DNA of 64,000 nt from Malaciobacter mytili LMG 24559 (lineage in GTDB: Bacteria; Campylobacterota; Campylobacteria; Campylobacterales; Arcobacteraceae), in the NCBI RefSeq assembly GCF_003346775.1, contig NZ_CP031219.1:2232001-2296000 (forward strand). Direction: 5' to 3'. The position numbers were made by a program, and so were the translations under genes. Below, piece by piece: positions 1 to 64,000 of the stretch (positions are counted from its first letter, which is position 1; every line of letters starts with the position of its first letter). The notes under the pieces were generated by a model. That model was not told the origin of the DNA. It did not search any database and was given only the letters and a program-made list of their open reading frames with translations.

Positions 1-1192
1 CTTTAATTTTATCTAATAATTCAGAATTTCCTTGCACTAATTGTAAAAGCCTAAAGCCCAGCTTTAATTCTAAAACTTCTAGTTTCATAATATTTTCAAT
101 TACTTGTCCCTCATCTTGAGTTTTTTGTTTTTTCATCTCTTTTAACTCTTCAGGACTTTTTGTAATTTTTTTAGATTTTTCACTAATTTGAGGTTTAAAA
201 AATCTTGTTAATGCATTATCTTGATTATCTTCTATCATATAAATCGTATAACCAATAAACATCATTAAAATTCCCATAATCATTAAAATTCCCGTAGGGA
301 ACCCTGGAACAAAACCAAATAAAATCATCCCTATACCAACAAGGATTAAAGATTTACTATCTTTTACTAATTGTAAAACCGATTGATTTGCAAATCTATC
401 TTCATCCATATTTGATCTAGTAATAATAATTGCCGTTGCAGTTGATAAAATTAAAGCTGGAATTTGGGCTACAAGACCATCTCCAATAGTTAAAATAGTA
501 TAAATTCTTCCACTTTCAGAAACAGTTAAATCATGTTGGAAAAGACCTATTAATAATCCTCCAATTAAGTTTACTAAAGTAATAATAATACCAGCAACAG
601 CATCACCTTTAACAAACTTCGAAGACCCATCCATTGCCCCATAAAAATTTGCTTCAGAGATTAAAGATTTTCTTCTTATTTGAGCTTCTTTATCATCTAT
701 AAATCCAGCATTTAAATCAGCATCAATTGCCATTTGTTTACCTGGCATAGAATCAAGTGTAAATCTTGCAGTAACCTCTGCTACCCTTGTAGCACCCTTA
801 GTTACAACCATAAAGTTAATAAGCACTAATATGATAAATACAATAACCCCAATTACCATATTACCACCTACAACAAACTCACCAAAAGCTGAAATTATGG
901 AACTTACTGCATCAGGACCATTATGTCCTTCACTTAAAATTGATCTAGTAGTTGCAATATTTAAAGATAGCCTAAATAGTGCTAAAATTAAAATTAAAGT
1001 TGGGAAAGTTGTAAGATCTGATGGTTTTTGAATATATAAAGAAATTAATAAAATAAGTAGCGATAAAGATAAAGATACCACCAAAAAGAAATCCAAAATC
1101 CCTTTTGATAAAGGAACAATGATAATCATTAAAATAGCAACAAAAAGTGCTACAACAACTAAGTCTTTTGACAGTATCTTTTTTATATTCAT
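1..1192 (-). CDS. flhA: FlhA, flagellar type III export gate protein (C-terminus outside window)
   Basis: This is the N-terminal part (about 397 residues) of the FlhA export-gate subunit, which sits in the inner membrane and feeds substrates to the flagellar export channel. The ATG at 1190-1192 gives MNIKKILSKDLVVVALFVAI, followed by several hydrophobic helices. The family segment FRLSLNIATTRSIL lies near residue 70 and a cytoplasmic FHIPEP-family loop follows (RVAEVTARFTLDSMPGKQMA, then FIDDKEAQIRRKSL). The visible end has entered the cytoplasmic domain. It lies 12 bp downstream of flgL and is probably the last or near-last gene of the fliY-motAB-flhFG operon. Homologues are around 700 residues, so the rest lies left of the window. 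Confidence 0.95.
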   Translation of the reverse strand, partial: MNIKKILSKDLVVVALFVAILMIIIVPLSKGILDFFLVVSLSLSLLILLISLYIQKPSDLTTFPTLILILALFRLSLNIATTRSILSEGHNGPDAVSSIISAFGEFVVGGNMVIGVIVFIILVLINFMVVTKGATRVAEVTARFTLDSMPGKQMAIDADLNAGFIDDKEAQIRRKSLISEANFYGAMDGSSKFVKGDAVAGIIITLVNLIGGLLIGLFQHDLTVSESGRIYTILTIGDGLVAQIPALILSTATAIIITRSNMDEDRFANQSVLQLVKDSKSLILVGIGMILFGFVPGFPTGILMIMGILMMFIGYTIYMIEDNQDNALTRFFKPQISEKSKKITKSPEELKEMKKQKTQDEGQVIENIMKLEVLELKLGFRLLQLVQGNSELLDKIK

Positions 1193-1204
1193 TTATACCT
1201 AAAA

Positions 1205-2350
1205 TTAGTTAATATAATTTACTAACGACAATTGATTCATTTTATTTACAGTTGAATAAAGTGCTGTAAATGTTAATTCCAAAGCTTTTGCCTCCATAGC
1301 AACTTTTCCTAAATCTACACCAGCAGTCTCTCTAAATAAAATATTAAAGTGAGTTATCTTTGCTGAAACTTTCTCAGAAGAAACTTCAAATATCTTATTT
1401 CTTACTCCCAAGGCACTATGTGCAGCATTAATTGAATCAAAGGCTTGATTTACTTTACCTAAGCCATCTTTTAATTGAGCTTTAGCTTGATCCTCAGTAA
1501 TTGGGGCACCTGTTGAATCAACTTGATTTAAAGCATTTACAAGATTATCAATAACATCAAAAATATTCTCTTTTGATTTTAATACTTGACCTGGAGTTGA
1601 AATTGGATTTGTTGTTTCATATTTTGCAGGAACAGTTGCTGGTAAAATCTCTGTTAAAGGCATAGTTTCTGTTGATGCACCTATTTCAGTATGTTTTACA
1701 AGCTGCGGAACACCTGCATCTAAAACCCATTCATTTCCTGAATTATCAACTACTCTTTCATTTGCAGTAAATGTAAGTTTTTCTCCATAATAAGCTGTGT
1801 CATTAGTATTCATCATCATATCAAAACCAGTAACACCCCTATCCCTATAAGAGCCTTCATCTACAGCAACTTTTTTTAAGTAGCCATTACCTACATATGT
1901 TACATCTCCTGTAACTGGGTCTTGTTCAAAAGGAGGTTTAGTACCTTCTGTTCCAGAAAATAAATATTCTCCATTTGATTGTTCATTTGAGAATAAAAAT
2001 AAATTCTTTTTCATCCCCTCTAAATTAATAGCAATATTCTTTTTTGATTCAGGATCAATTCCATCATCTAAAGCTCTAATAATTTCTGATTTTAAAGAAG
2101 AGATAATATCTTTAATTTCAGCCAATGAAGAATCAGCTGATTTATTTTGTGCTGCTGTAATATCAATTTGTTTTTTAATACCATCGAAAACAGATATTTT
2201 ATCTTCAATATAAATCTCTTTTGTAAAAACTAATGAATCATCACTTCCATTATCTATCTTTTTTCCAGTACTTGATTGATAACTTATTCTTTCTTGCTCT
2301 GCATTTAGCAAAGATAGTCTATAAATAGATTCGCTTAAACTATTAATCAT
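1205..2350 (-). CDS. flgL: FlgL-type hook-filament junction protein (HAP3)
   Basis: A 381-residue flagellin-fold protein expected to form the junction between hook and filament. The N-terminus (SIYRLSLLNAEQERISYQSS, then GKKIDNGSDDS) resembles the FlgL/flagellin D0-D1 helices, and the C-terminus ends in another D0-like helix (ALELTFTALYSTVNKMNQLS). The segment EYLFSGTEGTKPPF matches the FlgL pattern (YLFsGt..ttPPF). The start overlaps the end of fliI by 4 bp, so the two are translationally coupled. A plain flagellin is less likely because of the length and the YLFSG motif. Confidence 0.85.
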   Translation of the reverse strand: MINSLSESIYRLSLLNAEQERISYQSSTGKKIDNGSDDSLVFTKEIYIEDKISVFDGIKKQIDITAAQNKSADSSLAEIKDIISSLKSEIIRALDDGIDPESKKNIAINLEGMKKNLFLFSNEQSNGEYLFSGTEGTKPPFEQDPVTGDVTYVGNGYLKKVAVDEGSYRDRGVTGFDMMMNTNDTAYYGEKLTFTANERVVDNSGNEWVLDAGVPQLVKHTEIGASTETMPLTEILPATVPAKYETTNPISTPGQVLKSKENIFDVIDNLVNALNQVDSTGAPITEDQAKAQLKDGLGKVNQAFDSINAAHSALGVRNKIFEVSSEKVSAKITHFNILFRETAGVDLGKVAMEAKALELTFTALYSTVNKMNQLSLVNYIN

Positions 2351-3654
2351 TGTAGCACCTCCTTAAACATTCGAACAATCTCTTCAAAGCTATATTGTTC
2401 TTTAGTGCTTTGAGTTAGAAAACTTCTAATTTTCTCTTTTTTAGCCAAGGCAACATCTAATTCAGGGTCCATCCCTGGTTTATATGCACCTACTCTAACT
2501 AACACTTCATTCTCTTTTATAAGAGATAATACTCTTTTTAACTTTAAAAAGTAATTATAGTGCTCATCTTCAACAACTTTATCCATTACCCTAGAAGCTG
2601 ATTTTAAGAGATTTATAGGGGGATAAAACCCTTGTTCTGTTAAATCTCTTGTTAAAACAATATGCCCATCTAAAATTGATCTACTTTGATCAGCAATAGG
2701 GTCATTCATATCATCTCCATCAACTAAAACTGTAAAAAAAGCAGTAATTGAACCTTTTTGATTACTACCTGCTCTTTCCATTAATTGAGGAAGTAAAGCA
2801 AAAACGGAAGGAGGGTATCCTCTACTAACAGGTGGTTCACCTGTACTTAAACCTATTTCTCTTTGAGCCATTGCAAATCTAGTAACTGAATCCATCATTA
2901 AAAGAACATCATGCCCTTTATCTCTAAAAAATTCAGCAATTGCCATAGCTGTAAAAGCACCATATTTTCTCATTAATGCTGATTCATCAGAAGTTGCTGC
3001 AACTATAATTGTATTTTCAAGATTATCCCCTAAATTAAAGTGGATAAATTCAGGTATTTCTCTACCCCTTTCTCCAATTAAAGCAACAACTTTAATTTGA
3101 GCTTGGCAACCTTTAACAATCATACCCATTAAAGTAGATTTACCAACACCACTTCCTGCAAAAATACCAACTTTTTGCCCTTTACCTGTTGTTAGCATAG
3201 AATCTATTGCCTTAACACCTGTTGAAAATCTTTGATTAATTATACCTCTTTCAAGTGCAGGCATTGATAATTTATTTATAGCAGAACTCTCAAGAATATC
3301 TTTAATTTTTCCTTTATTATCAATAGGCTCTCCTAAGGCATTTACAACCCTACCTAAAAGACCATATCCAGTTTTAACACTAAGACCTTCTTTTTGTAAA
3401 TAAACCTTATCATTTATTTTAAACCCCTCTATAAAAGAAAAAGGAACAATTGTAAAATTTTGTCCATCAATTGAAGCTACCATACCAAGAACAGTATAAA
3501 GATGTTGAACTGATTCAATTTTTACTATATCACCAACAGCTACTTCAATACCTGCTGCAACAATTGTTGTAGAACTAATATGATTAATTCTACCAAAAGC
3601 AATAGATAAATTTGCACTGTCAATACTATTTAATAAGCTATCAATATCTATCAT
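2347..3654 (-). CDS. fliI: FliI, flagellum-specific export ATPase
   Basis: This is the hexameric F1-like ATPase that drives flagellar type III export at the cytoplasmic face. The P-loop AGSGVGKST is at residues 166-174, the Walker B strand LLMMD is near 251-255, and the FliI/YscN segment SRGYPPSVFALLPQLMERAG follows. The 435-residue length is normal for the family. The start codon overlaps the stop of the upstream TPR gene and the end overlaps flgL, indicating a tightly coupled operon. No FliJ is recognisable beside it. Confidence 0.97.
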   Translation of the reverse strand: MIDIDSLLNSIDSANLSIAFGRINHISSTTIVAAGIEVAVGDIVKIESVQHLYTVLGMVASIDGQNFTIVPFSFIEGFKINDKVYLQKEGLSVKTGYGLLGRVVNALGEPIDNKGKIKDILESSAINKLSMPALERGIINQRFSTGVKAIDSMLTTGKGQKVGIFAGSGVGKSTLMGMIVKGCQAQIKVVALIGERGREIPEFIHFNLGDNLENTIIVAATSDESALMRKYGAFTAMAIAEFFRDKGHDVLLMMDSVTRFAMAQREIGLSTGEPPVSRGYPPSVFALLPQLMERAGSNQKGSITAFFTVLVDGDDMNDPIADQSRSILDGHIVLTRDLTEQGFYPPINLLKSASRVMDKVVEDEHYNYFLKLKRVLSLIKENEVLVRVGAYKPGMDPELDVALAKKEKIRSFLTQSTKEQYSFEEIVRMFKEVLQ

Positions 3655-5648
3655 TACATCTCATCACACATTTTTTTATATAAGCTATCTGTTGCGTCTT
3701 TTATCTCTTTACACTTTAATACAAATTCTGCTTTTTTTTCATTATTACCAAAAGTTTCATAGCTTTTAATTATTTCATAATAAGCCCTAGCCAAATCATT
3801 TGGTTTGATTTTTCTATTAGTATCCACTCCTTCAAGTAAATACTCCAAAGCCTTTGCTAAATTATTTTTATCTTTTTCATATTTTGCTAATTCTAATTCT
3901 ACAAAAGGAGAATAAACTCTTGCTTTTATCTGCTTTTGTTTATTGTATAGTTTTAGTAAAATATCATACGCTTCATCTTTTTTATCTTGAGATAAAAGAT
4001 ATAAATAGTATTGATAATAAAAGTCAATTATTAAAGGATTATCTTTATTTTCTTCAATATAGTTTTTATTATTTTGAGCATAAGCATAAAATCTTTGCAT
4101 TGAAGTTGGTTCATTTAAAGCATTTATAATTAAAAATCTATATAAAAACTCTTTACTTAGAATCTCTTGTTCATTTACCATTTCTACTTTAGCAGAATAT
4201 GATAAAGCCTCTTCTAAAAGGCCTAATTTATAAGCAATTTGTTCTAAATATAAATAAATTTGTCCATCTCTACTTCTATTAAAAGCATCTTTTGCCATAA
4301 GATATGCTCTTTCATAAGGCTCTTCTACCATACACTGGAAAAATTTATATTTTGTATCATTATCTTCAATTAGCTTTTGTAAAGTCTCTCTTCTTGAAGT
4401 TTTTAAAACTTCAGTTAATTCAGAACATTTACCCTCTTCTAAATACTGCTTAATCATTTCAATATTAACCACATCAAAAATAGCACTCATACTATCATAA
4501 CCAAATCGTTTAGCTATTTCATTTGAGATTTTACTATACACTCTTTTTTTTCTAAGAATAGTTTGATATTTTTTATCTCGCTTTTCAAGTAATAATTCTT
4601 GTAATAAAACTTTTTGTTGCATTGATTCAGAATTTAAATATTTATTAGCAATAGTAGCAGGGTCAATTTTCCCCTCCCTCATAAAAATCTCATCAATATA
4701 CATTTTAGCTTTATCTACATACATACCCTCTGGAAATTCATTTAAAATATCTTCATATAAATCTTTTGCAAGTAGGAGATATTTGGGTGTTCCTTCATAC
4801 ATTAGCATATATGTATTTGCTAATTTATATTTAAAATCTTCAATAGCTTCTTTTTTTTGTGCTTTTTTTAGTAACTCTTTTAAAATTTCAACAGCAAATT
4901 CAGGCATCTTTGCTTTTATTAATTTATCAACTTTTTCTAAAGCCAAATAAGAATCATTTGCATAATAATCTATATTTTTCTTTAAAACTTTTGAAATTAA
5001 ATCATAAGCTTCATCATATTTATTATCAGCAATATATACATCAAAAAGTTCATCAGCAACAATTGTTGCAACTAAAATATCAGTTGTTTTAGTTAAAACT
5101 TCATATAAAATTCTAATTGCTTTATCATATTTATATTGGTATTTATAAACCTTTGCTAAATGGATTTTACCATAAGCTTTTGTAACCTCATCATTAAAGT
5201 TATTTATAATAATTTCTGCAAAATATTGGGCTTCTGTTGTTTTATTTGATTGTAGTTTTAAATCCACTAATAACATATAAGCTTTTGGTAACTGGTCTTC
5301 CCTAATTTTTGAACTATTTATTGCACTTTCTAACTCTTTTGCAGCATCTAAAATATATTTTTTAGATTTTTTTCTTAATGAAAGTTCTGAATATAAAACA
5401 TAAATATCACTTTCCAATAGTTTTATTTTATTTTTATTTTTAAAATCATTTATTTGAGTATAAGCTTCATCCACTTTACCCTCTTTTGCTAATCTTTTTG
5501 CATTTTCAATAATATCAAAACCATCAGTAATAGCTTGTTTTCTTTCTTGTGAAATTTGTTCATTTGAAGAGTTTATAAAGCTATAATAAAAATCTTTTTT
5601 TCCATAGGAAAAAGAAAATAACAATATTAAAATTAATAGATTTTTCAA
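3654..5648 (-). CDS. Secreted TPR-like protein in flagellar operon
   Basis: A 664-residue protein starting with a short signal peptide (KNLLILILLFSFSYG) followed by helical repeats spaced like TPR/SEL units, for example AYMLLVDLKLQSNKTTEAQY and AKVYKYQYKYDKAIRILYEV. It therefore probably acts in the periplasm. The start is TTG at 5648, with an AAGG ribosome-binding site 7 nt upstream. It lies between flhB and fliI. Campylobacter motors use periplasmic TPR scaffold proteins (PflA, PflB), and this protein could play such a role; that is inference from location, export signal and fold, not from a residue match. The similarly sized protein at 17051-19048 may be its partner. Confidence 0.75.
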   Translation of the reverse strand: MKNLLILILLFSFSYGKKDFYYSFINSSNEQISQERKQAITDGFDIIENAKRLAKEGKVDEAYTQINDFKNKNKIKLLESDIYVLYSELSLRKKSKKYILDAAKELESAINSSKIREDQLPKAYMLLVDLKLQSNKTTEAQYFAEIIINNFNDEVTKAYGKIHLAKVYKYQYKYDKAIRILYEVLTKTTDILVATIVADELFDVYIADNKYDEAYDLISKVLKKNIDYYANDSYLALEKVDKLIKAKMPEFAVEILKELLKKAQKKEAIEDFKYKLANTYMLMYEGTPKYLLLAKDLYEDILNEFPEGMYVDKAKMYIDEIFMREGKIDPATIANKYLNSESMQQKVLLQELLLEKRDKKYQTILRKKRVYSKISNEIAKRFGYDSMSAIFDVVNIEMIKQYLEEGKCSELTEVLKTSRRETLQKLIEDNDTKYKFFQCMVEEPYERAYLMAKDAFNRSRDGQIYLYLEQIAYKLGLLEEALSYSAKVEMVNEQEILSKEFLYRFLIINALNEPTSMQRFYAYAQNNKNYIEENKDNPLIIDFYYQYYLYLLSQDKKDEAYDILLKLYNKQKQIKARVYSPFVELELAKYEKDKNNLAKALEYLLEGVDTNRKIKPNDLARAYYEIIKSYETFGNNEKKAEFVLKCKEIKDATDSLYKKMCDEM

Positions 5649-5652
5649 AACT

Positions 5653-6705
5653 TTACCTTTTCTTCTTTTTTAATTCAAATACATAAGCAAATATTTCTGC
5701 AATAGCTTTATAAAAATCCCCAGGTATTTCTTGAGAAATTTCAATTTGGTCATATAAAGATCTTGCAAGAGCAGGATTTTCAATAATAGGAATATCATTT
5801 TCTTTAGCAACATCTTTTATTCTTAAAGCTAAAAAATCAATACCCTTTGCAATAACTTTTGGTGCAGTATCAACTTTATTATCATATTTTAAAGCAACAG
5901 CATAATGAGTTGGATTTGTAATAACAACATCTGCATCAGGTACATCAGACATCATTCTTTTCATTGCCATTTGCATTTGTATTCTTCTAATTCTACCCTT
6001 AACTAATGGATCCCCATCCATATTTTTAAATTCATCTTTAATATCTTGCTTACTCATTCTTAAAGATTTAAGATAATAATATCTTGTGAAATAAAAATCC
6101 ATTATAGCAAAAATTATTATAATTAATAATATAGCTGCTAAATAGTAAATTGTTAAGTCAATCATCTTTTGCAAAGAGGCATATAAATTCATATCCATCA
6201 TTGCTAAAAAGTCATTTCCTGTTAGTAAAATAACTATTACCATCACACCCATAATAATTATAAGTTTTAGGGTTAATTTAAAAGACTCTATTGCTTTTTT
6301 TACACCAAAAATATTTCCAAAACCTTTAATAGGGTCCAGCTTTTGTAAATCAAATTTTAAAGCAGTTGAAACAAAACCAAACTGCGTCCAATTTGTAATT
6401 AAAGTTAAGAGTATAACCAAAGCAAAAATTGGTGCAAGAGCTGTTAATATAGTTATTGTCATAGAATAAGTAATTGTATAAAGTACACTATTATCTAACT
6501 CTTGCCCTATAAAACTATAAGAATACATCATTAACTTTTTAATTTGAAGCCAAAAGTGATTTGAAAAAAACAATAAATATATAGAACCAAAAAATAAAAT
6601 AGCTGCACCCGTAACTTCCATAGATTTATTGACATTACCTTCCTTTTTGGCATCTTCAATTTTCTTGGGTGTGGGTTCTTCGGTTTTTTCGTCTTCGTCA
6701 GCCAT
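5653..6705 (-). CDS. flhB: FlhB, export apparatus substrate-specificity switch
   Basis: A 350-residue inner-membrane component of the flagellar export gate that switches export from rod/hook to filament substrates. The N-terminus (EKTEEPTPKKIEDAKKEGNV) is the family signature, four hydrophobic segments follow, and the autocleavage motif NPTH is intact at residues 264-267. It lies 8 bp after fliR and 4 bp before the TPR gene. The length is normal. Confidence 0.97.
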   Translation of the reverse strand: MADEDEKTEEPTPKKIEDAKKEGNVNKSMEVTGAAILFFGSIYLLFFSNHFWLQIKKLMMYSYSFIGQELDNSVLYTITYSMTITILTALAPIFALVILLTLITNWTQFGFVSTALKFDLQKLDPIKGFGNIFGVKKAIESFKLTLKLIIIMGVMVIVILLTGNDFLAMMDMNLYASLQKMIDLTIYYLAAILLIIIIFAIMDFYFTRYYYLKSLRMSKQDIKDEFKNMDGDPLVKGRIRRIQMQMAMKRMMSDVPDADVVITNPTHYAVALKYDNKVDTAPKVIAKGIDFLALRIKDVAKENDIPIIENPALARSLYDQIEISQEIPGDFYKAIAEIFAYVFELKKKKR

Positions 6706-6713
6706 CTATTTTC

Positions 6714-7463
6714 CTATTGAAACTTTTGTATAAAAAAATTAGTGAAAGATTGAGTAAAAATCTCCATTCCAAATATCATAAAGATAAATATTATTGCAAA
6801 TTTTAGTTGAAAAGTAATAACAAAAGGAGAGAACGCAGGCATAGACCTAGTTCCATATCCATAATATAAATCAAGAATAAAAGCTATAAAAAATAAAGGT
6901 AAAGCAAAAGCAAAAGCAAAGGCAAAAAGCCTATTTATCTCATCTATTATAATCTGTATTCCATTATAAGAAAAAATATCAAAATATCCTAAATGTATCA
7001 TTGAAAAACTTTTAACTAAAATTACAAAAGTCATTTCATACATACCTGTTTCAAAAAATAAAACCAAAGCAATTATATAAAGTAGCCTATTTATTACCCC
7101 CTCTTGTGTTCCTGTAGAAGGGTCAAACATATTTGCCATAGATAAAGCAGTTGCATACTCAACTAACTCTCCCATAATTTTTACAGCAGAAAAAATCACA
7201 TGTACAAAAAAAGCAGCAACTGCCCCTAAAGTAATTTCACTAACTAAAGATAAAATAAAAGTATCTTCAGTAATAATATTTTGTACTTCTATTATAGGAA
7301 ATAAAAATACTGTTATAAAAAAAGCAAAAGTAACTCTAATAGTAGGATTTACAGAAATATGACCATATACAGGCATAAAAGCAACAAAAGATAAAATTCT
7401 AGCAAAAAGCAGTAAGAATTTAAATACTACTGCTTCATTTAATAAAGATAGAAATGCTTCCAT
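6714..7463 (-). CDS. fliR: FliR, flagellar export channel protein
   Basis: A 249-residue, very hydrophobic protein of the FliR/SpaR/YscT family that forms the export pore with FliP and FliQ. Family features are ARILSFVAFMPVYG near the N-terminus and GELVEYATALSMANMFDPST in the middle. The start overlaps the end of fliK by 1 bp. FliP and FliQ genes are not in this window. Confidence 0.95.
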   Translation of the reverse strand: MEAFLSLLNEAVVFKFLLLFARILSFVAFMPVYGHISVNPTIRVTFAFFITVFLFPIIEVQNIITEDTFILSLVSEITLGAVAAFFVHVIFSAVKIMGELVEYATALSMANMFDPSTGTQEGVINRLLYIIALVLFFETGMYEMTFVILVKSFSMIHLGYFDIFSYNGIQIIIDEINRLFAFAFAFALPLFFIAFILDLYYGYGTRSMPAFSPFVITFQLKFAIIFIFMIFGMEIFTQSFTNFFIQKFQ

Positions 7464-9985
7464 TACATATAGTTTGAAATATCAGCTTTACTATTTTTAT
7501 TACTATTTAATGAATTTAAAATTTCATTTGAAGAAAGACTCTCTCTTCTAGTAGAAGCTTGTTGTTCTTGAGGATTATTTGAAGAGCTATTTTGACTATT
7601 TTCATCTGAATTAAAATCAAGATTAAATTCACCTTCTGATTCAAATGTTTTTAATAAAGCACTTTTTAACCCCGTTTCATTATCAACAAAAGCTTCTAAA
7701 GTTGAAGAACTAGAGATATTTAAAGAGATATTTAATCCACCATTTTCTCTATCATTTTTCATTAAAATTGCAATTGTTCCCAATTGTGCAGGAAATAAAT
7801 TAATTCTAAAAGCAGTTACAGGTGGCTTATAGTTTTCATACATAGTTCTTGCAATATCAGACATCATTGAAGACATTTGTTGCCTTGCTCCAATAATTTT
7901 ACTTTGAATACTCATTGCCAAAGTTGAAGGTACAGTTAATGAAACATCAGGCATTTCATTTATAATAGTGTTATCTTGAGTACCTGCCAAACCACTTTGA
8001 GTTAAAGAAGAAGTAACTTGAGTTGGTAAATTACTATTTGTAAACTCTTGTACAAGATTTCTATTCATTATCATTTTTTCTAAAATTGTATTTTTACTAA
8101 TCTCTTTACTTGCATTATCTTTAATTTCTACTTTTGCTTCAGTTAATTCTAATTCTAAGATTTTTGCACTTTTTTTAATATCTTCAATATTATTAGCCTC
8201 TTTTGCAATTTTTACACCCTCATGCTGTGCAATAATTGCTTGATTTGTAATACTATTTTTTTGAGAACTTAAATATATATTTGTTAATAAATCATTTTTA
8301 GTATTTAAAACCGTTTTTTCTTCAGTTTTTGTTTCTACTTTAGTTTGAATAATCTCTTCTTTTTTTAAACTATTATCTTCTTCTACTAGCTTTTCAATTA
8401 AAGTTTTTTTACTAGCAGGTTGTTCATTTTCTAAAGAAGTATCTTTTAGTTCTTGAGTACCTATTTGAACCTTTTTATTTTCACTTGCAGTTGTATTATC
8501 AATTTTTGCAAGTTCATTTGCTACTTTTTCATTTTTTGTGCTAGCTAAAGTTTCATCAATTGTACTTTCAACTGATGTTGCTGTATTTTTCGAAATTGTA
8601 GATTCATTATTTATATTTTTCTTCTCTTCAACAGCTTTTATTTCAAGTTCATTATTTTCAATTTTTTTATCAATTACTTTTGTTTCAGTAGCTAAGTTTT
8701 CTTGTGTTTTCACTTCTTTTACCACATCAGTTTTTACACTTACTTCTTCTTGTGCTGGTTTACTTAAAACCGCTTCATTTACAACTTTTGTTGAAAGTTC
8801 TTTATCTAAAGTTGCTTTTTCTTTATTAGTTAAAGTCTCTTTAGTATTATTATCTTCAACAACAAGCTCACCTTTATCTAAAGGTGTAGAAGGATTAAGA
8901 ACAGTTGAAGTTTCATTATCTTTTAAAATCTTTTCATTTAAATTACTAGTTTCTACAATTGTTTTTTGTATAGAAGTTTTATCTTGAGTTGGTTGTATTA
9001 CTAATTTTTGTGTTTCATTTTTAGAAGTATCTATATCTAAAGTAGCAGTTGTATTTATTGATTTATTTTCAATAATTACTTCAGAATTTTTTATCTCTTT
9101 TAATACTTGTGCACTTTCATTATTTTTAATATTACCTTTACTATCTTCAACCATTTCTAAAGTGTCATCAGTTGAAATTTGAGAACTATTTTCTGCAGTA
9201 ATAACTTCAATATTATTTTCTTGATTTAATTGTGAATTTTTAGCTATTGCTGTATCCAAATTTGGTTTTTCTATCTTTTTATCTTCAACTAAATCTTCAG
9301 TTTTATTCTCTACTTTATTTTCTACTTTTTGCTCATTATTTAACTCTTTTTTAAAGTCATTATTTATTTTACCGTTTGGATTCTCTATTTTATTCTCTAT
9401 TTCCTTATTATTATTTGATATAGTAGTATCTTGTGTTTTTTCACTTGTAATATTTTTACTATTTTCTTCTTTACTAACTAAAGTTTCTTGGGGTGTTTGT
9501 CTATTTTTAATATTATTTAAAATTTCATTACTTGAAGGTATCTCTTTTGTAGAAGAGTTTAATGGATTTGAAGTTATTTCTTCTGCTGTTGCTTCATTAG
9601 AAATACTTTTTTGTGCTTCTAAAAGCATCCTATCTAATAATGATAAAGAAGAAGAGTCAGTTTTAACAGAAGAAGTTTGAACTTCTGTTTGAACTTTTTC
9701 ACTCTTATTTTCTACTTTATTTTCTATTGTATTAGCTGTTTTTATTTCTGTTTTTTCTTCAGTTGTTGTATTTAAAGAAATACTGTTTTTTCCAGTATTT
9801 TCATTAGATTTATTATTTACTTCTTCTTTTGAATTGCCACTTTTTGCAATATTTTCAGAAGAAGCTTCACTTAATAATGAATCAAATAAAGAAAAGCCTT
9901 CTTTTTTAACCTCATTTGAAGTAGTTGATGAAGAAGTATTTTCACCTTTTATTTTAGAAGAAGATAATAAATCTATTGTTTCCAT
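7463..9985 (-). CDS. fliK: FliK-like hook-length control protein, very long and low-complexity
   Basis: An 840-residue protein. Residues 1 to about 690 are low-complexity (Glu, Lys, Asn, Thr, Ser), with many short repeats of the ENKVENK and EEKTE kind and no predicted fold. The C-terminal part (about 715-790) contains a Flg_hook-like domain: AFRINLFPAQLGTIAILMKN followed by NISLNISSSSTLEAFVDNE. That domain contacts FlhB to stop hook growth in characterised FliK proteins. Position directly upstream of fliR and flhB supports the call. E. coli FliK is about 405 residues, so the ruler-like part is greatly extended here, which matches the large hook protein at 19438. Confidence 0.85.
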   Translation of the reverse strand: METIDLLSSSKIKGENTSSSTTSNEVKKEGFSLFDSLLSEASSENIAKSGNSKEEVNNKSNENTGKNSISLNTTTEEKTEIKTANTIENKVENKSEKVQTEVQTSSVKTDSSSLSLLDRMLLEAQKSISNEATAEEITSNPLNSSTKEIPSSNEILNNIKNRQTPQETLVSKEENSKNITSEKTQDTTISNNNKEIENKIENPNGKINNDFKKELNNEQKVENKVENKTEDLVEDKKIEKPNLDTAIAKNSQLNQENNIEVITAENSSQISTDDTLEMVEDSKGNIKNNESAQVLKEIKNSEVIIENKSINTTATLDIDTSKNETQKLVIQPTQDKTSIQKTIVETSNLNEKILKDNETSTVLNPSTPLDKGELVVEDNNTKETLTNKEKATLDKELSTKVVNEAVLSKPAQEEVSVKTDVVKEVKTQENLATETKVIDKKIENNELEIKAVEEKKNINNESTISKNTATSVESTIDETLASTKNEKVANELAKIDNTTASENKKVQIGTQELKDTSLENEQPASKKTLIEKLVEEDNSLKKEEIIQTKVETKTEEKTVLNTKNDLLTNIYLSSQKNSITNQAIIAQHEGVKIAKEANNIEDIKKSAKILELELTEAKVEIKDNASKEISKNTILEKMIMNRNLVQEFTNSNLPTQVTSSLTQSGLAGTQDNTIINEMPDVSLTVPSTLAMSIQSKIIGARQQMSSMMSDIARTMYENYKPPVTAFRINLFPAQLGTIAILMKNDRENGGLNISLNISSSSTLEAFVDNETGLKSALLKTFESEGEFNLDFNSDENSQNSSSNNPQEQQASTRRESLSSNEILNSLNSNKNSKADISNYM

Positions 9986-9987
9986 AA

Positions 9988-10449
9988 TTAAGCCTTTAAA
10001 ATCTCCAGCGTTTTTGTATCAATACTTTTATGAGTATTAAATGCTGCGATATTTGCTTCATAAGATCTTGTTGCTTCAATAAGATTAACCATTTCAGTTA
10101 CAGGATTAATATCTGGATATGCCACATATCCTTCCTCATTTGCATCAGGATGAGCAGGCTCATATCTCATAACTGGTTTAGCATCAGATTGAATTACAGA
10201 TTTTACAGCAACACCTCTTAATTCATAATTTGAATCTTTACTATTTGTTTGTTCAATATCATTACTATTAACTTTTTTTCCAGTATTTAAAAGTACATCT
10301 TCAAATACAACATTTTGTTTTTTATAAGGCCCACCCTCAGCTGTATGAGTAGTTTGAGCATTTGCAATATTTGCACTTACTACATTAATTCTAGTTCTTT
10401 GAGCACTCATACCAGAAGTTGCTACATTGTATCCATCAAAAAACCCCAT
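9988..10449 (-). CDS. flgC: FlgC, proximal rod protein
   Basis: A 153-residue rod subunit. The N-terminal rod motif (SGMSAQRTRINVVSANIANA) and the C-terminal helix (NLIEATRSYEANIAAFNTHK) are those of FlgC, and the internal segment YPDINPVTEMVNLIEA is typical. It is encoded 12 bp after fliE and 2 bp before fliK. Confidence 0.96.
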   Translation of the reverse strand: MGFFDGYNVATSGMSAQRTRINVVSANIANAQTTHTAEGGPYKKQNVVFEDVLLNTGKKVNSNDIEQTNSKDSNYELRGVAVKSVIQSDAKPVMRYEPAHPDANEEGYVAYPDINPVTEMVNLIEATRSYEANIAAFNTHKSIDTKTLEILKA

Positions 10450-10461
10450 AACTACTCCTTA

Positions 10462-10764
10462 TTATGCTTGAATTCTAGCAACTTCTTTATAAGCTGCAAT
10501 TGCTTTATTTTTTACTTCCAATGCAAGTTTTAAAGAAAGTTCAGCTTCTTCAATTCTTTGAACTGCTTCTTGTAAATTTGCAACTTTACCAGTTGCAATT
10601 CCTTCCATTGCATTATACCCTTCAACTTGTGCTTGATTTACTTCACCAATAGCATCTTTTAACATATTTGAAAAAGATCCTTGACCTTGATTTTTTACAT
10701 CAAGATTATTGTTTGAAGATATTCCTAAAGAACTTATCGAGTCTTTAATTGATGAAATATTCAT
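10462..10764 (-). CDS. fliE: FliE, MS ring-rod junction protein
   Basis: A 100-residue protein with the FliE pattern: a Gly/Asn-rich N-terminus, FSNMLKDAIGEVNQAQ, then a helix ending KLALEVKNKAIAAYKEVARI. FliE links the FliF ring to the rod and is the first rod component exported. It is encoded immediately upstream of flgC, as in many flagellar operons. Confidence 0.95.
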   Translation of the reverse strand: MNISSIKDSISSLGISSNNNLDVKNQGQGSFSNMLKDAIGEVNQAQVEGYNAMEGIATGKVANLQEAVQRIEEAELSLKLALEVKNKAIAAYKEVARIQA

Positions 10765-10775
10765 TTATAAATCCT

Positions 10776-11099
10776 TTACTCTTTTTTCTCACCAGCTGCT
10801 GCTGCATCTTTTATACTTAACTCAGCTAACATTGCATCAATCTTTTCTGCATTATATTTAAAATCCAACTCTGAACGTTTGTTTTCTAAATTAAAAAGTA
10901 ATATTATCAAAGATAGCATCATATTGGATACACCTTTTAAAACAACAGTTACACCAACTATTCCAAAAATCATTTCCAAAGGAGTAAATAAGTCTGCATT
11001 AATTACAAAAAATATAAGTGTAGCAAAGAATCCAGTAGCTATATATAATCTAAAGATTCCCGTATTAATTACGTTTTGCGAGAACTTTTCAATAATCAT
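10776..11099 (-). CDS. Small membrane protein of unknown function in flagellar operon
   Basis: A 107-residue protein that I do not recognise. It has two or possibly three hydrophobic stretches (LYIATGFFATLIFFVINADL, then MIFGIVGVTVVL, then MMLSLIILLFNL) and a charged cytoplasmic-looking tail (KIDAMLAELSIKDAAAAGEK). It lies 11 bp upstream of fliE and 77 bp downstream of flhG. Its place between the FlhF/FlhG positioning pair and the first rod gene suggests a flagellar role. Confidence 0.7.
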   Translation of the reverse strand: MIIEKFSQNVINTGIFRLYIATGFFATLIFFVINADLFTPLEMIFGIVGVTVVLKGVSNMMLSLIILLFNLENKRSELDFKYNAEKIDAMLAELSIKDAAAAGEKKE

Positions 11100-11176
11100 T
11101 AGATAATCCCGCTAATAAAACAATAATAATATTTAGTACACCTATTCTGTAAGATACAGACACCCTAGACTACCTT

Positions 11177-11992
11177 CTATTTAATATTTTTTAGTAAGGT
11201 ATCAATTATTGCTTGTAGTTGTCTCGTTGAGTCATCATTTTTGAACTCATGACTAAATAACTTTCTTAACCGGCCAGTCGTTGAAATATTTGCAGAAGTT
11301 GATACATTACCTATATATTTTACCATAAAATTGTCATTTAATCTATTTTTTTTAGCCAAATTTATTAAAGAATTTGAAATTGTATCTCCAATTTGATGAT
11401 TTCTTGTATGATTAAAGCACAACATAAGCTCTTCTTTATCTTTGGACAACATTTTCATAAGGGCATATAGGTCTGTTAAGGCACTTGGGTCTGTTGTAGT
11501 TATTGCTAAAATATTATTAGAAATTGCTAAAAACTCTTTTACATATTCATTTAATCCAGCCCCAGTATCAATAAGAACTATATCAAATTCATTTAAGTTT
11601 ATTACATCTTCTACTATTCTTGCAAAGACAAAAGAATTAGAGTGATTTGCATATTGGTATCCACTTTTTCCAGCTACTAAAAAAAGATTTTTATAAGAAG
11701 TTTGCAAAAGGGCTTCTTCTATTGTAATTTTACCTTCTATATAATCAAATAAAGTAAATTTTGGTTTAATATCAAATAAAACTTGCATATTTGCTAAACC
11801 AATATCTGCATCTATTACAGCTACTTTAAAACCTCTTGAAGAGAGTAAATAAGCTATATTTCCAGTAAAAGTGGATTTACCAACTCCACCTTTTCCAGAA
11901 GTAATTGTAATAAGTTTTGTTTTTGAAAGTTGCTTATTTCTTCTTGTTAAATTAATAAGCTTACTAGCTTGATTTGAGATTGTATTAAACAC
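11177..11992 (-). CDS. flhG: FlhG (FleN/YlxH), MinD-like ATPase controlling flagellar number
   Basis: A ParA/MinD-superfamily ATPase with the deviant Walker A KGGVGKST and the segment AVIDADIGLANMQVLF. I place the start at GTG 11990-11992 because it has AAGGAG 6 nt upstream and begins 3 nt after flhF; a longer reading from TTG at 12028 would overlap flhF and has no better ribosome site. The resulting 271-residue protein begins MFNTISNQASKLINL, where NQASKL matches the DQAxxL activator helix by which FlhG stimulates FlhF GTPase. Known FlhG proteins limit flagellar number and place. Confidence 0.93.
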   Translation of the reverse strand: MFNTISNQASKLINLTRRNKQLSKTKLITITSGKGGVGKSTFTGNIAYLLSSRGFKVAVIDADIGLANMQVLFDIKPKFTLFDYIEGKITIEEALLQTSYKNLFLVAGKSGYQYANHSNSFVFARIVEDVINLNEFDIVLIDTGAGLNEYVKEFLAISNNILAITTTDPSALTDLYALMKMLSKDKEELMLCFNHTRNHQIGDTISNSLINLAKKNRLNDNFMVKYIGNVSTSANISTTGRLRKLFSHEFKNDDSTRQLQAIIDTLLKNIK

Positions 11993-11994
11993 TC

Positions 11995-13146
11995 TTATCT
12001 CCTTGGACAAGAGTTGTTCATAAAACAATCAATTAAAAAAGAAGCATCAGAAACAATTAAATCATCAGGAACATTTTGACCAACTGAAAAATAAGTAATT
12101 GATTTTTTTGTTTTATGTGCAAAGGAAATTAAATTACCAAAACTTCTTGTTTCATCAAGTTTAGTAAAAGTTAAATAATCAATATTTAATCTTGAATAAT
12201 TTGTATATACTTCTAATAAATCACTTTGCTTCACATTTGCAGGTAAAACTAAAATTTTTTCAATAGGTAATTCATCAACTCTATTTTGATACTCATTTAT
12301 AAGTTCAATTTTATCCACATCATATTGAGATGACCCAGCAGTATCAATAAAAATATAATTACAATCTTTTAATCTTAATAAAGCTTCTATTAAATCTTCA
12401 GGATTTTTTACAATTTCCAAAGGAAGTCTCATAATATTTGTATAAGCTTGTAATTGCTCAATAGCACCAACTCTAAAAGAATCCAGTGTAACAATTCCAA
12501 CTTTATAATTTTGTCCTAATTTATAAGCATATCTTGCAGCCAATTTTGCAATTGTTGTTGTTTTCCCAACTCCAGTAGGCCCTACCATCATGGTAATTTT
12601 TCTTTGATGTTTTCTTAATGGAATTTCATGCTTTATTGGAATAATTCTTCTTAAAATTAATTTGAAAAAATCATTTACTTTTTTAGGATTTACTTTTAAA
12701 GAAACAGGCAATTGTTTAATTGTCTTTTTCATAATTGTATAAGTCATTTCTTGATCAAATTCATTTTGTTCAAAAAGATTATACATATCTACAAATTCAG
12801 GAGGAATTGTTAAATCATAAAGCTGACTTTTTGGGTCCCATAGTGATTTTTGAACTTGACCTATTGCATCTTGCATTTTTAAAATCTCAGCCCTAAAATC
12901 ATAAACTGAAGCTTGAAATTTCTCATCTTTTTTAGGGTCTTTTGAAACTATTTTTTTTGTATAAACTGATTTTTTTACCTGTGTTTCATCCTCTAGTGCA
13001 ACAACCACTTCATACATATCTTTATTTCCATCTTTTGCACTAGAAATTTTTTTTGTAGAAATTACAATTGCATCTTCACCACACTCTTCTTGTGCCTTTC
13101 TTAAAGCAATTGTAGGTGTTTCACCTAAAAAGGAAAGCATATTCAT
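11995..13146 (-). CDS. flhF: FlhF, SRP-type GTPase for flagellar placement
   Basis: A 383-residue SRP-family GTPase that positions polar flagella. The N-terminus (MLSFLGETPTIALRKAQEEC) is the FlhF B domain, and the NG domain begins near residue 150 with the P-loop GPTGVGKTTT at 189-198. The G-domain motif FIDTAGSSQYD and the guanine motif LTFTKLDETRSFG are present. It is followed 2 nt later by flhG and overlaps flgA by 4 bp. Confidence 0.96.
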   Translation of the reverse strand: MNMLSFLGETPTIALRKAQEECGEDAIVISTKKISSAKDGNKDMYEVVVALEDETQVKKSVYTKKIVSKDPKKDEKFQASVYDFRAEILKMQDAIGQVQKSLWDPKSQLYDLTIPPEFVDMYNLFEQNEFDQEMTYTIMKKTIKQLPVSLKVNPKKVNDFFKLILRRIIPIKHEIPLRKHQRKITMMVGPTGVGKTTTIAKLAARYAYKLGQNYKVGIVTLDSFRVGAIEQLQAYTNIMRLPLEIVKNPEDLIEALLRLKDCNYIFIDTAGSSQYDVDKIELINEYQNRVDELPIEKILVLPANVKQSDLLEVYTNYSRLNIDYLTFTKLDETRSFGNLISFAHKTKKSITYFSVGQNVPDDLIVSDASFLIDCFMNNSCPRR

Positions 13147-13541
13147 TCTATTCTTCCATCTTTATATATTTTTTCAATTTTCCCATCATTTCTTTTAATT
13201 CTTATATACTCTTCATTTTGAAAAATAATTTCACCATTTTTTTCAATTTCTATTGAGCCAAAACTAAAAACAACAGATTTCTTTTCAAAAATGCTAACAT
13301 CTTTTGTGCAAATAATTGAACCTCTAGCAATATAATGTAAAGCTTGAAAAACTTTTCCATCAATATCAGAAAGTTTAAGAGGAGTACAAGTACTTTTTAC
13401 AGAATCAACTTTCTGTAACATTAAATCTTTTACCTCTATTTTAGCTTTATAATGAATAACATTTTTTGCAACTAAAACATCAGTTGCTGCATAAGAGCTT
13501 GATAAAAAAACTAAAAATGTAAAAAGACTAAGCCTTAACAT
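13143..13541 (-). CDS. flgA: FlgA-like periplasmic P-ring chaperone
   Basis: A small exported protein: signal peptide LSLFTFLVFLSSSYA, then an SAF-like stretch (VLVAKNVIHYKAKIEVKDLM and IARGSIICTKDVSIF) and a C-terminal part (VVFSFGSIEIEKNGEIIF) of the FlgA type. I choose the ATG at 13541 because GGTGGAG lies 9 nt upstream; an in-frame ATG at 13559 lacks a ribosome site. The resulting 132 residues are shorter than many FlgA proteins (200 or more), so this may be a reduced version. P-ring protein FlgI is not in the window. Confidence 0.65.
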   Translation of the reverse strand: MLRLSLFTFLVFLSSSYAATDVLVAKNVIHYKAKIEVKDLMLQKVDSVKSTCTPLKLSDIDGKVFQALHYIARGSIICTKDVSIFEKKSVVFSFGSIEIEKNGEIIFQNEEYIRIKRNDGKIEKIYKDGRIE

Positions 13542-13905
13542 CAAATAGAACTCCACCATTTTTTTCTGTTAATTCATCTACAATATCTTTATACATTTGC
13601 TGAACAGGTAAAACTATTGCAGCAAGTTCTGAATTTAAACCATATAGTTTTTTTAGTTCACTTTCTAAATTATCAACTTCATCTCTATATTTATTTACAT
13701 CTTCACCATTTTTCATAGCAAGAATTAATTGTTCATTTAGTTGAGATTTTAATTTAGCTATTTCATTAATCATCTCTTCTTTTTCATCATTTCTTTCAAG
13801 CAAGTTTTCATGTTTTGCTTGCTTAATATCTTCTATATCTAGGAGTATTGATTCTTGCATTTTTAAAGTAAGAGATAACATTTTATTTACTAATTCATTT
13901 ATCAT
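13528..13905 (-). CDS. FlgN-like coiled-coil protein, probable export chaperone
   Basis: A 125-residue, almost wholly helical acidic protein with leucine-rich coiled-coil stretches (MINEIAKLKSQLNEQLILAM, then VDNLESELKKLYGLN). Size, composition and position between flgJ and flgA fit FlgN, the chaperone of the hook-associated proteins FlgK and FlgL. The sequence itself is too simple to be decisive. It overlaps flgA by 14 bp. Confidence 0.55.
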   Translation of the reverse strand: MINELVNKMLSLTLKMQESILLDIEDIKQAKHENLLERNDEKEEMINEIAKLKSQLNEQLILAMKNGEDVNKYRDEVDNLESELKKLYGLNSELAAIVLPVQQMYKDIVDELTEKNGGVLFDVKA

Positions 13906-13907
13906 AT

Positions 13908-14207
13908 CTACGACCTATTATTTTCACTTAAGAATTGATATAAAAGCTGACTAATACCCAAAGTACCTTGTGTATTTTTAGAAACAGCTTCAGTATACAT
14001 ACCTTTTATAATATCAGAACCTGTCCCCTCACCTGCAACACTAGTATTTTTTAAAGAGATATCCATAAGTTGCTGTGCAAAAAATGATTCAAAATCATCA
14101 CATACTTTTTTAAGATTTTCTTCTTCTAATTTTTTAACATCAATATTTTTAAATTTATTATCGTCATATTGATTATATTGTACTAGGGGTGCACTTAATT
14201 CTATCAT
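13908..14207 (-). CDS. flgJ: FlgJ-like rod-binding protein (no muramidase domain)
   Basis: A 99-residue protein carrying only the rod-binding domain of FlgJ: KVCDDFESFFAQQLMDISLK, then GSDIIKGMYTEAVSKN and GTLGISQLLYQFL. FlgJ acts as the rod cap or scaffold. The C-terminal peptidoglycan hydrolase of enterobacterial FlgJ is absent, as in several Campylobacterota. The start overlaps motB by 4 bp. Confidence 0.85.
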   Translation of the reverse strand: MIELSAPLVQYNQYDDNKFKNIDVKKLEEENLKKVCDDFESFFAQQLMDISLKNTSVAGEGTGSDIIKGMYTEAVSKNTQGTLGISQLLYQFLSENNRS

Positions 14208-14986
14208 TTTTCTTCCAACCTATCAAAGAAATTTTCTTCATTTAAAATATCTGATTGAATATTTTCTGAAAAGAATCGCATTTCAACTCTTCTATTATCA
14301 GAAGCAACTTCACTTTTTGGATGATAAGAAGCAAAAGCAGAAACTTTTAATTGCGCTGGGTCAATTCTATTTTTAATTAACTCTTTTACCACTTCTATTG
14401 CTCTTAAAGCTGATAAATCCCAATCATCTCTTGGAATTTTATCACTTTTAAAAGCCCCATTATCAGTATAGCCTATTATTTCTATAGAGAAAGTTTGAGG
14501 CATTGTTCTTATTACTCTTGCTATTTTAGCAATAAATCTCTTAGAAGCAGGATTATCAATTTTATATTCTCCTGGTTTAAACATAATAGTTGAAGGAATA
14601 TCTAAAACAAACTCATTTTTACCTTTTGTTATTTGCATAACCTGAGATTGATCAGCAGCTGTATCATTGGCCATCTCTACAATTTCTTTAATTTCATTAG
14701 AAGCCTCTTCTACACCCTCTTCAGCAGCCGTCATATTATCATCACTATCACTATTACTTTTATTATTAGAGTGTTCATCTGTTTGTTCTCTAACATCTGC
14801 TGTTTTATCCAAAAAGCCCATAGCTTTTCTCATAATATCAAAATACTCTTCAACTTTCTTTTTATCCATTACAGCCATAGATAGTAATAAAATAAAAAAT
14901 GTTAAAAGTAATGACATTAAGTCACCAAATTGTACTAGCCAACCTGGTAAACATTTTGGGCATTCAGGACATTTATTTTTAGCCAT
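14204..14986 (-). CDS. motB: MotB, flagellar stator protein
   Basis: A 260-residue stator subunit with a single N-terminal membrane helix (WLVQFGDLMSLLLTFFILLL). Asp22 within it is at the place of the proton-carrying aspartate. The C-terminal OmpA/MotB peptidoglycan-binding domain is visible as IEIIGYTDNGAF and DLSALRAIEVVKELI. The N-terminus has a Cys cluster (CPECPKC). It is encoded 9 bp after motA. Confidence 0.96.
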   Translation of the reverse strand: MAKNKCPECPKCLPGWLVQFGDLMSLLLTFFILLLSMAVMDKKKVEEYFDIMRKAMGFLDKTADVREQTDEHSNNKSNSDSDDNMTAAEEGVEEASNEIKEIVEMANDTAADQSQVMQITKGKNEFVLDIPSTIMFKPGEYKIDNPASKRFIAKIARVIRTMPQTFSIEIIGYTDNGAFKSDKIPRDDWDLSALRAIEVVKELIKNRIDPAQLKVSAFASYHPKSEVASDNRRVEMRFFSENIQSDILNEENFFDRLEEK

Positions 14987-14995
14987 ATTTTCTTT

Positions 14996-15751
14996 CTATT
15001 CTGGTAATTCAACTAAGATTGCATTTAGTTTCATTTTTATATTACCAATTGATTCTTCTGCTGCAATCATAGAAGCACCAGCGATAATAACCTCACACGC
15101 TGTTATTTCAAGACTATGTTTTCTTGATAATTTATTTTCAATAATACCTGCAAATAAAGTACCTAAAAGGGCCCCATACATTGTAGTTAATAAAGCAACG
15201 GCCATTGCAGGTCCAACAGCAGCAGGGTCAGAAAGGTTTGCTAGCATGGCAACTAGTCCAACTAATGTACCAATCATCCCCATAGCTCCAGCTGTTCCAC
15301 CAATATTTCCAAATATAGAGATCATTACGCTATGTCTTTTATCAATATGCTCTAATTTAGTCTCTAATAAAGGTTCAAGTACATCTGGTTTAGTTCCATC
15401 GACTATAAGTTGAAAGGCTTCTTTTAAGAAAGGATTTGTCTCTTCTAAAACTTTTTGTTCAATATGCATAACCCCATGTTTTTTAACTTCTGTTGCATAA
15501 AAAACTATTTTTTCTACCAATTCAGGTAAAGGTTCAGATTTAACTTCATTAAAAGCTACTTTAATTGCAGGAGTAATTCTTTTTAATTCTGAAATTTCAA
15601 ATTGCCCTGCTGTAACAGCTAAAGTACCACCAAATACAATAATAATTGAAGGCACATCAACATATACACCAAAACCTGCACCACCTAATATAATAGCAAG
15701 AGAAACAAATGCCCAACCTGCAACTAATCCACCTAATGTACTCTTATCCAT
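14996..15751 (-). CDS. motA: MotA, flagellar stator protein
   Basis: A 251-residue membrane protein of the MotA/TolQ/ExbB type with four hydrophobic segments. Family marks are VPSIIIVFGGTLAVTAGQF near the start and IGTLVGLVAMLANLSDPAA plus MAVALLTTMYGALLGTLFAG in the third and fourth helices. It forms the ion-conducting stator ring with MotB encoded directly behind it. The start is 1 bp past the end of fliY. Confidence 0.97.
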   Translation of the reverse strand: MDKSTLGGLVAGWAFVSLAIILGGAGFGVYVDVPSIIIVFGGTLAVTAGQFEISELKRITPAIKVAFNEVKSEPLPELVEKIVFYATEVKKHGVMHIEQKVLEETNPFLKEAFQLIVDGTKPDVLEPLLETKLEHIDKRHSVMISIFGNIGGTAGAMGMIGTLVGLVAMLANLSDPAAVGPAMAVALLTTMYGALLGTLFAGIIENKLSRKHSLEITACEVIIAGASMIAAEESIGNIKMKLNAILVELPE

Positions 15752-16651
15752 CTATTTTAATCCTAATTGATTCAGTCTTAAAGACTCATTTCCTATACTT
15801 TTTACTTTTAAACCAAATTTTCCTTCAACAATTACGGCTTCACCCTCTCCAATTTTAATTCCATTAACTAAAATCTCAAGTGGCTCATTTACCATTTGGT
15901 CTAACTCAATAATTTCACCAATATCCCATCTAAGAATATCTTTTAGTAAAAAGTTTTTTGTACCTAATCTTACACTTAACTTCAATTTTATATTAAATAA
16001 TAGCTGTAAATTATGTGCTGAATTTTCAGAAAGTAAAGAACTTATGCTTAATTCATCACTTCTTATTGCTTCATTTGTATTTGAAGATGAAACAGCGGGA
16101 ACATCAGGAGTTAAAGGTATATCATCAACTTTTGTTCCTGTTATAGAACTAACAAATGGTAAAATCAAATTATCAAAACTTATAATAATTGGTAATTTTT
16201 CATTATCCATAAGTAAATTTAGTTCAAAAATATTACTTTTTGAACTTATTGTTGAAGATTCAACAATAGATGCATTTAATATCTCAAATTTTAAAGTTCC
16301 CACATCTGGAAAATTTTGTGCATTTACTGAAGTTGCAAAACTTCCACAAATATTTGAGATTATTTCATTAACTGCATCAGCAATCTCATCATCAATATGT
16401 TCTTTTAAATCTCCCATTCCACCTAACATAAAATATTCAAATTTTGTTGCTGAAATAGTAGGAATAAAAAAAGAACAAGTTGAACTTCCTGCACTAAAAT
16501 CAAATTTTACATCAACTTCAATACATTGACTTGATTCTAAAGAAGAAGTATCAAATTCAGAAATAGAATCAATTGAAGCATTTTTTGATAATAGTTGTTC
16601 TAGAGTATTACATAACTCATCTTTTAAAATATTTGATAAATCTGATGCCAA
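15752..16651 (-). CDS. fliY: FliY, FliN-family switch protein with CheC-like N-terminal part
   Basis: A 299-residue protein whose C-terminal ~75 residues form a SpoA (FliN) domain: LFNIKLKLSVRLGTKNFLL, GEIIELDQMVNEPLEILVNG and GEAVIVEGKFGLKVKSI. The N-terminal 200 residues resemble the middle region of FliM/FliY (EHIDDEIADAVNEIISNICG). The FliM-type CheY-binding N-terminal peptide is absent, which favours FliY over FliM. A second, short FliN is encoded at 24099-24392; a true FliM is not in the window. The start is TTG with AAGG about 10 nt upstream. Confidence 0.82.
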   Translation of the reverse strand: MASDLSNILKDELCNTLEQLLSKNASIDSISEFDTSSLESSQCIEVDVKFDFSAGSSTCSFFIPTISATKFEYFMLGGMGDLKEHIDDEIADAVNEIISNICGSFATSVNAQNFPDVGTLKFEILNASIVESSTISSKSNIFELNLLMDNEKLPIIISFDNLILPFVSSITGTKVDDIPLTPDVPAVSSSNTNEAIRSDELSISSLLSENSAHNLQLLFNIKLKLSVRLGTKNFLLKDILRWDIGEIIELDQMVNEPLEILVNGIKIGEGEAVIVEGKFGLKVKSIGNESLRLNQLGLK

Positions 16652-16673
16652 TTAAACTAACCTTTTATTTTGT

Positions 16674-16985
16674 CTATTTTAGTTTTGATTCTAACTCTTG
16701 AAGTAACTGAGCTTTTACTCTCATCATATCTTCAGTTGGATACTTATATTCAGCTTCACCCCTTGTAACTTTTACAAAGAAATCTTGCGAATTTTTGTTA
16801 TATCCAAATCTAACATTATCTAAAATCACTTCATTTTTATCTGAAATTTGATTTGAAGATTGTGCATTTTTATACTTTTCATCTGGTACAATTTTTTCTT
16901 TTGTATTAACTTCAGAAACTTTCTGAGCTTTTTCAATTTGGTTCATCTTTGCATTATCAATTTCTGCAATTCTTCCTAATTCCAT
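16674..16985 (-). CDS. FlaG-like small protein, first gene of a flagellar operon
   Basis: A 103-residue protein with a charged, disordered N-terminal half and a C-terminal half (VRFGYNKNSQDFFVKVTRGE, then YPTEDMMRVKAQLLQELE) resembling the FlaG pattern of a short beta hairpin plus helix. FlaG affects filament length in other bacteria. The resemblance is weak, so the name is provisional. The ATG is preceded by TAGGAGC and by a well-formed promoter at 17017-17030. Confidence 0.5.
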   Translation of the reverse strand: MELGRIAEIDNAKMNQIEKAQKVSEVNTKEKIVPDEKYKNAQSSNQISDKNEVILDNVRFGYNKNSQDFFVKVTRGEAEYKYPTEDMMRVKAQLLQELESKLK

Positions 16986-17016
16986 AGAACGCTCCTATAA
17001 AATAGTATCTGCATTG

Positions 17017-17030
17017 ATTATATCAAAAAA
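17017..17030 (-). promoter_or_regulatory. Sigma-70-type promoter for the FlaG-like/fliY/motAB operon
   Basis: On the minus strand the sequence reads TTTTTTGATATAAT, a T-rich -16 block followed directly by a perfect TATAAT (17017-17022), the form described for Campylobacter housekeeping promoters. It ends 31 bp upstream of the ATG at 16985. No sigma-54 (GG-N10-GC) pair is seen in this gap. Confidence 0.65.
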
Positions 17031-17050
17031 TAAATAAATTTTTAACTGAT

Positions 17051-19048
17051 TTATAAAGATTCTAAAAACTCATCTATATTAAGCAATCTAAAATCTATCA
17101 TACTATCTAAATATTTTGATTTAAAATATTGTTTAGCACTAGATAATTTTAGCTCTTGAATTAATTGAACACCTGTTAAAAAATCTGCATCATGATCATT
17201 TAAAATCGCTTTAATTAATGAGATCTGAATTGAAGCTTCATTATATTTTTCTTGATCTAAAAGTGCAGCAACTTGCATATACATTGTATATCTATCTTCT
17301 AAACCATACTCTTTTTGAAGGTCATTTAAGATTTTAATTGTTTCATCTGCATTGCCAAGATATAACTGTTTTAAGGCTCTTGTTCTTAAATATGATGGTG
17401 TTTGTTTATTTTCTATATTTAAATTAGCTTTATAAAATAAACCCATAGCTTTTAAAATATCTAAGTAATATCTAGTTACAACTAAAGGTCCTTCTAAAAA
17501 GTTATCATTTATAAATAAAGGTACACTATCTTGAAGTTTTGAAAAATATTCAAAATCATTTTGTTTTTTATCTCTTTTTACTAGTTTAATTAAATATACA
17601 AAAGGATCTTTATAATACTCTTCAAAAAGTGGATGTGCTAAAGTATCTTTATTTTCTTTTTTTAAAGATAAATAGTCTAAAGCTTTATAAAAAATTGTAT
17701 CTTTATAATATAAAGGATCTACTTTTACATTAAATTGATTATTTAAAACAGCTTTATATAAAGATAATCCAAAATATTTATATAAACCATGTTCAGATTT
17801 TATATTTGTATCAATATACTCAAAATCTGAAACTTTCTTATCAATTCTTTTAGCTGCAATTAAGGTCATAACAGCATATAGTTTATTCCCTGGATTTAAT
17901 TTATATGCTTTTTCAAAATAGTTATAAGCATTGTTAAAATCAAAAATTTGAGCATATGATAAAGCTAAGTTATAATATACATATGATTTTGTTTTAGGAG
18001 TAATTAACTCTTTTAACTTCTTAACTCTTATAATTGGGTCTTCTTTAATAATTTCAATAAATTTAGCATTATATTCAACCATTTTTTCTAAGCTTTGAAT
18101 ATTTTGTTTACTTTTAAAGATAAATCCTTTAGAAATATCATAAATAATCTCTTGACTATCAGAAAAAACAAAAGGTGCAAAATAGAATAGATAATCTATC
18201 TCTCTTTTTACTGTAAAATTTGTAATAAAATCCAAATAATCTTTTGATGTATATTTATCTTTATTAAAAAATATTTGTAAAGGTAATTCTAAATTTGCTT
18301 TAAAATTACTTTTTCTTTTATTTATTAAATCAAGATTTTCTACTAATTTTTCTAAATCATTTGCTTTTAAATCTCTATAAACCATAATCCATAATATCTT
18401 ATCTATCATATTTTGATTAAAAGTTTTTTCTTTTGCTTTAATTAAAAATTCTTGTGCTTTTTCATAATTTCTAAGTTTTAAATATAAAATAGCTTTTTTT
18501 AAATCCAAAGGAAATTTCATATTATTTAATACTTCTAAAGCTTTTTCATAATCTTTTAAAATGATTAAAGTATCAGCAAGCATTCTTTTTGAATGTTCTG
18601 TTAAATTTTTATGTTTTTTAGAAATATCAATAATAATATCTAAATATTGAGTATCTTTACTAATTTGATATAAATAATAGCAAGCAGACATATAAGAATA
18701 AGTATCAGTAAAAATTGCTTTCTTATATTCATAGATATTATTTAAATACAATTTAGCATTATCAAACTCTTCTAATTTATAATAAGCAATTGCAATATTT
18801 AAAAATGAAGGGATTTTTATAATAGTTGCAGTTTGTTTAAAGATTTCTATTGCTTTTTTATACTCTTTTTTTTCCATCATAAGTACAGCTTTATTAAAAT
18901 CAAACTGTAAAGTAAAATTATCTTGTTCCTCTTTTAATTTATCATAATTGAAAATAATTTCTGGTTGAGATTCAATTAAATCTTTTTGTGCATATAAAGA
19001 GGTAAAGAAAAAGGGTATAAAGAAAAAATATAAATAAAATCTTCTCAA
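17051..19048 (-). CDS. Secreted TPR protein, candidate periplasmic motor scaffold
   Basis: A 665-residue protein with a signal peptide (FYLYFFFIPFFFTSLYA) and TPR-type repeats along its length (KKEYKKAIEIFKQTATIIK, NLALSYAQIFDFNNAYNYFE, KAYKLNPGNKLYAVMTLIAA). It has no membrane helix after the signal. It sits between hook and stator genes. Campylobacter PflB and PflA are periplasmic TPR proteins needed for stator assembly, and this gene is a candidate for one of them; the match rests on architecture and context. It starts with TTG, with AAGG 7 nt upstream. Confidence 0.75.
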   Translation of the reverse strand: MRRFYLYFFFIPFFFTSLYAQKDLIESQPEIIFNYDKLKEEQDNFTLQFDFNKAVLMMEKKEYKKAIEIFKQTATIIKIPSFLNIAIAYYKLEEFDNAKLYLNNIYEYKKAIFTDTYSYMSACYYLYQISKDTQYLDIIIDISKKHKNLTEHSKRMLADTLIILKDYEKALEVLNNMKFPLDLKKAILYLKLRNYEKAQEFLIKAKEKTFNQNMIDKILWIMVYRDLKANDLEKLVENLDLINKRKSNFKANLELPLQIFFNKDKYTSKDYLDFITNFTVKREIDYLFYFAPFVFSDSQEIIYDISKGFIFKSKQNIQSLEKMVEYNAKFIEIIKEDPIIRVKKLKELITPKTKSYVYYNLALSYAQIFDFNNAYNYFEKAYKLNPGNKLYAVMTLIAAKRIDKKVSDFEYIDTNIKSEHGLYKYFGLSLYKAVLNNQFNVKVDPLYYKDTIFYKALDYLSLKKENKDTLAHPLFEEYYKDPFVYLIKLVKRDKKQNDFEYFSKLQDSVPLFINDNFLEGPLVVTRYYLDILKAMGLFYKANLNIENKQTPSYLRTRALKQLYLGNADETIKILNDLQKEYGLEDRYTMYMQVAALLDQEKYNEASIQISLIKAILNDHDADFLTGVQLIQELKLSSAKQYFKSKYLDSMIDFRLLNIDEFLESL

Positions 19049-19057
19049 AATATTACC

Positions 19058-19387
19058 TTAAACCATTGTATTTACTTGGGCATATAACTCTTCAGTTCTT
19101 TGCTCTAAAATATCAATTTTATGCCTAAGTTCTGCATTTTCAAGCTTTGCTTTTTGTAAATCATTTCTTGCAACTTGTAAATTATCTTGATTATTCTTTA
19201 ATGTAGATGTACTAATCTTTAACTGCTTTTCATATCTTTCAATAATATTTTCTAATTTTTTGTACTCTTCTTCCATAATATTTTTCTCTTCATTTACTTT
19301 TCTATATAAAGATTTATAAACACTCATACTAGAGAAAAAGTATAAAAGTAATACACCTGCTAAAATTAGTAATAAAAAATTTTCCAA
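19058..19387 (-). CDS. Membrane-anchored coiled-coil protein, unknown
   Basis: A 109-residue protein with one N-terminal membrane helix (FLLLILAGVLLLYFFSS) followed by a continuous coiled coil up to the C-terminus (NAELRHKIDILEQRTEELYA). I do not recognise it. The start is TTG at 19387, with AGAGG 6 nt upstream. It is encoded 9 bp before the TPR protein and after the flgE terminator, so the two probably form a small unit whose products may work together at the motor. Confidence 0.65.
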   Translation of the reverse strand: MENFLLLILAGVLLLYFFSSMSVYKSLYRKVNEEKNIMEEEYKKLENIIERYEKQLKISTSTLKNNQDNLQVARNDLQKAKLENAELRHKIDILEQRTEELYAQVNTMV

Positions 19388-19405
19388 GTTTATCCTCTGT
19401 ATTAA

Positions 19406-19434
19406 AATAAAGTAGGAAAAATTCCTACTTTATT
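19406..19434 (-). terminator. Terminator-like hairpin after flgE
   Basis: AATAAAGTAGGAA and TTCCTACTTTATT form a perfect 13-bp stem with a 3-nt loop; on the minus strand it is followed by TTTTAAT. It begins 4 bp after the flgE stop, so it should end the hook transcript or lower expression of the following pair. Confidence 0.7.
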
Positions 19435-19437
19435 ATT

Positions 19438-21780
19438 TTATCGTTTTAAGTTTATAAGAGTATTTAACAATTCATCAGATGTTGTAATTGATTTAGCATT
19501 TGCTTCAAATGCCCTTTGGAATACCATTAAATTAACTAAAGACTCAGATAAGTCAGCAGTACTTAACTCTAATGTTTTTCCTTCAATTTTAGCTGTTTTA
19601 TTATTGTTAATATTATAAATAGGGTCACCAGACTCATTTGTTTTTGCAAGTAAGTTATCCCCAGAAGGTAATAATCCTCTTTGGTTATTAAATAAAGCAA
19701 TAGATACTTGACCAATTGCAAAATCAACTCCACCTTGCTTCATAGTAATAAGTCCAGTTTGGTCAATATTAAATTCACCAAAAGGAGAGTTTGAAATATT
19801 TAGTGCATCAAGCTTTAATTGTAATGAACTTTGAGTTGCTGTTTGTTCAATAGTATTTGTAATTTCTAAGAACTCAGCACCTGCACCTTTTCTACCACTA
19901 TAGTCTCCATTTTTATCTTTAACTATATTATTTGTAATATCAGTTAAAGTTGTACTAAATTCTAAATCATATTTAGAGTCTTTAGTAGAGATTACTAAAT
20001 TTCCATTTACATTTTCAACAGTAAAATAGTTATTAAATTGAACTTGTTTTGTTGTATCAGCAGGGTTTCCACCAGCTTGAATAGCAGCTACCAATTCATC
20101 AACTGAAGTAATATCAACCCCACCACTTGTTCCAGCTAAATTCATTGTAAATTCAATATTTTTCTTTAATGTTGGATCATAAATAGAAAAATCTAAAGTA
20201 TGATCAATTCCTGAAGCAAGTGCTGCTAAATCAGCAGGAGCATATACATTTCTTTGATTTCCTGTAATTGCTCTTGATAGTGCATCTCTAATACTTTCTA
20301 AAGCACCAACACCTGTTCCTGATTGTGCTTTTGTTCTACTTAAAGTATCATTTACTTCACCATTAACAGTTGTACTTGAACTCATCTCTTCAACTGTATT
20401 AATAATAAAATCTTGCCCAGGAATAAGTGATTTAATTTCAATCATACCTTTATATACTTCTAAAGGATTTGTTGTTGCAAAGAAAATATCTTTTTCTTCA
20501 AATTTACCTTGATCAACTGCTGTTGCAGTAACTGGGTCAATAATATTATAAGCTACCATTCCAGGAACAGTAGAAGAGATTTTATCTGCTAAAGCTTTAT
20601 ATGTTGCAATTTTACTAGCAACTAAATCATAATCTTCAGTTACATTACTTGCATATGTAGCTTCTGTTACAGTTGCATTTGAACCAAATGTTAATTGAAT
20701 TGTTCCACCTACAGCATCTTTAGTAATACCAGTTACAGGATTAGCACTACCACTAATAGTAGCATTTGTACTAATTGCATTTTCTAATCCATCTAAAATC
20801 TCTTGCATTGTTGCATCTGTATCTGAGTCATAGTGAACTTCAACTCCATCAATAGTCATAGAGTATCTTGTATTATTTGCAACTACAATTGAAGTTGTTA
20901 CAGTTGTTGTTCCTGACCCTCCAACTGATGCACTACCTGTATCAACAGCAAAATTTACTAATGAAGTAATTAAAGCATCGGTTGCATTTGTACTTAAGAA
21001 GTTTTGAGGAATTTTTGTACCATTAATAGTAATAGAGATTTGATCTCCTTCACCTTTAAATGTATCTCCCTCAAATCTTACTTGAGATTTTTGTGAAATT
21101 GATGTTGAAGAAGGTCCATCTGGAGTATTTTTAAGATCTTGTAATCTTCTAATATACTCTTTTTTTAACTCTTCAATATCATTTAATTTTGCAGCTTTAT
21201 TTTTAAGTCCAGTTCCAGAGAAAGCATCAACTGCATCTCCTTTTGCTGTAGTTTCATAATCTGTTGATTTTGCTGTAACAGTTTCTACATATGTATCATG
21301 TCTAATAATTCTTGAACCTAATAATTCTGAATAATCATCAGAAAATAAAGTTGCATTTGGATTAGTAGAAATTACATCTGAATCAGGATCAATTGGTCTC
21401 ATTGCCCAACCTTGAACCTCATTTCCAGCAGAATCTTGAAGAGTTCCATTGTCACCCATTCTAAAGTTTCCTGCTCTTGTATAAAATGTTTCAGATGTTC
21501 CACTTTGTCTACTATTTTTTACAGTAAAGAAACCATCTCCACTTAGAGCCATATCGTAATTAACACCAGTTAATTTAAGGTTACCTTGAACATAAAGTTT
21601 TTCTGCATCTAAGATTTTAGAACCTTTACCAATTCTATCTTGATACATTTGATCTGCAAAAGAGATCCTTGAGCTTTTATATCCAATTGTATTTACGTTA
21701 GCTATATTATTAGATTCATTATCTAATGCCGTTTGTTGCGACGATAGCCCTGAAATACCTGTCCAAAGTGCTCCAATCAT
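19438..21780 (-). CDS. flgE: FlgE, flagellar hook protein (large form)
   Basis: A 780-residue hook subunit. The N-terminus (SGLSSQQTALDNESNNIANV, then NTIGYKSSRISFADQ) and the C-terminus (LSESLVNLMVFQRAFEANAK) are the conserved D0 parts of hook/rod proteins. The middle ~600 residues are Thr/Ser/Gly-rich surface domains, making it nearly twice the E. coli length (about 400) and similar to the large hooks of Campylobacter. It follows a smaller hook-like gene across a 95-bp gap with three hairpins. Confidence 0.93.
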   Translation of the reverse strand: MIGALWTGISGLSSQQTALDNESNNIANVNTIGYKSSRISFADQMYQDRIGKGSKILDAEKLYVQGNLKLTGVNYDMALSGDGFFTVKNSRQSGTSETFYTRAGNFRMGDNGTLQDSAGNEVQGWAMRPIDPDSDVISTNPNATLFSDDYSELLGSRIIRHDTYVETVTAKSTDYETTAKGDAVDAFSGTGLKNKAAKLNDIEELKKEYIRRLQDLKNTPDGPSSTSISQKSQVRFEGDTFKGEGDQISITINGTKIPQNFLSTNATDALITSLVNFAVDTGSASVGGSGTTTVTTSIVVANNTRYSMTIDGVEVHYDSDTDATMQEILDGLENAISTNATISGSANPVTGITKDAVGGTIQLTFGSNATVTEATYASNVTEDYDLVASKIATYKALADKISSTVPGMVAYNIIDPVTATAVDQGKFEEKDIFFATTNPLEVYKGMIEIKSLIPGQDFIINTVEEMSSSTTVNGEVNDTLSRTKAQSGTGVGALESIRDALSRAITGNQRNVYAPADLAALASGIDHTLDFSIYDPTLKKNIEFTMNLAGTSGGVDITSVDELVAAIQAGGNPADTTKQVQFNNYFTVENVNGNLVISTKDSKYDLEFSTTLTDITNNIVKDKNGDYSGRKGAGAEFLEITNTIEQTATQSSLQLKLDALNISNSPFGEFNIDQTGLITMKQGGVDFAIGQVSIALFNNQRGLLPSGDNLLAKTNESGDPIYNINNNKTAKIEGKTLELSTADLSESLVNLMVFQRAFEANAKSITTSDELLNTLINLKR

Positions 21781-21805
21781 GATTTATCCTTTTTTATAAA
21801 TCTTA

Positions 21806-21890
21806 AACATTTAAAGTTTAAATGTTCAAAGCTTAATACTTAAAAAAGTACTAAGCTCTAAACATTCAGTTAAAACTATTGTTTTAACTG
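21806..21890 (-). other. Three consecutive hairpins between the two hook genes
   Basis: The 95-bp gap plus the end of the upstream gene holds three inverted repeats: AACATTTAAA/TTTAAATGTT (21806-21826), AGCTTAATACTT/AAGTACTAAGCT (21830-21857, one mismatch), and a perfect 10-bp stem CAGTTAAAAC/GTTTTAACTG (21867-21890) that includes the upstream stop codon. None is followed by a clean T-run, so they may act as mRNA-processing or stability elements instead of simple terminators. Confidence 0.55.
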
Positions 21891-23333
21891 AATTGCTGTT
21901 TTTAAAAACTCATCTGAAGTTGTAACTGCTTTTGAACTTGCTTCAAAAGCTCTTTGATAAACCATTAAATTTGTAAGGTTTGTACCAAAATTTGAGTTAC
22001 TTAGCTCTAAAGTTTTTCCTTGAAGTTTATTTGCTTTACTAGCATCAATAGCATCTCCTGATAAAGTTGTTTTAGAAAATAGATTATTTCCTTCAGGATT
22101 TAAACTAAGTTCATCATTAAAATATGCAGTAGAAATTGCACCAATAATAAATTTATTATCTCCATCTTTTGCAAAAATTTGTCCATTTTCTATTGAAATA
22201 TTTCCTAAACCATTATCTGAAATATTTAACTTATCAAGTTTTAATTGTAAATCAGTTGTTACTAAACTTGCTCTTGCTGTTAAATCTAAATTTGTAGTCA
22301 TATCAAGTAGTTTAGCCCCTGCATTTTCAAGGGCATTTTTTAAAGCTTCTCTTGCACTTGTTACAAGTCCTATACCACTTCCAACAACTGGAGTTACAAT
22401 TTCATTTACAGCTGGTGCTTGGTCATTTAAAGAAGGATAAGTAACTTTTAAATCCTTTCCTGGAACCAAAGAATTAATAGTTAATAAACCATTTGCATCA
22501 ACTGTTGCAGTAACCCCTTGGATTTCACTAATTTTATCTGCAAATTTATTCATTGTTGTTTGGGCATCTGTATCAAACTTTTGTTTTACAGTAATATTAT
22601 TTATAGTAATTTGTAATAAATCATTTTCATCATCTAAATCACCTACAAAGTTATTAAAAGGAACTTGAGTTACAGCAGAAACAGAATCAACTGAAGTTGC
22701 ATTTGGATCTGAACTATATAATTCAAGTTTATCTTTATAGTTAGTAATTAAAGCTTGTATATCATTTATTTTTGAAGATGCTGATTTATAACCTTGCCCA
22801 GAAATTCCACTAGCTTCTGCAGTTTTTGTAAAATCAGTTGCTCTTGCATTTATTGTTTGAATAAAATCATTATTTGAAATTGTTCTACTTGCAATAAATT
22901 GATTATATGTAGAGTTAAATTGTGTATCATTTGGATCAGTGGCAATAATAGTTGAATCCATACTTTGAAGACCTTGAACCTTCATTCCATCAATACTTTG
23001 TAAAGTACCATCAGAACCCATCTTAAAGTTACCAGCTCTTGTATAAAAAACCTGATTAGTGCTTAATTCTCTAACTAGAAAAAAACCTCTTCCATCAATA
23101 GCCACATCATAACTATTTCCAGTAAGTTTTAAATTTCCTTGAGAAAAATCTTTTTCTACAGTTTGAATATTTACACCTTTTCCATATCCTGCTTGATACA
23201 TTAAATCTTGAAATGTAACATCATCTGATTTATGTCCAATTGTATTAACATTGGCAACATTATTTGATTCAGCACTTAAAGCTTTTTCAAATGCACCTAA
23301 ACCAGAGATTCCATTCCATAATCCAGTAATCAT
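21876..23333 (-). CDS. flgE: Second FlgE-type hook protein
   Basis: A 485-residue paralogue of the downstream hook protein. The N-terminus (SGLGAFEKALSAESNNVANV, then NTIGHKSDDVTFQDL) and C-terminus (TNLTNLMVYQRAFEASSKAV) are hook-type, and a duplicated stretch (ITNYKDKLELYSSDPNATS) matches the region of similar layout in the larger protein. It is closer to the usual FlgE length. It lies 9 bp after flgD. It could be a hook subunit used in limited amount, for example at the hook base. Confidence 0.85.
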   Translation of the reverse strand: MITGLWNGISGLGAFEKALSAESNNVANVNTIGHKSDDVTFQDLMYQAGYGKGVNIQTVEKDFSQGNLKLTGNSYDVAIDGRGFFLVRELSTNQVFYTRAGNFKMGSDGTLQSIDGMKVQGLQSMDSTIIATDPNDTQFNSTYNQFIASRTISNNDFIQTINARATDFTKTAEASGISGQGYKSASSKINDIQALITNYKDKLELYSSDPNATSVDSVSAVTQVPFNNFVGDLDDENDLLQITINNITVKQKFDTDAQTTMNKFADKISEIQGVTATVDANGLLTINSLVPGKDLKVTYPSLNDQAPAVNEIVTPVVGSGIGLVTSAREALKNALENAGAKLLDMTTNLDLTARASLVTTDLQLKLDKLNISDNGLGNISIENGQIFAKDGDNKFIIGAISTAYFNDELSLNPEGNNLFSKTTLSGDAIDASKANKLQGKTLELSNSNFGTNLTNLMVYQRAFEASSKAVTTSDEFLKTAIQLKQ

Positions 23334-23342
23334 AATAAATCC

Positions 23343-24089
23343 TTAGAAAATTTTAGTAATGTTTTCAAATGGAATTGTAGAAATTTCACTTGCAAAAACA
23401 GCTGTTGTTAAACCTTCATATGTATAAGTATGATCAGTTACTGTTTCATTGTTTTCATCTAAGATAACAGGTTTCCCCTCAGCATCAGTTGCAATTTCTC
23501 CAGGATTTTTTAGAACAATTTTTTGTCCTGTTTTTTCCCCATCAGTATTATAAATAAATCCATTTTGATCATACAATAATCTATTACCATCAGCATCTTT
23601 TACAACATCTTCCATATACATAATTTGCCTAGCTTTTACAACTAGTTGGTCATCTATTGTTTCAACAGAAAGAACTTTATAAGCTTTTGCAACACCATTT
23701 TCATCAGTATTAATATCTTCAATATTTTTACCAATAATATTTGCAGCATTTGATAAAGATGTTTGATTAAAAGTTGAAACTAATTTATCCATAGACTTAG
23801 CCATAGCCATATTTGTCTCTATTGTAGACATTTGAAGCTGTGTATCCATCATTCTTTGTGAATCCATAGGCTTAGTTGGATCTTGTAATTTTAACTCTTG
23901 AATCATCAAATTTAAAAAATCACTATTTGTTAATTGGTCATTACTAACAGAAGTAGTATAACTATTTCCATTTGCATCAGTAGCAGATTTAGTATCTACT
24001 TCTCTAGTTGTATATCCATTATCATCTCTATTTTTTATCTGATTATATTGCGCATCAGTATAACTACCTGTGTAACTTCCTGCATACAT
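23343..24089 (-). CDS. flgD: FlgD, hook cap protein
   Basis: A 248-residue hook-capping protein. The conserved block is SDFLNLMIQELKLQDPTKPM followed by DSQRMMDTQLQMSTIETNM. The C-terminal half carries beta-rich segments with several DADGN-like turns (YMEDVVKDADGNRLLYDQNG). It precedes the two hook genes, the common order flgD-flgE. Confidence 0.93.
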   Translation of the reverse strand: MYAGSYTGSYTDAQYNQIKNRDDNGYTTREVDTKSATDANGNSYTTSVSNDQLTNSDFLNLMIQELKLQDPTKPMDSQRMMDTQLQMSTIETNMAMAKSMDKLVSTFNQTSLSNAANIIGKNIEDINTDENGVAKAYKVLSVETIDDQLVVKARQIMYMEDVVKDADGNRLLYDQNGFIYNTDGEKTGQKIVLKNPGEIATDAEGKPVILDENNETVTDHTYTYEGLTTAVFASEISTIPFENITKIF

Positions 24090-24098
24090 AATAAACTC

Positions 24099-24392
24099 CT
24101 ATAATAAGTTTTCTTCAAAGAAGTATCTAACAACATTATCTGAATCCATAGCATCCTGAACTCGAACTGCTAATTTTTCATCGATTACTATAATATCGCC
24201 TGTTCCTATGATTCTAGAGTTAACATAAATATCTCCACCAGCACCAGCTAGTTTATCTAAAGATAAAATATCACCCTCACTAAGATCTAAGAATTCTTTA
24301 ATCGTAATACTAGTTGAACCTAAGATTACATCAACAACAATCTCCGTATCAACTAATAAATCATAGTCCCTTTCACTAATTTCCATAGCCAT
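24099..24392 (-). CDS. fliN: FliN, C-ring switch protein
   Basis: A 97-residue SpoA-domain protein: VDTEIVVDVILGSTSITIKE, LSEGDILSLDKLAGAGGDIY and IGTGDIIVIDEKLAVRVQ. It should form the lower C-ring with FliY. It is the first gene after a promoter-like site and 9 bp before flgD. Confidence 0.9.
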   Translation of the reverse strand: MAMEISERDYDLLVDTEIVVDVILGSTSITIKEFLDLSEGDILSLDKLAGAGGDIYVNSRIIGTGDIIVIDEKLAVRVQDAMDSDNVVRYFFEENLL

Positions 24393-24412
24393 TCTTTTTA
24401 TTGTTTTGATAT

Positions 24413-24418
24413 ATTATA
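24413..24418 (-). promoter_or_regulatory. -10 box upstream of fliN
   Basis: TATAAT on the minus strand (in GTGTTATAATATATC) lies 20 bp upstream of the fliN ATG, inside the 85-bp gap after fliH. It suggests an internal start for fliN-flgD-hook genes. No clear -35 is seen, as is usual for Campylobacterota promoters. Confidence 0.45.
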
Positions 24419-24477
24419 ACACAAAGTTTTAGATATTGGGTTAAGTAAGCCTATTTTATAAGAAATTTTTTTAATTA

Positions 24478-25149
24478 TTAAATTACAGTATCTAAGGTTT
24501 CTAGCATTGAAGCAACTTTTGCTTCTATATTTCCATCAAAATTACCTAAATCACTAGCAATTACTACTCCACCAATAGCAACATTTGCATCTTGAACTAA
24601 TTCAATAAATGATTCTAAAGTTAATTCATGTCTTAAAATTTCATAATCTCTTGGGTTTAGATGAATTTTTACTTTTGAAGCTGTTTTTATTTTTGACATT
24701 AAATGAGTTATTGTCTCTTTTGCAATTTTTGAAGAGTTTTCTCCCACTTCAATAGAGATAATTTTTTGTGCAATTGCAATAGAAGTTTTAAGAAGTTTTG
24801 TTTCCATTTGAAAAGTTGCTTGTTCAAAAAAAGTAGCATAATTTTTTAAATCTTTTATTGCAGTTACAACTTGTCTATCAATATCTTTACTTGATACTCC
24901 ATTTACTTCAATTGTATCAACTTTATTACTTAAAAAAGCAATTTGTTCAGAGATTTTTTTCATCTCTTCAACTAAAGGATCAACACTTAAAGGTATTTCT
25001 CTATCACTTAAAGTTGCTACACTTTGCATTTGTTGTGTTTGAGCAGTATTATCTAATTTATTATGTAAAAAAGTACCTAATTTATAATCTTGTACTTCAT
25101 CATTAGTACTTATAATTTTTGCAGTTGAATAAACATTATTATTTGCCAT
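24478..25149 (-). CDS. fliH: FliH, export ATPase regulator
   Basis: A 223-residue FliH-like protein. The N-terminal half is disordered and polar; the C-terminal half has the pattern QMETKLLKTSIAIAQKIISI, then VKIHLNPRDYEILRHEL, then VAIGGVVIASDLGNFDGNIE, as in FliH/YscL where it binds FliI. Position after fliG agrees with the common fliF-fliG-fliH order. Confidence 0.88.
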   Translation of the reverse strand: MANNNVYSTAKIISTNDEVQDYKLGTFLHNKLDNTAQTQQMQSVATLSDREIPLSVDPLVEEMKKISEQIAFLSNKVDTIEVNGVSSKDIDRQVVTAIKDLKNYATFFEQATFQMETKLLKTSIAIAQKIISIEVGENSSKIAKETITHLMSKIKTASKVKIHLNPRDYEILRHELTLESFIELVQDANVAIGGVVIASDLGNFDGNIEAKVASMLETLDTVI

Positions 25150-26156
25150 TATTCATCCATTTCTCTTTCAATTACACCCTCTTCAATCATTTTTTGGGCC
25201 ACATCTAGCATCTTTCTTTGAGCTGCTTCAATATCTTTAATTTTTACTTTATTTAACATCTCAAACTCTTCTTTAAATCTATCACTTGCCCTTTGAGACA
25301 TAGCACTTGTGATTTTCTCTAAATCTTCATCAGTTGCATTTTTCATAGCAACAGCAACATCTGCTGTATCAACATTTTGTAAGATTTTCATTACATATTC
25401 TGTATCTAAATTTAGTAAATCCTCAAATACAAACATATTTTCTTTAATTTTTGTTGCCAATGAAGTATCAACTCCATTGATATTTTTAAGAATATCTTGT
25501 GATTTTGGCCCCACTCTATTTAACATATCAGCAACAACTTTAACCCCACCAACATTTACAATAGAAGATAAAAGTGATTCTAGTTTTTTCTCTAAAATAA
25601 CAGAAATAGTTCTTACAACATCAGGAGAAACATCTTTAATTGTTGCCATTTGCATAGTAACTTTTATCCTAATATCTTCATCTAATTGCATCAATACTTC
25701 TGCTGCTCTTGGAGCTTCCATATGAGATAAAATTACTGCAATTGTTTGAGGAGACTCATCTTTAATAAAGTCTGAAAGTTGTTTTGGATTAATAGCATCT
25801 AAATAAGCAAATGATTGAGCAGCAAGTTTTAATCTTGAAAGTTTTGCTAAAACATCATCTGCTTCACCTTTTCCTAAAGATTTATATAAAATATCTTTAG
25901 CATAATCAAACCCACCCGAACTAATAAAACCTTTAGAACGAGTATAAAGATGAAATTCATCTAAAATTGCTAAAGAGATATCTTTATCAATAGCATTAAT
26001 TTGAGTAATTGCTGTTGAAATATCTTCCACAACATTTTTAGGTAAATGTTGAAAGATTTTAACAGTAGCATCTTCTCCAATTAAAACACAAAAATGAGCT
26101 ACTTTTTCTGTCATAGACATACCTTTAAGTAATTCTCTGCTTATTTCTTCACTCAT
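25149..26156 (-). CDS. fliG: FliG, rotor switch protein
   Basis: A 335-residue switch protein that transmits torque between stator and MS ring. The middle-domain motif appears as ESPQTIAVILSHM (134-146; the classic EHPQ is ESPQ here), followed by GGVKVVADMLNRV and the MFxFEDL motif (241-247). The C-terminal torque helix has charged residues (SQRASDRFKEEFEM). Start overlaps fliH by 1 bp and end of fliF by 4 bp. Confidence 0.97.
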   Translation of the reverse strand: MSEEISRELLKGMSMTEKVAHFCVLIGEDATVKIFQHLPKNVVEDISTAITQINAIDKDISLAILDEFHLYTRSKGFISSGGFDYAKDILYKSLGKGEADDVLAKLSRLKLAAQSFAYLDAINPKQLSDFIKDESPQTIAVILSHMEAPRAAEVLMQLDEDIRIKVTMQMATIKDVSPDVVRTISVILEKKLESLLSSIVNVGGVKVVADMLNRVGPKSQDILKNINGVDTSLATKIKENMFVFEDLLNLDTEYVMKILQNVDTADVAVAMKNATDEDLEKITSAMSQRASDRFKEEFEMLNKVKIKDIEAAQRKMLDVAQKMIEEGVIEREMDE

Positions 26157-27895
26157 TTTTTATTACCTCTTTTAACAAATTTACTATCACCTTCTGCTAA
26201 TAGTAATTCTATCATTTTAGCCATTTCAGCTGGATTATTATTGATCTCTTTATCAAGTTCTTCAATTAGAACTTCATATTTAGCAGCACCCTCTTCATCT
26301 AATCCATTTAAGTTATTCATAATTTGGCTTTTAATTTTTGCTTTTAGTCTTCCTTTTGCACTTTGCATATCAAATTGCTCTTCAAAACCAGAAAGCATAT
26401 CATCAACCAAACCATCAGAAGATCCATCTGCATTTCTCTTTTTAACAGTTCCATCACCTAATACAACCACATCATGATTTACAATAAATTTTCTATAAAA
26501 AATAAATAGTAAAATTGCTGCAATTATATATTGAATATACTCACTAAACTCTTTTAGTAAAGATTTTACCATAGCTAAAGTATCAGCAGTACTTCCTTCT
26601 TCTATAATATTACCATTTTCATCTACTTTTTGTCCAGCTGCATTAGCTATTGCTTTTAACCCAAAAAATTTAAAGCTTTTTACACTAATTTGATCACCTC
26701 TTTTTTGATCATAACCAATTGTATCTTGAACAATTGCTTCCATAGAAGAGATAAATTCATCTTTATTTTGAATACTATCTAATACAGTTGAATCAAATGT
26801 CACAGCAGCACTTATTTTTTGAATTGTTGAATAATTATTATCTTTTTGTTCAATTATCTTTTTTGAAATTTCATAATTTGTTAGAGTTTTTGTTGATTCA
26901 CTTGAAGATTTGCTTCCTTCAGTCCCACCTGCTTCTTGAGGTTCTTGAATATTGCTATCAACTCCTGCAACTCCTCCATTATTATTTGGTCCACCTGTAG
27001 AATTTGAAACATTTTCAGTAGTCTCTTGACTTCTAATTGTTCCTTCTGGATCATATATCTCTTCTTGAATATTTTTCTTTATAAAATTTAAATCTATTGT
27101 AACTCTTGCAACTACTCTATTTGGACCAACAATTGGTTCAAGTAAAGAGATAATCTTTTTTTCATAACTGCTTTCTAATTTCTCTTTATATTTATTTTGA
27201 GTCATTGATTTTAAGTTATCAACATCATCTTTTGAATGTTCTAATAATGAACCATCTTGGTCAATTAATTTAATATTTTCATTTTTTAAGTCACTTACAG
27301 CAGAAGCTATAAAGTTTTTAATTCCATCAATTTGTTTTTGAGTTAAAAATACTCCAGGTTTTAAACTTAAAACAGCAGAAGCAGTTGGTTCACTTTTTCT
27401 TTCAGTAAAAATTGTATCTTTAGGAATAGCTATTTTTACACTAGCTCTTAAAACACCAGATAAAGACTCCAATGATCTAGATAATTCCCCTTCTAAGGCT
27501 CTTAAATATTTTACTTTATTTTCAAAATTTGTAGTACCTAAAGAAGATTTTTCAAAAATTTCCCAACCAACATGCTTGCTTGTTGCTGCTTCACTTGTTA
27601 CTAATTTAATTTTTGCAATATTAATAAACTCTTTTGAAGTTCTAAGTGTTAAATCATTTCCAGAACCTATAACGGAAAAAGGAACTCCAGAAGCTTCAAG
27701 TTCGCTACTTGCTAACATAACTTGATTTTTTGTAAGATTAGAAGCAATTGTATAGTTAAATTTTTTATCTTCAGCTTTTATATTTGAATATATTAATAGT
27801 CCAATTAATAACACAAAGAGTAAAGAAAAACCCCCTATAATAACTGCTCTTTGTGCAGCATTTAAATTATTTACAAACTTAAAAAGTTGATCCAT
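26153..27895 (-). CDS. fliF: FliF, MS-ring protein
   Basis: A 580-residue MS-ring subunit. A first membrane helix (AVIIGGFSLLFVLLIGLLIY) is followed by the ring-building motif domains (YLRALEGELSRSLESLSGVL, VKIAIPKDTIFTERKSEPTA), a Ser/Gly-rich linker, and a second helix (YIQYIIAAILLFIFYRKFIV) near residue 450-470. The C-terminal tail (MAKMIELLLAEGD) is the FliG-binding segment. Confidence 0.97.
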   Translation of the reverse strand: MDQLFKFVNNLNAAQRAVIIGGFSLLFVLLIGLLIYSNIKAEDKKFNYTIASNLTKNQVMLASSELEASGVPFSVIGSGNDLTLRTSKEFINIAKIKLVTSEAATSKHVGWEIFEKSSLGTTNFENKVKYLRALEGELSRSLESLSGVLRASVKIAIPKDTIFTERKSEPTASAVLSLKPGVFLTQKQIDGIKNFIASAVSDLKNENIKLIDQDGSLLEHSKDDVDNLKSMTQNKYKEKLESSYEKKIISLLEPIVGPNRVVARVTIDLNFIKKNIQEEIYDPEGTIRSQETTENVSNSTGGPNNNGGVAGVDSNIQEPQEAGGTEGSKSSSESTKTLTNYEISKKIIEQKDNNYSTIQKISAAVTFDSTVLDSIQNKDEFISSMEAIVQDTIGYDQKRGDQISVKSFKFFGLKAIANAAGQKVDENGNIIEEGSTADTLAMVKSLLKEFSEYIQYIIAAILLFIFYRKFIVNHDVVVLGDGTVKKRNADGSSDGLVDDMLSGFEEQFDMQSAKGRLKAKIKSQIMNNLNGLDEEGAAKYEVLIEELDKEINNNPAEMAKMIELLLAEGDSKFVKRGNKK

Positions 27896-27910
27896 ATACT
27901 ATATATCCTA

Positions 27911-28315
27911 TTAATTTTTTGCAGAAGAGTCAATTACTGATCTAAATAATAATGAGTCTTTTTTAATAGATGTCTGCAAAGCATCAAATATTACTTTATT
28001 TTTTGACATTTCACTCATTTGTGCATCAAGATTTACATTATTACCATCATTTTGTTCTTCTAAACCTTTTACATCAACCATTTGACTTTTAAAAGGTTTA
28101 TTTATTTCATTTGAAGAACTTAAATGCATCTCATTAGTTTTGTATAATTGTAGTCTGCTATCATTTGCTTTTTGTAATTCATTTGCAAAAACCAAATCTT
28201 TTGTTTTATACTTAGGAGTATTTATATTTGCAATATTACTTGAAATAACCTCTTGTCTATCACCACGAAAACCTAATTGTGTAAAAAGTAAATCTGTTAC
28301 GCTACTTGGCTTCAT
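27911..28315 (-). CDS. flgB: FlgB, proximal rod protein
   Basis: A 134-residue rod subunit with the FlgB pattern: FTQLGFRGDRQEVISSNIAN, NTPKYKTKDLVF and, near the end, NNVNLDAQMSEMSKNKVIFD. Its start overlaps flgF by 4 bp. FlgC, its usual neighbour, is encoded separately at 9988-10449 here. Confidence 0.95.
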   Translation of the reverse strand: MKPSSVTDLLFTQLGFRGDRQEVISSNIANINTPKYKTKDLVFANELQKANDSRLQLYKTNEMHLSSSNEINKPFKSQMVDVKGLEEQNDGNNVNLDAQMSEMSKNKVIFDALQTSIKKDSLLFRSVIDSSAKN

Positions 28316-29031
28316 CTGTTATTATTCCCTATTTTATCAATTACTTTTGCATTAATATCATCAATTGTTAATACACCTTTTTGAGCTTGTTCAAATCTTC
28401 TATGTGCATCAATTAAAGCAACCATTGTAGAAACAGTATTAATATTAGATTTTTCAAGAGAACCTTGAATGAGTTGTCCATCATTTAGCTCTAATTGTTC
28501 AATTTGAGCATTTTGTTTTGTTTTATAGTTGTTGTAACCTACTTTTTCTAAATCTTTAAAGTCTATTTTAACTACAGAAATTTGATTTATAAATTCACCA
28601 TCAGTAACAATTGGTTCATTATCATTACTTAAAATATTTCTACCTTTAGAATCAACTAAAAAGTTATCTAATATTTTAAAAGAACCATCTCTTGTATATT
28701 CAACATTTCCATTTTCATTTAAAACTTTAAAAAAAGCATTTGAATCTTTTAAAGCAAAATCTAAAGCATTGCCTGTAGCAACAATTGGTCCAACTTCTTC
28801 ATTTATATATTTACCATCTAATTTTGGTATAGTATTAGTAATTTCATTTACTTTTGTAGGAGTGAAACCTTCATTTGAAGCCCTTGTAAGATAGTAATTA
28901 AATGAACCTTCTATCATTCCTTCTTGCTTAAACCCAACAGTATTAGCATTTGCTAAGTTATTGGAAATCATATCAACTCTATTAAGTTGATTTATCATTG
29001 CCGCTGCTAAAGGATATGTACCTTGATTCAT
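28312..29031 (-). CDS. flgF: FlgF, rod protein (FlgG-like)
   Basis: A 239-residue rod-family protein with N-terminal MISNNLANANTVGFKQEG and a C-terminal helix (VSTMVALIDAHRRFEQAQKG). The shorter length than FlgG (262, at 30623) and the position next to flgB favour FlgF, which builds the proximal rod. In some Campylobacterota genomes this gene is called flgG2. Confidence 0.88.
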   Translation of the reverse strand: MNQGTYPLAAAMINQLNRVDMISNNLANANTVGFKQEGMIEGSFNYYLTRASNEGFTPTKVNEITNTIPKLDGKYINEEVGPIVATGNALDFALKDSNAFFKVLNENGNVEYTRDGSFKILDNFLVDSKGRNILSNDNEPIVTDGEFINQISVVKIDFKDLEKVGYNNYKTKQNAQIEQLELNDGQLIQGSLEKSNINTVSTMVALIDAHRRFEQAQKGVLTIDDINAKVIDKIGNNNR

Positions 29032-29053
29032 TTATTACTCCTTCTTTAAGTTT

Positions 29054-30061
29054 TTAGTTACCAAATTCCGCTATTAGTGATTCTAAATCTGCATCATCCA
29101 CAACATCTGCTGTGTTATCTCCATGAATATGTTTTGCTACAGCTATTTCTTGATGAGAACCTTCATCTTCAAATAGATTATTTAAATAAATTGATAATTT
29201 TCTAATTACTGCCATTACTCTTTCAATTTTTTGTCTATTAATATCATGAAATTGCATTAATTCCATAGCTTCAAAAATTTGCATATTTTCTGCATCTAAT
29301 TTACCACTAATTGCAGAAATCCCTTCTTTTATTTTAGAAGCTTCTTCTAAATGTTGATTAAAAACTGAAATATTTGGAAATTTTTTATTTAAAGAGTCAA
29401 GTAGAGCTATTTGTTTTACTAAAAATTCATCAAATGATTTAATACCTCTTTGAACATCATTATTATCATCTAAAATAAAACTTAATACATCAAATATTTT
29501 AGATGCTTTTTCTTCTGAGTCATTAGCCACTTGGCTTAACTGATTTACTACTTTTGTGTCTTTTTCTGCTGGTAAAGGGAAAATCCCACTATCTATTTTA
29601 GACACTATATCATCTTCATCTGGTTTAGCATTATTTTCATTTACAGTTACTTTCTTTTCTACCATAGGTTCTTTAAGAGGCTCACTATCAGTTATACCAT
29701 CAATCCCTGCTAAAATATCATCAAAGTTTTCTTCATCAATTGTTTCTTCTTCAACATCATTTAAATTATCAGTTACACCATCAATACCTTTTAAAAGCTC
29801 ATCTATATCATCATTTGATACAGGACTATTATCATCCTCAGCTTCATCTATACTTGCTAAAATGTCATCTAAATCATCTTGTGAAGTTATTGAATTGTCT
29901 TCTTCGTCTATTATATTACTTTCAGATAATAATTTTTCAATATCATCATTTGACATAGGGTCATTTGACATTTCTTCCGTAGTAACTTCTTCTGACTTTT
30001 CATTTTCATTTAAATCTAAGCCATTCATTAGTGATTCAATTTCTTCTTGACTCATACTCAT
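29054..30061 (-). CDS. cheZ: CheZ-like CheY-P phosphatase with repeated FliM-type docking motifs
   Basis: A 335-residue protein encoded directly after cheY. Residues 260-300 are one helix with the CheZ active-site pattern: Asp273 and Gln277 in HDINRQKIERVMAVI correspond to the Asp/Gln pair of QDLTGQ in CheZ. The C-terminus (DDADLESLIAEFGN) resembles the CheY-binding tail helix of CheZ. The first 120 residues are acidic and carry five copies of a FliM-N-like motif: SQEEIESLM (4-12), SNDDIEKLL (37-45), SQDDLDDIL (60-68), SNDDIDELL (82-90) and ENFDDIL (111-117). FliM uses such a peptide to bind CheY-P. Remote CheZ homologues are known in Helicobacter and Campylobacter; the repeated motifs are my observation. 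Confidence 0.8.
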   Translation of the reverse strand: MSMSQEEIESLMNGLDLNENEKSEEVTTEEMSNDPMSNDDIEKLLSESNIIDEEDNSITSQDDLDDILASIDEAEDDNSPVSNDDIDELLKGIDGVTDNLNDVEEETIDEENFDDILAGIDGITDSEPLKEPMVEKKVTVNENNAKPDEDDIVSKIDSGIFPLPAEKDTKVVNQLSQVANDSEEKASKIFDVLSFILDDNNDVQRGIKSFDEFLVKQIALLDSLNKKFPNISVFNQHLEEASKIKEGISAISGKLDAENMQIFEAMELMQFHDINRQKIERVMAVIRKLSIYLNNLFEDEGSHQEIAVAKHIHGDNTADVVDDADLESLIAEFGN

Positions 30062-30093
30062 ATTTAAACCTTTATTATTAATAAGTTACTAAT

Positions 30094-30468
30094 TTAGTGA
30101 TTTTTTAAAACCCCATCAAGTTTCTCTTTTAAGACATCTGCACTAAATGGTTTAACAATATAGTTATTTACACCAGCTTTTAAAGCAGTGATAACTTCAG
30201 ACTTTCCACCCTCTGTTGTAATCATAATAATCGGAGTTTTTTGATGATTACCTTCCGATCTAACCTTTTTAACTAACTCTAGACCATTCATATTTGGCAT
30301 ATTCCAGTCAGTTAAAATAATATCATATTTCCCTTCAGATAATAATTTCCAAGCTTTCACACCATCTTCAGCTTCATCAAAATCCTCTTTTGAAAATCCA
30401 AGTTGCATTACTACATTACCAATAATTCTTCTCATAGTAGAACTATCATCAACTATTAAAATTCTCAT
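30094..30468 (-). CDS. cheY: CheY, chemotaxis response regulator
   Basis: A 124-residue single-domain receiver. The acidic pair is Asp7-Asp8, the phospho-acceptor Asp54 is in LTDWNMPNMNG, Thr84/Thr85 follow in IMITTEGG and Lys106 in YIVKPFSAD. There is no output domain, so it acts by binding the motor switch. It is the first gene of the operon continuing into the CheZ-like protein and basal-body genes. Confidence 0.95.
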   Translation of the reverse strand: MRILIVDDSSTMRRIIGNVVMQLGFSKEDFDEAEDGVKAWKLLSEGKYDIILTDWNMPNMNGLELVKKVRSEGNHQKTPIIMITTEGGKSEVITALKAGVNNYIVKPFSADVLKEKLDGVLKNH

Positions 30469-30511
30469 TACTTAAGCCTTTTAAACATTTTAATTTTGAA
30501 AATTGTTAATT

Positions 30512-30517
30512 ATTATA
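30512..30517 (-). promoter_or_regulatory. -10 box upstream of cheY
   Basis: TATAAT on the minus strand (AAATATAATAATTAAC) lies 43 bp upstream of the cheY ATG in the 154-bp divergent gap with flgG. Surroundings are very AT-rich, so the call is tentative. Confidence 0.4.
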
Positions 30518-30585
30518 TTTAATTTGTTTTAAATTTACACTTAATATTTTAATAAAATTTTATCTAACTTTAAAAATTCTTTAAA

Positions 30586-30591
30586 TATAAT
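30586..30591 (+). promoter_or_regulatory. -10 box upstream of flgG
   Basis: TATAAT in TTAAATATAATC is 31 bp before the flgG ATG; an AAAGGA ribosome site follows at 30610-30615. No sigma-54 or sigma-28 element is visible in the gap. Confidence 0.45.
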
Positions 30592-30622
30592 CATTATATT
30601 ATCTCTTTTAAAGGATTCTATT

Positions 30623-31411
30623 ATGATTAGAGGTTTATACACTGCGGCAACTGGAATGAATTCCCAACAAAGTCAAATTGATGTTACATCAAATAATATT
30701 GCCAATGTTAATACATTAGGTTTTAAAAAAGATAGAGCTGAATTTCAAGATTTAATGTATGAAACATTAAACTATACAGCTGGACAAACTTCTGAAACAA
30801 CAAGAAATCCAACAGGTATAGATGTGGGAATGGGAGTTAGAATTTCAGGTATTCAAAAAAGCTTCTTGCAAGGGGATTTAAAACAAACAAGTAACCCTTT
30901 AGATGTTGCTATTGAGGGTAATGGTTTTTTTAGAATTACTATGCCAGATGGAGAAACAGCATATACAAGAAGTGGTGCTTTTAAGCTAGATGATGAGGGA
31001 GCAATTGTAAACTCAAATGGATATAGATTAGACCCTGAAATAGTAATTCCTGACAATGTAATAAAATTAACTATTGGTAAAGATGGAGTGGTAACAGCAA
31101 CAGATAAAGCAACTGAAACTATAGTTACTTTAGGACAAATTACACTATCAGATTTTATAAATCCAGCAGGACTTGCACCAATTGGTGAGTCACTATTTAA
31201 AGAAACAGAAGCATCAGGAGCTCCTGTTGAAGGCAATCCAACAGAAAACCAATTTGGAAATTTAAGACAAGGTATGGTTGAGTTATCAAACGTAAAACTT
31301 GTAAATGAGATGGTTGATTTAATTACTGCACAAAGAGCATATGAAGCAAACTCTAAAGCAATTACAACAACTGATGATATGTTAGATATTGTAAATAGAT
31401 TAAAAAGATAA
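30623..31411 (+). CDS. flgG: FlgG, distal rod protein
   Basis: A 262-residue distal rod subunit. The N-terminus ([20 protein letters not shown], then [20 protein letters not shown]) and C-terminus ([20 protein letters not shown]) are near-consensus FlgG. It is divergent from cheY and begins a three-gene plus-strand unit, unlike all other flagellar genes here, which are on the minus strand. Confidence 0.97.
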
Positions 31412-31427
31412 GGTAATTAGATAAAAG

Positions 31428-31865
31428 ATGGATTTAGAAGAATTAAAAAGGCTTCGAAAAGAAAACTTTTTAGCTCATAAAAAGAAAAAAAGAGAATACT
31501 ATCTTAAAAAGAAAATAGAAAAAACTCTTACTAAAAAAAGAAATAAAGTTAAAGAGTTTGATTATGAAACGGACTTAAATCCTTTAAACTTCGAAAGAAA
31601 GATTAAAGAGATTATCAAACAACAAAAAGAACATGTTGATAATAGAAAAGATAAAATTATTGAAAAAATAAGAGAATATAAAGAGAAAAAAAGAGAATAC
31701 TATATAGAAAATAAAGATAGAAGACTTGAATATGATAAAGAGTATAGAGAACAAAAAAAAGAAGAATTAAGAGAATACAGAAGAGAATATTATCAGAAAA
31801 ATAAAGATAGAATACTAAAAAAACAAAAAGAAAGAAGAAAACAACAATCTAATAACAAAGAGTAA
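31428..31865 (+). CDS. Lys/Arg/Tyr-rich repeat protein, unknown
   Basis: A 145-residue, extremely basic, helical protein that I cannot assign. It holds three related repeats built on KREYY: KKREYYLKKKIEK (20-32), KKREYYIENKDRRLEY (around 85-100) and YRREYYQKNKDRILKKQKE (near the C-terminus). No signal or membrane helix is visible. It lies 16 bp after flgG and 3 bp before a membrane coiled-coil gene, so it is co-transcribed with flagellar genes. Repeats of EYYxKNKxK type are also found in proteins of large DNA viruses and protists, probably by convergence. Confidence 0.7.
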   Translation: MDLEELKRLRKENFLAHKKKKREYYLKKKIEKTLTKKRNKVKEFDYETDLNPLNFERKIKEIIKQQKEHVDNRKDKIIEKIREYKEKKREYYIENKDRRLEYDKEYREQKKEELREYRREYYQKNKDRILKKQKERRKQQSNNKE

Positions 31866-31868
31866 AGA

Positions 31869-32954
31869 ATGGCAGAACAAAATAGTACAAAAAATTCAAA
31901 TGAAATTGTTGATGAAATTAAATTGGAAATTGAAGAGAGTTCTTTAGATGATAAATTATCAATTGATGAAGATGCTAACGAAATACAAATAGAAGAATCA
32001 CAACTTGATAAAGATAAAAAAGATGTTTCTGAAAAAGATATTAGTGAATATGCTATTGATGAAGATGAATTAAAAGATTATTCTGTTCAAAAAAAGCAAA
32101 CTAAAGTTCAAAGAATATTAACTGCTGTAATTGCAGTGTTACTAGTTGTTTTAACAATAGGTATTATTTTGTATATTACTGGTTTTTTTGATAAAAAAGA
32201 AGAGCCTAAAGTTCAAACAAAAGTAGAAGAAGTAAAAGAAGAAAAAACTTTTGATTTTAAATCAAGAGATATTGATTCTGATAAATTAAATAAAAAATTT
32301 GATAGATTAACTAAATATGACCCTTCATTACAAGATCAACTTGCAAAAGAAGAAGCTATAAAAAAAGCTAAAGAGGAAGAAGAAAGAAAAGCTTTAGAAG
32401 AGAAGAAAAAATTAGAGGAAATTGAAAATTTAAAAAAAGAATTAGAAGCTGAAAAAAAAGCTTTAGAAGAGAAACAAACAGCCTTAATTTCTGAAAAAGA
32501 ACAATTAGAACAAATGAAAGAAAAATTACTTCAAGAAGTTGAAGAAAAGAAAAAAGAATTAGAAGCTTTAGAAAATAGTAAAGAACAAACTCAAGAAGAA
32601 GTAGTAGCTGTAACAAATGAGGAAGAAGAGAATAAAATGCCAGAAGCTATACAACAAGTTGTAGAAAATAGTGAAAATGCAAATATAAATACTTCTAAAT
32701 CATTTTTACCTTTAATTAATGTTTCAGTAATAAAAGGAAACCTTAAAAAAGATTATTTAGCAAAAATTGAAAGAATTGATAAAAATATCTTACTATGTAG
32801 AGATAATCAAAATAATATTGAAATTTATGTTGGTCCTTATGAAATGCCAAGTGCTAGAAACAACTTATTGAACAAATTTCTTGATAGTGGGTTTAATCAA
32901 GCAATGCTTATAGATTTAACTAAAGAAGAATTTGATAAAAGATGTAATTATTAG
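31869..32954 (+). CDS. Single-span membrane protein with coiled coil and SPOR-like C-terminus
   Basis: A 361-residue protein: acidic cytoplasmic part (1-75), one membrane helix (about 83-105, LTAVIAVLLVVLTIGIILYI), a long Glu/Lys coiled coil (about 155-255), and a C-terminal domain (285-361) with the layout of a SPOR domain (NIEIYVGPYEMPSARNNLLN, then KFLDSGFNQAMLIDLTKEEF). SPOR domains bind denuded peptidoglycan. It is encoded right after the basic repeat protein; the opposite charges of the two (acidic here, basic there) could allow interaction, which is inference. Confidence 0.6.
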   Translation: MAEQNSTKNSNEIVDEIKLEIEESSLDDKLSIDEDANEIQIEESQLDKDKKDVSEKDISEYAIDEDELKDYSVQKKQTKVQRILTAVIAVLLVVLTIGIILYITGFFDKKEEPKVQTKVEEVKEEKTFDFKSRDIDSDKLNKKFDRLTKYDPSLQDQLAKEEAIKKAKEEEERKALEEKKKLEEIENLKKELEAEKKALEEKQTALISEKEQLEQMKEKLLQEVEEKKKELEALENSKEQTQEEVVAVTNEEEENKMPEAIQQVVENSENANINTSKSFLPLINVSVIKGNLKKDYLAKIERIDKNILLCRDNQNNIEIYVGPYEMPSARNNLLNKFLDSGFNQAMLIDLTKEEFDKRCNY

Positions 32955-32977
32955 AAAAACTCTTACGAGTTTTCTAA
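32951..32977. terminator. Bidirectional terminator between convergent units
   Basis: TTAGAAAAACTC and GAGTTTTCTAA pair into an 11-bp stem (one bulged A) with a TTAC loop. It covers the ends of the SPOR-like gene and rimM, which converge here. Confidence 0.65.
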
Positions 32978-33496
32978 TATATCAAAACAATCTTGTGTGA
33001 AAATCTTCTTCTCTTGAACATCTACATTAGTAATATAAGTATCTAAAATATATGGAATTAAAAAAGTTTTCGGTAAATTCTTTTCAACTAATTGCATAGA
33101 AGTAGTAACCTCTAAATAATCAGTTATAGGGTATCTGTGTATCTCTTTTACTTTTCCTAAAACTATATTTTTTTCAATAATTTCACAATCAATTATATCA
33201 AACCAAAAATGTTGATTCTCTTCCAATTGACAATTATCTTTTGTTGCTTCTTTAGAAGTGAAAAGTTCTTGATTTATAAGCTTTTTTGCTAAATCAATAT
33301 CTTCATATGTTTCAAATTTAATTGTTCCATTATTATTGTTGTAGTTTAAGACTTTTAAAGTGAGATTTCTATTAGTAGTAAATGTAGCACCTTTTTTAAA
33401 CTGATTAGGGAAATCAGAGTCTATATGAAGTTTTAAATCTCCTTTTAGACCTACTGTTTTTCCTAATTTTGCTACGTAAATTTTATCTTCTGTCAT
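32963..33496 (-). CDS. rimM: RimM, 16S rRNA processing protein
   Basis: A 177-residue protein with the RimM N-terminal pattern (VAKLGKTVGLKGDLKLHID) and the PRC-like C-terminal part (HFWFDIIDCEIIEKNIVLGK, IPYILDTYITNVDVQEKKIF). RimM assists 30S maturation at the S19 site. In many bacteria trmD and rplS follow; here the operon ends after rimM. Confidence 0.92.
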   Translation of the reverse strand: MTEDKIYVAKLGKTVGLKGDLKLHIDSDFPNQFKKGATFTTNRNLTLKVLNYNNNNGTIKFETYEDIDLAKKLINQELFTSKEATKDNCQLEENQHFWFDIIDCEIIEKNIVLGKVKEIHRYPITDYLEVTTSMQLVEKNLPKTFLIPYILDTYITNVDVQEKKIFTQDCFDILENS

Positions 33497-33501
33497 TGTG
33501 A

Positions 33502-33741
33502 TTAATTTGATAGAACTTGTATCTTATATGATACACCATCTTTTGCTTTACAACCATTTGCCATAACTTTTAAAGCATTAATCATATTACCATTTTTACC
33601 AATTAGTTTACCTATATCTAAACTATCAGCTTTTATAGTAATTTCAGTAAATGTATCATCAATTTTCTCTTCTGATACACTTACCTCTTCTGGTTTACTT
33701 ACAATTAGTTTGGCATAATTTTCTATAAAATTTACTATCAT
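33502..33741 (-). CDS. khpA: KH-domain RNA-binding protein (KhpA/YlqC type)
   Basis: A 79-residue protein that is little more than one KH domain, with the GxxG loop in IGKLIGKNGNMINALKVMA. KhpA-type proteins bind RNA and are regularly encoded between rpsP and rimM, as here (14 bp after rpsP, 5 bp before rimM). Confidence 0.9.
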   Translation of the reverse strand: MIVNFIENYAKLIVSKPEEVSVSEEKIDDTFTEITIKADSLDIGKLIGKNGNMINALKVMANGCKAKDGVSYKIQVLSN

Positions 33742-33755
33742 GATAAAAGCTGAAA

Positions 33756-33983
33756 TTATTTAGCAGCTAATTTTTTAACTTTTTCACTTGGTTTAGCACC
33801 AACACTTAACCAATAGTTATATCTTTCTTCATCAATTTTTAAAACTTTTGGTTCAGATACTGGGTTGAAATATCCAATTGATTCAATCCATCCTGAATCT
33901 CTTCTTTTTCTTGAATCTGTTACAACGATTCTGTAAAATGGTTTTTTGTTTCTTCCCATTCTTGTTAATCTAATTACTGTCAT
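33756..33983 (-). CDS. rpsP: Ribosomal protein S16
   Basis: A 75-residue S16: [20 protein letters not shown] followed by [19 protein letters not shown]. The length is normal for the family. It lies 88 bp after ffh. Confidence 0.97.
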
Positions 33984-34011
33984 GTTTTTTTCCTTTGTTT
34001 TTTTAATATAT

Positions 34012-34057
34012 AGTATTGAATTCTAAACTCAAAATTTTAAGTTTACAACTCAATACT
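34012..34057 (-). other. Nested hairpin between ffh and rpsP
   Basis: AGTATTGA (34012-34019) pairs with TCAATACT (34050-34057), and inside them TAAACT pairs with AGTTTA. This places a two-part stem-loop in the 5' leader of rpsP. There is no T-run, so it may affect mRNA processing or S16 translation. Confidence 0.4.
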
Positions 34058-34071
34058 ACATCTGTTGTTAA

Positions 34072-35424
34072 TTATCTTGGAATTTTAGGCATTCCACCAG
34101 GACCCATTTGACTTAACATATTTGATAAGCCTTTCATACCACCTTTAGTAGAAAGTTTTTTAGCCATTTTTGATGCATTTTTAAACTGTTTTAGTATTTT
34201 ATTTACTTGAACCTCAGTAAGTCCAGAACCAACTGCAATTCTTTTTTTTCTACTTGGATTTAATAAACTTGGTTCTTCTCTTTCTTTTGGTGTCATAGAA
34301 CCAATTAAAGCTTTAATTCTTTTAATCTCATCAGAGTTTTCAAAATCCATATCTTTTATTGGTCCTGCCATTTGAGAAAGACCAGGAATCATACCAATAA
34401 TTGATTTCATAGAACCTAACTTGCTCATCATTGAAAGTTGCTCTAAAAAGTCATTAAAGTTAAATTCACCTTTTTTAATCTTTTTAGTAACCTCTTTTGC
34501 TTTTTTCTCATCAATAATTGCAGAAGTCTTTTCAGCAAGTCCTTCAATATCCCCTAAACCTAAAAGTCTAGAAACAATTCTATCTGGAATAAATACCTCA
34601 AGGTCTGGCATTTTTTCACCAATACCTATAAATCTTAAAGGTGTTTCAACTTGATGTGCAATTGATAAGGCAACCCCACCTTTAGTATCTCCATCATATT
34701 TTGATAAGATAACTCCATCAATTCCAATTTTTTCTTTAAATGTAGTTGCAGTTTTAGTTGCATCATGTCCAGTTAAAGCATCCGCAACATAAAAAATTTC
34801 ATCAGGTTTTACTGCATCTTTTACATTTGCAAGTTGTTTCATTAACTCTTCATCAATTGCAAGCCTACCAGCTGTATCTATTAATAAAACATCATAAAGC
34901 TCTTTTTTTGCTTTTTCTTGGGCTGCAACAGCAATTTTAACTGGGTCTTTTTCATTATCATCAAAATAAATATCAACTTCAATTTGAGCTGCAATTTGTT
35001 TTAATTGCTCAACTGCTGCTAATCTTTGTAAGTCACAAGCTGCAACTAAAACTTTTTTCTTTCTAATTTTTAAATAATTTGCTAATTTTCCAGTTGTTGT
35101 TGTTTTACCAGAACCTTGAAGTCCTGTCATTAAAATCGTTGTAGGAGGTGTATTTGAAAATACAAATCCTTGATTTCCTTCTGTTGTTAGAAGTTTTGTT
35201 AACTCTTTTCTTAAAGCATTAATAAAAGAGTCTTGTCCAATTCCATTTCTTTTTGTTTCAAGTTCAACTTCACTAACTAAAACTTTTGTAGTTTTATGGT
35301 GAACATCTGCTTTTAAAAGTGATTTTTTTAATTCTGCTGCAGCTTTTTTTAATGCTGCTTCATCATCTTTATGTCTTATTTTATTTATTGCATTTTTCAG
35401 TGAACCTGTTATTGAATCAAACAA
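34072..35424 (-). CDS. ffh: Ffh, signal recognition particle GTPase
   Basis: The SRP54 subunit that targets membrane proteins with 4.5S RNA. The P-loop GLQGSGKTTTTGKLA, the segment LLIDTAGRLAIDEELM and the Met-rich M domain (LSTKGGMKGLSNMLSQMGPG) are present. I place the start at TTG 35422-35424 (MFDSITGSLKNAINKI), which has GGAG 6 nt upstream and matches the family N-terminus; a TTG 12 bp earlier would add four residues. Confidence 0.96.
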   Translation of the reverse strand: MFDSITGSLKNAINKIRHKDDEAALKKAAAELKKSLLKADVHHKTTKVLVSEVELETKRNGIGQDSFINALRKELTKLLTTEGNQGFVFSNTPPTTILMTGLQGSGKTTTTGKLANYLKIRKKKVLVAACDLQRLAAVEQLKQIAAQIEVDIYFDDNEKDPVKIAVAAQEKAKKELYDVLLIDTAGRLAIDEELMKQLANVKDAVKPDEIFYVADALTGHDATKTATTFKEKIGIDGVILSKYDGDTKGGVALSIAHQVETPLRFIGIGEKMPDLEVFIPDRIVSRLLGLGDIEGLAEKTSAIIDEKKAKEVTKKIKKGEFNFNDFLEQLSMMSKLGSMKSIIGMIPGLSQMAGPIKDMDFENSDEIKRIKALIGSMTPKEREEPSLLNPSRKKRIAVGSGLTEVQVNKILKQFKNASKMAKKLSTKGGMKGLSNMLSQMGPGGMPKIPR

Positions 35425-35543
35425 AACGAACTCCAACTTTTTTAAAATTTTGTGGATTTTACAACTTTAATACTTTAATAAAGTTTAAATATGTATCATT
35501 TTAAGGAAAATTTAATTTTATAGGTTTTTATTTTAATTTAGAG

Positions 35544-35564
35544 ACTTCCCATAAAATGGGAAGT
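35544..35564. other. Hairpin in the gap upstream of ffh
   Basis: ACTTCCCAT and ATGGGAAGT form a perfect 9-bp stem with an AAA loop in the ~180-bp gap between the pseudouridine synthase and ffh. The T-run follows it on the plus strand only, so it is not an obvious terminator for the minus-strand operon. Confidence 0.45.
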
Positions 35565-35603
35565 TATATATTTTTGTTTTAATTTAGTAACCTTAAACTT
35601 TAA

Positions 35604-36347
35604 TTAAAGGTCAAATACTTTAAACTCTCTTGGTTCAGGTGCTTCAAAAGTGTAATCAAAAATTTGTGTAACTTTTGAATGTAATAAAACTCTATTTACA
35701 TTTGGAACAACTTTTCCATAAATAGAATCACCTATTATTGGAAATCCAATATAGTTTAAATGTACTCTAATTTGATGTGTTCTTCCTGTATCTATTACAA
35801 CTTTGACTTTTGATTTATTACCTTCTACAAACATTGGAATAACTGTTGTTTTAGCAGGTTTACCTTTTTTAGCATCTACTTTTGATGTTGCTATACCATT
35901 ATGCTTTGCAGTTAAAATTGGTTTATCTATTTCAATTTCATCAACAACTTTACCTTCAACTATTGCCACATACTCTTTATAAACCTTATTATCTTTAAAC
36001 TCTTTTATTGCTCTTTTTTGAAACTGTTCATTTTTAGCAAATAACATTACTCCACTAGTCTCTTTATCAAGTCTATTTAATAAAAGATAATCTGGATACA
36101 TTTTAGAGATTTCATCAGTTGTTATAAAAGGTGGTTTATCTACAACAAAAATATCATCATCTTGAAAGATAACCTTTACTTTTGCTAACTCTTTTACTAC
36201 AAATCTAGTATTAACTTTTATTTCACCTCTAGCAATTAAAACTTTCTTTCCATTTGCTCTAACTAATCCTCTATCAATTAACTCTTTTGCTTTAGAATTT
36301 GAGATATTCTCTTGTTTAGCTAAAAGCTTATACGCTTTTTCATACAT
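35604..36347 (-). CDS. RluA-family pseudouridine synthase with S4 domain
   Basis: A 247-residue enzyme that isomerises uridine in rRNA or tRNA. An S4-like RNA-binding part (ISNSKAKELIDRGLVRANGK) precedes the catalytic domain, whose signature is LLNRLDKETSGVMLFAKN with the catalytic Asp in RLDKETSG. Later motifs are TGRTHQIRVHLNYIGFPIIG. Its target site cannot be named from sequence. It overlaps waaA by 8 bp. Confidence 0.9.
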   Translation of the reverse strand: MYEKAYKLLAKQENISNSKAKELIDRGLVRANGKKVLIARGEIKVNTRFVVKELAKVKVIFQDDDIFVVDKPPFITTDEISKMYPDYLLLNRLDKETSGVMLFAKNEQFQKRAIKEFKDNKVYKEYVAIVEGKVVDEIEIDKPILTAKHNGIATSKVDAKKGKPAKTTVIPMFVEGNKSKVKVVIDTGRTHQIRVHLNYIGFPIIGDSIYGKVVPNVNRVLLHSKVTQIFDYTFEAPEPREFKVFDL

Positions 36348-37482
36348 TTTTAAGTTCCTTTATTATTGGCTCAATTGTACCTGCTTTTGCCAATTGAGGC
36401 TTTTCTAACTTTTCTATTTTTTCTAAATATTCTTTTAATTGTGTAACTTCTATTATATAATAATTTTGTATACACTCAAACAAAGATTTTTGATTAAATA
36501 TATTTTTGCCACTAATTATTTTACAACCAAAATATGCTGGTTCTATTGGATTGTGTCCTCCAACCTTTTCAAAACCACCACCTAAAATAACCACATCTGA
36601 AATTGCATAGATATTATTTAACTCACCTAATTTATCAACTAAAATAATATCTGAATTAAAATCTTCATTTTTTGAAAATCTATGATAAGTTAATGACTTA
36701 TCTTTTATATACTCTTTTATTAATTCATCAACTTTATCAAATCTTTCTGGATGCCTTGGAACAATTATTAATTTTCCATATTTTCTTTCATAGGCATTTA
36801 AAATTAACTTTTCTTCATTTTGATGAGTACTACCTGCTGTTATTACAACTTCTTCTAACCTTTTAAACTTTTTAGTTATTTTAGGTAATTGTGCAAGTTT
36901 TATATTTCCAATTACTTCTATATTTTTAGCCCCAAGTTCTTCCAATCTTTTTTTATCAGTTTCACTTTGAGCAAAAATTTTATCAATATTTTTAAAAATC
37001 TGTTTATAAAACCATCTCATTTTTTTATATGAATTATAAGATTTATCTGAAATTCTTGCATTTATTAAATAGGTTTTAGCACCTTTTGTTTTTGCAAATA
37101 AAAATAGCATATACCAAAGTTCTGCTTCCATAACAACTAAGGCTTTTTGTCTATTTATCCAAAAGGGTAAAAATATCTCATAAGGAAGATACCTAACATT
37201 ATTAGAGTACTTGCTTGCCTCTTCAAAGCCCGTATTTGTAATCACTGATAAATTACAATCACTAAATTCATCAATTAAAGGTTTTATAGCTTTTGTTTCA
37301 CCCATAGAGCATGAATGAAACCAAATTTTATCTTCTTTAAATGAAGGATTATTTTTTAAAAAAAATTTAGCTGGAATTGCAATTTTATATTTATTGTTTC
37401 TAAGCTTTAAAAGTAATAGAGGCATAGCAATTATATAAACAATAATTGCTAAGATATAATAAAAAAAAGAGAAGAGGCTCAA
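36340..37482 (-). CDS. waaA: WaaA (KdtA), KDO transferase
   Basis: A 380-residue membrane-anchored glycosyltransferase that adds KDO to lipid A. N-terminal helix FFYYILAIIVYIIAMPLLLL, motif IWFHSCSMGETKAIKPLIDE, and the C-terminal NDP-sugar motif VVILGGGFEKVGGHNPIEPA are diagnostic. Slightly short of the E. coli length (425). Start TTG. It indicates an outer membrane with LPS or LOS. Confidence 0.95.
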   Translation of the reverse strand: MSLFSFFYYILAIIVYIIAMPLLLLKLRNNKYKIAIPAKFFLKNNPSFKEDKIWFHSCSMGETKAIKPLIDEFSDCNLSVITNTGFEEASKYSNNVRYLPYEIFLPFWINRQKALVVMEAELWYMLFLFAKTKGAKTYLINARISDKSYNSYKKMRWFYKQIFKNIDKIFAQSETDKKRLEELGAKNIEVIGNIKLAQLPKITKKFKRLEEVVITAGSTHQNEEKLILNAYERKYGKLIIVPRHPERFDKVDELIKEYIKDKSLTYHRFSKNEDFNSDIILVDKLGELNNIYAISDVVILGGGFEKVGGHNPIEPAYFGCKIISGKNIFNQKSLFECIQNYYIIEVTQLKEYLEKIEKLEKPQLAKAGTIEPIIKELKNV

Positions 37483-37484
37483 AA

Positions 37485-38204
37485 TTAAGCCTCAACAGTT
37501 TCATCTTCTTTATAAAGGATTCTTCCACAATGAGGACAGTTAATAATCTCTTCAGATTTAATAACCTCAGCATAAGTTTTATCATTGATTTTCATAAAAC
37601 ATCCATAACAAGATTGTTTTTTAACAGGAACAACAGCACTTTCTTTTGCCCATCTTTTTATTTTTTCATAGAAAGTTAAAATTTTATTATCAAATTTTTC
37701 TAATAATTCACTTCTTTCATGATACACAACATTTCTTTGATTGTTAATCTCTTCAATTTGATTATCAACTGCAACTTGAATATCTTTAATTTCTGCTTCT
37801 TCATTAGCTAGTTTTTCTTGTGACTCTTTTAACTCTATTTCTTTTACTTCAGTGATTTGATCCAATCTTTGAATCTCTTCATTTGCAAATGAAATTTGCT
37901 CTTTTGTAATCTCTTCTTCTAATTGTAAAGCTTTTACTTCTTTTTCATTTTGAACAAGATTATGTTTTTTTGAAATATCTTCTAATTTATTTTTTAATTC
38001 AGATAAATGAATATTATTTTTAGTTCTTTTTGATTTTACATCATCAATTTCTGCATAAGTCTTATTAATAGACTGCTTAATAGCTTCAGCTGTTTCTACA
38101 AAAGTAGCTAGCTTTGCTTTTTCTCTTTCAATTTGAGGTTCGAACATACTAATTTGTGTATCAAATTTTGATAATTTAACTAAATCCTCTAAATATTTAT
38201 TCAA
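37485..38204 (-). CDS. Coiled-coil protein with C-terminal zinc ribbon
   Basis: A 239-residue protein: residues 1-180 form a long coiled coil, and the end carries two CxxC pairs (QSCYGCFMKI and INCPHCGRILY), a C4 zinc ribbon. Homologues (C4-type zinc-ribbon family, DUF164-like) are found next to NIF3 genes in Campylobacterota, as here (8-bp overlap). Nucleic-acid binding is likely but not shown. Start TTG. Confidence 0.85.
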   Translation of the reverse strand: MNKYLEDLVKLSKFDTQISMFEPQIEREKAKLATFVETAEAIKQSINKTYAEIDDVKSKRTKNNIHLSELKNKLEDISKKHNLVQNEKEVKALQLEEEITKEQISFANEEIQRLDQITEVKEIELKESQEKLANEEAEIKDIQVAVDNQIEEINNQRNVVYHERSELLEKFDNKILTFYEKIKRWAKESAVVPVKKQSCYGCFMKINDKTYAEVIKSEEIINCPHCGRILYKEDETVEA

Positions 38205-38973
38205 CTGTTTCTCCTTGTATACAAAACTTAAATGGATTTTTCGAAGCTGATATTATAGCTTTTAATTCATTTTTTTTCAAATATTTTTCTAATAAGCCCA
38301 ATAAAAGGGTATTAAAATACCTTTCACTTTCATAATGTCTTATATCAATTAATGAAATTCCTCTTGATTTTGCTTCCATTGCATCATGATATTTTATATC
38401 ACCTGTTAAAAAACAATCAGCTTGAACTTCATTAAGTAAAGACATCCCTGCACCTGTAACAATAGCTACTCTTTCAACTTTTTGATTACACTTTACAACA
38501 TTTGTATAATCAAGTTTTAATTTAGAAGTAATCTCTTTTGCAAATACCTCAAAATCTTTATTTACATTTGCATAGATAATAAACTCTTCTTCATTTTGTT
38601 TTTCAATAATATCTAAACCTAAAATTTCAGTTGCTACATATTTATTTAAATGAGTTTTATCTATATTTGTATGCATTGAAATTAATGCAATATTTTTTTG
38701 TATTAAAACTTTTAAAAGTTTTGTGGCATAAGTATCATAATTGATTCTTCTAAGAGGTGAGAAGATTAATGGATGATGAGTAATTACTAAACTATTTTCT
38801 TCAACATCTTCTAAAAACTCTTCATCTAAATCTATACTTATATAAATCTTTTTTATTTCATCTTCAAAACTACCTACAAGAAGACCAGAATTATCCCATT
38901 TTTCTTGTAAAGCAAAAGGTGAAATTTCATCTAAGATTTTATAAATATCTTTTACTTTCAAATTATCTTCCAA
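38197..38973 (-). CDS. NIF3-family (DUF34) metal-binding protein
   Basis: A 258-residue protein with the family marks [29 protein letters not shown] (metal-binding His pair), [10 protein letters not shown] and the late [11 protein letters not shown]. Members have a dinuclear metal site; GTP cyclohydrolase-like activity has been proposed for some, and the role is unsettled. It starts with TTG inside the end of glyQ. Confidence 0.9.
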
Positions 38974-39844
38974 CTCTTTTTAATCTCTCTTGTTCTTGCT
39001 CTTTATATAAAACAGCACAACCTTGAGCTAATTCTCTTACTTTTAAAATATAATTTTGTCTTTCTGTAACAGAAATAGCTTTTCTAGCATCAAGTGTATT
39101 AAAAGCATGAGAAGCTATCATACATTGATCATATGCAGGAAGAGGTAAACCAGCTTCTAAGCAAACTTTGCACTCATTAAAAGCATCTTCAAAATGTCTA
39201 AATAGCATTTGAGTGTTTGCCACTTCAAAATTATATTTAGAAAATTCATATTCACTTTCTTTATGAACATCAGCATAAGTAGTTTTTCCATGTGAATTTT
39301 CATTCCATACTATATCAAATACAGAATCAACCCCTTGTAAATACATAGCTAATCTTTCTGTTCCATAAGTAATCTCAACAGCAACTGGCTCACAAGGTAA
39401 TCCACCCACTTGTTGAAAATATGTAAATTGAGTAACTTCCATACCATCTAACCATACTTCCCAACCAAGTCCCCAAGCGCCAAGTGTTGGAGATTCCCAG
39501 TTATCTTCTACAAATCTAATATCATGCTTTGATACATCTAATCCTAGATATTCCAAAGATTGTAAATATAAATCTTGAATATTTTCTGGGCTTGGTTTAA
39601 TTAACACTTGGAATTGATAATAAGAACCTAATCTATTAGGATTTTCACCATATCTTCCATCTGTTGGTCTTCTACTAGGAGCAACATATGCTGTACTCCA
39701 AGCAGTTGAATCTAAACTTCTAAGTAATGTAGCAGGGTGAAATGTTCCAGCACCAGCTGGAATATCATAAGGTTGAACAATATTACACCCTTGTTCTGCC
39801 CAGAACTGTTGAAGTTTTAATAACATATTAGAAAATGTAATCAT
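38963..39844 (-). CDS. glyQ: Glycyl-tRNA synthetase alpha chain
   Basis: A 293-residue class II synthetase subunit. N-terminus [20 protein letters not shown], then [20 protein letters not shown] and [20 protein letters not shown] are near-consensus GlyQ. The beta chain (glyS) is not in the window, so the tetramer's two genes are separated. Confidence 0.98.
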
Positions 39845-40078
39845 CTATTTAATTCCTAACTCTTTATTTATTTTTTCCTTATCAAAACCACAGATCCAAC
39901 GATTACCTATTAAAATTACAGGGGCTCCATTGCATCCATGCTTTTGACAATCTTTTAATGCTTCTTTGTTTCTTGATACATCAATTTGATTAAATCTAAT
40001 TTTTTTAGATTTTAAGTAAGCTTTGGCATTGTCGCACCATTTACAATTTGGTAGGGTAAATAGTGCGACAGGCTTCAT
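39845..40078 (-). CDS. Glutaredoxin-like protein
   Basis: A 77-residue thioredoxin-fold protein with the active site CKWC (Cys12, Cys15) and the family segment GAPVILIGNRWICGFDKEKI. The first two residues of the active site differ from the usual CPYC. It lies directly between purE (1-bp overlap) and glyQ. It probably reduces disulfides; the partner is unknown. Confidence 0.82.
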   Translation of the reverse strand: MKPVALFTLPNCKWCDNAKAYLKSKKIRFNQIDVSRNKEALKDCQKHGCNGAPVILIGNRWICGFDKEKINKELGIK

Positions 40079-40572
40079 TATAAAATAACTTCTATTTCTT
40101 TAGAGTCTGTTTCAACTGCTTTAGATTTAACAATTCTATCTTCTTTAAGTTTAACTGCTAATTCTTTATCTGATAGTGCTAAAATTTGCATTGCTAAATA
40201 TGCAGCATTAACTGCACCAGCTTTTCCTAATGCAACAGTAGCCACAGGCATACCAGAAGGCATTTGAACAGTAGAAAGCATAGCATCCATACCATCCATT
40301 GCTCCACCTTTCATAGGAACACCAATTACAGGTTTAGTTGTAGTTGCAGCTAATGCACCAGCTAAATGAGCAGCCATACCAGCAGCAGCAATAAAAGCAA
40401 CAGCACCTTTTTCTTCAGCACCTTTTACATACTCTTTTGTTCTTTCTGGCGATCTATGCGCAGAAGAAACTATCATCTCATACTTAACATTGAATTTTTC
40501 AAATGTATCAGCACAGTTTTTCATGATTTCATAATCTGACTTACTTCCCATTATAATTGAAACAAATTGCAT
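40078..40572 (-). CDS. purE: PurE, N5-carboxyaminoimidazole ribonucleotide mutase
   Basis: A 164-residue purine biosynthesis enzyme, class I PurE: IIMGSKSDYEIMKNCADTFE, SAHRSPERTKEYV and AAGMAAHLAGALAATTTKPV. It converts N5-CAIR to CAIR; PurK is not in the window. It is encoded before the glutaredoxin-like gene and 38 bp after the glycosyltransferase-like gene. Confidence 0.97.
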   Translation of the reverse strand: MQFVSIIMGSKSDYEIMKNCADTFEKFNVKYEMIVSSAHRSPERTKEYVKGAEEKGAVAFIAAAGMAAHLAGALAATTTKPVIGVPMKGGAMDGMDAMLSTVQMPSGMPVATVALGKAGAVNAAYLAMQILALSDKELAVKLKEDRIVKSKAVETDSKEIEVIL

Positions 40573-40610
40573 ATTTTTCCTTATTTATTTTTTTAAGTGT
40601 AGATATTTTA

Positions 40611-41918
40611 TCAAATTTTTTCTAATAATTTTATTATCTTTTTTACTTTTAATTCTTTCCAACCTCTGAACTTATGCAAAATTAGGGCATCTTCACTGAA
40701 TTTAAAAAATGATAAATTCTTTGATTTATTCTGTACAACTACTGCTTTTGTATAGATAAAATTTTCAATTCTTTTTAATGGATTTTCATTTGTAAAAATT
40801 ACAATTGTAGGAATAAAAAAAGCTTCACTTATATGATAAGTTGCAGTATCAGTTGTAATAATATTATCCACATTAGAAATAATATATGAAAAATCATAAA
40901 AGCTTTTAGAATAAGAACTTAAGTCTATATAATTAGCATCATTTACTCCATCAATTTTTAAAGCTGATACAATAGTATAATCATGCAAATGATAAAGTAA
41001 TTTTTTTAAAAACAATGTTGCTATTTCTTTAGGCATAGAACGCTCTACACTTGCAGAATATGGATGAAAAAGTAAAATCTTACCTTTTAGTCGTAACTCT
41101 TCAAACTTCTGTTTTAAAATTGAAGTAGGCTTATAAAAATTTAAATTTAAACTATTATATTTTCTACTTTTATCTATTTTCTTAAAATCAATCCCAAATT
41201 TATAAAGCCACGCATCTACATAATTTAACTCTTTATAAAAAAAACTTTTAGTAAAAAAACTTGTATCAATATAATAATCATATTCACATATTTTATTTAC
41301 ACTAATAGACAAAGCTGTTACTTTATTTATAAAAGATTGAGTTTGCATAATTTGCTTATCTCGCGTAAAGTTTCTATTATCAGAAGAGTTTAAATAAATA
41401 TCTAAAATAACTGTTGAAAACTTTTTTTTAAGTTCTTCATAGAAAATTCTTAAGGCTGTTAAAGAGCTTAACATTTCTCCTATTTCAAAGCCAATATTCC
41501 CTAAAATTGCCACTTTTATATCAGGTTTTATTACCTCTTTTAATTGATCTTGCAAAAAAATTGTTTTGTCATTTAAATATGTAGCTAAAAAATCAATATT
41601 TTCAGAATAATCATGCTCTTTTGTAATAAGTTGTTTTTTTGCATTTGTTAATAATTCAAATTGATTTTTATATTCTAAACCTAATTCTTTAGGGAATTGT
41701 TCTAAGGAAGTAACTCTTTTTTCATCAATTACTTTTGCTTGATACTTTTTTTTATCAACATTTGAAAAAACTCTTCTAATATCTTGAAAGTCTTCATATG
41801 TTGTAATATATAAAGTATCATTTTGTAAGTTTGATGGAGTCTTTAGTTTATAATAGCTAACTAAAGTTCCATCAGTAGTCTTGATATTGATATTTTCAGT
41901 AACTCTAAAGATTATCAT
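40611..41918 (-). CDS. GT9-like (heptosyltransferase-fold) protein
   Basis: A 435-residue protein. Its C-terminal half resembles GT-B glycosyltransferases of family 9: GKILLFHPYSASVERSMPKE, then DNIITTDTATYHISEAFFIP and TIVIFTNENPLKRI, where TDT..YHISEAF mirrors the TxDTAxxHLAxA nucleotide-sugar motif. The N-terminal third is unassigned. There is no membrane helix. The enzyme's donor and acceptor cannot be told. It overlaps the U32 peptidase gene by 4 bp. Confidence 0.65.
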   Translation of the reverse strand: MIIFRVTENINIKTTDGTLVSYYKLKTPSNLQNDTLYITTYEDFQDIRRVFSNVDKKKYQAKVIDEKRVTSLEQFPKELGLEYKNQFELLTNAKKQLITKEHDYSENIDFLATYLNDKTIFLQDQLKEVIKPDIKVAILGNIGFEIGEMLSSLTALRIFYEELKKKFSTVILDIYLNSSDNRNFTRDKQIMQTQSFINKVTALSISVNKICEYDYYIDTSFFTKSFFYKELNYVDAWLYKFGIDFKKIDKSRKYNSLNLNFYKPTSILKQKFEELRLKGKILLFHPYSASVERSMPKEIATLFLKKLLYHLHDYTIVSALKIDGVNDANYIDLSSYSKSFYDFSYIISNVDNIITTDTATYHISEAFFIPTIVIFTNENPLKRIENFIYTKAVVVQNKSKNLSFFKFSEDALILHKFRGWKELKVKKIIKLLEKI

Positions 41919-43210
41919 TCGAAACTACAACAATCCTTTTCATCAATTTCTACTCTTAACATTGTAAGATAAGGTAATTTTCCAGGTAATTGAATTTTAT
42001 TTGTATTTCCACTATGTACTGACTCTAACTCTTTTGCAGTTTCTGTTAAAATTTTATTAAATGAGATATAAAATTTACCATTTTCTTTTTGATAAATTTT
42101 TCCAAGCTCATTATCACACTCTTCAATAGTAGAGTTTAAAGGTGCAAAAATTTCTATTTCATCATGTGGATAAATTTTATATTTGCAATAAAAATGTTTT
42201 TCATCTTCTGTTACAAGTCCACTAACTTCATAGCTTCCTTTACTTAAAGCATAATCATGATTTTGAGAATCTGTTTTTTCAAAAGGTCTATGAATTAAAT
42301 AAGCATCTGTAAACCCTCTATTTTTTGTAGTATGTAATTCTCTTTGATATTTATCAGCTTCGAACTTATCTTCAAAATAATCATCAATTGCTTGTCTATA
42401 TGCATAGGCAGTTACTCCTGCATAATATGGTGATTTTGTTCTTCCTTCAATCTTTACAGAATCAACTGCACCAGAATCTAAAATCTCTTTAATATGAGAA
42501 GCTAAATTCATATCTTTTGAGTTAAAAATATATGTTCCAACACCCGGTTCTTCTTCAAGTCTAAAAAGTGTTCCATGGTCTTCATTTGCTGCATATAAAG
42601 TGTATTGAAATCTACAATCATTTGCACAACTTCCTCTATTTGGAACCCTACCCATTTGAACAGCACTTATTAAACATCTTCCACTATATGCAAAACACAT
42701 TGAACCATGCACAAAAATCTCTATTTCCATATCTGGTAAATGTTTTTTAATCTCTTGTACATCTTTTAAAGATATTTCTCTTGCCACAATTATTCTTTTA
42801 ACACCCATATCCCAAAAAACTTGTGCATCTAAATAATTTAATACATTTGCTTGTGTTGATAAGTGAATATCAATTTGTGGAGCTAATTCTCTACATAATT
42901 TTACAACTCCAGGAGCTGCAACAATAAAAGCATCAGGTTCTAACTCTGCCATTTTAATAATATGCTTTTTTAATAATTCAATTTGAGAGTTAAAAGGAAA
43001 ACCATTTATAGTTGCATATACTTTTTTACCTCTTGCATGGGCATAATCAATTCCCTCTTTAAAAGTTTCAAAAGTAAACTCTTTTCCTGCTCTAATTCTT
43101 AAACTAAAGTGGCTTACCCCACCATAAACTGCATCAGCACCATAAGCAAATGCAATTTTTAATTTTTCTAAATTCCCTGCAGGGGATAATAATTCAACAT
43201 TTCTATTCAT
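41915..43210 (-). CDS. trhP: U32-family peptidase-like protein (TrhP/YegQ type)
   Basis: A 431-residue protein with the U32 signature EIEIFVHGSMCFAYSGRCLI (starting near 162) and the Cys motif NRGSCANDCRFQY (191-203). E. coli TrhP works in prephenate-dependent 5-hydroxylation of tRNA uridine-34; the Cys cluster probably binds iron-sulfur. The partner is usually another U32 protein, absent here. The name is by family, not by proof. Confidence 0.85.
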   Translation of the reverse strand: MNRNVELLSPAGNLEKLKIAFAYGADAVYGGVSHFSLRIRAGKEFTFETFKEGIDYAHARGKKVYATINGFPFNSQIELLKKHIIKMAELEPDAFIVAAPGVVKLCRELAPQIDIHLSTQANVLNYLDAQVFWDMGVKRIIVAREISLKDVQEIKKHLPDMEIEIFVHGSMCFAYSGRCLISAVQMGRVPNRGSCANDCRFQYTLYAANEDHGTLFRLEEEPGVGTYIFNSKDMNLASHIKEILDSGAVDSVKIEGRTKSPYYAGVTAYAYRQAIDDYFEDKFEADKYQRELHTTKNRGFTDAYLIHRPFEKTDSQNHDYALSKGSYEVSGLVTEDEKHFYCKYKIYPHDEIEIFAPLNSTIEECDNELGKIYQKENGKFYISFNKILTETAKELESVHSGNTNKIQLPGKLPYLTMLRVEIDEKDCCSFE

Positions 43211-43342
43211 TAATAAATCCTTGTGCTTTATTGCACATTAAAATTTTTGGCAATTATATCAAATATAATGTATAAAAAAGATTTTACTTTAAATATAGAA
43301 TTTTTTTTTATAAAAAAGTTAATTATTCAGGATAAGAAAGAA

Positions 43343-43364
43343 GGAAAGCTTTTAAAAGCTTTCC
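43343..43364 (-). terminator. Terminator at the end of the chemoreceptor gene
   Basis: GGAAAGCTTTTAAAAGCTTTCC is a perfect 22-bp palindrome covering the chemoreceptor stop codon; on the minus strand it is followed by TTCTTTCTT. Confidence 0.6.
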
Positions 43365-46246
43365 CACTCATCATCATCTTTTGAAGGTTTTGAAACTATT
43401 TTTGGTTGCTCTTTTGGCTTTGAAATAGTTTGTTTTTTAGGCTCTTTTTCTAAAGCTTTTGCTTCAATTACAACCTCTTCTTTTTTTATAGAAGTAGTAG
43501 TTTTTGAAAAAGAAGAACAATGTTCAGTTTTAATCATATCTAAACACTTAAATAGTTCATTTGTACAATAATCAACCTCTTTTGAGATTTCTGCTAATTT
43601 AATATTTGAAGCTTTTTTAGCATTTTCATCAATATACTCTTGAACTTTTTTATGTACACAAGAATGAAACTCTTTCATCACTTTCCAATTATTTGTTCTT
43701 GTATATGAACTACCTTTTGATTCTTCTTGTGCTATCCATTTTCCAAAATTACAATCAATGCATTTTGTTACTTGCCAAGAAGTTATATTTTGTTCTCCAA
43801 CTTTTGCAAAGTTATTATCTTTAAATAAAATATGATCATTTTTTATTTTAGATATTGTAAATACCAAATCTATATCACAAATTTGTTTTTCTTTTGATTT
43901 ATCAAAATTTGCTCTTTTTGCAATTGCATTTAAATCAGCAGAAAGTTTTGTAACACCCTCTGATAATGAACTTATCTCACTTGCAGAAGCTGCATTAATT
44001 TGTGTTGCTCTATCCAATGAATTAATAGCATCATTAATTTGAATAATTCCTGTTTCTTGCTCTTTACTTGCACTTGAAACATCTTCTATTAAATTAATTG
44101 TTTGATTAATTTTTTCATTTAATTCATTATATCCACCAATCATCTTATCAGAGATTGTTTTACCTTCATTTGCTTTTAAAGTAGCTTGTTCAACAATATT
44201 TTTAATCTCTTTTGCTGCTTCTGCACTTCTACTTGCTAGATTTCTCACCTCTTGAGCAACAACTGCAAATCCTTTACCAGCCTCACCTGCTGTTGCTGCT
44301 TCAACAGCTGCATTTAATGAAAGAATATTCGTTTGAAAAGCAATTTGATCAATTACAGTAATTGCATCATTAATAGAACTTACTTGTGCATCAATATCAT
44401 CCATAGCTTTTGTAGTCATCGAAGCTAAGTTTTCACCTTGTTTTGCAGAATTTGTTAAATCATTTGCTAAAACTGACATTTGATGAACTTTTGAAGCACT
44501 TGACTTAATAATTGAAGTAATCTCTTCAACCGCTGCTGCTGTTTCTTCAAGTGAAGCTGCTTGTTCATTTGCTGATTTTGCTAATTTTGAAACTTCTAAT
44601 GATAAGATTTTCGTATCATCATCAAGTTTTCTTCCACTTGTTGTAATCATTGCTAAAAACTCAGAAACTGTATTTCCAATAAATGATGTACTTGTAGAAA
44701 TTGAACCTACAATTCCATTTGCACTATGATGTTCTTTGTTATTTACTTTATAATCAAAATTAGAATTTCCATACTCAACTAAGATTTTATTTATCTCTTC
44801 TAGTTTTTCATTCGTTTTATCAATCATTGAATTTATAGAAGTTTTTAGTTTTTGTATTTGAGGATTAGCTGAATTTTCATGTACTTTATAAACATAAAAT
44901 CCATTATTTACTTTAGTAATAACATCTTCAACCTCTTCAATAACTTTTGAATCTTGTTCAAAACCTTCTTTTAATTTTCCAATATAAGAGTTGAAACTAT
45001 CTACAACTTTTCCTATTTCATCATCAGAAGATTTTTTAATTAAATTATTTAAAGTAGTATCAGAACCTAGATTTTTAATTGCACTATTTAAATCATCTAG
45101 TGGATTAATAATTGCTCTTCTAATTAAAAATGTATAAATTAAATAAACTAAAATAACTGTAACTAATGTAGAAATTAAGATAAATTGTACAATTGTATTA
45201 ATTTCATCTTCTGTTTTTTCTTCCATTTTTACAATTTCAGCTTGAATATCATCAACATAAGCTCCAGTTCCTATTATCCAATCCCACTCTTTAAATTTTT
45301 GAACATAAGAGAATTTTTCTTGTGGTTTATCAAAACCTGGTTTTGGCCAAAGATATGTAACTAAACCGCCCTCTTCTTTAGCATTTGACATTTTAGAAAA
45401 TTCAACAAATAAAAGCTTACCTGCTGGGTCTTTGATTTGAGATAAATCTTTTCCATCAAGTGCAGGTTTTATAGGATGCATAACCATTTTAGGATAAGAA
45501 TCATTTATCCAAAAATAACCATCTTCCCCATATCTCATCTTTGAAATAGTCTCTAAAGCTTCAGTTTGTATTTTTTTAGTAACATCATCCACATATTCAC
45601 CTGTTCCTATTACCCAATTAAAAGGTTTAAATAGTTTTACAAATGATACTTTTGGTTGAGGAGTTTCAAAGCCTGGTTTTGGCCATACATAATCAACAAA
45701 ACCTTCACCATCTTTTTTTGCAACTTGAGAAAATACAGAAAAGATTTTCTTTCCATTTTTATCTTTAAACTCAGATAAATCTTTTCCATCTAATGCAGGT
45801 TTAATTGGATGTGTAACTATAACTGCATTTGTATCATTCACCCAAAAATAACCAGTTTTTCCATATCTTGATTCTGCAATTATCTCTTTGATAATTCTTT
45901 TTAATTCTGCATCTGAAACTTTCCCATTAAGTTTATTATACTCAGCTTCAATAATAGAAAAAATAAAACCTGTTTGTTCTTTTAAATACTCTTGAACTTC
46001 AAGTTTAATTTTATCTATTGCAGTTCTCTTATGATATGCACTAACTGTTTTCATTGCCAGTGAAACATAATTTTTAAGTTCTTCTTCTTTTTTAGCATAA
46101 GCTTGTTCTTTATAATCTTCAACATTTTGCTTTGATAATTTATTAATTGAGTAGATAGACTCAAATGACACTATTAAAGCAACGGTAAATATTGATATAA
46201 GTGCTAAAAGTAGAAGTTTTGCTTTTATAGATACTTTACCTAACAT
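43352..46246 (-). CDS. Methyl-accepting chemotaxis protein with tandem Cache, CZB domain and CheR-docking tail
   Basis: A 964-residue chemoreceptor. An N-terminal helix (about 10-30) is followed by two homologous Cache modules ([10 protein letters not shown] near 129 and [11 protein letters not shown] near 240, each with [13 protein letters not shown]). A second membrane helix is at 352-375, and the signalling tip is [20 protein letters not shown]. After it comes a CZB-like zinc domain: [26 protein letters not shown] and [14 protein letters not shown] Lys/Pro-rich linker ends in EWESF, like the NWETF peptide that binds CheR/CheB in enteric receptors. The ligand is unknown. Confidence 0.93.
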
Positions 46247-46583
46247 ACAAACTCCTTGTTTAATTAATTTATTATTGTATCTTTAGGTTTTATAAAAAGT
46301 CAAGACTAAATATAAAAATTATTAGTTAAAAATTAAAGTGTTTACATTAGTTTCAATTATAATTTATTTTTTGGCTATTATTCATTATATTTGATTTTAA
46401 ATAGATTATTTAATTATTTTGCAATAGTGTTGTTTTTTTATTATTAAATATAAAATAATTTTTTTGATAAAAAAATAAGAGTTAAATAAGAGTTGAAAAT
46501 GAAAAAAAGATAATAGGAGTTAATTTTTTCAAAACAATAGTTATGTTATTATTTATAGAATAATATAAAAATAGGTAAAATTT
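46247..46583. other. 337-bp divergent intergenic region
   Basis: This gap separates the chemoreceptor (minus) and the ankyrin protein (plus). It is extremely AT-rich, with a near-direct repeat TAAGAGTTAAATAAGAGTTG around 46480-46500. I see no RNA gene or clear ORF; it should hold the two divergent promoters, which I cannot place with confidence. Confidence 0.4.
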
Positions 46584-48476
46584 ATGCTAGATAGACTTTT
46601 TAAAAAATATACTAGAGAAGATTTATTAGATGTACTAAAAAGTTCAACTTTTAAAGAAACAAAAGCAGATGCAATTTTAAAAGATGTTGATTTAACTTAT
46701 AAAGATGAATATAATAGGTCTTTCTTACATATAGTTGCTCAAGATAACTTATTAGAGTCTGTAAAATGGCTAGTTTCTAAAAAATTAAATATAAATGATA
46801 TAGATACAGATGGAAACACTGCTTTAATACTTGCAGCACGTGCAGGAGCAACTCAAACAGTAAGAACTCTATTAAGCTATAATGCAAATGCAGATATTAA
46901 AAATAAAGATGGAAGAATAGCTATACAAGAGGCATTAAAACATAATAAAAAAGATGCTTATGTTTTATTAAGAGATGCAACAAAAAACTATTCAAATATT
47001 GACGAAAATGGAAAATCTATAATTTATGATGCAATTGATAGTCAAAATATTGATTTAGTAAAAGATGTGATTAAATTATTGGGTAACTCTATTGATAAAA
47101 ATATACTTTTTTATCCAAATACTTATGTAGATAGTAATGTTTTAAAATTTATAGGTGAAAATTTAGATTTAAATGTAACAGATAAAAAAGGTAGAACTCC
47201 ACTTTTTTATCTAATAAAAAATGGTGCTTTAAACTCTAATTCTTTTACTTTTGCTATTGAAAAAGGTGCTGATATTAACCATCTTGATAATGAAGGAAAT
47301 AATGTACTTTTAGCACTAATTCAAGAAATAATAGATACTCCTGTTGAAGAAAAAGAAAAAATAAAAAGTTTAACAGATATGATTCCTTGGCTAATTGATG
47401 AGAATATAGATTCAAATCGATGCAATAACAATGGGGATAATGCTTTAATGCTAGCTACAAAACATAATCAATTAAAAGTTGTAGAAAAACTTTTAGATTA
47501 TGAAGTTGATCCAAACTTTATTAATGATAAAAATGAAACAGCACTAGCTCATGCTGCAATAAAAGGTAAATCATATATTGATATTGTATCTATTTTGCTT
47601 GATTATGGTGCTAGACCAAATATTAGTGATGAAACTGGTAAAACAGTTATTGAAAAACTTTTAGAAATTGAGCTTTATTTACGAAATGGTAAAAAGCTTA
47701 AAATGAAAGCAAGACAACATATTGATGAAAATGAAAATTATAAATCAGTTTTAGAAGAGATTTTATTAAATGGGGAAGTAAATCTTACAATGTTAAACTC
47801 AGAAGGAAATCCCTACTTCTTTGATGCAGTTGAACATGGAAATATAGATATGGTTAAAATGCTTGTAAAATATGGAGCCGATATAAATCAAAAAAATAAG
47901 GATGGATATAATATTATTTATTATTATATGTCTAAAAATACTTCTTTTAGAAAAATCGCTGACCAACAAAACTACTTAATAATGCTAAGAAATATTATAA
48001 GCTTAGGTGCAGATGTAAACTCAAGAGATGACTTTGGAGGAATAACTCTTCATAAAGCAATTTTGGATAATGATATTCAAACTATAAAAGTTTTAATAAA
48101 TGCTGGTGCAGATATAAATGCTGTGGATAATAAAGGAAGAAATATGGTTCACAATACTATGTGGCAAAATAAAGTAAAAATATTTAGACTTTTATATTCA
48201 TATAATAAAAAACTAATTAATAAACCAGATAAATTTGGTGTATTACCTATAAACTATGCTGCTTTTTTAGGATATGGAGAGCTTGTAATTGAGTTAATTG
48301 ATTCTGGTTCTTATGTAAATAATCCATATAAGAAAACACACTATATTTTTAATTTCTTAAAGAAATTTCATAAAAACTTAAAACCTTTATTAGAAAATAC
48401 TAGAAATCCAGCAGATCATTTAAAAATGAAAACTTTAGTAGAAAATATGATAAAAGAATTTAATGTACAACTATAA
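46584..48476 (+). CDS. Ankyrin-repeat protein
   Basis: A 630-residue protein made almost wholly of ankyrin-type repeats, at least ten recognisable: for example DTDGNTALILAARAGATQTV, NNGDNALMLATKHNQLKVVE and NKNKDGYNIIYY-like units, ending with FGVLPINYAAFLGYGELVIE. There is no signal peptide or membrane helix, so it should be cytoplasmic and bind another protein. It is transcribed alone, facing recN. Its target cannot be told. Confidence 0.85.
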   Translation: MLDRLFKKYTREDLLDVLKSSTFKETKADAILKDVDLTYKDEYNRSFLHIVAQDNLLESVKWLVSKKLNINDIDTDGNTALILAARAGATQTVRTLLSYNANADIKNKDGRIAIQEALKHNKKDAYVLLRDATKNYSNIDENGKSIIYDAIDSQNIDLVKDVIKLLGNSIDKNILFYPNTYVDSNVLKFIGENLDLNVTDKKGRTPLFYLIKNGALNSNSFTFAIEKGADINHLDNEGNNVLLALIQEIIDTPVEEKEKIKSLTDMIPWLIDENIDSNRCNNNGDNALMLATKHNQLKVVEKLLDYEVDPNFINDKNETALAHAAIKGKSYIDIVSILLDYGARPNISDETGKTVIEKLLEIELYLRNGKKLKMKARQHIDENENYKSVLEEILLNGEVNLTMLNSEGNPYFFDAVEHGNIDMVKMLVKYGADINQKNKDGYNIIYYYMSKNTSFRKIADQQNYLIMLRNIISLGADVNSRDDFGGITLHKAILDNDIQTIKVLINAGADINAVDNKGRNMVHNTMWQNKVKIFRLLYSYNKKLINKPDKFGVLPINYAAFLGYGELVIELIDSGSYVNNPYKKTHYIFNFLKKFHKNLKPLLENTRNPADHLKMKTLVENMIKEFNVQL

Positions 48477-48488
48477 GTTGTACATTAA
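48460..48488. terminator. Bidirectional terminator between ankyrin gene and recN
   Basis: TTAATGTACAACT and AGTTGTACATTAA form a perfect 13-bp stem with an ATA loop, spanning the two converging stop codons. Confidence 0.75.
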
Positions 48489-50008
48489 TTTAAAAGATTT
48501 TTAGCAAATTGTAAAGCCTCTTTAGAAATATCTTCACCACTAATCATTCTTGAAATTTCATCAACTCTTTGCTCTTTATTTAAAAGTGTAACTGTAGATT
48601 CACCATTTACTTTATCAACTAAAAAATGCTGATTAGCACTTGAAGTTAATTGAGGCTGATGAGAAATTGCAAAAATTTGATATGATTTTGATAATTGGCT
48701 AAGTACAGTGGCAATTGCTGAACTTTCCTTTCCACTTAAATTTGCATCAATTTCATCTAAAAATAAAACTCCATTATTTACTATTTCAAACTCACTTATT
48801 GAAGTAAGTAAAGCAAGTCTTAATCTATTGAACTCTCCTGAACTAATAGTATCTAAATCAACTCCATTTAAATTAAATATAATTTCATCTATTCCTGTAG
48901 AATCTAATTCTTTTTTATTTGAAGTGATTTTTGCATTTGAAAGATATAGAAATTTTAAATAATGATTTACCCTATTTTCTAATTTAATTAAAGCTGTTTT
49001 TCTATATTCACTAATTTGTGAAGCTAAAGAGAATACAATAGCTGTTAAGTCTTCAATTCTTTTTTCTAATTTAGTTTTTTCAAAAGAGATATTTTCATAT
49101 TTTTCTAAATCTTCTTGTTTTTGTTTTTTATACTCTAAAGCTTGTTGTATTGAACCAAACCTTTTTTGTAAAGAAGATAACTGCTCAATTCTATTTAAAA
49201 TATTTTCAATATCTAACTCTTCTAATTCACTTAATGAGTCATTAAACTTTTCAAAATGATTATTTAACTCATTTATTGCATCATCAAAAAAAGAGCTATC
49301 AACTTCTAGTAATTCTAAAGCATTTGATACTAAATGAGAGCTATCAAAAATAGGAGCTAAACTTTTAAGTGCAGCTTCTATTTTATCTTTTTTTGATAAT
49401 TTTCTTTTAACTTCAATTAACTCATCATATTCATCAATTAAAGGATTAATTGCTTCAATTTTTTCTATTTCAAATTTTGCAAACTCTTTTAAATCTTCAA
49501 CTTTTTTTTCATCTTCTATTAGTTTATTTAACTCTTTTTTTTCTTTTTGAAGTGCTTGAAAAGTTGTATCAAATTCTTGTTTTATTTTTTTAAACTTACT
49601 GTTTTTTGAAGAAACTATATCTAAAAATTTTATAAGCTTCCAGCTTTCAAAATCAGTTTTATCTTTTAAACTTAGATGTTTAATAAGCATAGAAGAAAAA
49701 GTATAAAGTCTTTTTTTAGAAATAGATTGATTATTTAAAAGATACCTAGTTTTTTCCTTTTTTAACTCTTTTATAACAATTTCATCACCTATATTTATAT
49801 CAAAATCTTCATCAATAATTGAGCTTTCAAGTATAACTTCAGAAAGTTTTGCTTTTGGCTCTTTTATACCAAATAAAGATAAAATTGCTTCCATTAAAAT
49901 TGATTTTCCAGCACCACTTGAGCCTGTAAAAACAACTAAACCTTTTTCAAACTCTAAATCAACTTCTTTAAAAGATAAAAAATCCTTAATATATACTCGA
50001 TTAATCAT
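48485..50008 (-). CDS. recN: RecN-like DNA repair ATPase
   Basis: A 507-residue SMC-like protein. The P-loop GSSGAGKS is at 29-36, the middle is a long coiled coil, and the C-terminal half has the signature (LDTISSGEFNRLRLALLTSI, where the ABC signature lies) and Walker B VLFLDEIDANLSGKES. RecN binds broken DNA ends in recombination repair. It is 40-50 residues shorter than E. coli RecN (553), as often in Campylobacterota. It lies 5 bp after nadK. Confidence 0.92.
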   Translation of the reverse strand: MINRVYIKDFLSFKEVDLEFEKGLVVFTGSSGAGKSILMEAILSLFGIKEPKAKLSEVILESSIIDEDFDINIGDEIVIKELKKEKTRYLLNNQSISKKRLYTFSSMLIKHLSLKDKTDFESWKLIKFLDIVSSKNSKFKKIKQEFDTTFQALQKEKKELNKLIEDEKKVEDLKEFAKFEIEKIEAINPLIDEYDELIEVKRKLSKKDKIEAALKSLAPIFDSSHLVSNALELLEVDSSFFDDAINELNNHFEKFNDSLSELEELDIENILNRIEQLSSLQKRFGSIQQALEYKKQKQEDLEKYENISFEKTKLEKRIEDLTAIVFSLASQISEYRKTALIKLENRVNHYLKFLYLSNAKITSNKKELDSTGIDEIIFNLNGVDLDTISSGEFNRLRLALLTSISEFEIVNNGVLFLDEIDANLSGKESSAIATVLSQLSKSYQIFAISHQPQLTSSANQHFLVDKVNGESTVTLLNKEQRVDEISRMISGEDISKEALQFAKNLLN

Positions 50009-50013
50009 CTAAA

Positions 50014-50880
50014 TTAATTTCCCCATTGTAGTTTTTCATTTAATACTTCAAAATAGTTTCTTTCTCTTCTATGAAGTAATTTTGCTTTTTTTGATGCAAT
50101 TTGTATTTTAATTGATTGATTTTGCTCAATTTCATATATATCTTGACCATCTACTATAACAACAGCTCCTTGATTATCAGAAATTGTAAACTCAATTTCA
50201 AAATCAGCAGGTAATACCAATGGTCTTTGTGTTAAAGAGTGAGGTGCAACTGGTGTTACAATAAAAGCATCAGTTAAAGGATATACTAATGGTCCTCCTA
50301 AAGATAGATTATAAGCTGTTGAACCTGTAGGACTTGAAATAATTACTCCATCTCCATAATATGAGTTAAACGGTCTTCCATCTAGTTTTGCATCAATTCT
50401 TATCATAGAAGAAAGTGAATTTCTTGAAATTACAATATCATTAAAAGCAAAAAAAGTTCTTAGATTTGCACTACCTTTTATCATCATTCTGCTATCAATT
50501 CTATAATTATCTTTATCAAGATTATCTAAAAAAGTCTCTAATTCATTTAATCTAATATCAGTTAAAAAACCTAATGTTCCTAAATTTATCCCAAGAACAG
50601 GCTTATTATAAGAAAAACTTCTTCTTACAACAGAAATTAAAGTTCCATCTCCACCAACAGAAACTAAAAAATCAACATTTTCACAAATAGTATCTAACTC
50701 TATACCATCTTCATTAATCATATTTGCACTATTTCTTTCTAAATATACTTTTATATTGTGTTTTTCAAAACACTCTTTTATTTTTAAATAGCTATTTTTA
50801 ATTTCTGGTGTTGAAGGTCTTAGGACTATTCCTACTTTTGATTTTGAAGCTAATCTTTCTTTTGATATTGTTCTTTTCAA
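50014..50880 (-). CDS. nadK: NAD kinase
   Basis: A 288-residue ATP-NAD kinase that makes NADP. The catalytic motif GGDGT is at 76-80, followed by LGINLGTLGFLTDIR, and the motif SPTGSTAYNLSLGGPLVYPL is in the second half. Start TTG, with GGA upstream. The upstream region is the 113-bp repeat array, so its promoter must lie in 50881-51011. Confidence 0.96.
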   Translation of the reverse strand: MKRTISKERLASKSKVGIVLRPSTPEIKNSYLKIKECFEKHNIKVYLERNSANMINEDGIELDTICENVDFLVSVGGDGTLISVVRRSFSYNKPVLGINLGTLGFLTDIRLNELETFLDNLDKDNYRIDSRMMIKGSANLRTFFAFNDIVISRNSLSSMIRIDAKLDGRPFNSYYGDGVIISSPTGSTAYNLSLGGPLVYPLTDAFIVTPVAPHSLTQRPLVLPADFEIEFTISDNQGAVVIVDGQDIYEIEQNQSIKIQIASKKAKLLHRRERNYFEVLNEKLQWGN

Positions 50881-51011
50881 ATTTTATTCCACTTTGTTAT
50901 TTATTTGGAATATTTTATCAAAATGTTAATAAAAGTAGGAAGAATTAGTAATTATTGGTGTATTTGTTAGATAAATTCTTTAAATAAGGTAGTTTGTATT
51001 ATATAAAAGAA

Positions 51012-51454
51012 AAAAAGCCCCAGACAAGCTAGGGCTTTTTTAAAGAACGGACATTTGTGGTTCGCTTCGCAAACATCACAAATCTCGTTAAAACCTAAAA
51101 TCGTGAAGCAGTTCACTTAAATGCAAAAAGCCCCAGACAAGCTAGGGCTTTTTTAAAGAACGGACATTTGTGGTTCGCTTCGCAAACATCACAAATCTCG
51201 TTAATCACTATAAGAGTGAAGCAGTTCACTTAAATGCAAAAAGCCCCAGACAAGCTAGGGCTTTTTTAAAGAATGGACATTTGTGGTTCGCTTCGCAAAC
51301 ATCACAAATCTCGTTAAAACCTAAAATCGTGAAGCAGTTCACTTAAATGCAAAAAGCCCCAGACAAGCTAGGGCTTTTTTAAAGAATGGACATTTGTGGT
51401 TCGCTTCGCAAACATCACAAATCTCGTTAAAACCTAAAATCGTGAAGCAGTTCA
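51012..51454. repeat. Four 113-bp tandem repeats, each with a terminator hairpin
   Basis: Units start at 51012, 51125, 51238 and 51351, exactly 113 bp apart; the fourth ends after about 104 bp, where its sequence joins the fusA terminator. Each unit has three inverted repeats: AAAAAGCCCCAG-AAGCTAGGGCTTTTTT (a 12-bp stem with one wobble pair and T-runs on both strands), TTTGTGGTTCGC...GCAAACATCACAAA (imperfect), and GTGAAGCAGTTCAC. Only a few bases differ (C/T near unit position 38, and a 12-base block in unit 2). A 5-nt loop and flanking T-runs make the first hairpin a strong intrinsic terminator on either strand. Confidence 0.9.
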
Positions 51455-51462
51455 CGATTTTA
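51435..51462 (-). terminator. fusA terminator hairpin
   Basis: TAAAATCGTGAA and TTCACGATTTTA form a perfect 12-bp stem with a GCAG loop, 8 bp after the fusA stop; on the minus strand it is followed by GGTTTTAA. The other repeat units keep only GTGAAGCAGTTCAC, so this is probably the ancestral version. Confidence 0.8.
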
Positions 51463-51469
51463 AACGGTT

Positions 51470-53578
51470 TTAACCATTTCTCTTTTTAATGATTTCTTCA
51501 GAAACGTTTTTAGGAACTTCTTGGTAAGAATCAAATAACATAGAATATGTTGCTCTACCTTGAGACATAGATCTTAAGTCAGTAGAGTAACCGAACATTT
51601 CAGATAATGGAATCATAGCAGTAACTAGTTTTACACCAGCTCTATCATCCATAGATTGAACTTGTCCTCTTCTTTTGTTACAATCACCAATAATATCTCC
51701 CATATATTCTTCAGGAGTTTCAATTTCAACTTTCATCATTGGCTCAAGGATAACTGCACCAGCTGCAGCTGATCTACAAGCTTGTTTAAATCCCATAGAT
51801 GCAGCTAATTTAAATGCCATCTCAGATGAGTCAACTTCGTGGTAAGAACCATCATAAAGTGAAACTTCAATATCTACCATTGGGTAACCTGCTAAAATAC
51901 CACCAGCCATTGCTTCTTCACAACCTTTTTGAACTGCTGGAATATACTCTTTTGGTACAACCCCACCTTTAATTTCATTGTTGAATTTAAAGTTTTCTTC
52001 ACTTCCAGATGGTAATGGTTTAATATCTAAGTAAACGTGACCGTATTGACCTTTACCTCCAGATTGTTTTGCATATTTGTACTCTTGTTTTACATTGTTT
52101 CTAATTGTTTCTCTGTAAGCAACTTGAGGAGCACCAACTTCTGCTTCAACTTTAAATTCTCTTTTCATTCTATCTACAATAATTTCTAAGTGTAATTCAC
52201 CCATACCAGAAATAATTGTTTGACCTGATTCTTCATCAGTATTTACTCTAAATGATGGATCTTCTTCAGCTAATTTACCTAAAGCAATACCCATTTTCTC
52301 TTGGTCAGCTTTTGTTTTTGGTTCAACTGCAACAGAGATAACTGGATCTGGGAAATCCATTCTTTCTAAAATAACTGGATCTTTTTCAGATGCTAAAGTA
52401 TCTCCAGTAATTGTATTTTTTAATCCTACAACTGCACCAATTTCACCAGCATAAAGTTCTGTAACTTCTTCTCTGTTGTTTGCGTGCATTCTTAGTAATC
52501 TTCCGATTCTTTCTTTTTTCATTTTTGTAGAGTTAACAACGTATGTTCCAGATTGTAAAACACCTCTATAAACTCTTGCAAATGTTAATTGACCAACAAA
52601 TGGGTCAGTCATAATTTTAAATGCTAGTGCAGCAACTTCACCATTATCAGTAGAAGGAACAATTACTGCATCACCATCTTGAGTTTCACCTCTAATATCA
52701 GCAACTTCAGTTGGAGCTGGTAAATACATAGCAACAGCATCTAATAAAGTTTGAACCCCTTTATTTTTAAATGCAGTACCACAAGTCATTGGAGTAAGAG
52801 ACATAGATAAACAACCAGCTTTTAATCCAGAAACGATTTCTTCTTCAGATAAATCACCCTCTTCAAAGTATTTTTCCATTAACTCTTCAGAAGCTTCAGC
52901 AGCTGCTTCAACCATCTTTTCTCTATACTCTTGTGCTTTATCTAATAAATCAGCTGGAATTTCTTCTACATGGTAGTTAGAACCCATAGCAGCATCATCA
53001 TCCCATACGATAGCTTTCATTTTTACAAGGTCAATAATACCTCTAAAGTTATCTTCTGCACCAATTGGGATTTGAATTGGAACTGGATTTGCTTTTAATC
53101 TTTCACTTACTTGTTTTTCAACATTGTAAAAATCTGCACCAGTTCTATCCATTTTATTAACAAAAATCATTCTTGGTACTCTATATTTGTTTGCTTGTCT
53201 CCAAACAGTTTCAGATTGTGGTTGAACCCCACCTACTGAACAAAATACAGCTACAGCACCATCAAGAACCCTCATAGATCTCTCAACTTCAATTGTAAAG
53301 TCAACGTGACCCGGAGTGTCAATAATGTTAATTTGTAATTGCTCATTTGTTTTTGGGTGAGTCCAGTGACAAGTTGTAGCAGCAGAAGTAATTGTAATAC
53401 CTCTTTCTTGCTCTTGCTCCATCCAGTCCATAGTTGCAGCACCCTCGTGAACCTCACCTATTTTATGAGATACACCTGTGTAGAATAAAATTCTTTCAGT
53501 TGTTGTAGTTTTACCTGCATCAATGTGAGCTGCAATACCAATATTTCTAACTCTATTAAGTGGTGTTTTTCTAGCCAT
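51470..53578 (-). CDS. fusA: Elongation factor G
   Basis: A 702-residue translational GTPase that moves tRNA and mRNA through the ribosome. G1 motif [18 protein letters not shown]3 DTPGHVDF, G4 [10 protein letters not shown] and domain [22 protein letters not shown] are intact. It follows rpsG at 9 bp. No tuf gene follows; instead the repeat array does. Confidence 0.98.
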
Positions 53579-53587
53579 TTATAAATC

Positions 53588-54067
<480 letters not shown>

Positions 54068-54071
54068 CTAC

Positions 54072-54455
54072 TTATTTTTTACCAGCTTTTGGTTTTTTAG
54101 TACCATATTTAGATCTTGCAACAGTTCTGTTTGCAACACCAGCTGTATCTAAAGCACCTCTAACGATGTGATACTTAACCCCTGGTAAGTCTTTTACCCT
54201 ACCACCTCTAACTAATACAATAGAGTGCTCTTGTAGGTTGTGACCTTCCCCACCAATATATGAGATAACCTCAAATCCTGTAGTTAATCTAACTTTTGCA
54301 ACTTTTCTTAAAGCCGAGTTAGGTTTTTTTGGAGTTGTTGTATATACTCTTGTACATACCCCTCTTCTTTGTGGACATTTTGCTAATGCTGGTGATTTAG
54401 ACTTTTTAATCACCTTTTTTCGCTCTTTTCTAACAAGCTGATTAATTGTAGGCAT
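54072..54455 (-). CDS. rpsL: Ribosomal protein S12
   Basis: A 127-residue S12: [20 protein letters not shown], then [20 protein letters not shown]. Lys42 in KKPNS and Lys87 region (PGVKYH) are the wild-type residues, so no streptomycin-resistance change is visible. It is the first gene of its operon here, with rpoC not next to it. Confidence 0.98.
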
Positions 54456-54592
54456 ATTTTCCCTTTGTTTAAATTGGTTTGAGCAATTAAAGCAATGCTC
54501 ATGCTTCTCGAATACTTTAACATACGGTAAGAACCATAGTTAAATCGATACTACCATTCTAGGAAACTGAAAGTTTACTAAAAAAGTTCAGG

Positions 54593-54598
54593 ATTATA
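54593..54598 (-). promoter_or_regulatory. -10 box for the rpsL operon
   Basis: TATAAT on the minus strand (AAGTATAATCC) lies 137 bp before the rpsL ATG, with AT-rich sequence and TTAAGTC upstream. Confidence 0.45.
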
Positions 54599-54726
54599 CT
54601 TAAGTTTGACTTAATTTAATCTTAGTCTTTTTTTAATTCTATTATTGTTTTTTTTACAATTTAGAGATTTTTTTTAAACTTATAATATAAACACTATCTT
54701 TTAAGTTATCAATAAACTTTGAATAC

Positions 54727-54732
54727 TATAAT
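54727..54732 (+). promoter_or_regulatory. -10 box for the MFS gene
   Basis: TATAAT in TACTATAATTCCC is 28 bp before the ATG at 54761. Confidence 0.45.
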
Positions 54733-54760
54733 TCCCAAAATTTTTAACTAAAGTAAAAAT

Positions 54761-55906
54761 ATGACGAAACAACTTTTCCCCTTAGCATTAGGTGGTCTTG
54801 GTATTGGAACTACAGAATTTGTAATTATGGGACTTTTACCAGATATTGCAAATGATATAAATATCACAATACCAGTTGCAGGACATCTAATCTCATCTTA
54901 TGCCTTTGGAGTAGTAATAGGTGCTCCAATACTTGTTGCACTTAGTGCAAAATTTCCAGCTAAAAATATCTTAATTGCTTTTATGCTTTTATTTACTATT
55001 TTTAACTTTTTATCAACAATTGCACCTGATTATTATACTTTAATGCTCTCTAGGTTTTTAAGTGGTTTACCCCATGGAGCTTTTTTTGGGGTAGGAACTG
55101 TTGTTGCAGCAAAATTGGCAAAAGAAGGTAAAGCTGCCCAAGCAATAGCTTCTATGTTTACAGGGCTAGCAATTGCAAATCTTGCTATGGTTCCTCTTGT
55201 AACATATATAGGGCATCACTTTCATTGGAGATATGCCTTTGGTATTGTTTCACTTATTGGTATTTTAACAATTTTATTTTTATATAAGTGGTTGCCAAAA
55301 CAAAAAGCCTTAAGAACTGTAACTTTTAAAGAGGAGTTGGAGTTTTTTAAAACTATTAAAGCTTGGCATATTTTAATGATAGTTGCTATTGGATTTGGTG
55401 GTTTATTTGCTTGGTTTAGTTATATTGCACCTTTATTAATTTATGTATCAAAATTTGAAGTGGGAAGTGTTTCTTATCTTATGATAGTAGCAGGGGCTGG
55501 TATGGTTGTGGGAAATATTTTAGGTGGATATTTAGCAGATAAAAAAAATCCAGTTATTGTTTCTATTTTTTTACTTTTTTCTATGGTTACAGCTTTAATT
55601 TTAGTATTTTTCTTTTCTGAGTTTAAAGTTATTTCTATAATTCTTACTTTTATTTGTGGAGCATTAGCTATGTCTATTGGTTCTCCTATAAATATGATTA
55701 TGTTAAGTAGTGCAAAACACTCAGCTATGTTAGGAGCTGCTTTTTTACAAGCCGCTTTTAATGTGGCAAACTCTTTAGGTTCTTTTTTTGGAGGAATACC
55801 TTTGTTTTTAGGATTTGAGTATAATTATCCTTCTTTAATTGGTGCAGCGATGGCTTTAGTTGGTGCAATTTTATGTTTAGTATTTTTAAAAAAGTATAAA
55901 GGATAA
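54761..55906 (+). CDS. MFS efflux transporter (AraJ/YdhP-like)
   Basis: A 381-residue, 12-helix major facilitator protein. The family motifs are IGTTEFVIMGLLPDIANDI in helix 1, SRFLSGLPHGAFFGVGTVVA in helix 4 and the GGYLADKKN loop. This group (DHA1-type) exports sugars, purines or drugs; the substrate cannot be told. Directly behind its stop codon and in the same frame comes an alpha/beta hydrolase coding region (see next). Confidence 0.9.
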   Translation: MTKQLFPLALGGLGIGTTEFVIMGLLPDIANDINITIPVAGHLISSYAFGVVIGAPILVALSAKFPAKNILIAFMLLFTIFNFLSTIAPDYYTLMLSRFLSGLPHGAFFGVGTVVAAKLAKEGKAAQAIASMFTGLAIANLAMVPLVTYIGHHFHWRYAFGIVSLIGILTILFLYKWLPKQKALRTVTFKEELEFFKTIKAWHILMIVAIGFGGLFAWFSYIAPLLIYVSKFEVGSVSYLMIVAGAGMVVGNILGGYLADKKNPVIVSIFLLFSMVTALILVFFFSEFKVISIILTFICGALAMSIGSPINMIMLSSAKHSAMLGAAFLQAAFNVANSLGSFFGGIPLFLGFEYNYPSLIGAAMALVGAILCLVFLKKYKG

Positions 55907-55909
55907 AAT

Positions 55910-56662
55910 ATAGAACTAAAATATAAAACTTTAGGAAAAGGGAAAAAAGCAGTATTTTTTTTGCATGAACTTATGGGAGATAGTAGAAACTATAATGCAA
56001 TTATTCCTTATTTAAATATAAAAGATTTTAAATATTTTTTTATAGATTTAAGAGGATATGGCTTATCTATAAAGCTAAAAGGAAGTTATAGTTGCAGTGA
56101 AGCCATTGAAGATATTTTAACTATTATAAAAAAAGAAAAGCTATCAAAAGTAAATTTAGTAGGACACTCTATGTCTGCATTAATTGCTCAAAGCTTTGCT
56201 ATTTCGTATGAAAACTATTTAGAAAATCTTATATTAATTACTCCTGTTCTTGCTAGTGGAGTAAAGATGAAAGAAGAAGCAAAACAAAAACTTTTAAAAG
56301 ATATGCAAGAAGATAATAAAATAGAAGAAGTTGTACTTAATTCTAGTAAAAGATACAACCAAACTTGGATAGATTATAGAATAAATATGGCATATACCTC
56401 ATCAACTAAAGAAGCAAGAGTTGGTTATATGAAGATGTATTTAAATGAAGATTTTTCAAATGAAGCTTCTAAAATAACAGTTCCAGTAAAAGCAATTGTA
56501 GGAAAATATGATTTTGTGGTTTTTAGTAAAGCTGTTGTAAATAAAGCTTTTAAAAGTTGGTATAAAAACTTAGAGCTAATAGAGTTTGAAGAAGCAGGAC
56601 ACTATCCTATGATAGAAACTCCTGTTTTATTTGCAAGTAAACTTGAAGAATTTCTTCTTTAG
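55910..56662 (+). CDS. Alpha/beta-hydrolase, probable AUA start
   Basis: A 250-residue alpha/beta hydrolase: oxyanion-loop HELMGDSRNYN, nucleophile elbow VGHSMSALIAQ with Ser, acid GKYDFVVFS and His in EAGHYPM. The first ATG-type codon (TTG 55961) would cut off the first beta strands (KYKTLGKGKKAVFFLHE), which are in frame and unbroken back to the MFS stop. ATA at 55910-55912 has AAAGGA 6 nt upstream, so it is the best candidate start, though AUA starts are rare. Reading from TTG gives 233 residues. It may hydrolyse an ester or related compound. Confidence 0.72.
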   Translation: MELKYKTLGKGKKAVFFLHELMGDSRNYNAIIPYLNIKDFKYFFIDLRGYGLSIKLKGSYSCSEAIEDILTIIKKEKLSKVNLVGHSMSALIAQSFAISYENYLENLILITPVLASGVKMKEEAKQKLLKDMQEDNKIEEVVLNSSKRYNQTWIDYRINMAYTSSTKEARVGYMKMYLNEDFSNEASKITVPVKAIVGKYDFVVFSKAVVNKAFKSWYKNLELIEFEEAGHYPMIETPVLFASKLEEFLL

Positions 56663-56663
56663 T

Positions 56664-57593
56664 TTACTTTCTAATTGAAGTTGCTGTTAAAAATATATAG
56701 TTTTTACCAGTAAGAGTTACTCTAAACTTCTTTTGTTGAAGATATTTTTTACAAAAAACCGCATCTTTATAAAGTAAAGACATCTCTGAATAAGAGTAAT
56801 TTTTTGCCATTGCCCCATATATCATCTCTCCATCTATCCATCTACAATTTGGAAAGCCAAGTATCATTGAACCCTCTTTTTTTAGTAAGTTTTGAACAAT
56901 ACTCATAAAAGTAAGGTTAAAATTTATAGAAGAACTTTGTAAAGTTCCAATAGAAATAATTAAATCAAATTCTCCTAAATTTAAACTTTCTAAATTATTT
57001 ATATCCTCTTTTAAAAAACTTACATTAGAAAACTCTTTAAATCTTTGTTTTGCTTCATTTATAGCAGATTGTGAATAATCAATACCTACTAACTCTAAAC
57101 TTGAAAAATTTTCAACTAGATTTTTTATAACTTCAAACTCATCAGCTTTATTTACTCCTAAATTTAAAATTCTAATTCTATCTTGTACTTTTACATTTTT
57201 TAAAGCACTTATATAACTAAGTAAAAAAGCTGGTTCTTCATTTTTATTTATTTGATTAAAAGTTGATTGTATTCCATATTTTTCCTCTTTTTGAAGTTCT
57301 TGAATATGGAAGCTATCTTCTTTATTTAGTTTTTCAAAAGTAAGTTTTACAAGCTGATTTTCTATTATTATTGGTGTTTTAAATCTACAAAACAGACTTT
57401 CAGCCAAATCCATCCAAGCTTTATAACTTCTATAAAGATACTCTTTATTTTCTATTATTACTTTTTGTCCAGCATAAAAAGAAGGAAATTTATCAGGATT
57501 TAAAACAATAAACTCAACTTTATTTTCTTCTTTTAAGCTATTTTGTAAAATATTTATTATTTGAAACATTGTTTCATTTGAAAAGTGGTACAT
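56664..57593 (-). CDS. SAM-dependent methyltransferase
   Basis: A 309-residue protein with a class I methyltransferase domain from about residue 130: RIRILNLGVNKADEFEVIKN (motif I, GxxxxD variant), LELVGIDYSQSAINEAKQRF, FLKEDINNLESLNLGEFDLI and ISIGTLQSSS. The N-terminal 120 residues are of unknown type. The usual motif I glycine cluster is degraded (LNLGVNKAD). The substrate cannot be told. Confidence 0.82.
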   Translation of the reverse strand: MYHFSNETMFQIINILQNSLKEENKVEFIVLNPDKFPSFYAGQKVIIENKEYLYRSYKAWMDLAESLFCRFKTPIIIENQLVKLTFEKLNKEDSFHIQELQKEEKYGIQSTFNQINKNEEPAFLLSYISALKNVKVQDRIRILNLGVNKADEFEVIKNLVENFSSLELVGIDYSQSAINEAKQRFKEFSNVSFLKEDINNLESLNLGEFDLIISIGTLQSSSINFNLTFMSIVQNLLKKEGSMILGFPNCRWIDGEMIYGAMAKNYSYSEMSLLYKDAVFCKKYLQQKKFRVTLTGKNYIFLTATSIRK

Positions 57594-57637
57594 TAAGGCT
57601 CTTTTTTTTGCAAATTATAAATTAATCTGTATTAATC

Positions 57638-58450
57638 TTATCTATAAGAGGCATTGGATTTTTCTATTTTCATATCATGAAAGCCATTTATTGACATAAA
57701 CATTCTAATTTCTTTGTCTATTGCTCTATTTTTTGGCCCTTTAATTATCTCTATAATTGGTGGTGTTTCTTCTTTATATTTATTAAATTTTAGTTCAAAA
57801 TATGGGATTAAATTATCATGGCAACTTCTAAACTTCATATTTGAAATACTATTTTCAAACTTATAACAACCATTTTCTTTATCATTTATAATTATTGGAT
57901 TATGTAGTATTCTTACTTCTTGTTCTTCTTTAAAAAGTTCATTTTTTGATTTTGCTGCAAGATTATTAATAGTAGTAATTGTTTCTTGACATAAAGTTTC
58001 AAACTCTTGTGTTTTTACTAAAGAGTTATCAAAGTTTTCAATAGTTGATAAAATAGACTCTATTTGCCTATTTTGTTCCTCTTCACTATATAAAACCTTG
58101 GAGATTTTTATATTTGATATTTCTTCAAAAAAGTTTGCATTAAACCCAATAGCTACACCTTTGCCATCATTTGCATAGGCTCGCCATTGACTAAGTAAAT
58201 CTTTACCTTGGGAAAAAGAAGCCACATACACTAAAGGATGCTGTTTTAAATATAACTCTTCAAATATTTTATATTTTTTAAAACTATCTTTTGTAGTTAA
58301 ATCTTTTATTCTTTTTGCAACTTTATCTTTTATCCAATGTATCTCTTTATAATCATTTAGATTATATATAGAACTTAGCCATAAAGTTTTATTTTGAATA
58401 ATTGCTTTAAAAGAGTCAATATTACAATAATGGTATATTATATTTTCCAT
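57638..58450 (-). CDS. DUF2971-family protein
   Basis: A 270-residue protein with the family pattern IIYHYCNIDSFKAIIQNKTL, then WLSSIYNLNDYKEIHWIKDK and SFSQGKDLLSQWRAYANDGK, and late charged HNPIIINDK. DUF2971 proteins are of unknown function and often occur in accessory or defence loci. Neighbours are the methyltransferase and N-acetyltransferase. Confidence 0.75.
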   Translation of the reverse strand: MENIIYHYCNIDSFKAIIQNKTLWLSSIYNLNDYKEIHWIKDKVAKRIKDLTTKDSFKKYKIFEELYLKQHPLVYVASFSQGKDLLSQWRAYANDGKGVAIGFNANFFEEISNIKISKVLYSEEEQNRQIESILSTIENFDNSLVKTQEFETLCQETITTINNLAAKSKNELFKEEQEVRILHNPIIINDKENGCYKFENSISNMKFRSCHDNLIPYFELKFNKYKEETPPIIEIIKGPKNRAIDKEIRMFMSINGFHDMKIEKSNASYR

Positions 58451-58459
58451 AATTAGCCT

Positions 58460-59212
58460 TTAAACTTCAATATCAAAATAGTCTCTTAAAACCTCAGCTC
58501 TATTTTCTAAAGAGATACCCCACATTCTTTTATCATTGTTTTTTTTATAAGTTATCATATCATCTGTTAGGGTTATTCTTCCATTTTTTAGTGCTTTTGT
58601 GACAATTAATGGGACATGATTAGAAAAATGTTCATAATTATTTTGATTTTGAAATATACCTGAAAAATCAGCAACTCTTTTTTCTTCTTTAGTAAAAATA
58701 TATCTAGTTTGCCAACCTTTATGCTTATGGTTAAACATTAAGTGGTACTCTTGGTTATTCTTTTTTATTTTATACTCAATATTTTCACTAACAGCTATAA
58801 AATTTTCATCTTCAAGAGGTAAAGGAACTCTTACATTTTGTCCATTTGCCACATCCACTAAATACTCTTTATTATCAATTTCAACTAATAAAGCCAAATG
58901 TGGATAATCTGCACCAATATAAGTAATATCCATAACTTTAGAAAAAATCATCTTTGATTTAAAACCTAAAGTTTTTAATAAATATATAAATAAAGTATTT
59001 GATTCATAACAAATACCACCTCTATTATTTTCAACAATTTTTTCATATATTTTTAAAATATTTACAGAAAACTCTTTTTTAAAAACAAAGTCCAAATTTT
59101 CATAAGGAACATTTAAAATATATGCTTCTTGAAGTAAAATAAGGTTTTGCAATGTTGGTTCTATTGTATTTTTATCTATGCCAATTCTATTTAAGATTTT
59201 CTCAATTTCCAT
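58460..59212 (-). CDS. Arylamine N-acetyltransferase
   Basis: A 250-residue enzyme of the NAT family that transfers acetyl from acetyl-CoA to arylamines or related compounds. The catalytic triad is visible: Cys68 in NNRGGICYESNTLF, His105 in ADYPHLALLVEI and Asp120 in YLVDVANGQNVRVPL. It starts 9 bp before the DUF2971 gene on the same strand. Confidence 0.93.
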   Translation of the reverse strand: MEIEKILNRIGIDKNTIEPTLQNLILLQEAYILNVPYENLDFVFKKEFSVNILKIYEKIVENNRGGICYESNTLFIYLLKTLGFKSKMIFSKVMDITYIGADYPHLALLVEIDNKEYLVDVANGQNVRVPLPLEDENFIAVSENIEYKIKKNNQEYHLMFNHKHKGWQTRYIFTKEEKRVADFSGIFQNQNNYEHFSNHVPLIVTKALKNGRITLTDDMITYKKNNDKRMWGISLENRAEVLRDYFDIEV

Positions 59213-59288
59213 AAAATAATCCTTTGAAAAAATCTATTATATTAAGTTTTAAATAATTTATACTTAAGCCATAATCAATAAAAAAAAT

Positions 59289-59939
59289 TTAAATTAATTC
59301 TAATTCATTACAACTTAGGTTATATATAGTAGGAGCTAATTTATCTATAAATGATTTATGATGAGAAACTATAATCATAGACTTTTTTATAGAGTTTAGT
59401 ATCTCAATAATTCTATTTTCTGCTTGTGTATCTAAAGCATTTGTAGGCTCATCTAAAAGTAAAATTTTAGGCTTAGTTATTAAAATACCTGCAAGAGCAA
59501 CTATTTTTTGTTCACCTCCACTTAACTCATATATTATTCTATCTTTTAAATGTGAGATTCCAAGTTCTTCAAGCATCAATATTGCTTTATGGTAAGCTTC
59601 TTCTTTAGCTTCACCTTTTGCTCTTAGATTAAACATCACATCTTCAATAACAGTGGGACACAAAAAATAATCATTTACATCTTGGGGTAAATAGCCCACA
59701 TCACTTCTAAATTTTTCATACTCTTTTTTATTTTTTATTGGATTATGAAAAAGTTGAAGTTCCCCTTCAAAACAGAAGTTTAAACCTGCAATTATTTTTA
59801 AAAGAGTACTTTTCCCTGCTCCATTTGCACCAATAATTGCAACTTTTTCTTCATGTCCCACATTTAAATCTATATTTTTAAAAAGTTCATTTGCTTCATT
59901 TTTATATGAAAGCTTTTTTAATGTAATTGAGCAACTCAT
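59289..59939 (-). CDS. nikO: NikO/CbiO, ECF transporter ATPase
   Basis: A 216-residue ABC ATPase: Walker A GANGAGKST (37-45), signature LSGGEQKIVALAGIL and Walker B ILLLDEPTNALD. Encoded behind nikQ with a 4-bp overlap, it powers the nickel/cobalt ECF transporter. Confidence 0.93.
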   Translation of the reverse strand: MSCSITLKKLSYKNEANELFKNIDLNVGHEEKVAIIGANGAGKSTLLKIIAGLNFCFEGELQLFHNPIKNKKEYEKFRSDVGYLPQDVNDYFLCPTVIEDVMFNLRAKGEAKEEAYHKAILMLEELGISHLKDRIIYELSGGEQKIVALAGILITKPKILLLDEPTNALDTQAENRIIEILNSIKKSMIIVSHHKSFIDKLAPTIYNLSCNELELI

Positions 59940-60580
59940 AAACTAACCTTTAAAATAATGATAATTCCTACTAAAAGTAATAAAAGTATATCTTTATTTG
60001 TAGTTTTAAACTTATCATTTAAATATATTTTTTTATTAAAACCTCTTGCTTCAAAAGAGTCTTTTAAACTTTGTGATTTTCTAATTGATTTTACAAAAAG
60101 CATACCTAAAATATTTCCAAAAGTATAATAAGTAAAAAGATTTGTTTTTGCTTTAAATCCCCTTGCTTTTAAAGTATTTTTTATATTTGAAAAATCATTT
60201 TTTAAATTTTCTATCATTTTTAAAGTAAAATATGTTGTAGATATAAAACTATCAGGAAATTTTAAAATATATAACCCTCTTACTATATCATAGCCTTTTG
60301 AATTATAAAAAATTGCAAGATTAAATAAGATAATCATATTTGTTCTAATATAGATATTTAAAGCCTCTTCATACTCATTTTGTATTAGTAAAACTAAAGC
60401 TAAAACAACTATAAATAAATTTAAAAATACTAAACTTTTAAAAATAGAAAAAATATTGTTTTTATTTAAATAAAGTATAAAAGCTATTGGTAATAAGTAG
60501 TATAATTCGTAGTTAGAAAAACTAACTATAATAGAAAATAAAAATGCAGCTATTAAAGAAATAGCAGGTGAGATTATCAT
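59936..60580 (-). CDS. nikQ: NikQ/CbiQ, ECF transporter T-component
   Basis: A 214-residue membrane protein with the CbiQ features: helices near both ends and the coupling segment NTLKARGFKAKTNLFTYY, followed by KSIRKSQSLKDSFEARGFNK, where the two ARG motifs contact the ATPase. Order and overlap with nikL and nikO are as in nickel ECF operons. Confidence 0.9.
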   Translation of the reverse strand: MIISPAISLIAAFLFSIIVSFSNYELYYLLPIAFILYLNKNNIFSIFKSLVFLNLFIVVLALVLLIQNEYEEALNIYIRTNMIILFNLAIFYNSKGYDIVRGLYILKFPDSFISTTYFTLKMIENLKNDFSNIKNTLKARGFKAKTNLFTYYTFGNILGMLFVKSIRKSQSLKDSFEARGFNKKIYLNDKFKTTNKDILLLLLVGIIIILKVSL

Positions 60581-61050
60581 TTTTTAACTCTTTTTAAAAT
60601 ATAAAAAATACCAAAAATTATAAATAAAGCAAAAATAGTTTTTAAAAACTCTAATTTTTCAAGTTTTTCTTCTAAAGCTTTAACTTTTGCTTTTAATTTA
60701 AAATTCTCTTCTTCTAAAGAATTAAGAGGCTTTTTTTCCTCTTTTACTATTTTATCACTTATCTCTTTTGTGATTTTTTCTTTTACAATATGTCCCCCAC
60801 CAGCATCAACTAAAATATAAAAACTGTTTTTATTTATATTAAAAGAGGCTTCTCCTTGAGTATTTGTAAAAGCTTTTTGTATTAACTGACCAGTTTCATC
60901 TTCTATTTTTATCTTACAATTTTGACAACCATTTCCTGATGCAAAATATGCACTAATAAATAAAGTATCCTTTTCATAAGTTGTAAAAAGATTTAATTTA
61001 TGAGCAAATAGTTGTAAAACAAAAATTGTTAAGATTAAAAATATTTTCAT
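60577..61050 (-). CDS. nikL: NikL-type accessory component of nickel ECF transporter
   Basis: A 157-residue protein: signal peptide ending at LQLFA, mature protein starting HKLNLFTTYEKDTL, a DUF4198/NikL-like fold with SGNGCQNCKIKIEDETGQ, a coiled segment and a C-terminal membrane helix (LFIIFGIFYILKRVKK). The mature N-terminal His and Cys pair suggest metal contact. Overlaps nikM and nikQ. Confidence 0.82.
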   Translation of the reverse strand: MKIFLILTIFVLQLFAHKLNLFTTYEKDTLFISAYFASGNGCQNCKIKIEDETGQLIQKAFTNTQGEASFNINKNSFYILVDAGGGHIVKEKITKEISDKIVKEEKKPLNSLEEENFKLKAKVKALEEKLEKLEFLKTIFALFIIFGIFYILKRVKK

Positions 61051-61649
61051 AATTTTGTACTTTTTAGTAAACTAGGAATTGATTTTTTTATATATTGTAG
61101 TAAAAATAAAGTTATAATTCCTTCTAAAATCATAGCTGGCATATTAGCTGCAATAACTGTATAAGAAGCTATTAAATACTCATCTTTTGCTAAAAGTAAC
61201 ACTAAAGCTAAAAAAACTGTTGCAAAAAAGACTCCTAGAAAACCAACTAAAAAAAATCTTATTTTTTCATTTATTTTTTTTGTAAATTCTAAACTAAAAA
61301 TAAGATATACTAAATATGCTGGCAAGGCCATTATTATAATATTTGCGCCAAGAGAAGTTACTCCTCCAAAACCTAAAAGTGTTGCTTGCAATAATAAAGC
61401 AATTGAAATTGATAAAAAGCTTAAACTTCCTAAAAAGACTCCTATTACTCCAACTAATACTAAATGTATTTGAGTAGGACCTAAAGGAATATGAATAAAA
61501 GAAGCTATAAAAAATAAAGCACTCATTGCTGCACATAAAGCAATATTTTCATTTTTCATTTGCTTTAAAGAATAAGCAACCATTGATACAGCAACTACCC
61601 CTAAAGTTGTAGCTACTTCTATACTTAAAATTCCATCAGAAATATGCAT
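61047..61649 (-). CDS. nikM: NikM/CbiM, nickel/cobalt-binding ECF S-component
   Basis: A 200-residue, six-helix protein that binds the metal. It starts with MHISDGILS, the hallmark N-terminus whose His2 co-ordinates nickel in NikM, and has ASFIHIPLGPTQIHLVLVGV with further His residues. Nickel versus cobalt cannot be settled from this sequence, but the nikK and nikL neighbours favour nickel. Confidence 0.95.
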   Translation of the reverse strand: MHISDGILSIEVATTLGVVAVSMVAYSLKQMKNENIALCAAMSALFFIASFIHIPLGPTQIHLVLVGVIGVFLGSLSFLSISIALLLQATLLGFGGVTSLGANIIIMALPAYLVYLIFSLEFTKKINEKIRFFLVGFLGVFFATVFLALVLLLAKDEYLIASYTVIAANMPAMILEGIITLFLLQYIKKSIPSLLKSTKL

Positions 61650-61657
61650 CTATTTTC

Positions 61658-62380
61658 CTAATATGCTTTTACCCAAATTAAAGCACCATTTTCAATTGGG
61701 TATTTTTTACCTTGATACTCTTTTTCACCCTCTTCTATTAAAGCTGCAAATCCCCACCAACCTTTATGATTCATAGAAAAAGAGAAAACTCCATTTTCAT
61801 CTGTTTTAACCACCTGAGTAATATGAGCATCACTTGGTGCTTTTAAACCAAATTCATTATATAACTCAACTTCTACTTCCACATTACTAGCAGCTTTTCC
61901 ATTATGTAAAACCTTACCTTGAAAAAGATTTCCAGCATATAAAGCAAAAGGTTTTACCATAGGAATAATTTCATATTTTAAACCTATTGGCTCATCCCAC
62001 CCCTCTTCAAGGCCAAAAGCACTTACAATGATTTTTGGTACATGTGAGATAAATTTTCCTTCACTTGGCTCAAAATATGGTTTTGGAATAGTAAAGAATT
62101 TATAAATACCTGGTCTTTTTATATTGTAAGTTGTACTCCAAGCAAGGTTATCAAATCTTTTTATCTCTTTTAACTCTAAAGCATTATTTTTACTATTTAA
62201 AAATATTCCTTCTGGTTTTTCCATATGCATACCACTTTGCTCAAAGGGATGAATAAACATAGCTTCTATATTAAGCTTACTATTTTTTTTATCACTAATA
62301 TTATCTGTATTTGGTATAAGTGTTAAAAAATGTGCTTTTGCAAAAATTGCAAAAAGAATTAAAAGTAAAAAATTCTTCAT
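61658..62380 (-). CDS. nikK: NikK-type secreted DUF4198 protein
   Basis: A 240-residue exported protein (signal peptide FLLLILFAIFAKA, mature start HFLTLIPNTDN) with DUF4198 marks: MFIHPFEQSGMHMEKPEG, VPKIIVSAFGLEEGW and NHKGWWGFAALIEEGEK. It is the first gene of nikKMLQO and probably supplies metal to the transporter. The mature N-terminal His is as in NikL. Confidence 0.85.
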   Translation of the reverse strand: MKNFLLLILFAIFAKAHFLTLIPNTDNISDKKNSKLNIEAMFIHPFEQSGMHMEKPEGIFLNSKNNALELKEIKRFDNLAWSTTYNIKRPGIYKFFTIPKPYFEPSEGKFISHVPKIIVSAFGLEEGWDEPIGLKYEIIPMVKPFALYAGNLFQGKVLHNGKAASNVEVEVELYNEFGLKAPSDAHITQVVKTDENGVFSFSMNHKGWWGFAALIEEGEKEYQGKKYPIENGALIWVKAY

Positions 62381-62409
62381 ATCTACTATTCCTTGTACTA
62401 AATTTAAAG

Positions 62410-62433
62410 TATTATATTCATATAGAAATAATA
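62410..62433 (-). promoter_or_regulatory. Candidate metal-regulator operator upstream of nikK
   Basis: TATTAT-N12-ATAATA is a 24-bp inverted repeat 30 bp before the nikK ATG, comparable in form to NikR boxes of Helicobacter. The region is AT-rich, so chance is possible. Confidence 0.35.
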
Positions 62434-62610
62434 TAAGTATAAATTTTTACTTTTCTTATGTATTTTTTGAACAAATTTGAATAGTTATTCGTTATATAGT
62501 AAACTATTTTTTTCTTTATAAAAAAGTATTAAATATGCTTTATAGCAGATAAAAAAAGCCTAAATAAGGGATTTGTACTTAAAATATATGCAAAATTTGC
62601 TTTTATTTGC
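62434..62610. other. Divergent gap between nikK and the cold-shock gene
   Basis: The gap spans 62381-62771 in all. Apart from the operator candidate and the cold-shock promoter (listed separately) I see no other gene or strong structure in this part. Confidence 0.4.
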
Positions 62611-62625
62611 TTTTTTGGCTACAAT
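62611..62625 (+). promoter_or_regulatory. Promoter of the cold-shock gene
   Basis: TTTTTTGGC followed by TACAAT (62620-62625) has the Campylobacter-type layout (T-rich -16 block plus -10). It implies a ~140-nt untranslated leader before the ATG at 62772, as in other cold-shock mRNAs. Confidence 0.55.
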
Positions 62626-62771
62626 GAAAAACTTAAAGATGATTTAGGGTTTATAACCTCTTTTGTTTGCTTTTACTGTTAACTACAATTAATACTAATC
62701 TCTTACCAAAGAAAGCTTTATATTAAACTTTATATATATAACTTCATAGCGAAGAAAAACAAGGACATACC

Positions 62772-62990
62772 ATGGCAAATCAATACAATGGAACTGTAAA
62801 ATGGTTCAATAGTGAAAAAGGTTTTGGATTTATCCAATTAGAAAATGAGAATAAAGAATTCTTTGTTCATTATAGTGAGATTAACTATTCAGGATATGGA
62901 AGATCATCGTTAGAAGATGGGCAAAAAGTATCTTTTGAAATAGGTCAAAATGTAAAAGGTGAACAAGCTAAAAATGTTAAAATCGTATAG
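62772..62990 (+). CDS. cspA: Cold-shock protein (CspA family)
   Basis: A 72-residue single-domain RNA/DNA chaperone. RNP1 KGFGFIQ and RNP2 FFVHYSEI are intact, as is the N-terminal [15 protein letters not shown]. The ribosome site AAGGA at 62761-62765 precedes the ATG. A long leader and a 12-bp terminator-like hairpin flank it. Confidence 0.96.
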
Positions 62991-63012
62991 TAAAATATCT
63001 ACTATACGATTT
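62980..63012 (+). terminator. Hairpin at the end of the cold-shock gene
   Basis: AAATCGTATAGT and ACTATACGATTT form a perfect 12-bp stem with a 9-nt loop, spanning the stop codon. There is no T-run, so it may protect the 3' end instead of terminating by itself. Confidence 0.55.
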
Positions 63013-63031
63013 AAATATCAAACTAAAAAGT

Positions 63032-63373
63032 TTGGTTCATATAAGAACTCTTAGAGATAAACAGCAATTTTATGATGAAGATAATATTGCAGAAAAACTA
63101 GATATTTCTAATGCACTATGGTCGTTATTTGGTATTATTTGGTCCTCAAGTGAGGTTTTAGCTAATTTAATATACAAATATTACTAAAACTTACTATCTT
63201 CTTGAAGAAAAATAAAATACTAAACTTAGTAAAAATAATGAAATAATATTTGTAAGAATGCAAGAAATAAAATGCTTGATTTTGGTTTTACATGTGTATC
63301 TTTTAAACCTTCAAACATAGATTATCTAGATAAACCTTATAAAGGTAAAATCTTTAAGTATATTAAAAATTAA
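63032..63373 (+). pseudogene. Decayed methyltransferase-like gene (internal deletion)
   Basis: Two in-frame fragments in one reading frame look like the ends of one gene. The first (63032-63187) reads IRTLRDKQQFYDEDNIAEKL, then SNALWSLFGIIWSSSEVLAN and stops at TAA; the FGxxWPSxEVLA pattern belongs to a family of small methyltransferases. The second (63272-63373) encodes MLDFGFTCVSFKPSNIDYLD, then KPYKGKIFKYIKN, a fitting C-terminus. The SAM-binding core is missing, no proper start codon precedes the first piece and 84 bp of stop-containing sequence lie between. Confidence 0.55.
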
Positions 63374-63387
63374 AAAAAGGAGAGAAA

Positions 63388-63540
63388 ATGTCAATAATAA
63401 ATATTAGTATAAAAATTAAATATTTAGTTTTATTAAGACTTATTACAAAAGGCGAAAATTTAATTGATGCTTGTTCAAAAGCTGGACTTAGTATTCAAAC
63501 TGCTAAAGACTACTTATCTATTAAAAATATATCTTTATAA
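63388..63540 (+). CDS. Small HTH-like protein
   Basis: A 50-residue ORF with an excellent ribosome site (AAAAAAGGAGAG, 4 nt before the ATG). The C-terminal half (NLIDACSKAGLSIQTAKDYL) has the helix-turn-helix layout of small terminase or resolvase-type HTH domains. I do not recognise the family. It follows the decayed methyltransferase by 14 bp and may be the remnant of a larger gene. Confidence 0.5.
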   Translation: MSIINISIKIKYLVLLRLITKGENLIDACSKAGLSIQTAKDYLSIKNISL

Positions 63541-63699
63541 TATATTTTTCAATACCCCATTTAACTACATAAACTAAAATACAATTTATCATATTTTTGT
63601 AGCTTTAAGTTTATTTTAGTTATCTCAATATTTATAAATAAATTTATTCTTTCTTATGCTTTATGGTTATACAATACGAAAATTTTTAAAGTAGGTCAA
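63541..63699. other. Gap before the TRIC-like gene
   Basis: An AT-rich, 159-bp stretch without a coding signal. A GTAGG at 63691 precedes the ATG at 63700. No strong promoter is seen. Confidence 0.35.
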
Positions 63700-64000
63700 A
63701 TGGAAATTATATTATTTATTGAATACATAGGTATCGCATCAGCAACTCTTAGTGGTTTTTTATTTGGAGTAAAAAAAGGTTGCGATTGGCTTGGATTATT
63801 TTTGGCTGCATTTTTAACTGCACTTGGTGGAGGAATAATTAGAGATATTATGGTAGGAAGAGAAATATACTCTTTTACATACTATATGCCAATGCTTATT
63901 GTAATAACTGTTTTATTTATGTCTAGATTTTTTAAAGTTTATAAAAAAAGAGAAGAATTAGAGAAAAAATTTATTTTTATTTTTGCAGATGCTATTGACT
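63700..64000 (+). CDS. TRIC/UPF0126-type membrane protein (C-terminus outside window)
   Basis: The first 100 residues of a membrane protein: FIEYIGIASATLSGFLFGVK, then KGCDWLGLFLAAFLTALGGG and IIRDIMVGREIYSFTYY. The GGGxxRD motif is that of the trimeric intracellular cation channel (TRIC/YadS/YicG) family, which in bacteria probably conducts monovalent cations. The rest lies right of the window. Confidence 0.88.
   Translation, partial: MEIILFIEYIGIASATLSGFLFGVKKGCDWLGLFLAAFLTALGGGIIRDIMVGREIYSFTYYMPMLIVITVLFMSRFFKVYKKREELEKKFIFIFADAID

Follow-up and report, generated by a model that had tools for sequence, protein, structure and literature searches.

The window, i.e., the 64,000-nucleotide stretch of Malaciobacter mytili LMG 24559 analysed here, contains a flagellar gene cluster in which cheY is directly followed by an open reading frame for a protein with a long, acidic N-terminal arm. 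The question raised by this locus is which protein is encoded there, and what an arm with repeated short motifs might do in it. A sequence-only reading had proposed a CheZ-like phosphatase with five tandem FliM-type CheY-docking motifs. On the sequence and structure-prediction evidence presented below, the arm is a real, conserved and lineage-specific elaboration of a known enzyme, to which a docking hypothesis can be attached. The features are listed in Table 1.

Table 1. Features of the cheY-cheZ locus, in window coordinates.
Feature	Position	Strand	Evidence or remark
cheY (CheYz type), 124 aa, directly upstream of cheZ	30094..30468	(-)	
cheZ coding sequence, 335 aa + stop	29054..30061	(-)	ORF listing, NF041271 match
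Candidate docking motif 1, SQEEIESLM (residues 4-12), FliM-like	30026..30052	(-)	In all Campylobacterota CheZ tested
Candidate docking motif 2, SNDDIEKLL (residues 37-45), predicted helix 40-47	29927..29953	(-)	
Candidate docking motif 3, SQDDLDDIL (residues 60-68), predicted helix 65-69	29858..29884	(-)	
Candidate docking motif 4, SNDDIDELL (residues 82-90), predicted helix 83-94	29792..29818	(-)	
Candidate docking motif 5, divergent, DEENFDDIL (residues 109-117), predicted helix 111-118	29711..29737	(-)	
Putative phosphatase hairpin, two long helices (residues 167-227, 232-298)	29168..29563	(-)	NF041271, AlphaFold, PDB profile match
Putative catalytic pair Asp273-x-x-x-Gln277	29231..29245	(-)	Alignment with E. 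coli CheZ DLTGQ, conservation
Putative C-terminal CheY-docking tail, core DDADLESLI (residues 322-330), predicted helix 323-334	29072..29098	(-)	

The phosphatase half and its neighbours

The NCBIfam family NF041271 (protein phosphatase CheZ) matches residues 127-334 of the protein with E = 1.5e-33 and 116 bits. This score is below the curated equivalog cut-off of 350 bits; given that the cut-off is exceeded in only 24 of the 298 genomes of the phylum, all from one genus, it defines a subgroup and not the whole family. The Pfam family CheZ (PF04344) matches weakly (15.6 bits, E 0.016), short of its gathering score of 30.7, and it matches 50 of 79 homologues at E up to 0.1. By these scores, the window protein is a remote CheZ and not a member of PF04344.

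In the alignment of the 79 homologues, Asp273 and Gln277 are invariant, as are M3, Q5 and E6 at the N-terminus. When a profile of these homologues was compared with all PDB sequences, the best match was E. coli CheZ 1KMI (E 0.015), in an alignment that pairs Asp273-Ile-Asn-Arg-Gln277 (DINRQ) with DLTGQ. The CheZ fold of PF04344 is a long helical hairpin that dimerises into a four-helix bundle. AlphaFold predicts both hairpin helices in the single chain, with pLDDT mostly around or above 90, and the C-terminal helix; a fold search against the PDB returned generic helical hairpins only, with CheZ unlisted, which for such a fold decides nothing. A lack of structural likeness to CheZ, which the sequence-only reading had named as refuting, did not come to light. 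The C-terminus contains DDADLESLIAEFGN, and in the tail DDADLESLIAEF, where the last helix is predicted, D325 and L329 are at least 90% conserved. Both the Asp/Gln pair and the CheZ-like tail described in the sequence-only reading are present, and its assignment to CheZ is borne out by the NF041271 match, the invariant pair, the predicted helices and the best profile match. These results support the protein being a Campylobacterota CheZ, i.e., a putative phosphatase for the neighbouring CheYz. CheZ is the enzyme by which CheY-P, the signal for swimming direction, is turned off.

The position directly behind cheY, put forward in the same reading, was confirmed: the cheZ reading frame starts 32 nt after the cheY stop, on the same strand. 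The next flagellar gene (rod-type) follows 22 nt after the end of cheZ, and the surrounding flagellar cluster also contains FliF, FliG and FliH-like proteins, the names of these neighbours being taken from sequence inspection. The closest solved structure to the window's CheYz is H. pylori CheY. An open frame of 164 aa lies antisense to the arm (29556-30050, + strand), and is probably a side effect of how acidic and repeat-like the sequence is there.

According to the excerpts used here of Mao et al. (2022; PMC9321776), the corresponding Arcobacter gene pair is already annotated as cheYz-cheZ, and is a remnant of an ancestral F3 system that is now driven by an F7 kinase. The same excerpts argue that CheYz is the FliM-binding CheY, and report that FliM-contact residues are kept in it. 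Given this annotation, the Arcobacteraceae CheZ phosphatase itself is already known; the new part is the N-terminal arm with its motifs.

A second CheZ-like protein, of only 119-168 aa, was observed at loci L065, L195, L196 and L197; it has a D-x-x-x-Q helix and a C-terminal docking-type tail. In the window's genome it is encoded at L065 1351-1707 (G000:C1 around 934423-934779). At three of these four loci, that of the window's genome among them, its gene lies beside one for a methyl-accepting chemotaxis protein. Its N-terminus is of the MTQEELDA type in two other genera (L195, L196), and this has been lost in the window's genus.

The N-terminal arm and its motifs

The FliM-type docking peptide was defined as an amphipathic helix with the pattern S-x-[DE]-[DE]-[IL]-[DE]-x-L-[LM]. 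A strict pattern fits four of the five arm motifs, the fifth having a Phe and no serine. The motifs start 22-33 residues apart, and AlphaFold predicts short helices at all five. With four strict copies, one divergent copy and a helix predicted at each, the arm fits the description of such a peptide. The first 150 residues comprise 52 acidic and 7 basic ones; when the same acidic region was shuffled 100,000 times, 98.6% of the shuffles contained no strict motif and the maximum was two, against four observed. Hence, the proposal of five tandem motifs stands as to their positions, predicted helices and excess over shuffles, and has to be qualified for motif 5. A sixth short helix is predicted just before the hairpin (residues 149-157, EDDIVSKID, 29591-29617), where the docking pattern is not matched. 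Calmodulin, found by phmmer against the PDB (E 0.03-0.1) through the acidic arm, was rejected as an effect of composition.

The term FliM-type proved apt for motif 1, and less so for the others. A position-specific scoring matrix built only from the CheZ C-terminal tails of other families gave scores of 18.9 for motif 2 and 12.5 for motif 4, and none of 4000 shuffles reached the observed scores at any of the top four ranks. A matrix built from the N-termini of FliM and CheZ supported the internal motifs weakly (rank-wise P 0.01-0.07, joint P 0.0005), and a model from these N-termini alone recovered motif 1 and FliM, and none of the internal motifs. This indicates that the internal motifs do not simply copy the FliM peptide, and look closer to the tail of CheZ itself. 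Thus, by sequence likeness, motif 1 alone is closest to FliM, and the internal motifs resemble the C-terminal CheY-docking tail of CheZ.

A six-frame search of the whole genome with a motif model returned the five CheZ motifs and the CheZ tail (six matches), the FliM N-terminus and the tail of the second CheZ-like protein, followed by noise; given that the model includes the window's own motifs, the high scores are partly circular, and the search shows specificity more than independent significance. Weaker matches outside CheZ and FliM were, by eye, in unrelated proteins or in enolase. Single matches to so short a motif also arise by chance, that in enolase being an example.

Among the 147 Campylobacterota CheZ proteins tested, the N-terminal motif is present in all 88 from Arcobacteraceae and in all 59 from other families. 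In contrast, at least one internal motif is found in 87 of the 88 Arcobacteraceae proteins (89 of 90 with a wider pattern) and in none of the 59 others, the Arcobacteraceae mean being 2.4 internal motifs vs 0.27 expected from shuffles. Few Arcobacteraceae CheZ match the strict pattern in full, and a looser pattern fits most of the extra motifs. In the window's genus, the motif columns have a conservation of 0.87, compared with 0.47 in the rest of the arm (permutation P 0.003). The motif columns are likewise more conserved in three larger genera (P 0.0008-0.03), while the difference is not significant in two small genera. The arm is otherwise acidic and fast-changing, and its length varies freely. 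These values show the motifs to be conserved islands, in agreement with the expectation that they recur in related genomes, and indicate that the internal motifs, as judged from the compared proteins, are an Arcobacteraceae addition to CheZ.

The arms of some genera contain near-identical tandem units such as SIDDILAGIDGIVDD. The largest array seen, of six internal docking-type motifs in addition to the motif at either end, is in a CheZ of 427 aa (genome G034, L185 1-3401). The only one of the 90 Arcobacteraceae CheZ without an internal motif under the wider pattern (genome G070, L164) nevertheless has an arm of ~150 residues.

Gene order follows the same division: in 89 of 90 Arcobacteraceae cheY immediately precedes cheZ, which it does at none of the 60 CheZ loci of other Campylobacterota families. 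In a midpoint-rooted tree, the Arcobacteraceae CheZ are all on one side of a long branch, with a support of 100/100. Since the internal motifs and the upstream cheY mark the same lineage, they most likely arose on the same stem, and should be counted as one event and not as independent evidence.

Possible roles of the arm

The two classical ligands of CheY-P, FliM and the tail of CheZ, bind it at the same face. Given that the arm helices are of the same kind, the simplest reading is that each of them can hold CheYz-P. The active site, with Asp273 and Gln277, would lie on the long helical hairpin, and CheY-P would be docked by the C-terminal helix in the manner of other CheZ proteins. To this the disordered, acidic arm would add five short helices like those of the CheZ tail and the N-terminus of FliM, and each of the five may bind the α4-β5-α5 face of CheYz-P. 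A chain would then offer about six docking sites for a single active site, and these numbers would double in a dimer. Through its tether to the active site, the arm should gather CheY-P close to the enzyme, from where it would be handed to the hairpin; while CheY-P was held by the arm, the face needed by FliM would be hidden. One would then expect CheY-P to be locally more abundant at the enzyme and to be buffered, and the arm to compete with FliM; a phosphate sink, as proposed in the sequence-only reading, may be a further effect. The arm is probably not catalytic itself, because phosphatase function was left intact when residues 1-39 of H. pylori CheZ were deleted (PMC11237671).

We infer CheY-P binding, multivalency and an effect on switching from these considerations. 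That the arm docks CheYz-P, i.e., that it is a multivalent CheY-P capture arm on a phosphatase, whatever the main consequence, seems to us rather probable. It is only tentatively that we extend this to an Arcobacteraceae CheZ that holds several CheY-P at a time, competes with FliM, and determines motor bias through how many copies of the repeated peptide it carries; the function of the H. pylori CheZ N-terminus would then be explained by the same N-terminal peptide.

A narrower account, in which the arm binds CheY-P mainly to speed catalysis through avidity and tethering, with negligible buffering or motor competition, is possible though doubtful. It does not exclude the docking of CheYz-P by the arm, being a sub-case that shares the docking step. 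Tethering through the C-terminal helix is an established mode of CheZ, of which 1KMI is a solved chain. The dispensability of the H. pylori N-terminus for phosphatase function (PMC11237671) argues against this account, though only one motif was lost there.

We regard it as unlikely that the motifs dock a partner other than CheYz-P, such as another CheY, the receiver domain of CheV or CheA, or a polar scaffold, and that the arm mainly localises CheZ. Such partners are conceivable, given that in H. pylori it is ChePep, and not CheA, that brings CheZ to the pole (PMC11237671; PMC7750401), and that the excerpts of PMC9321776 describe five CheY homologues in Arcobacter. However, according to the same excerpts, W58, K91 and K119 are kept only in CheYz, F3-CheY and F14-CheY. 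Moreover, the motif is common to FliM and the CheZ tail, both of which are CheY-P ligands.

Finally, an ordinary CheZ with an acidic low-complexity linker, in which the motif likeness is a by-product of composition and only motif 1 and the C-terminal tail matter, would agree with the acidity of the arm, its freely changing length and the genome that has no internal motif, but is very improbable, since composition-preserving shuffles do not yield the motifs, helices are predicted at them, and their columns are conserved well above the surroundings in most genera (two not significant).

If the preferred reading, with CheYz-P docking on the repeated motifs, is true, this CheZ would illustrate how signalling can be tuned in nature through the number of docking motifs that a protein carries.

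Comparison with known CheZ proteins

With the CheZ of other Campylobacterota (H. pylori, NF041271), the window protein has in common the D-x-x-x-Q helix, the hairpin, the C-terminal docking tail and an N-terminal motif (TQEELDALM or SQEEIEALM). Those proteins have ~241 aa and one N-terminal motif, whereas Arcobacteraceae CheZ have a median of 323 aa and, with the exception noted above, at least one internal motif; they also differ in having cheY directly upstream. The N-terminal region of H. pylori CheZ was described in 2024 as being of unknown function, and deletion of residues 1-39, which include the N-terminal motif, affected neither phosphatase function nor the role in biofilms (PMC11237671). 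Given that the FliM-like motif 1 is common to every Campylobacterota CheZ tested, the question of the H. pylori N-terminus becomes a peptide-binding test.

A literature search for CheZ proteins with several docking motifs, or with FliM-like ones, returned nothing relevant, and no mention of the N-terminal motif array was found in the excerpts of PMC9321776. According to these excerpts, the lineage swapped its chemosensory kinase system and kept cheYZ.

The active-site helix and the C-terminal CheY-P-binding helix both have counterparts in E. coli CheZ (PF04344, 1KMI), where DLTGQ corresponds to DINRQ, although the window protein scores below the Pfam cut-off. To our knowledge, E. coli CheZ has no FliM-like N-terminus and no internal motifs. 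The likeness to FliM is that of SQDEIDALL in the FliM of the window's genome to SQEEIESLM in CheZ; FliM, however, has one copy, at its N-terminus, whereas the window's CheZ has five in the arm of one phosphatase.
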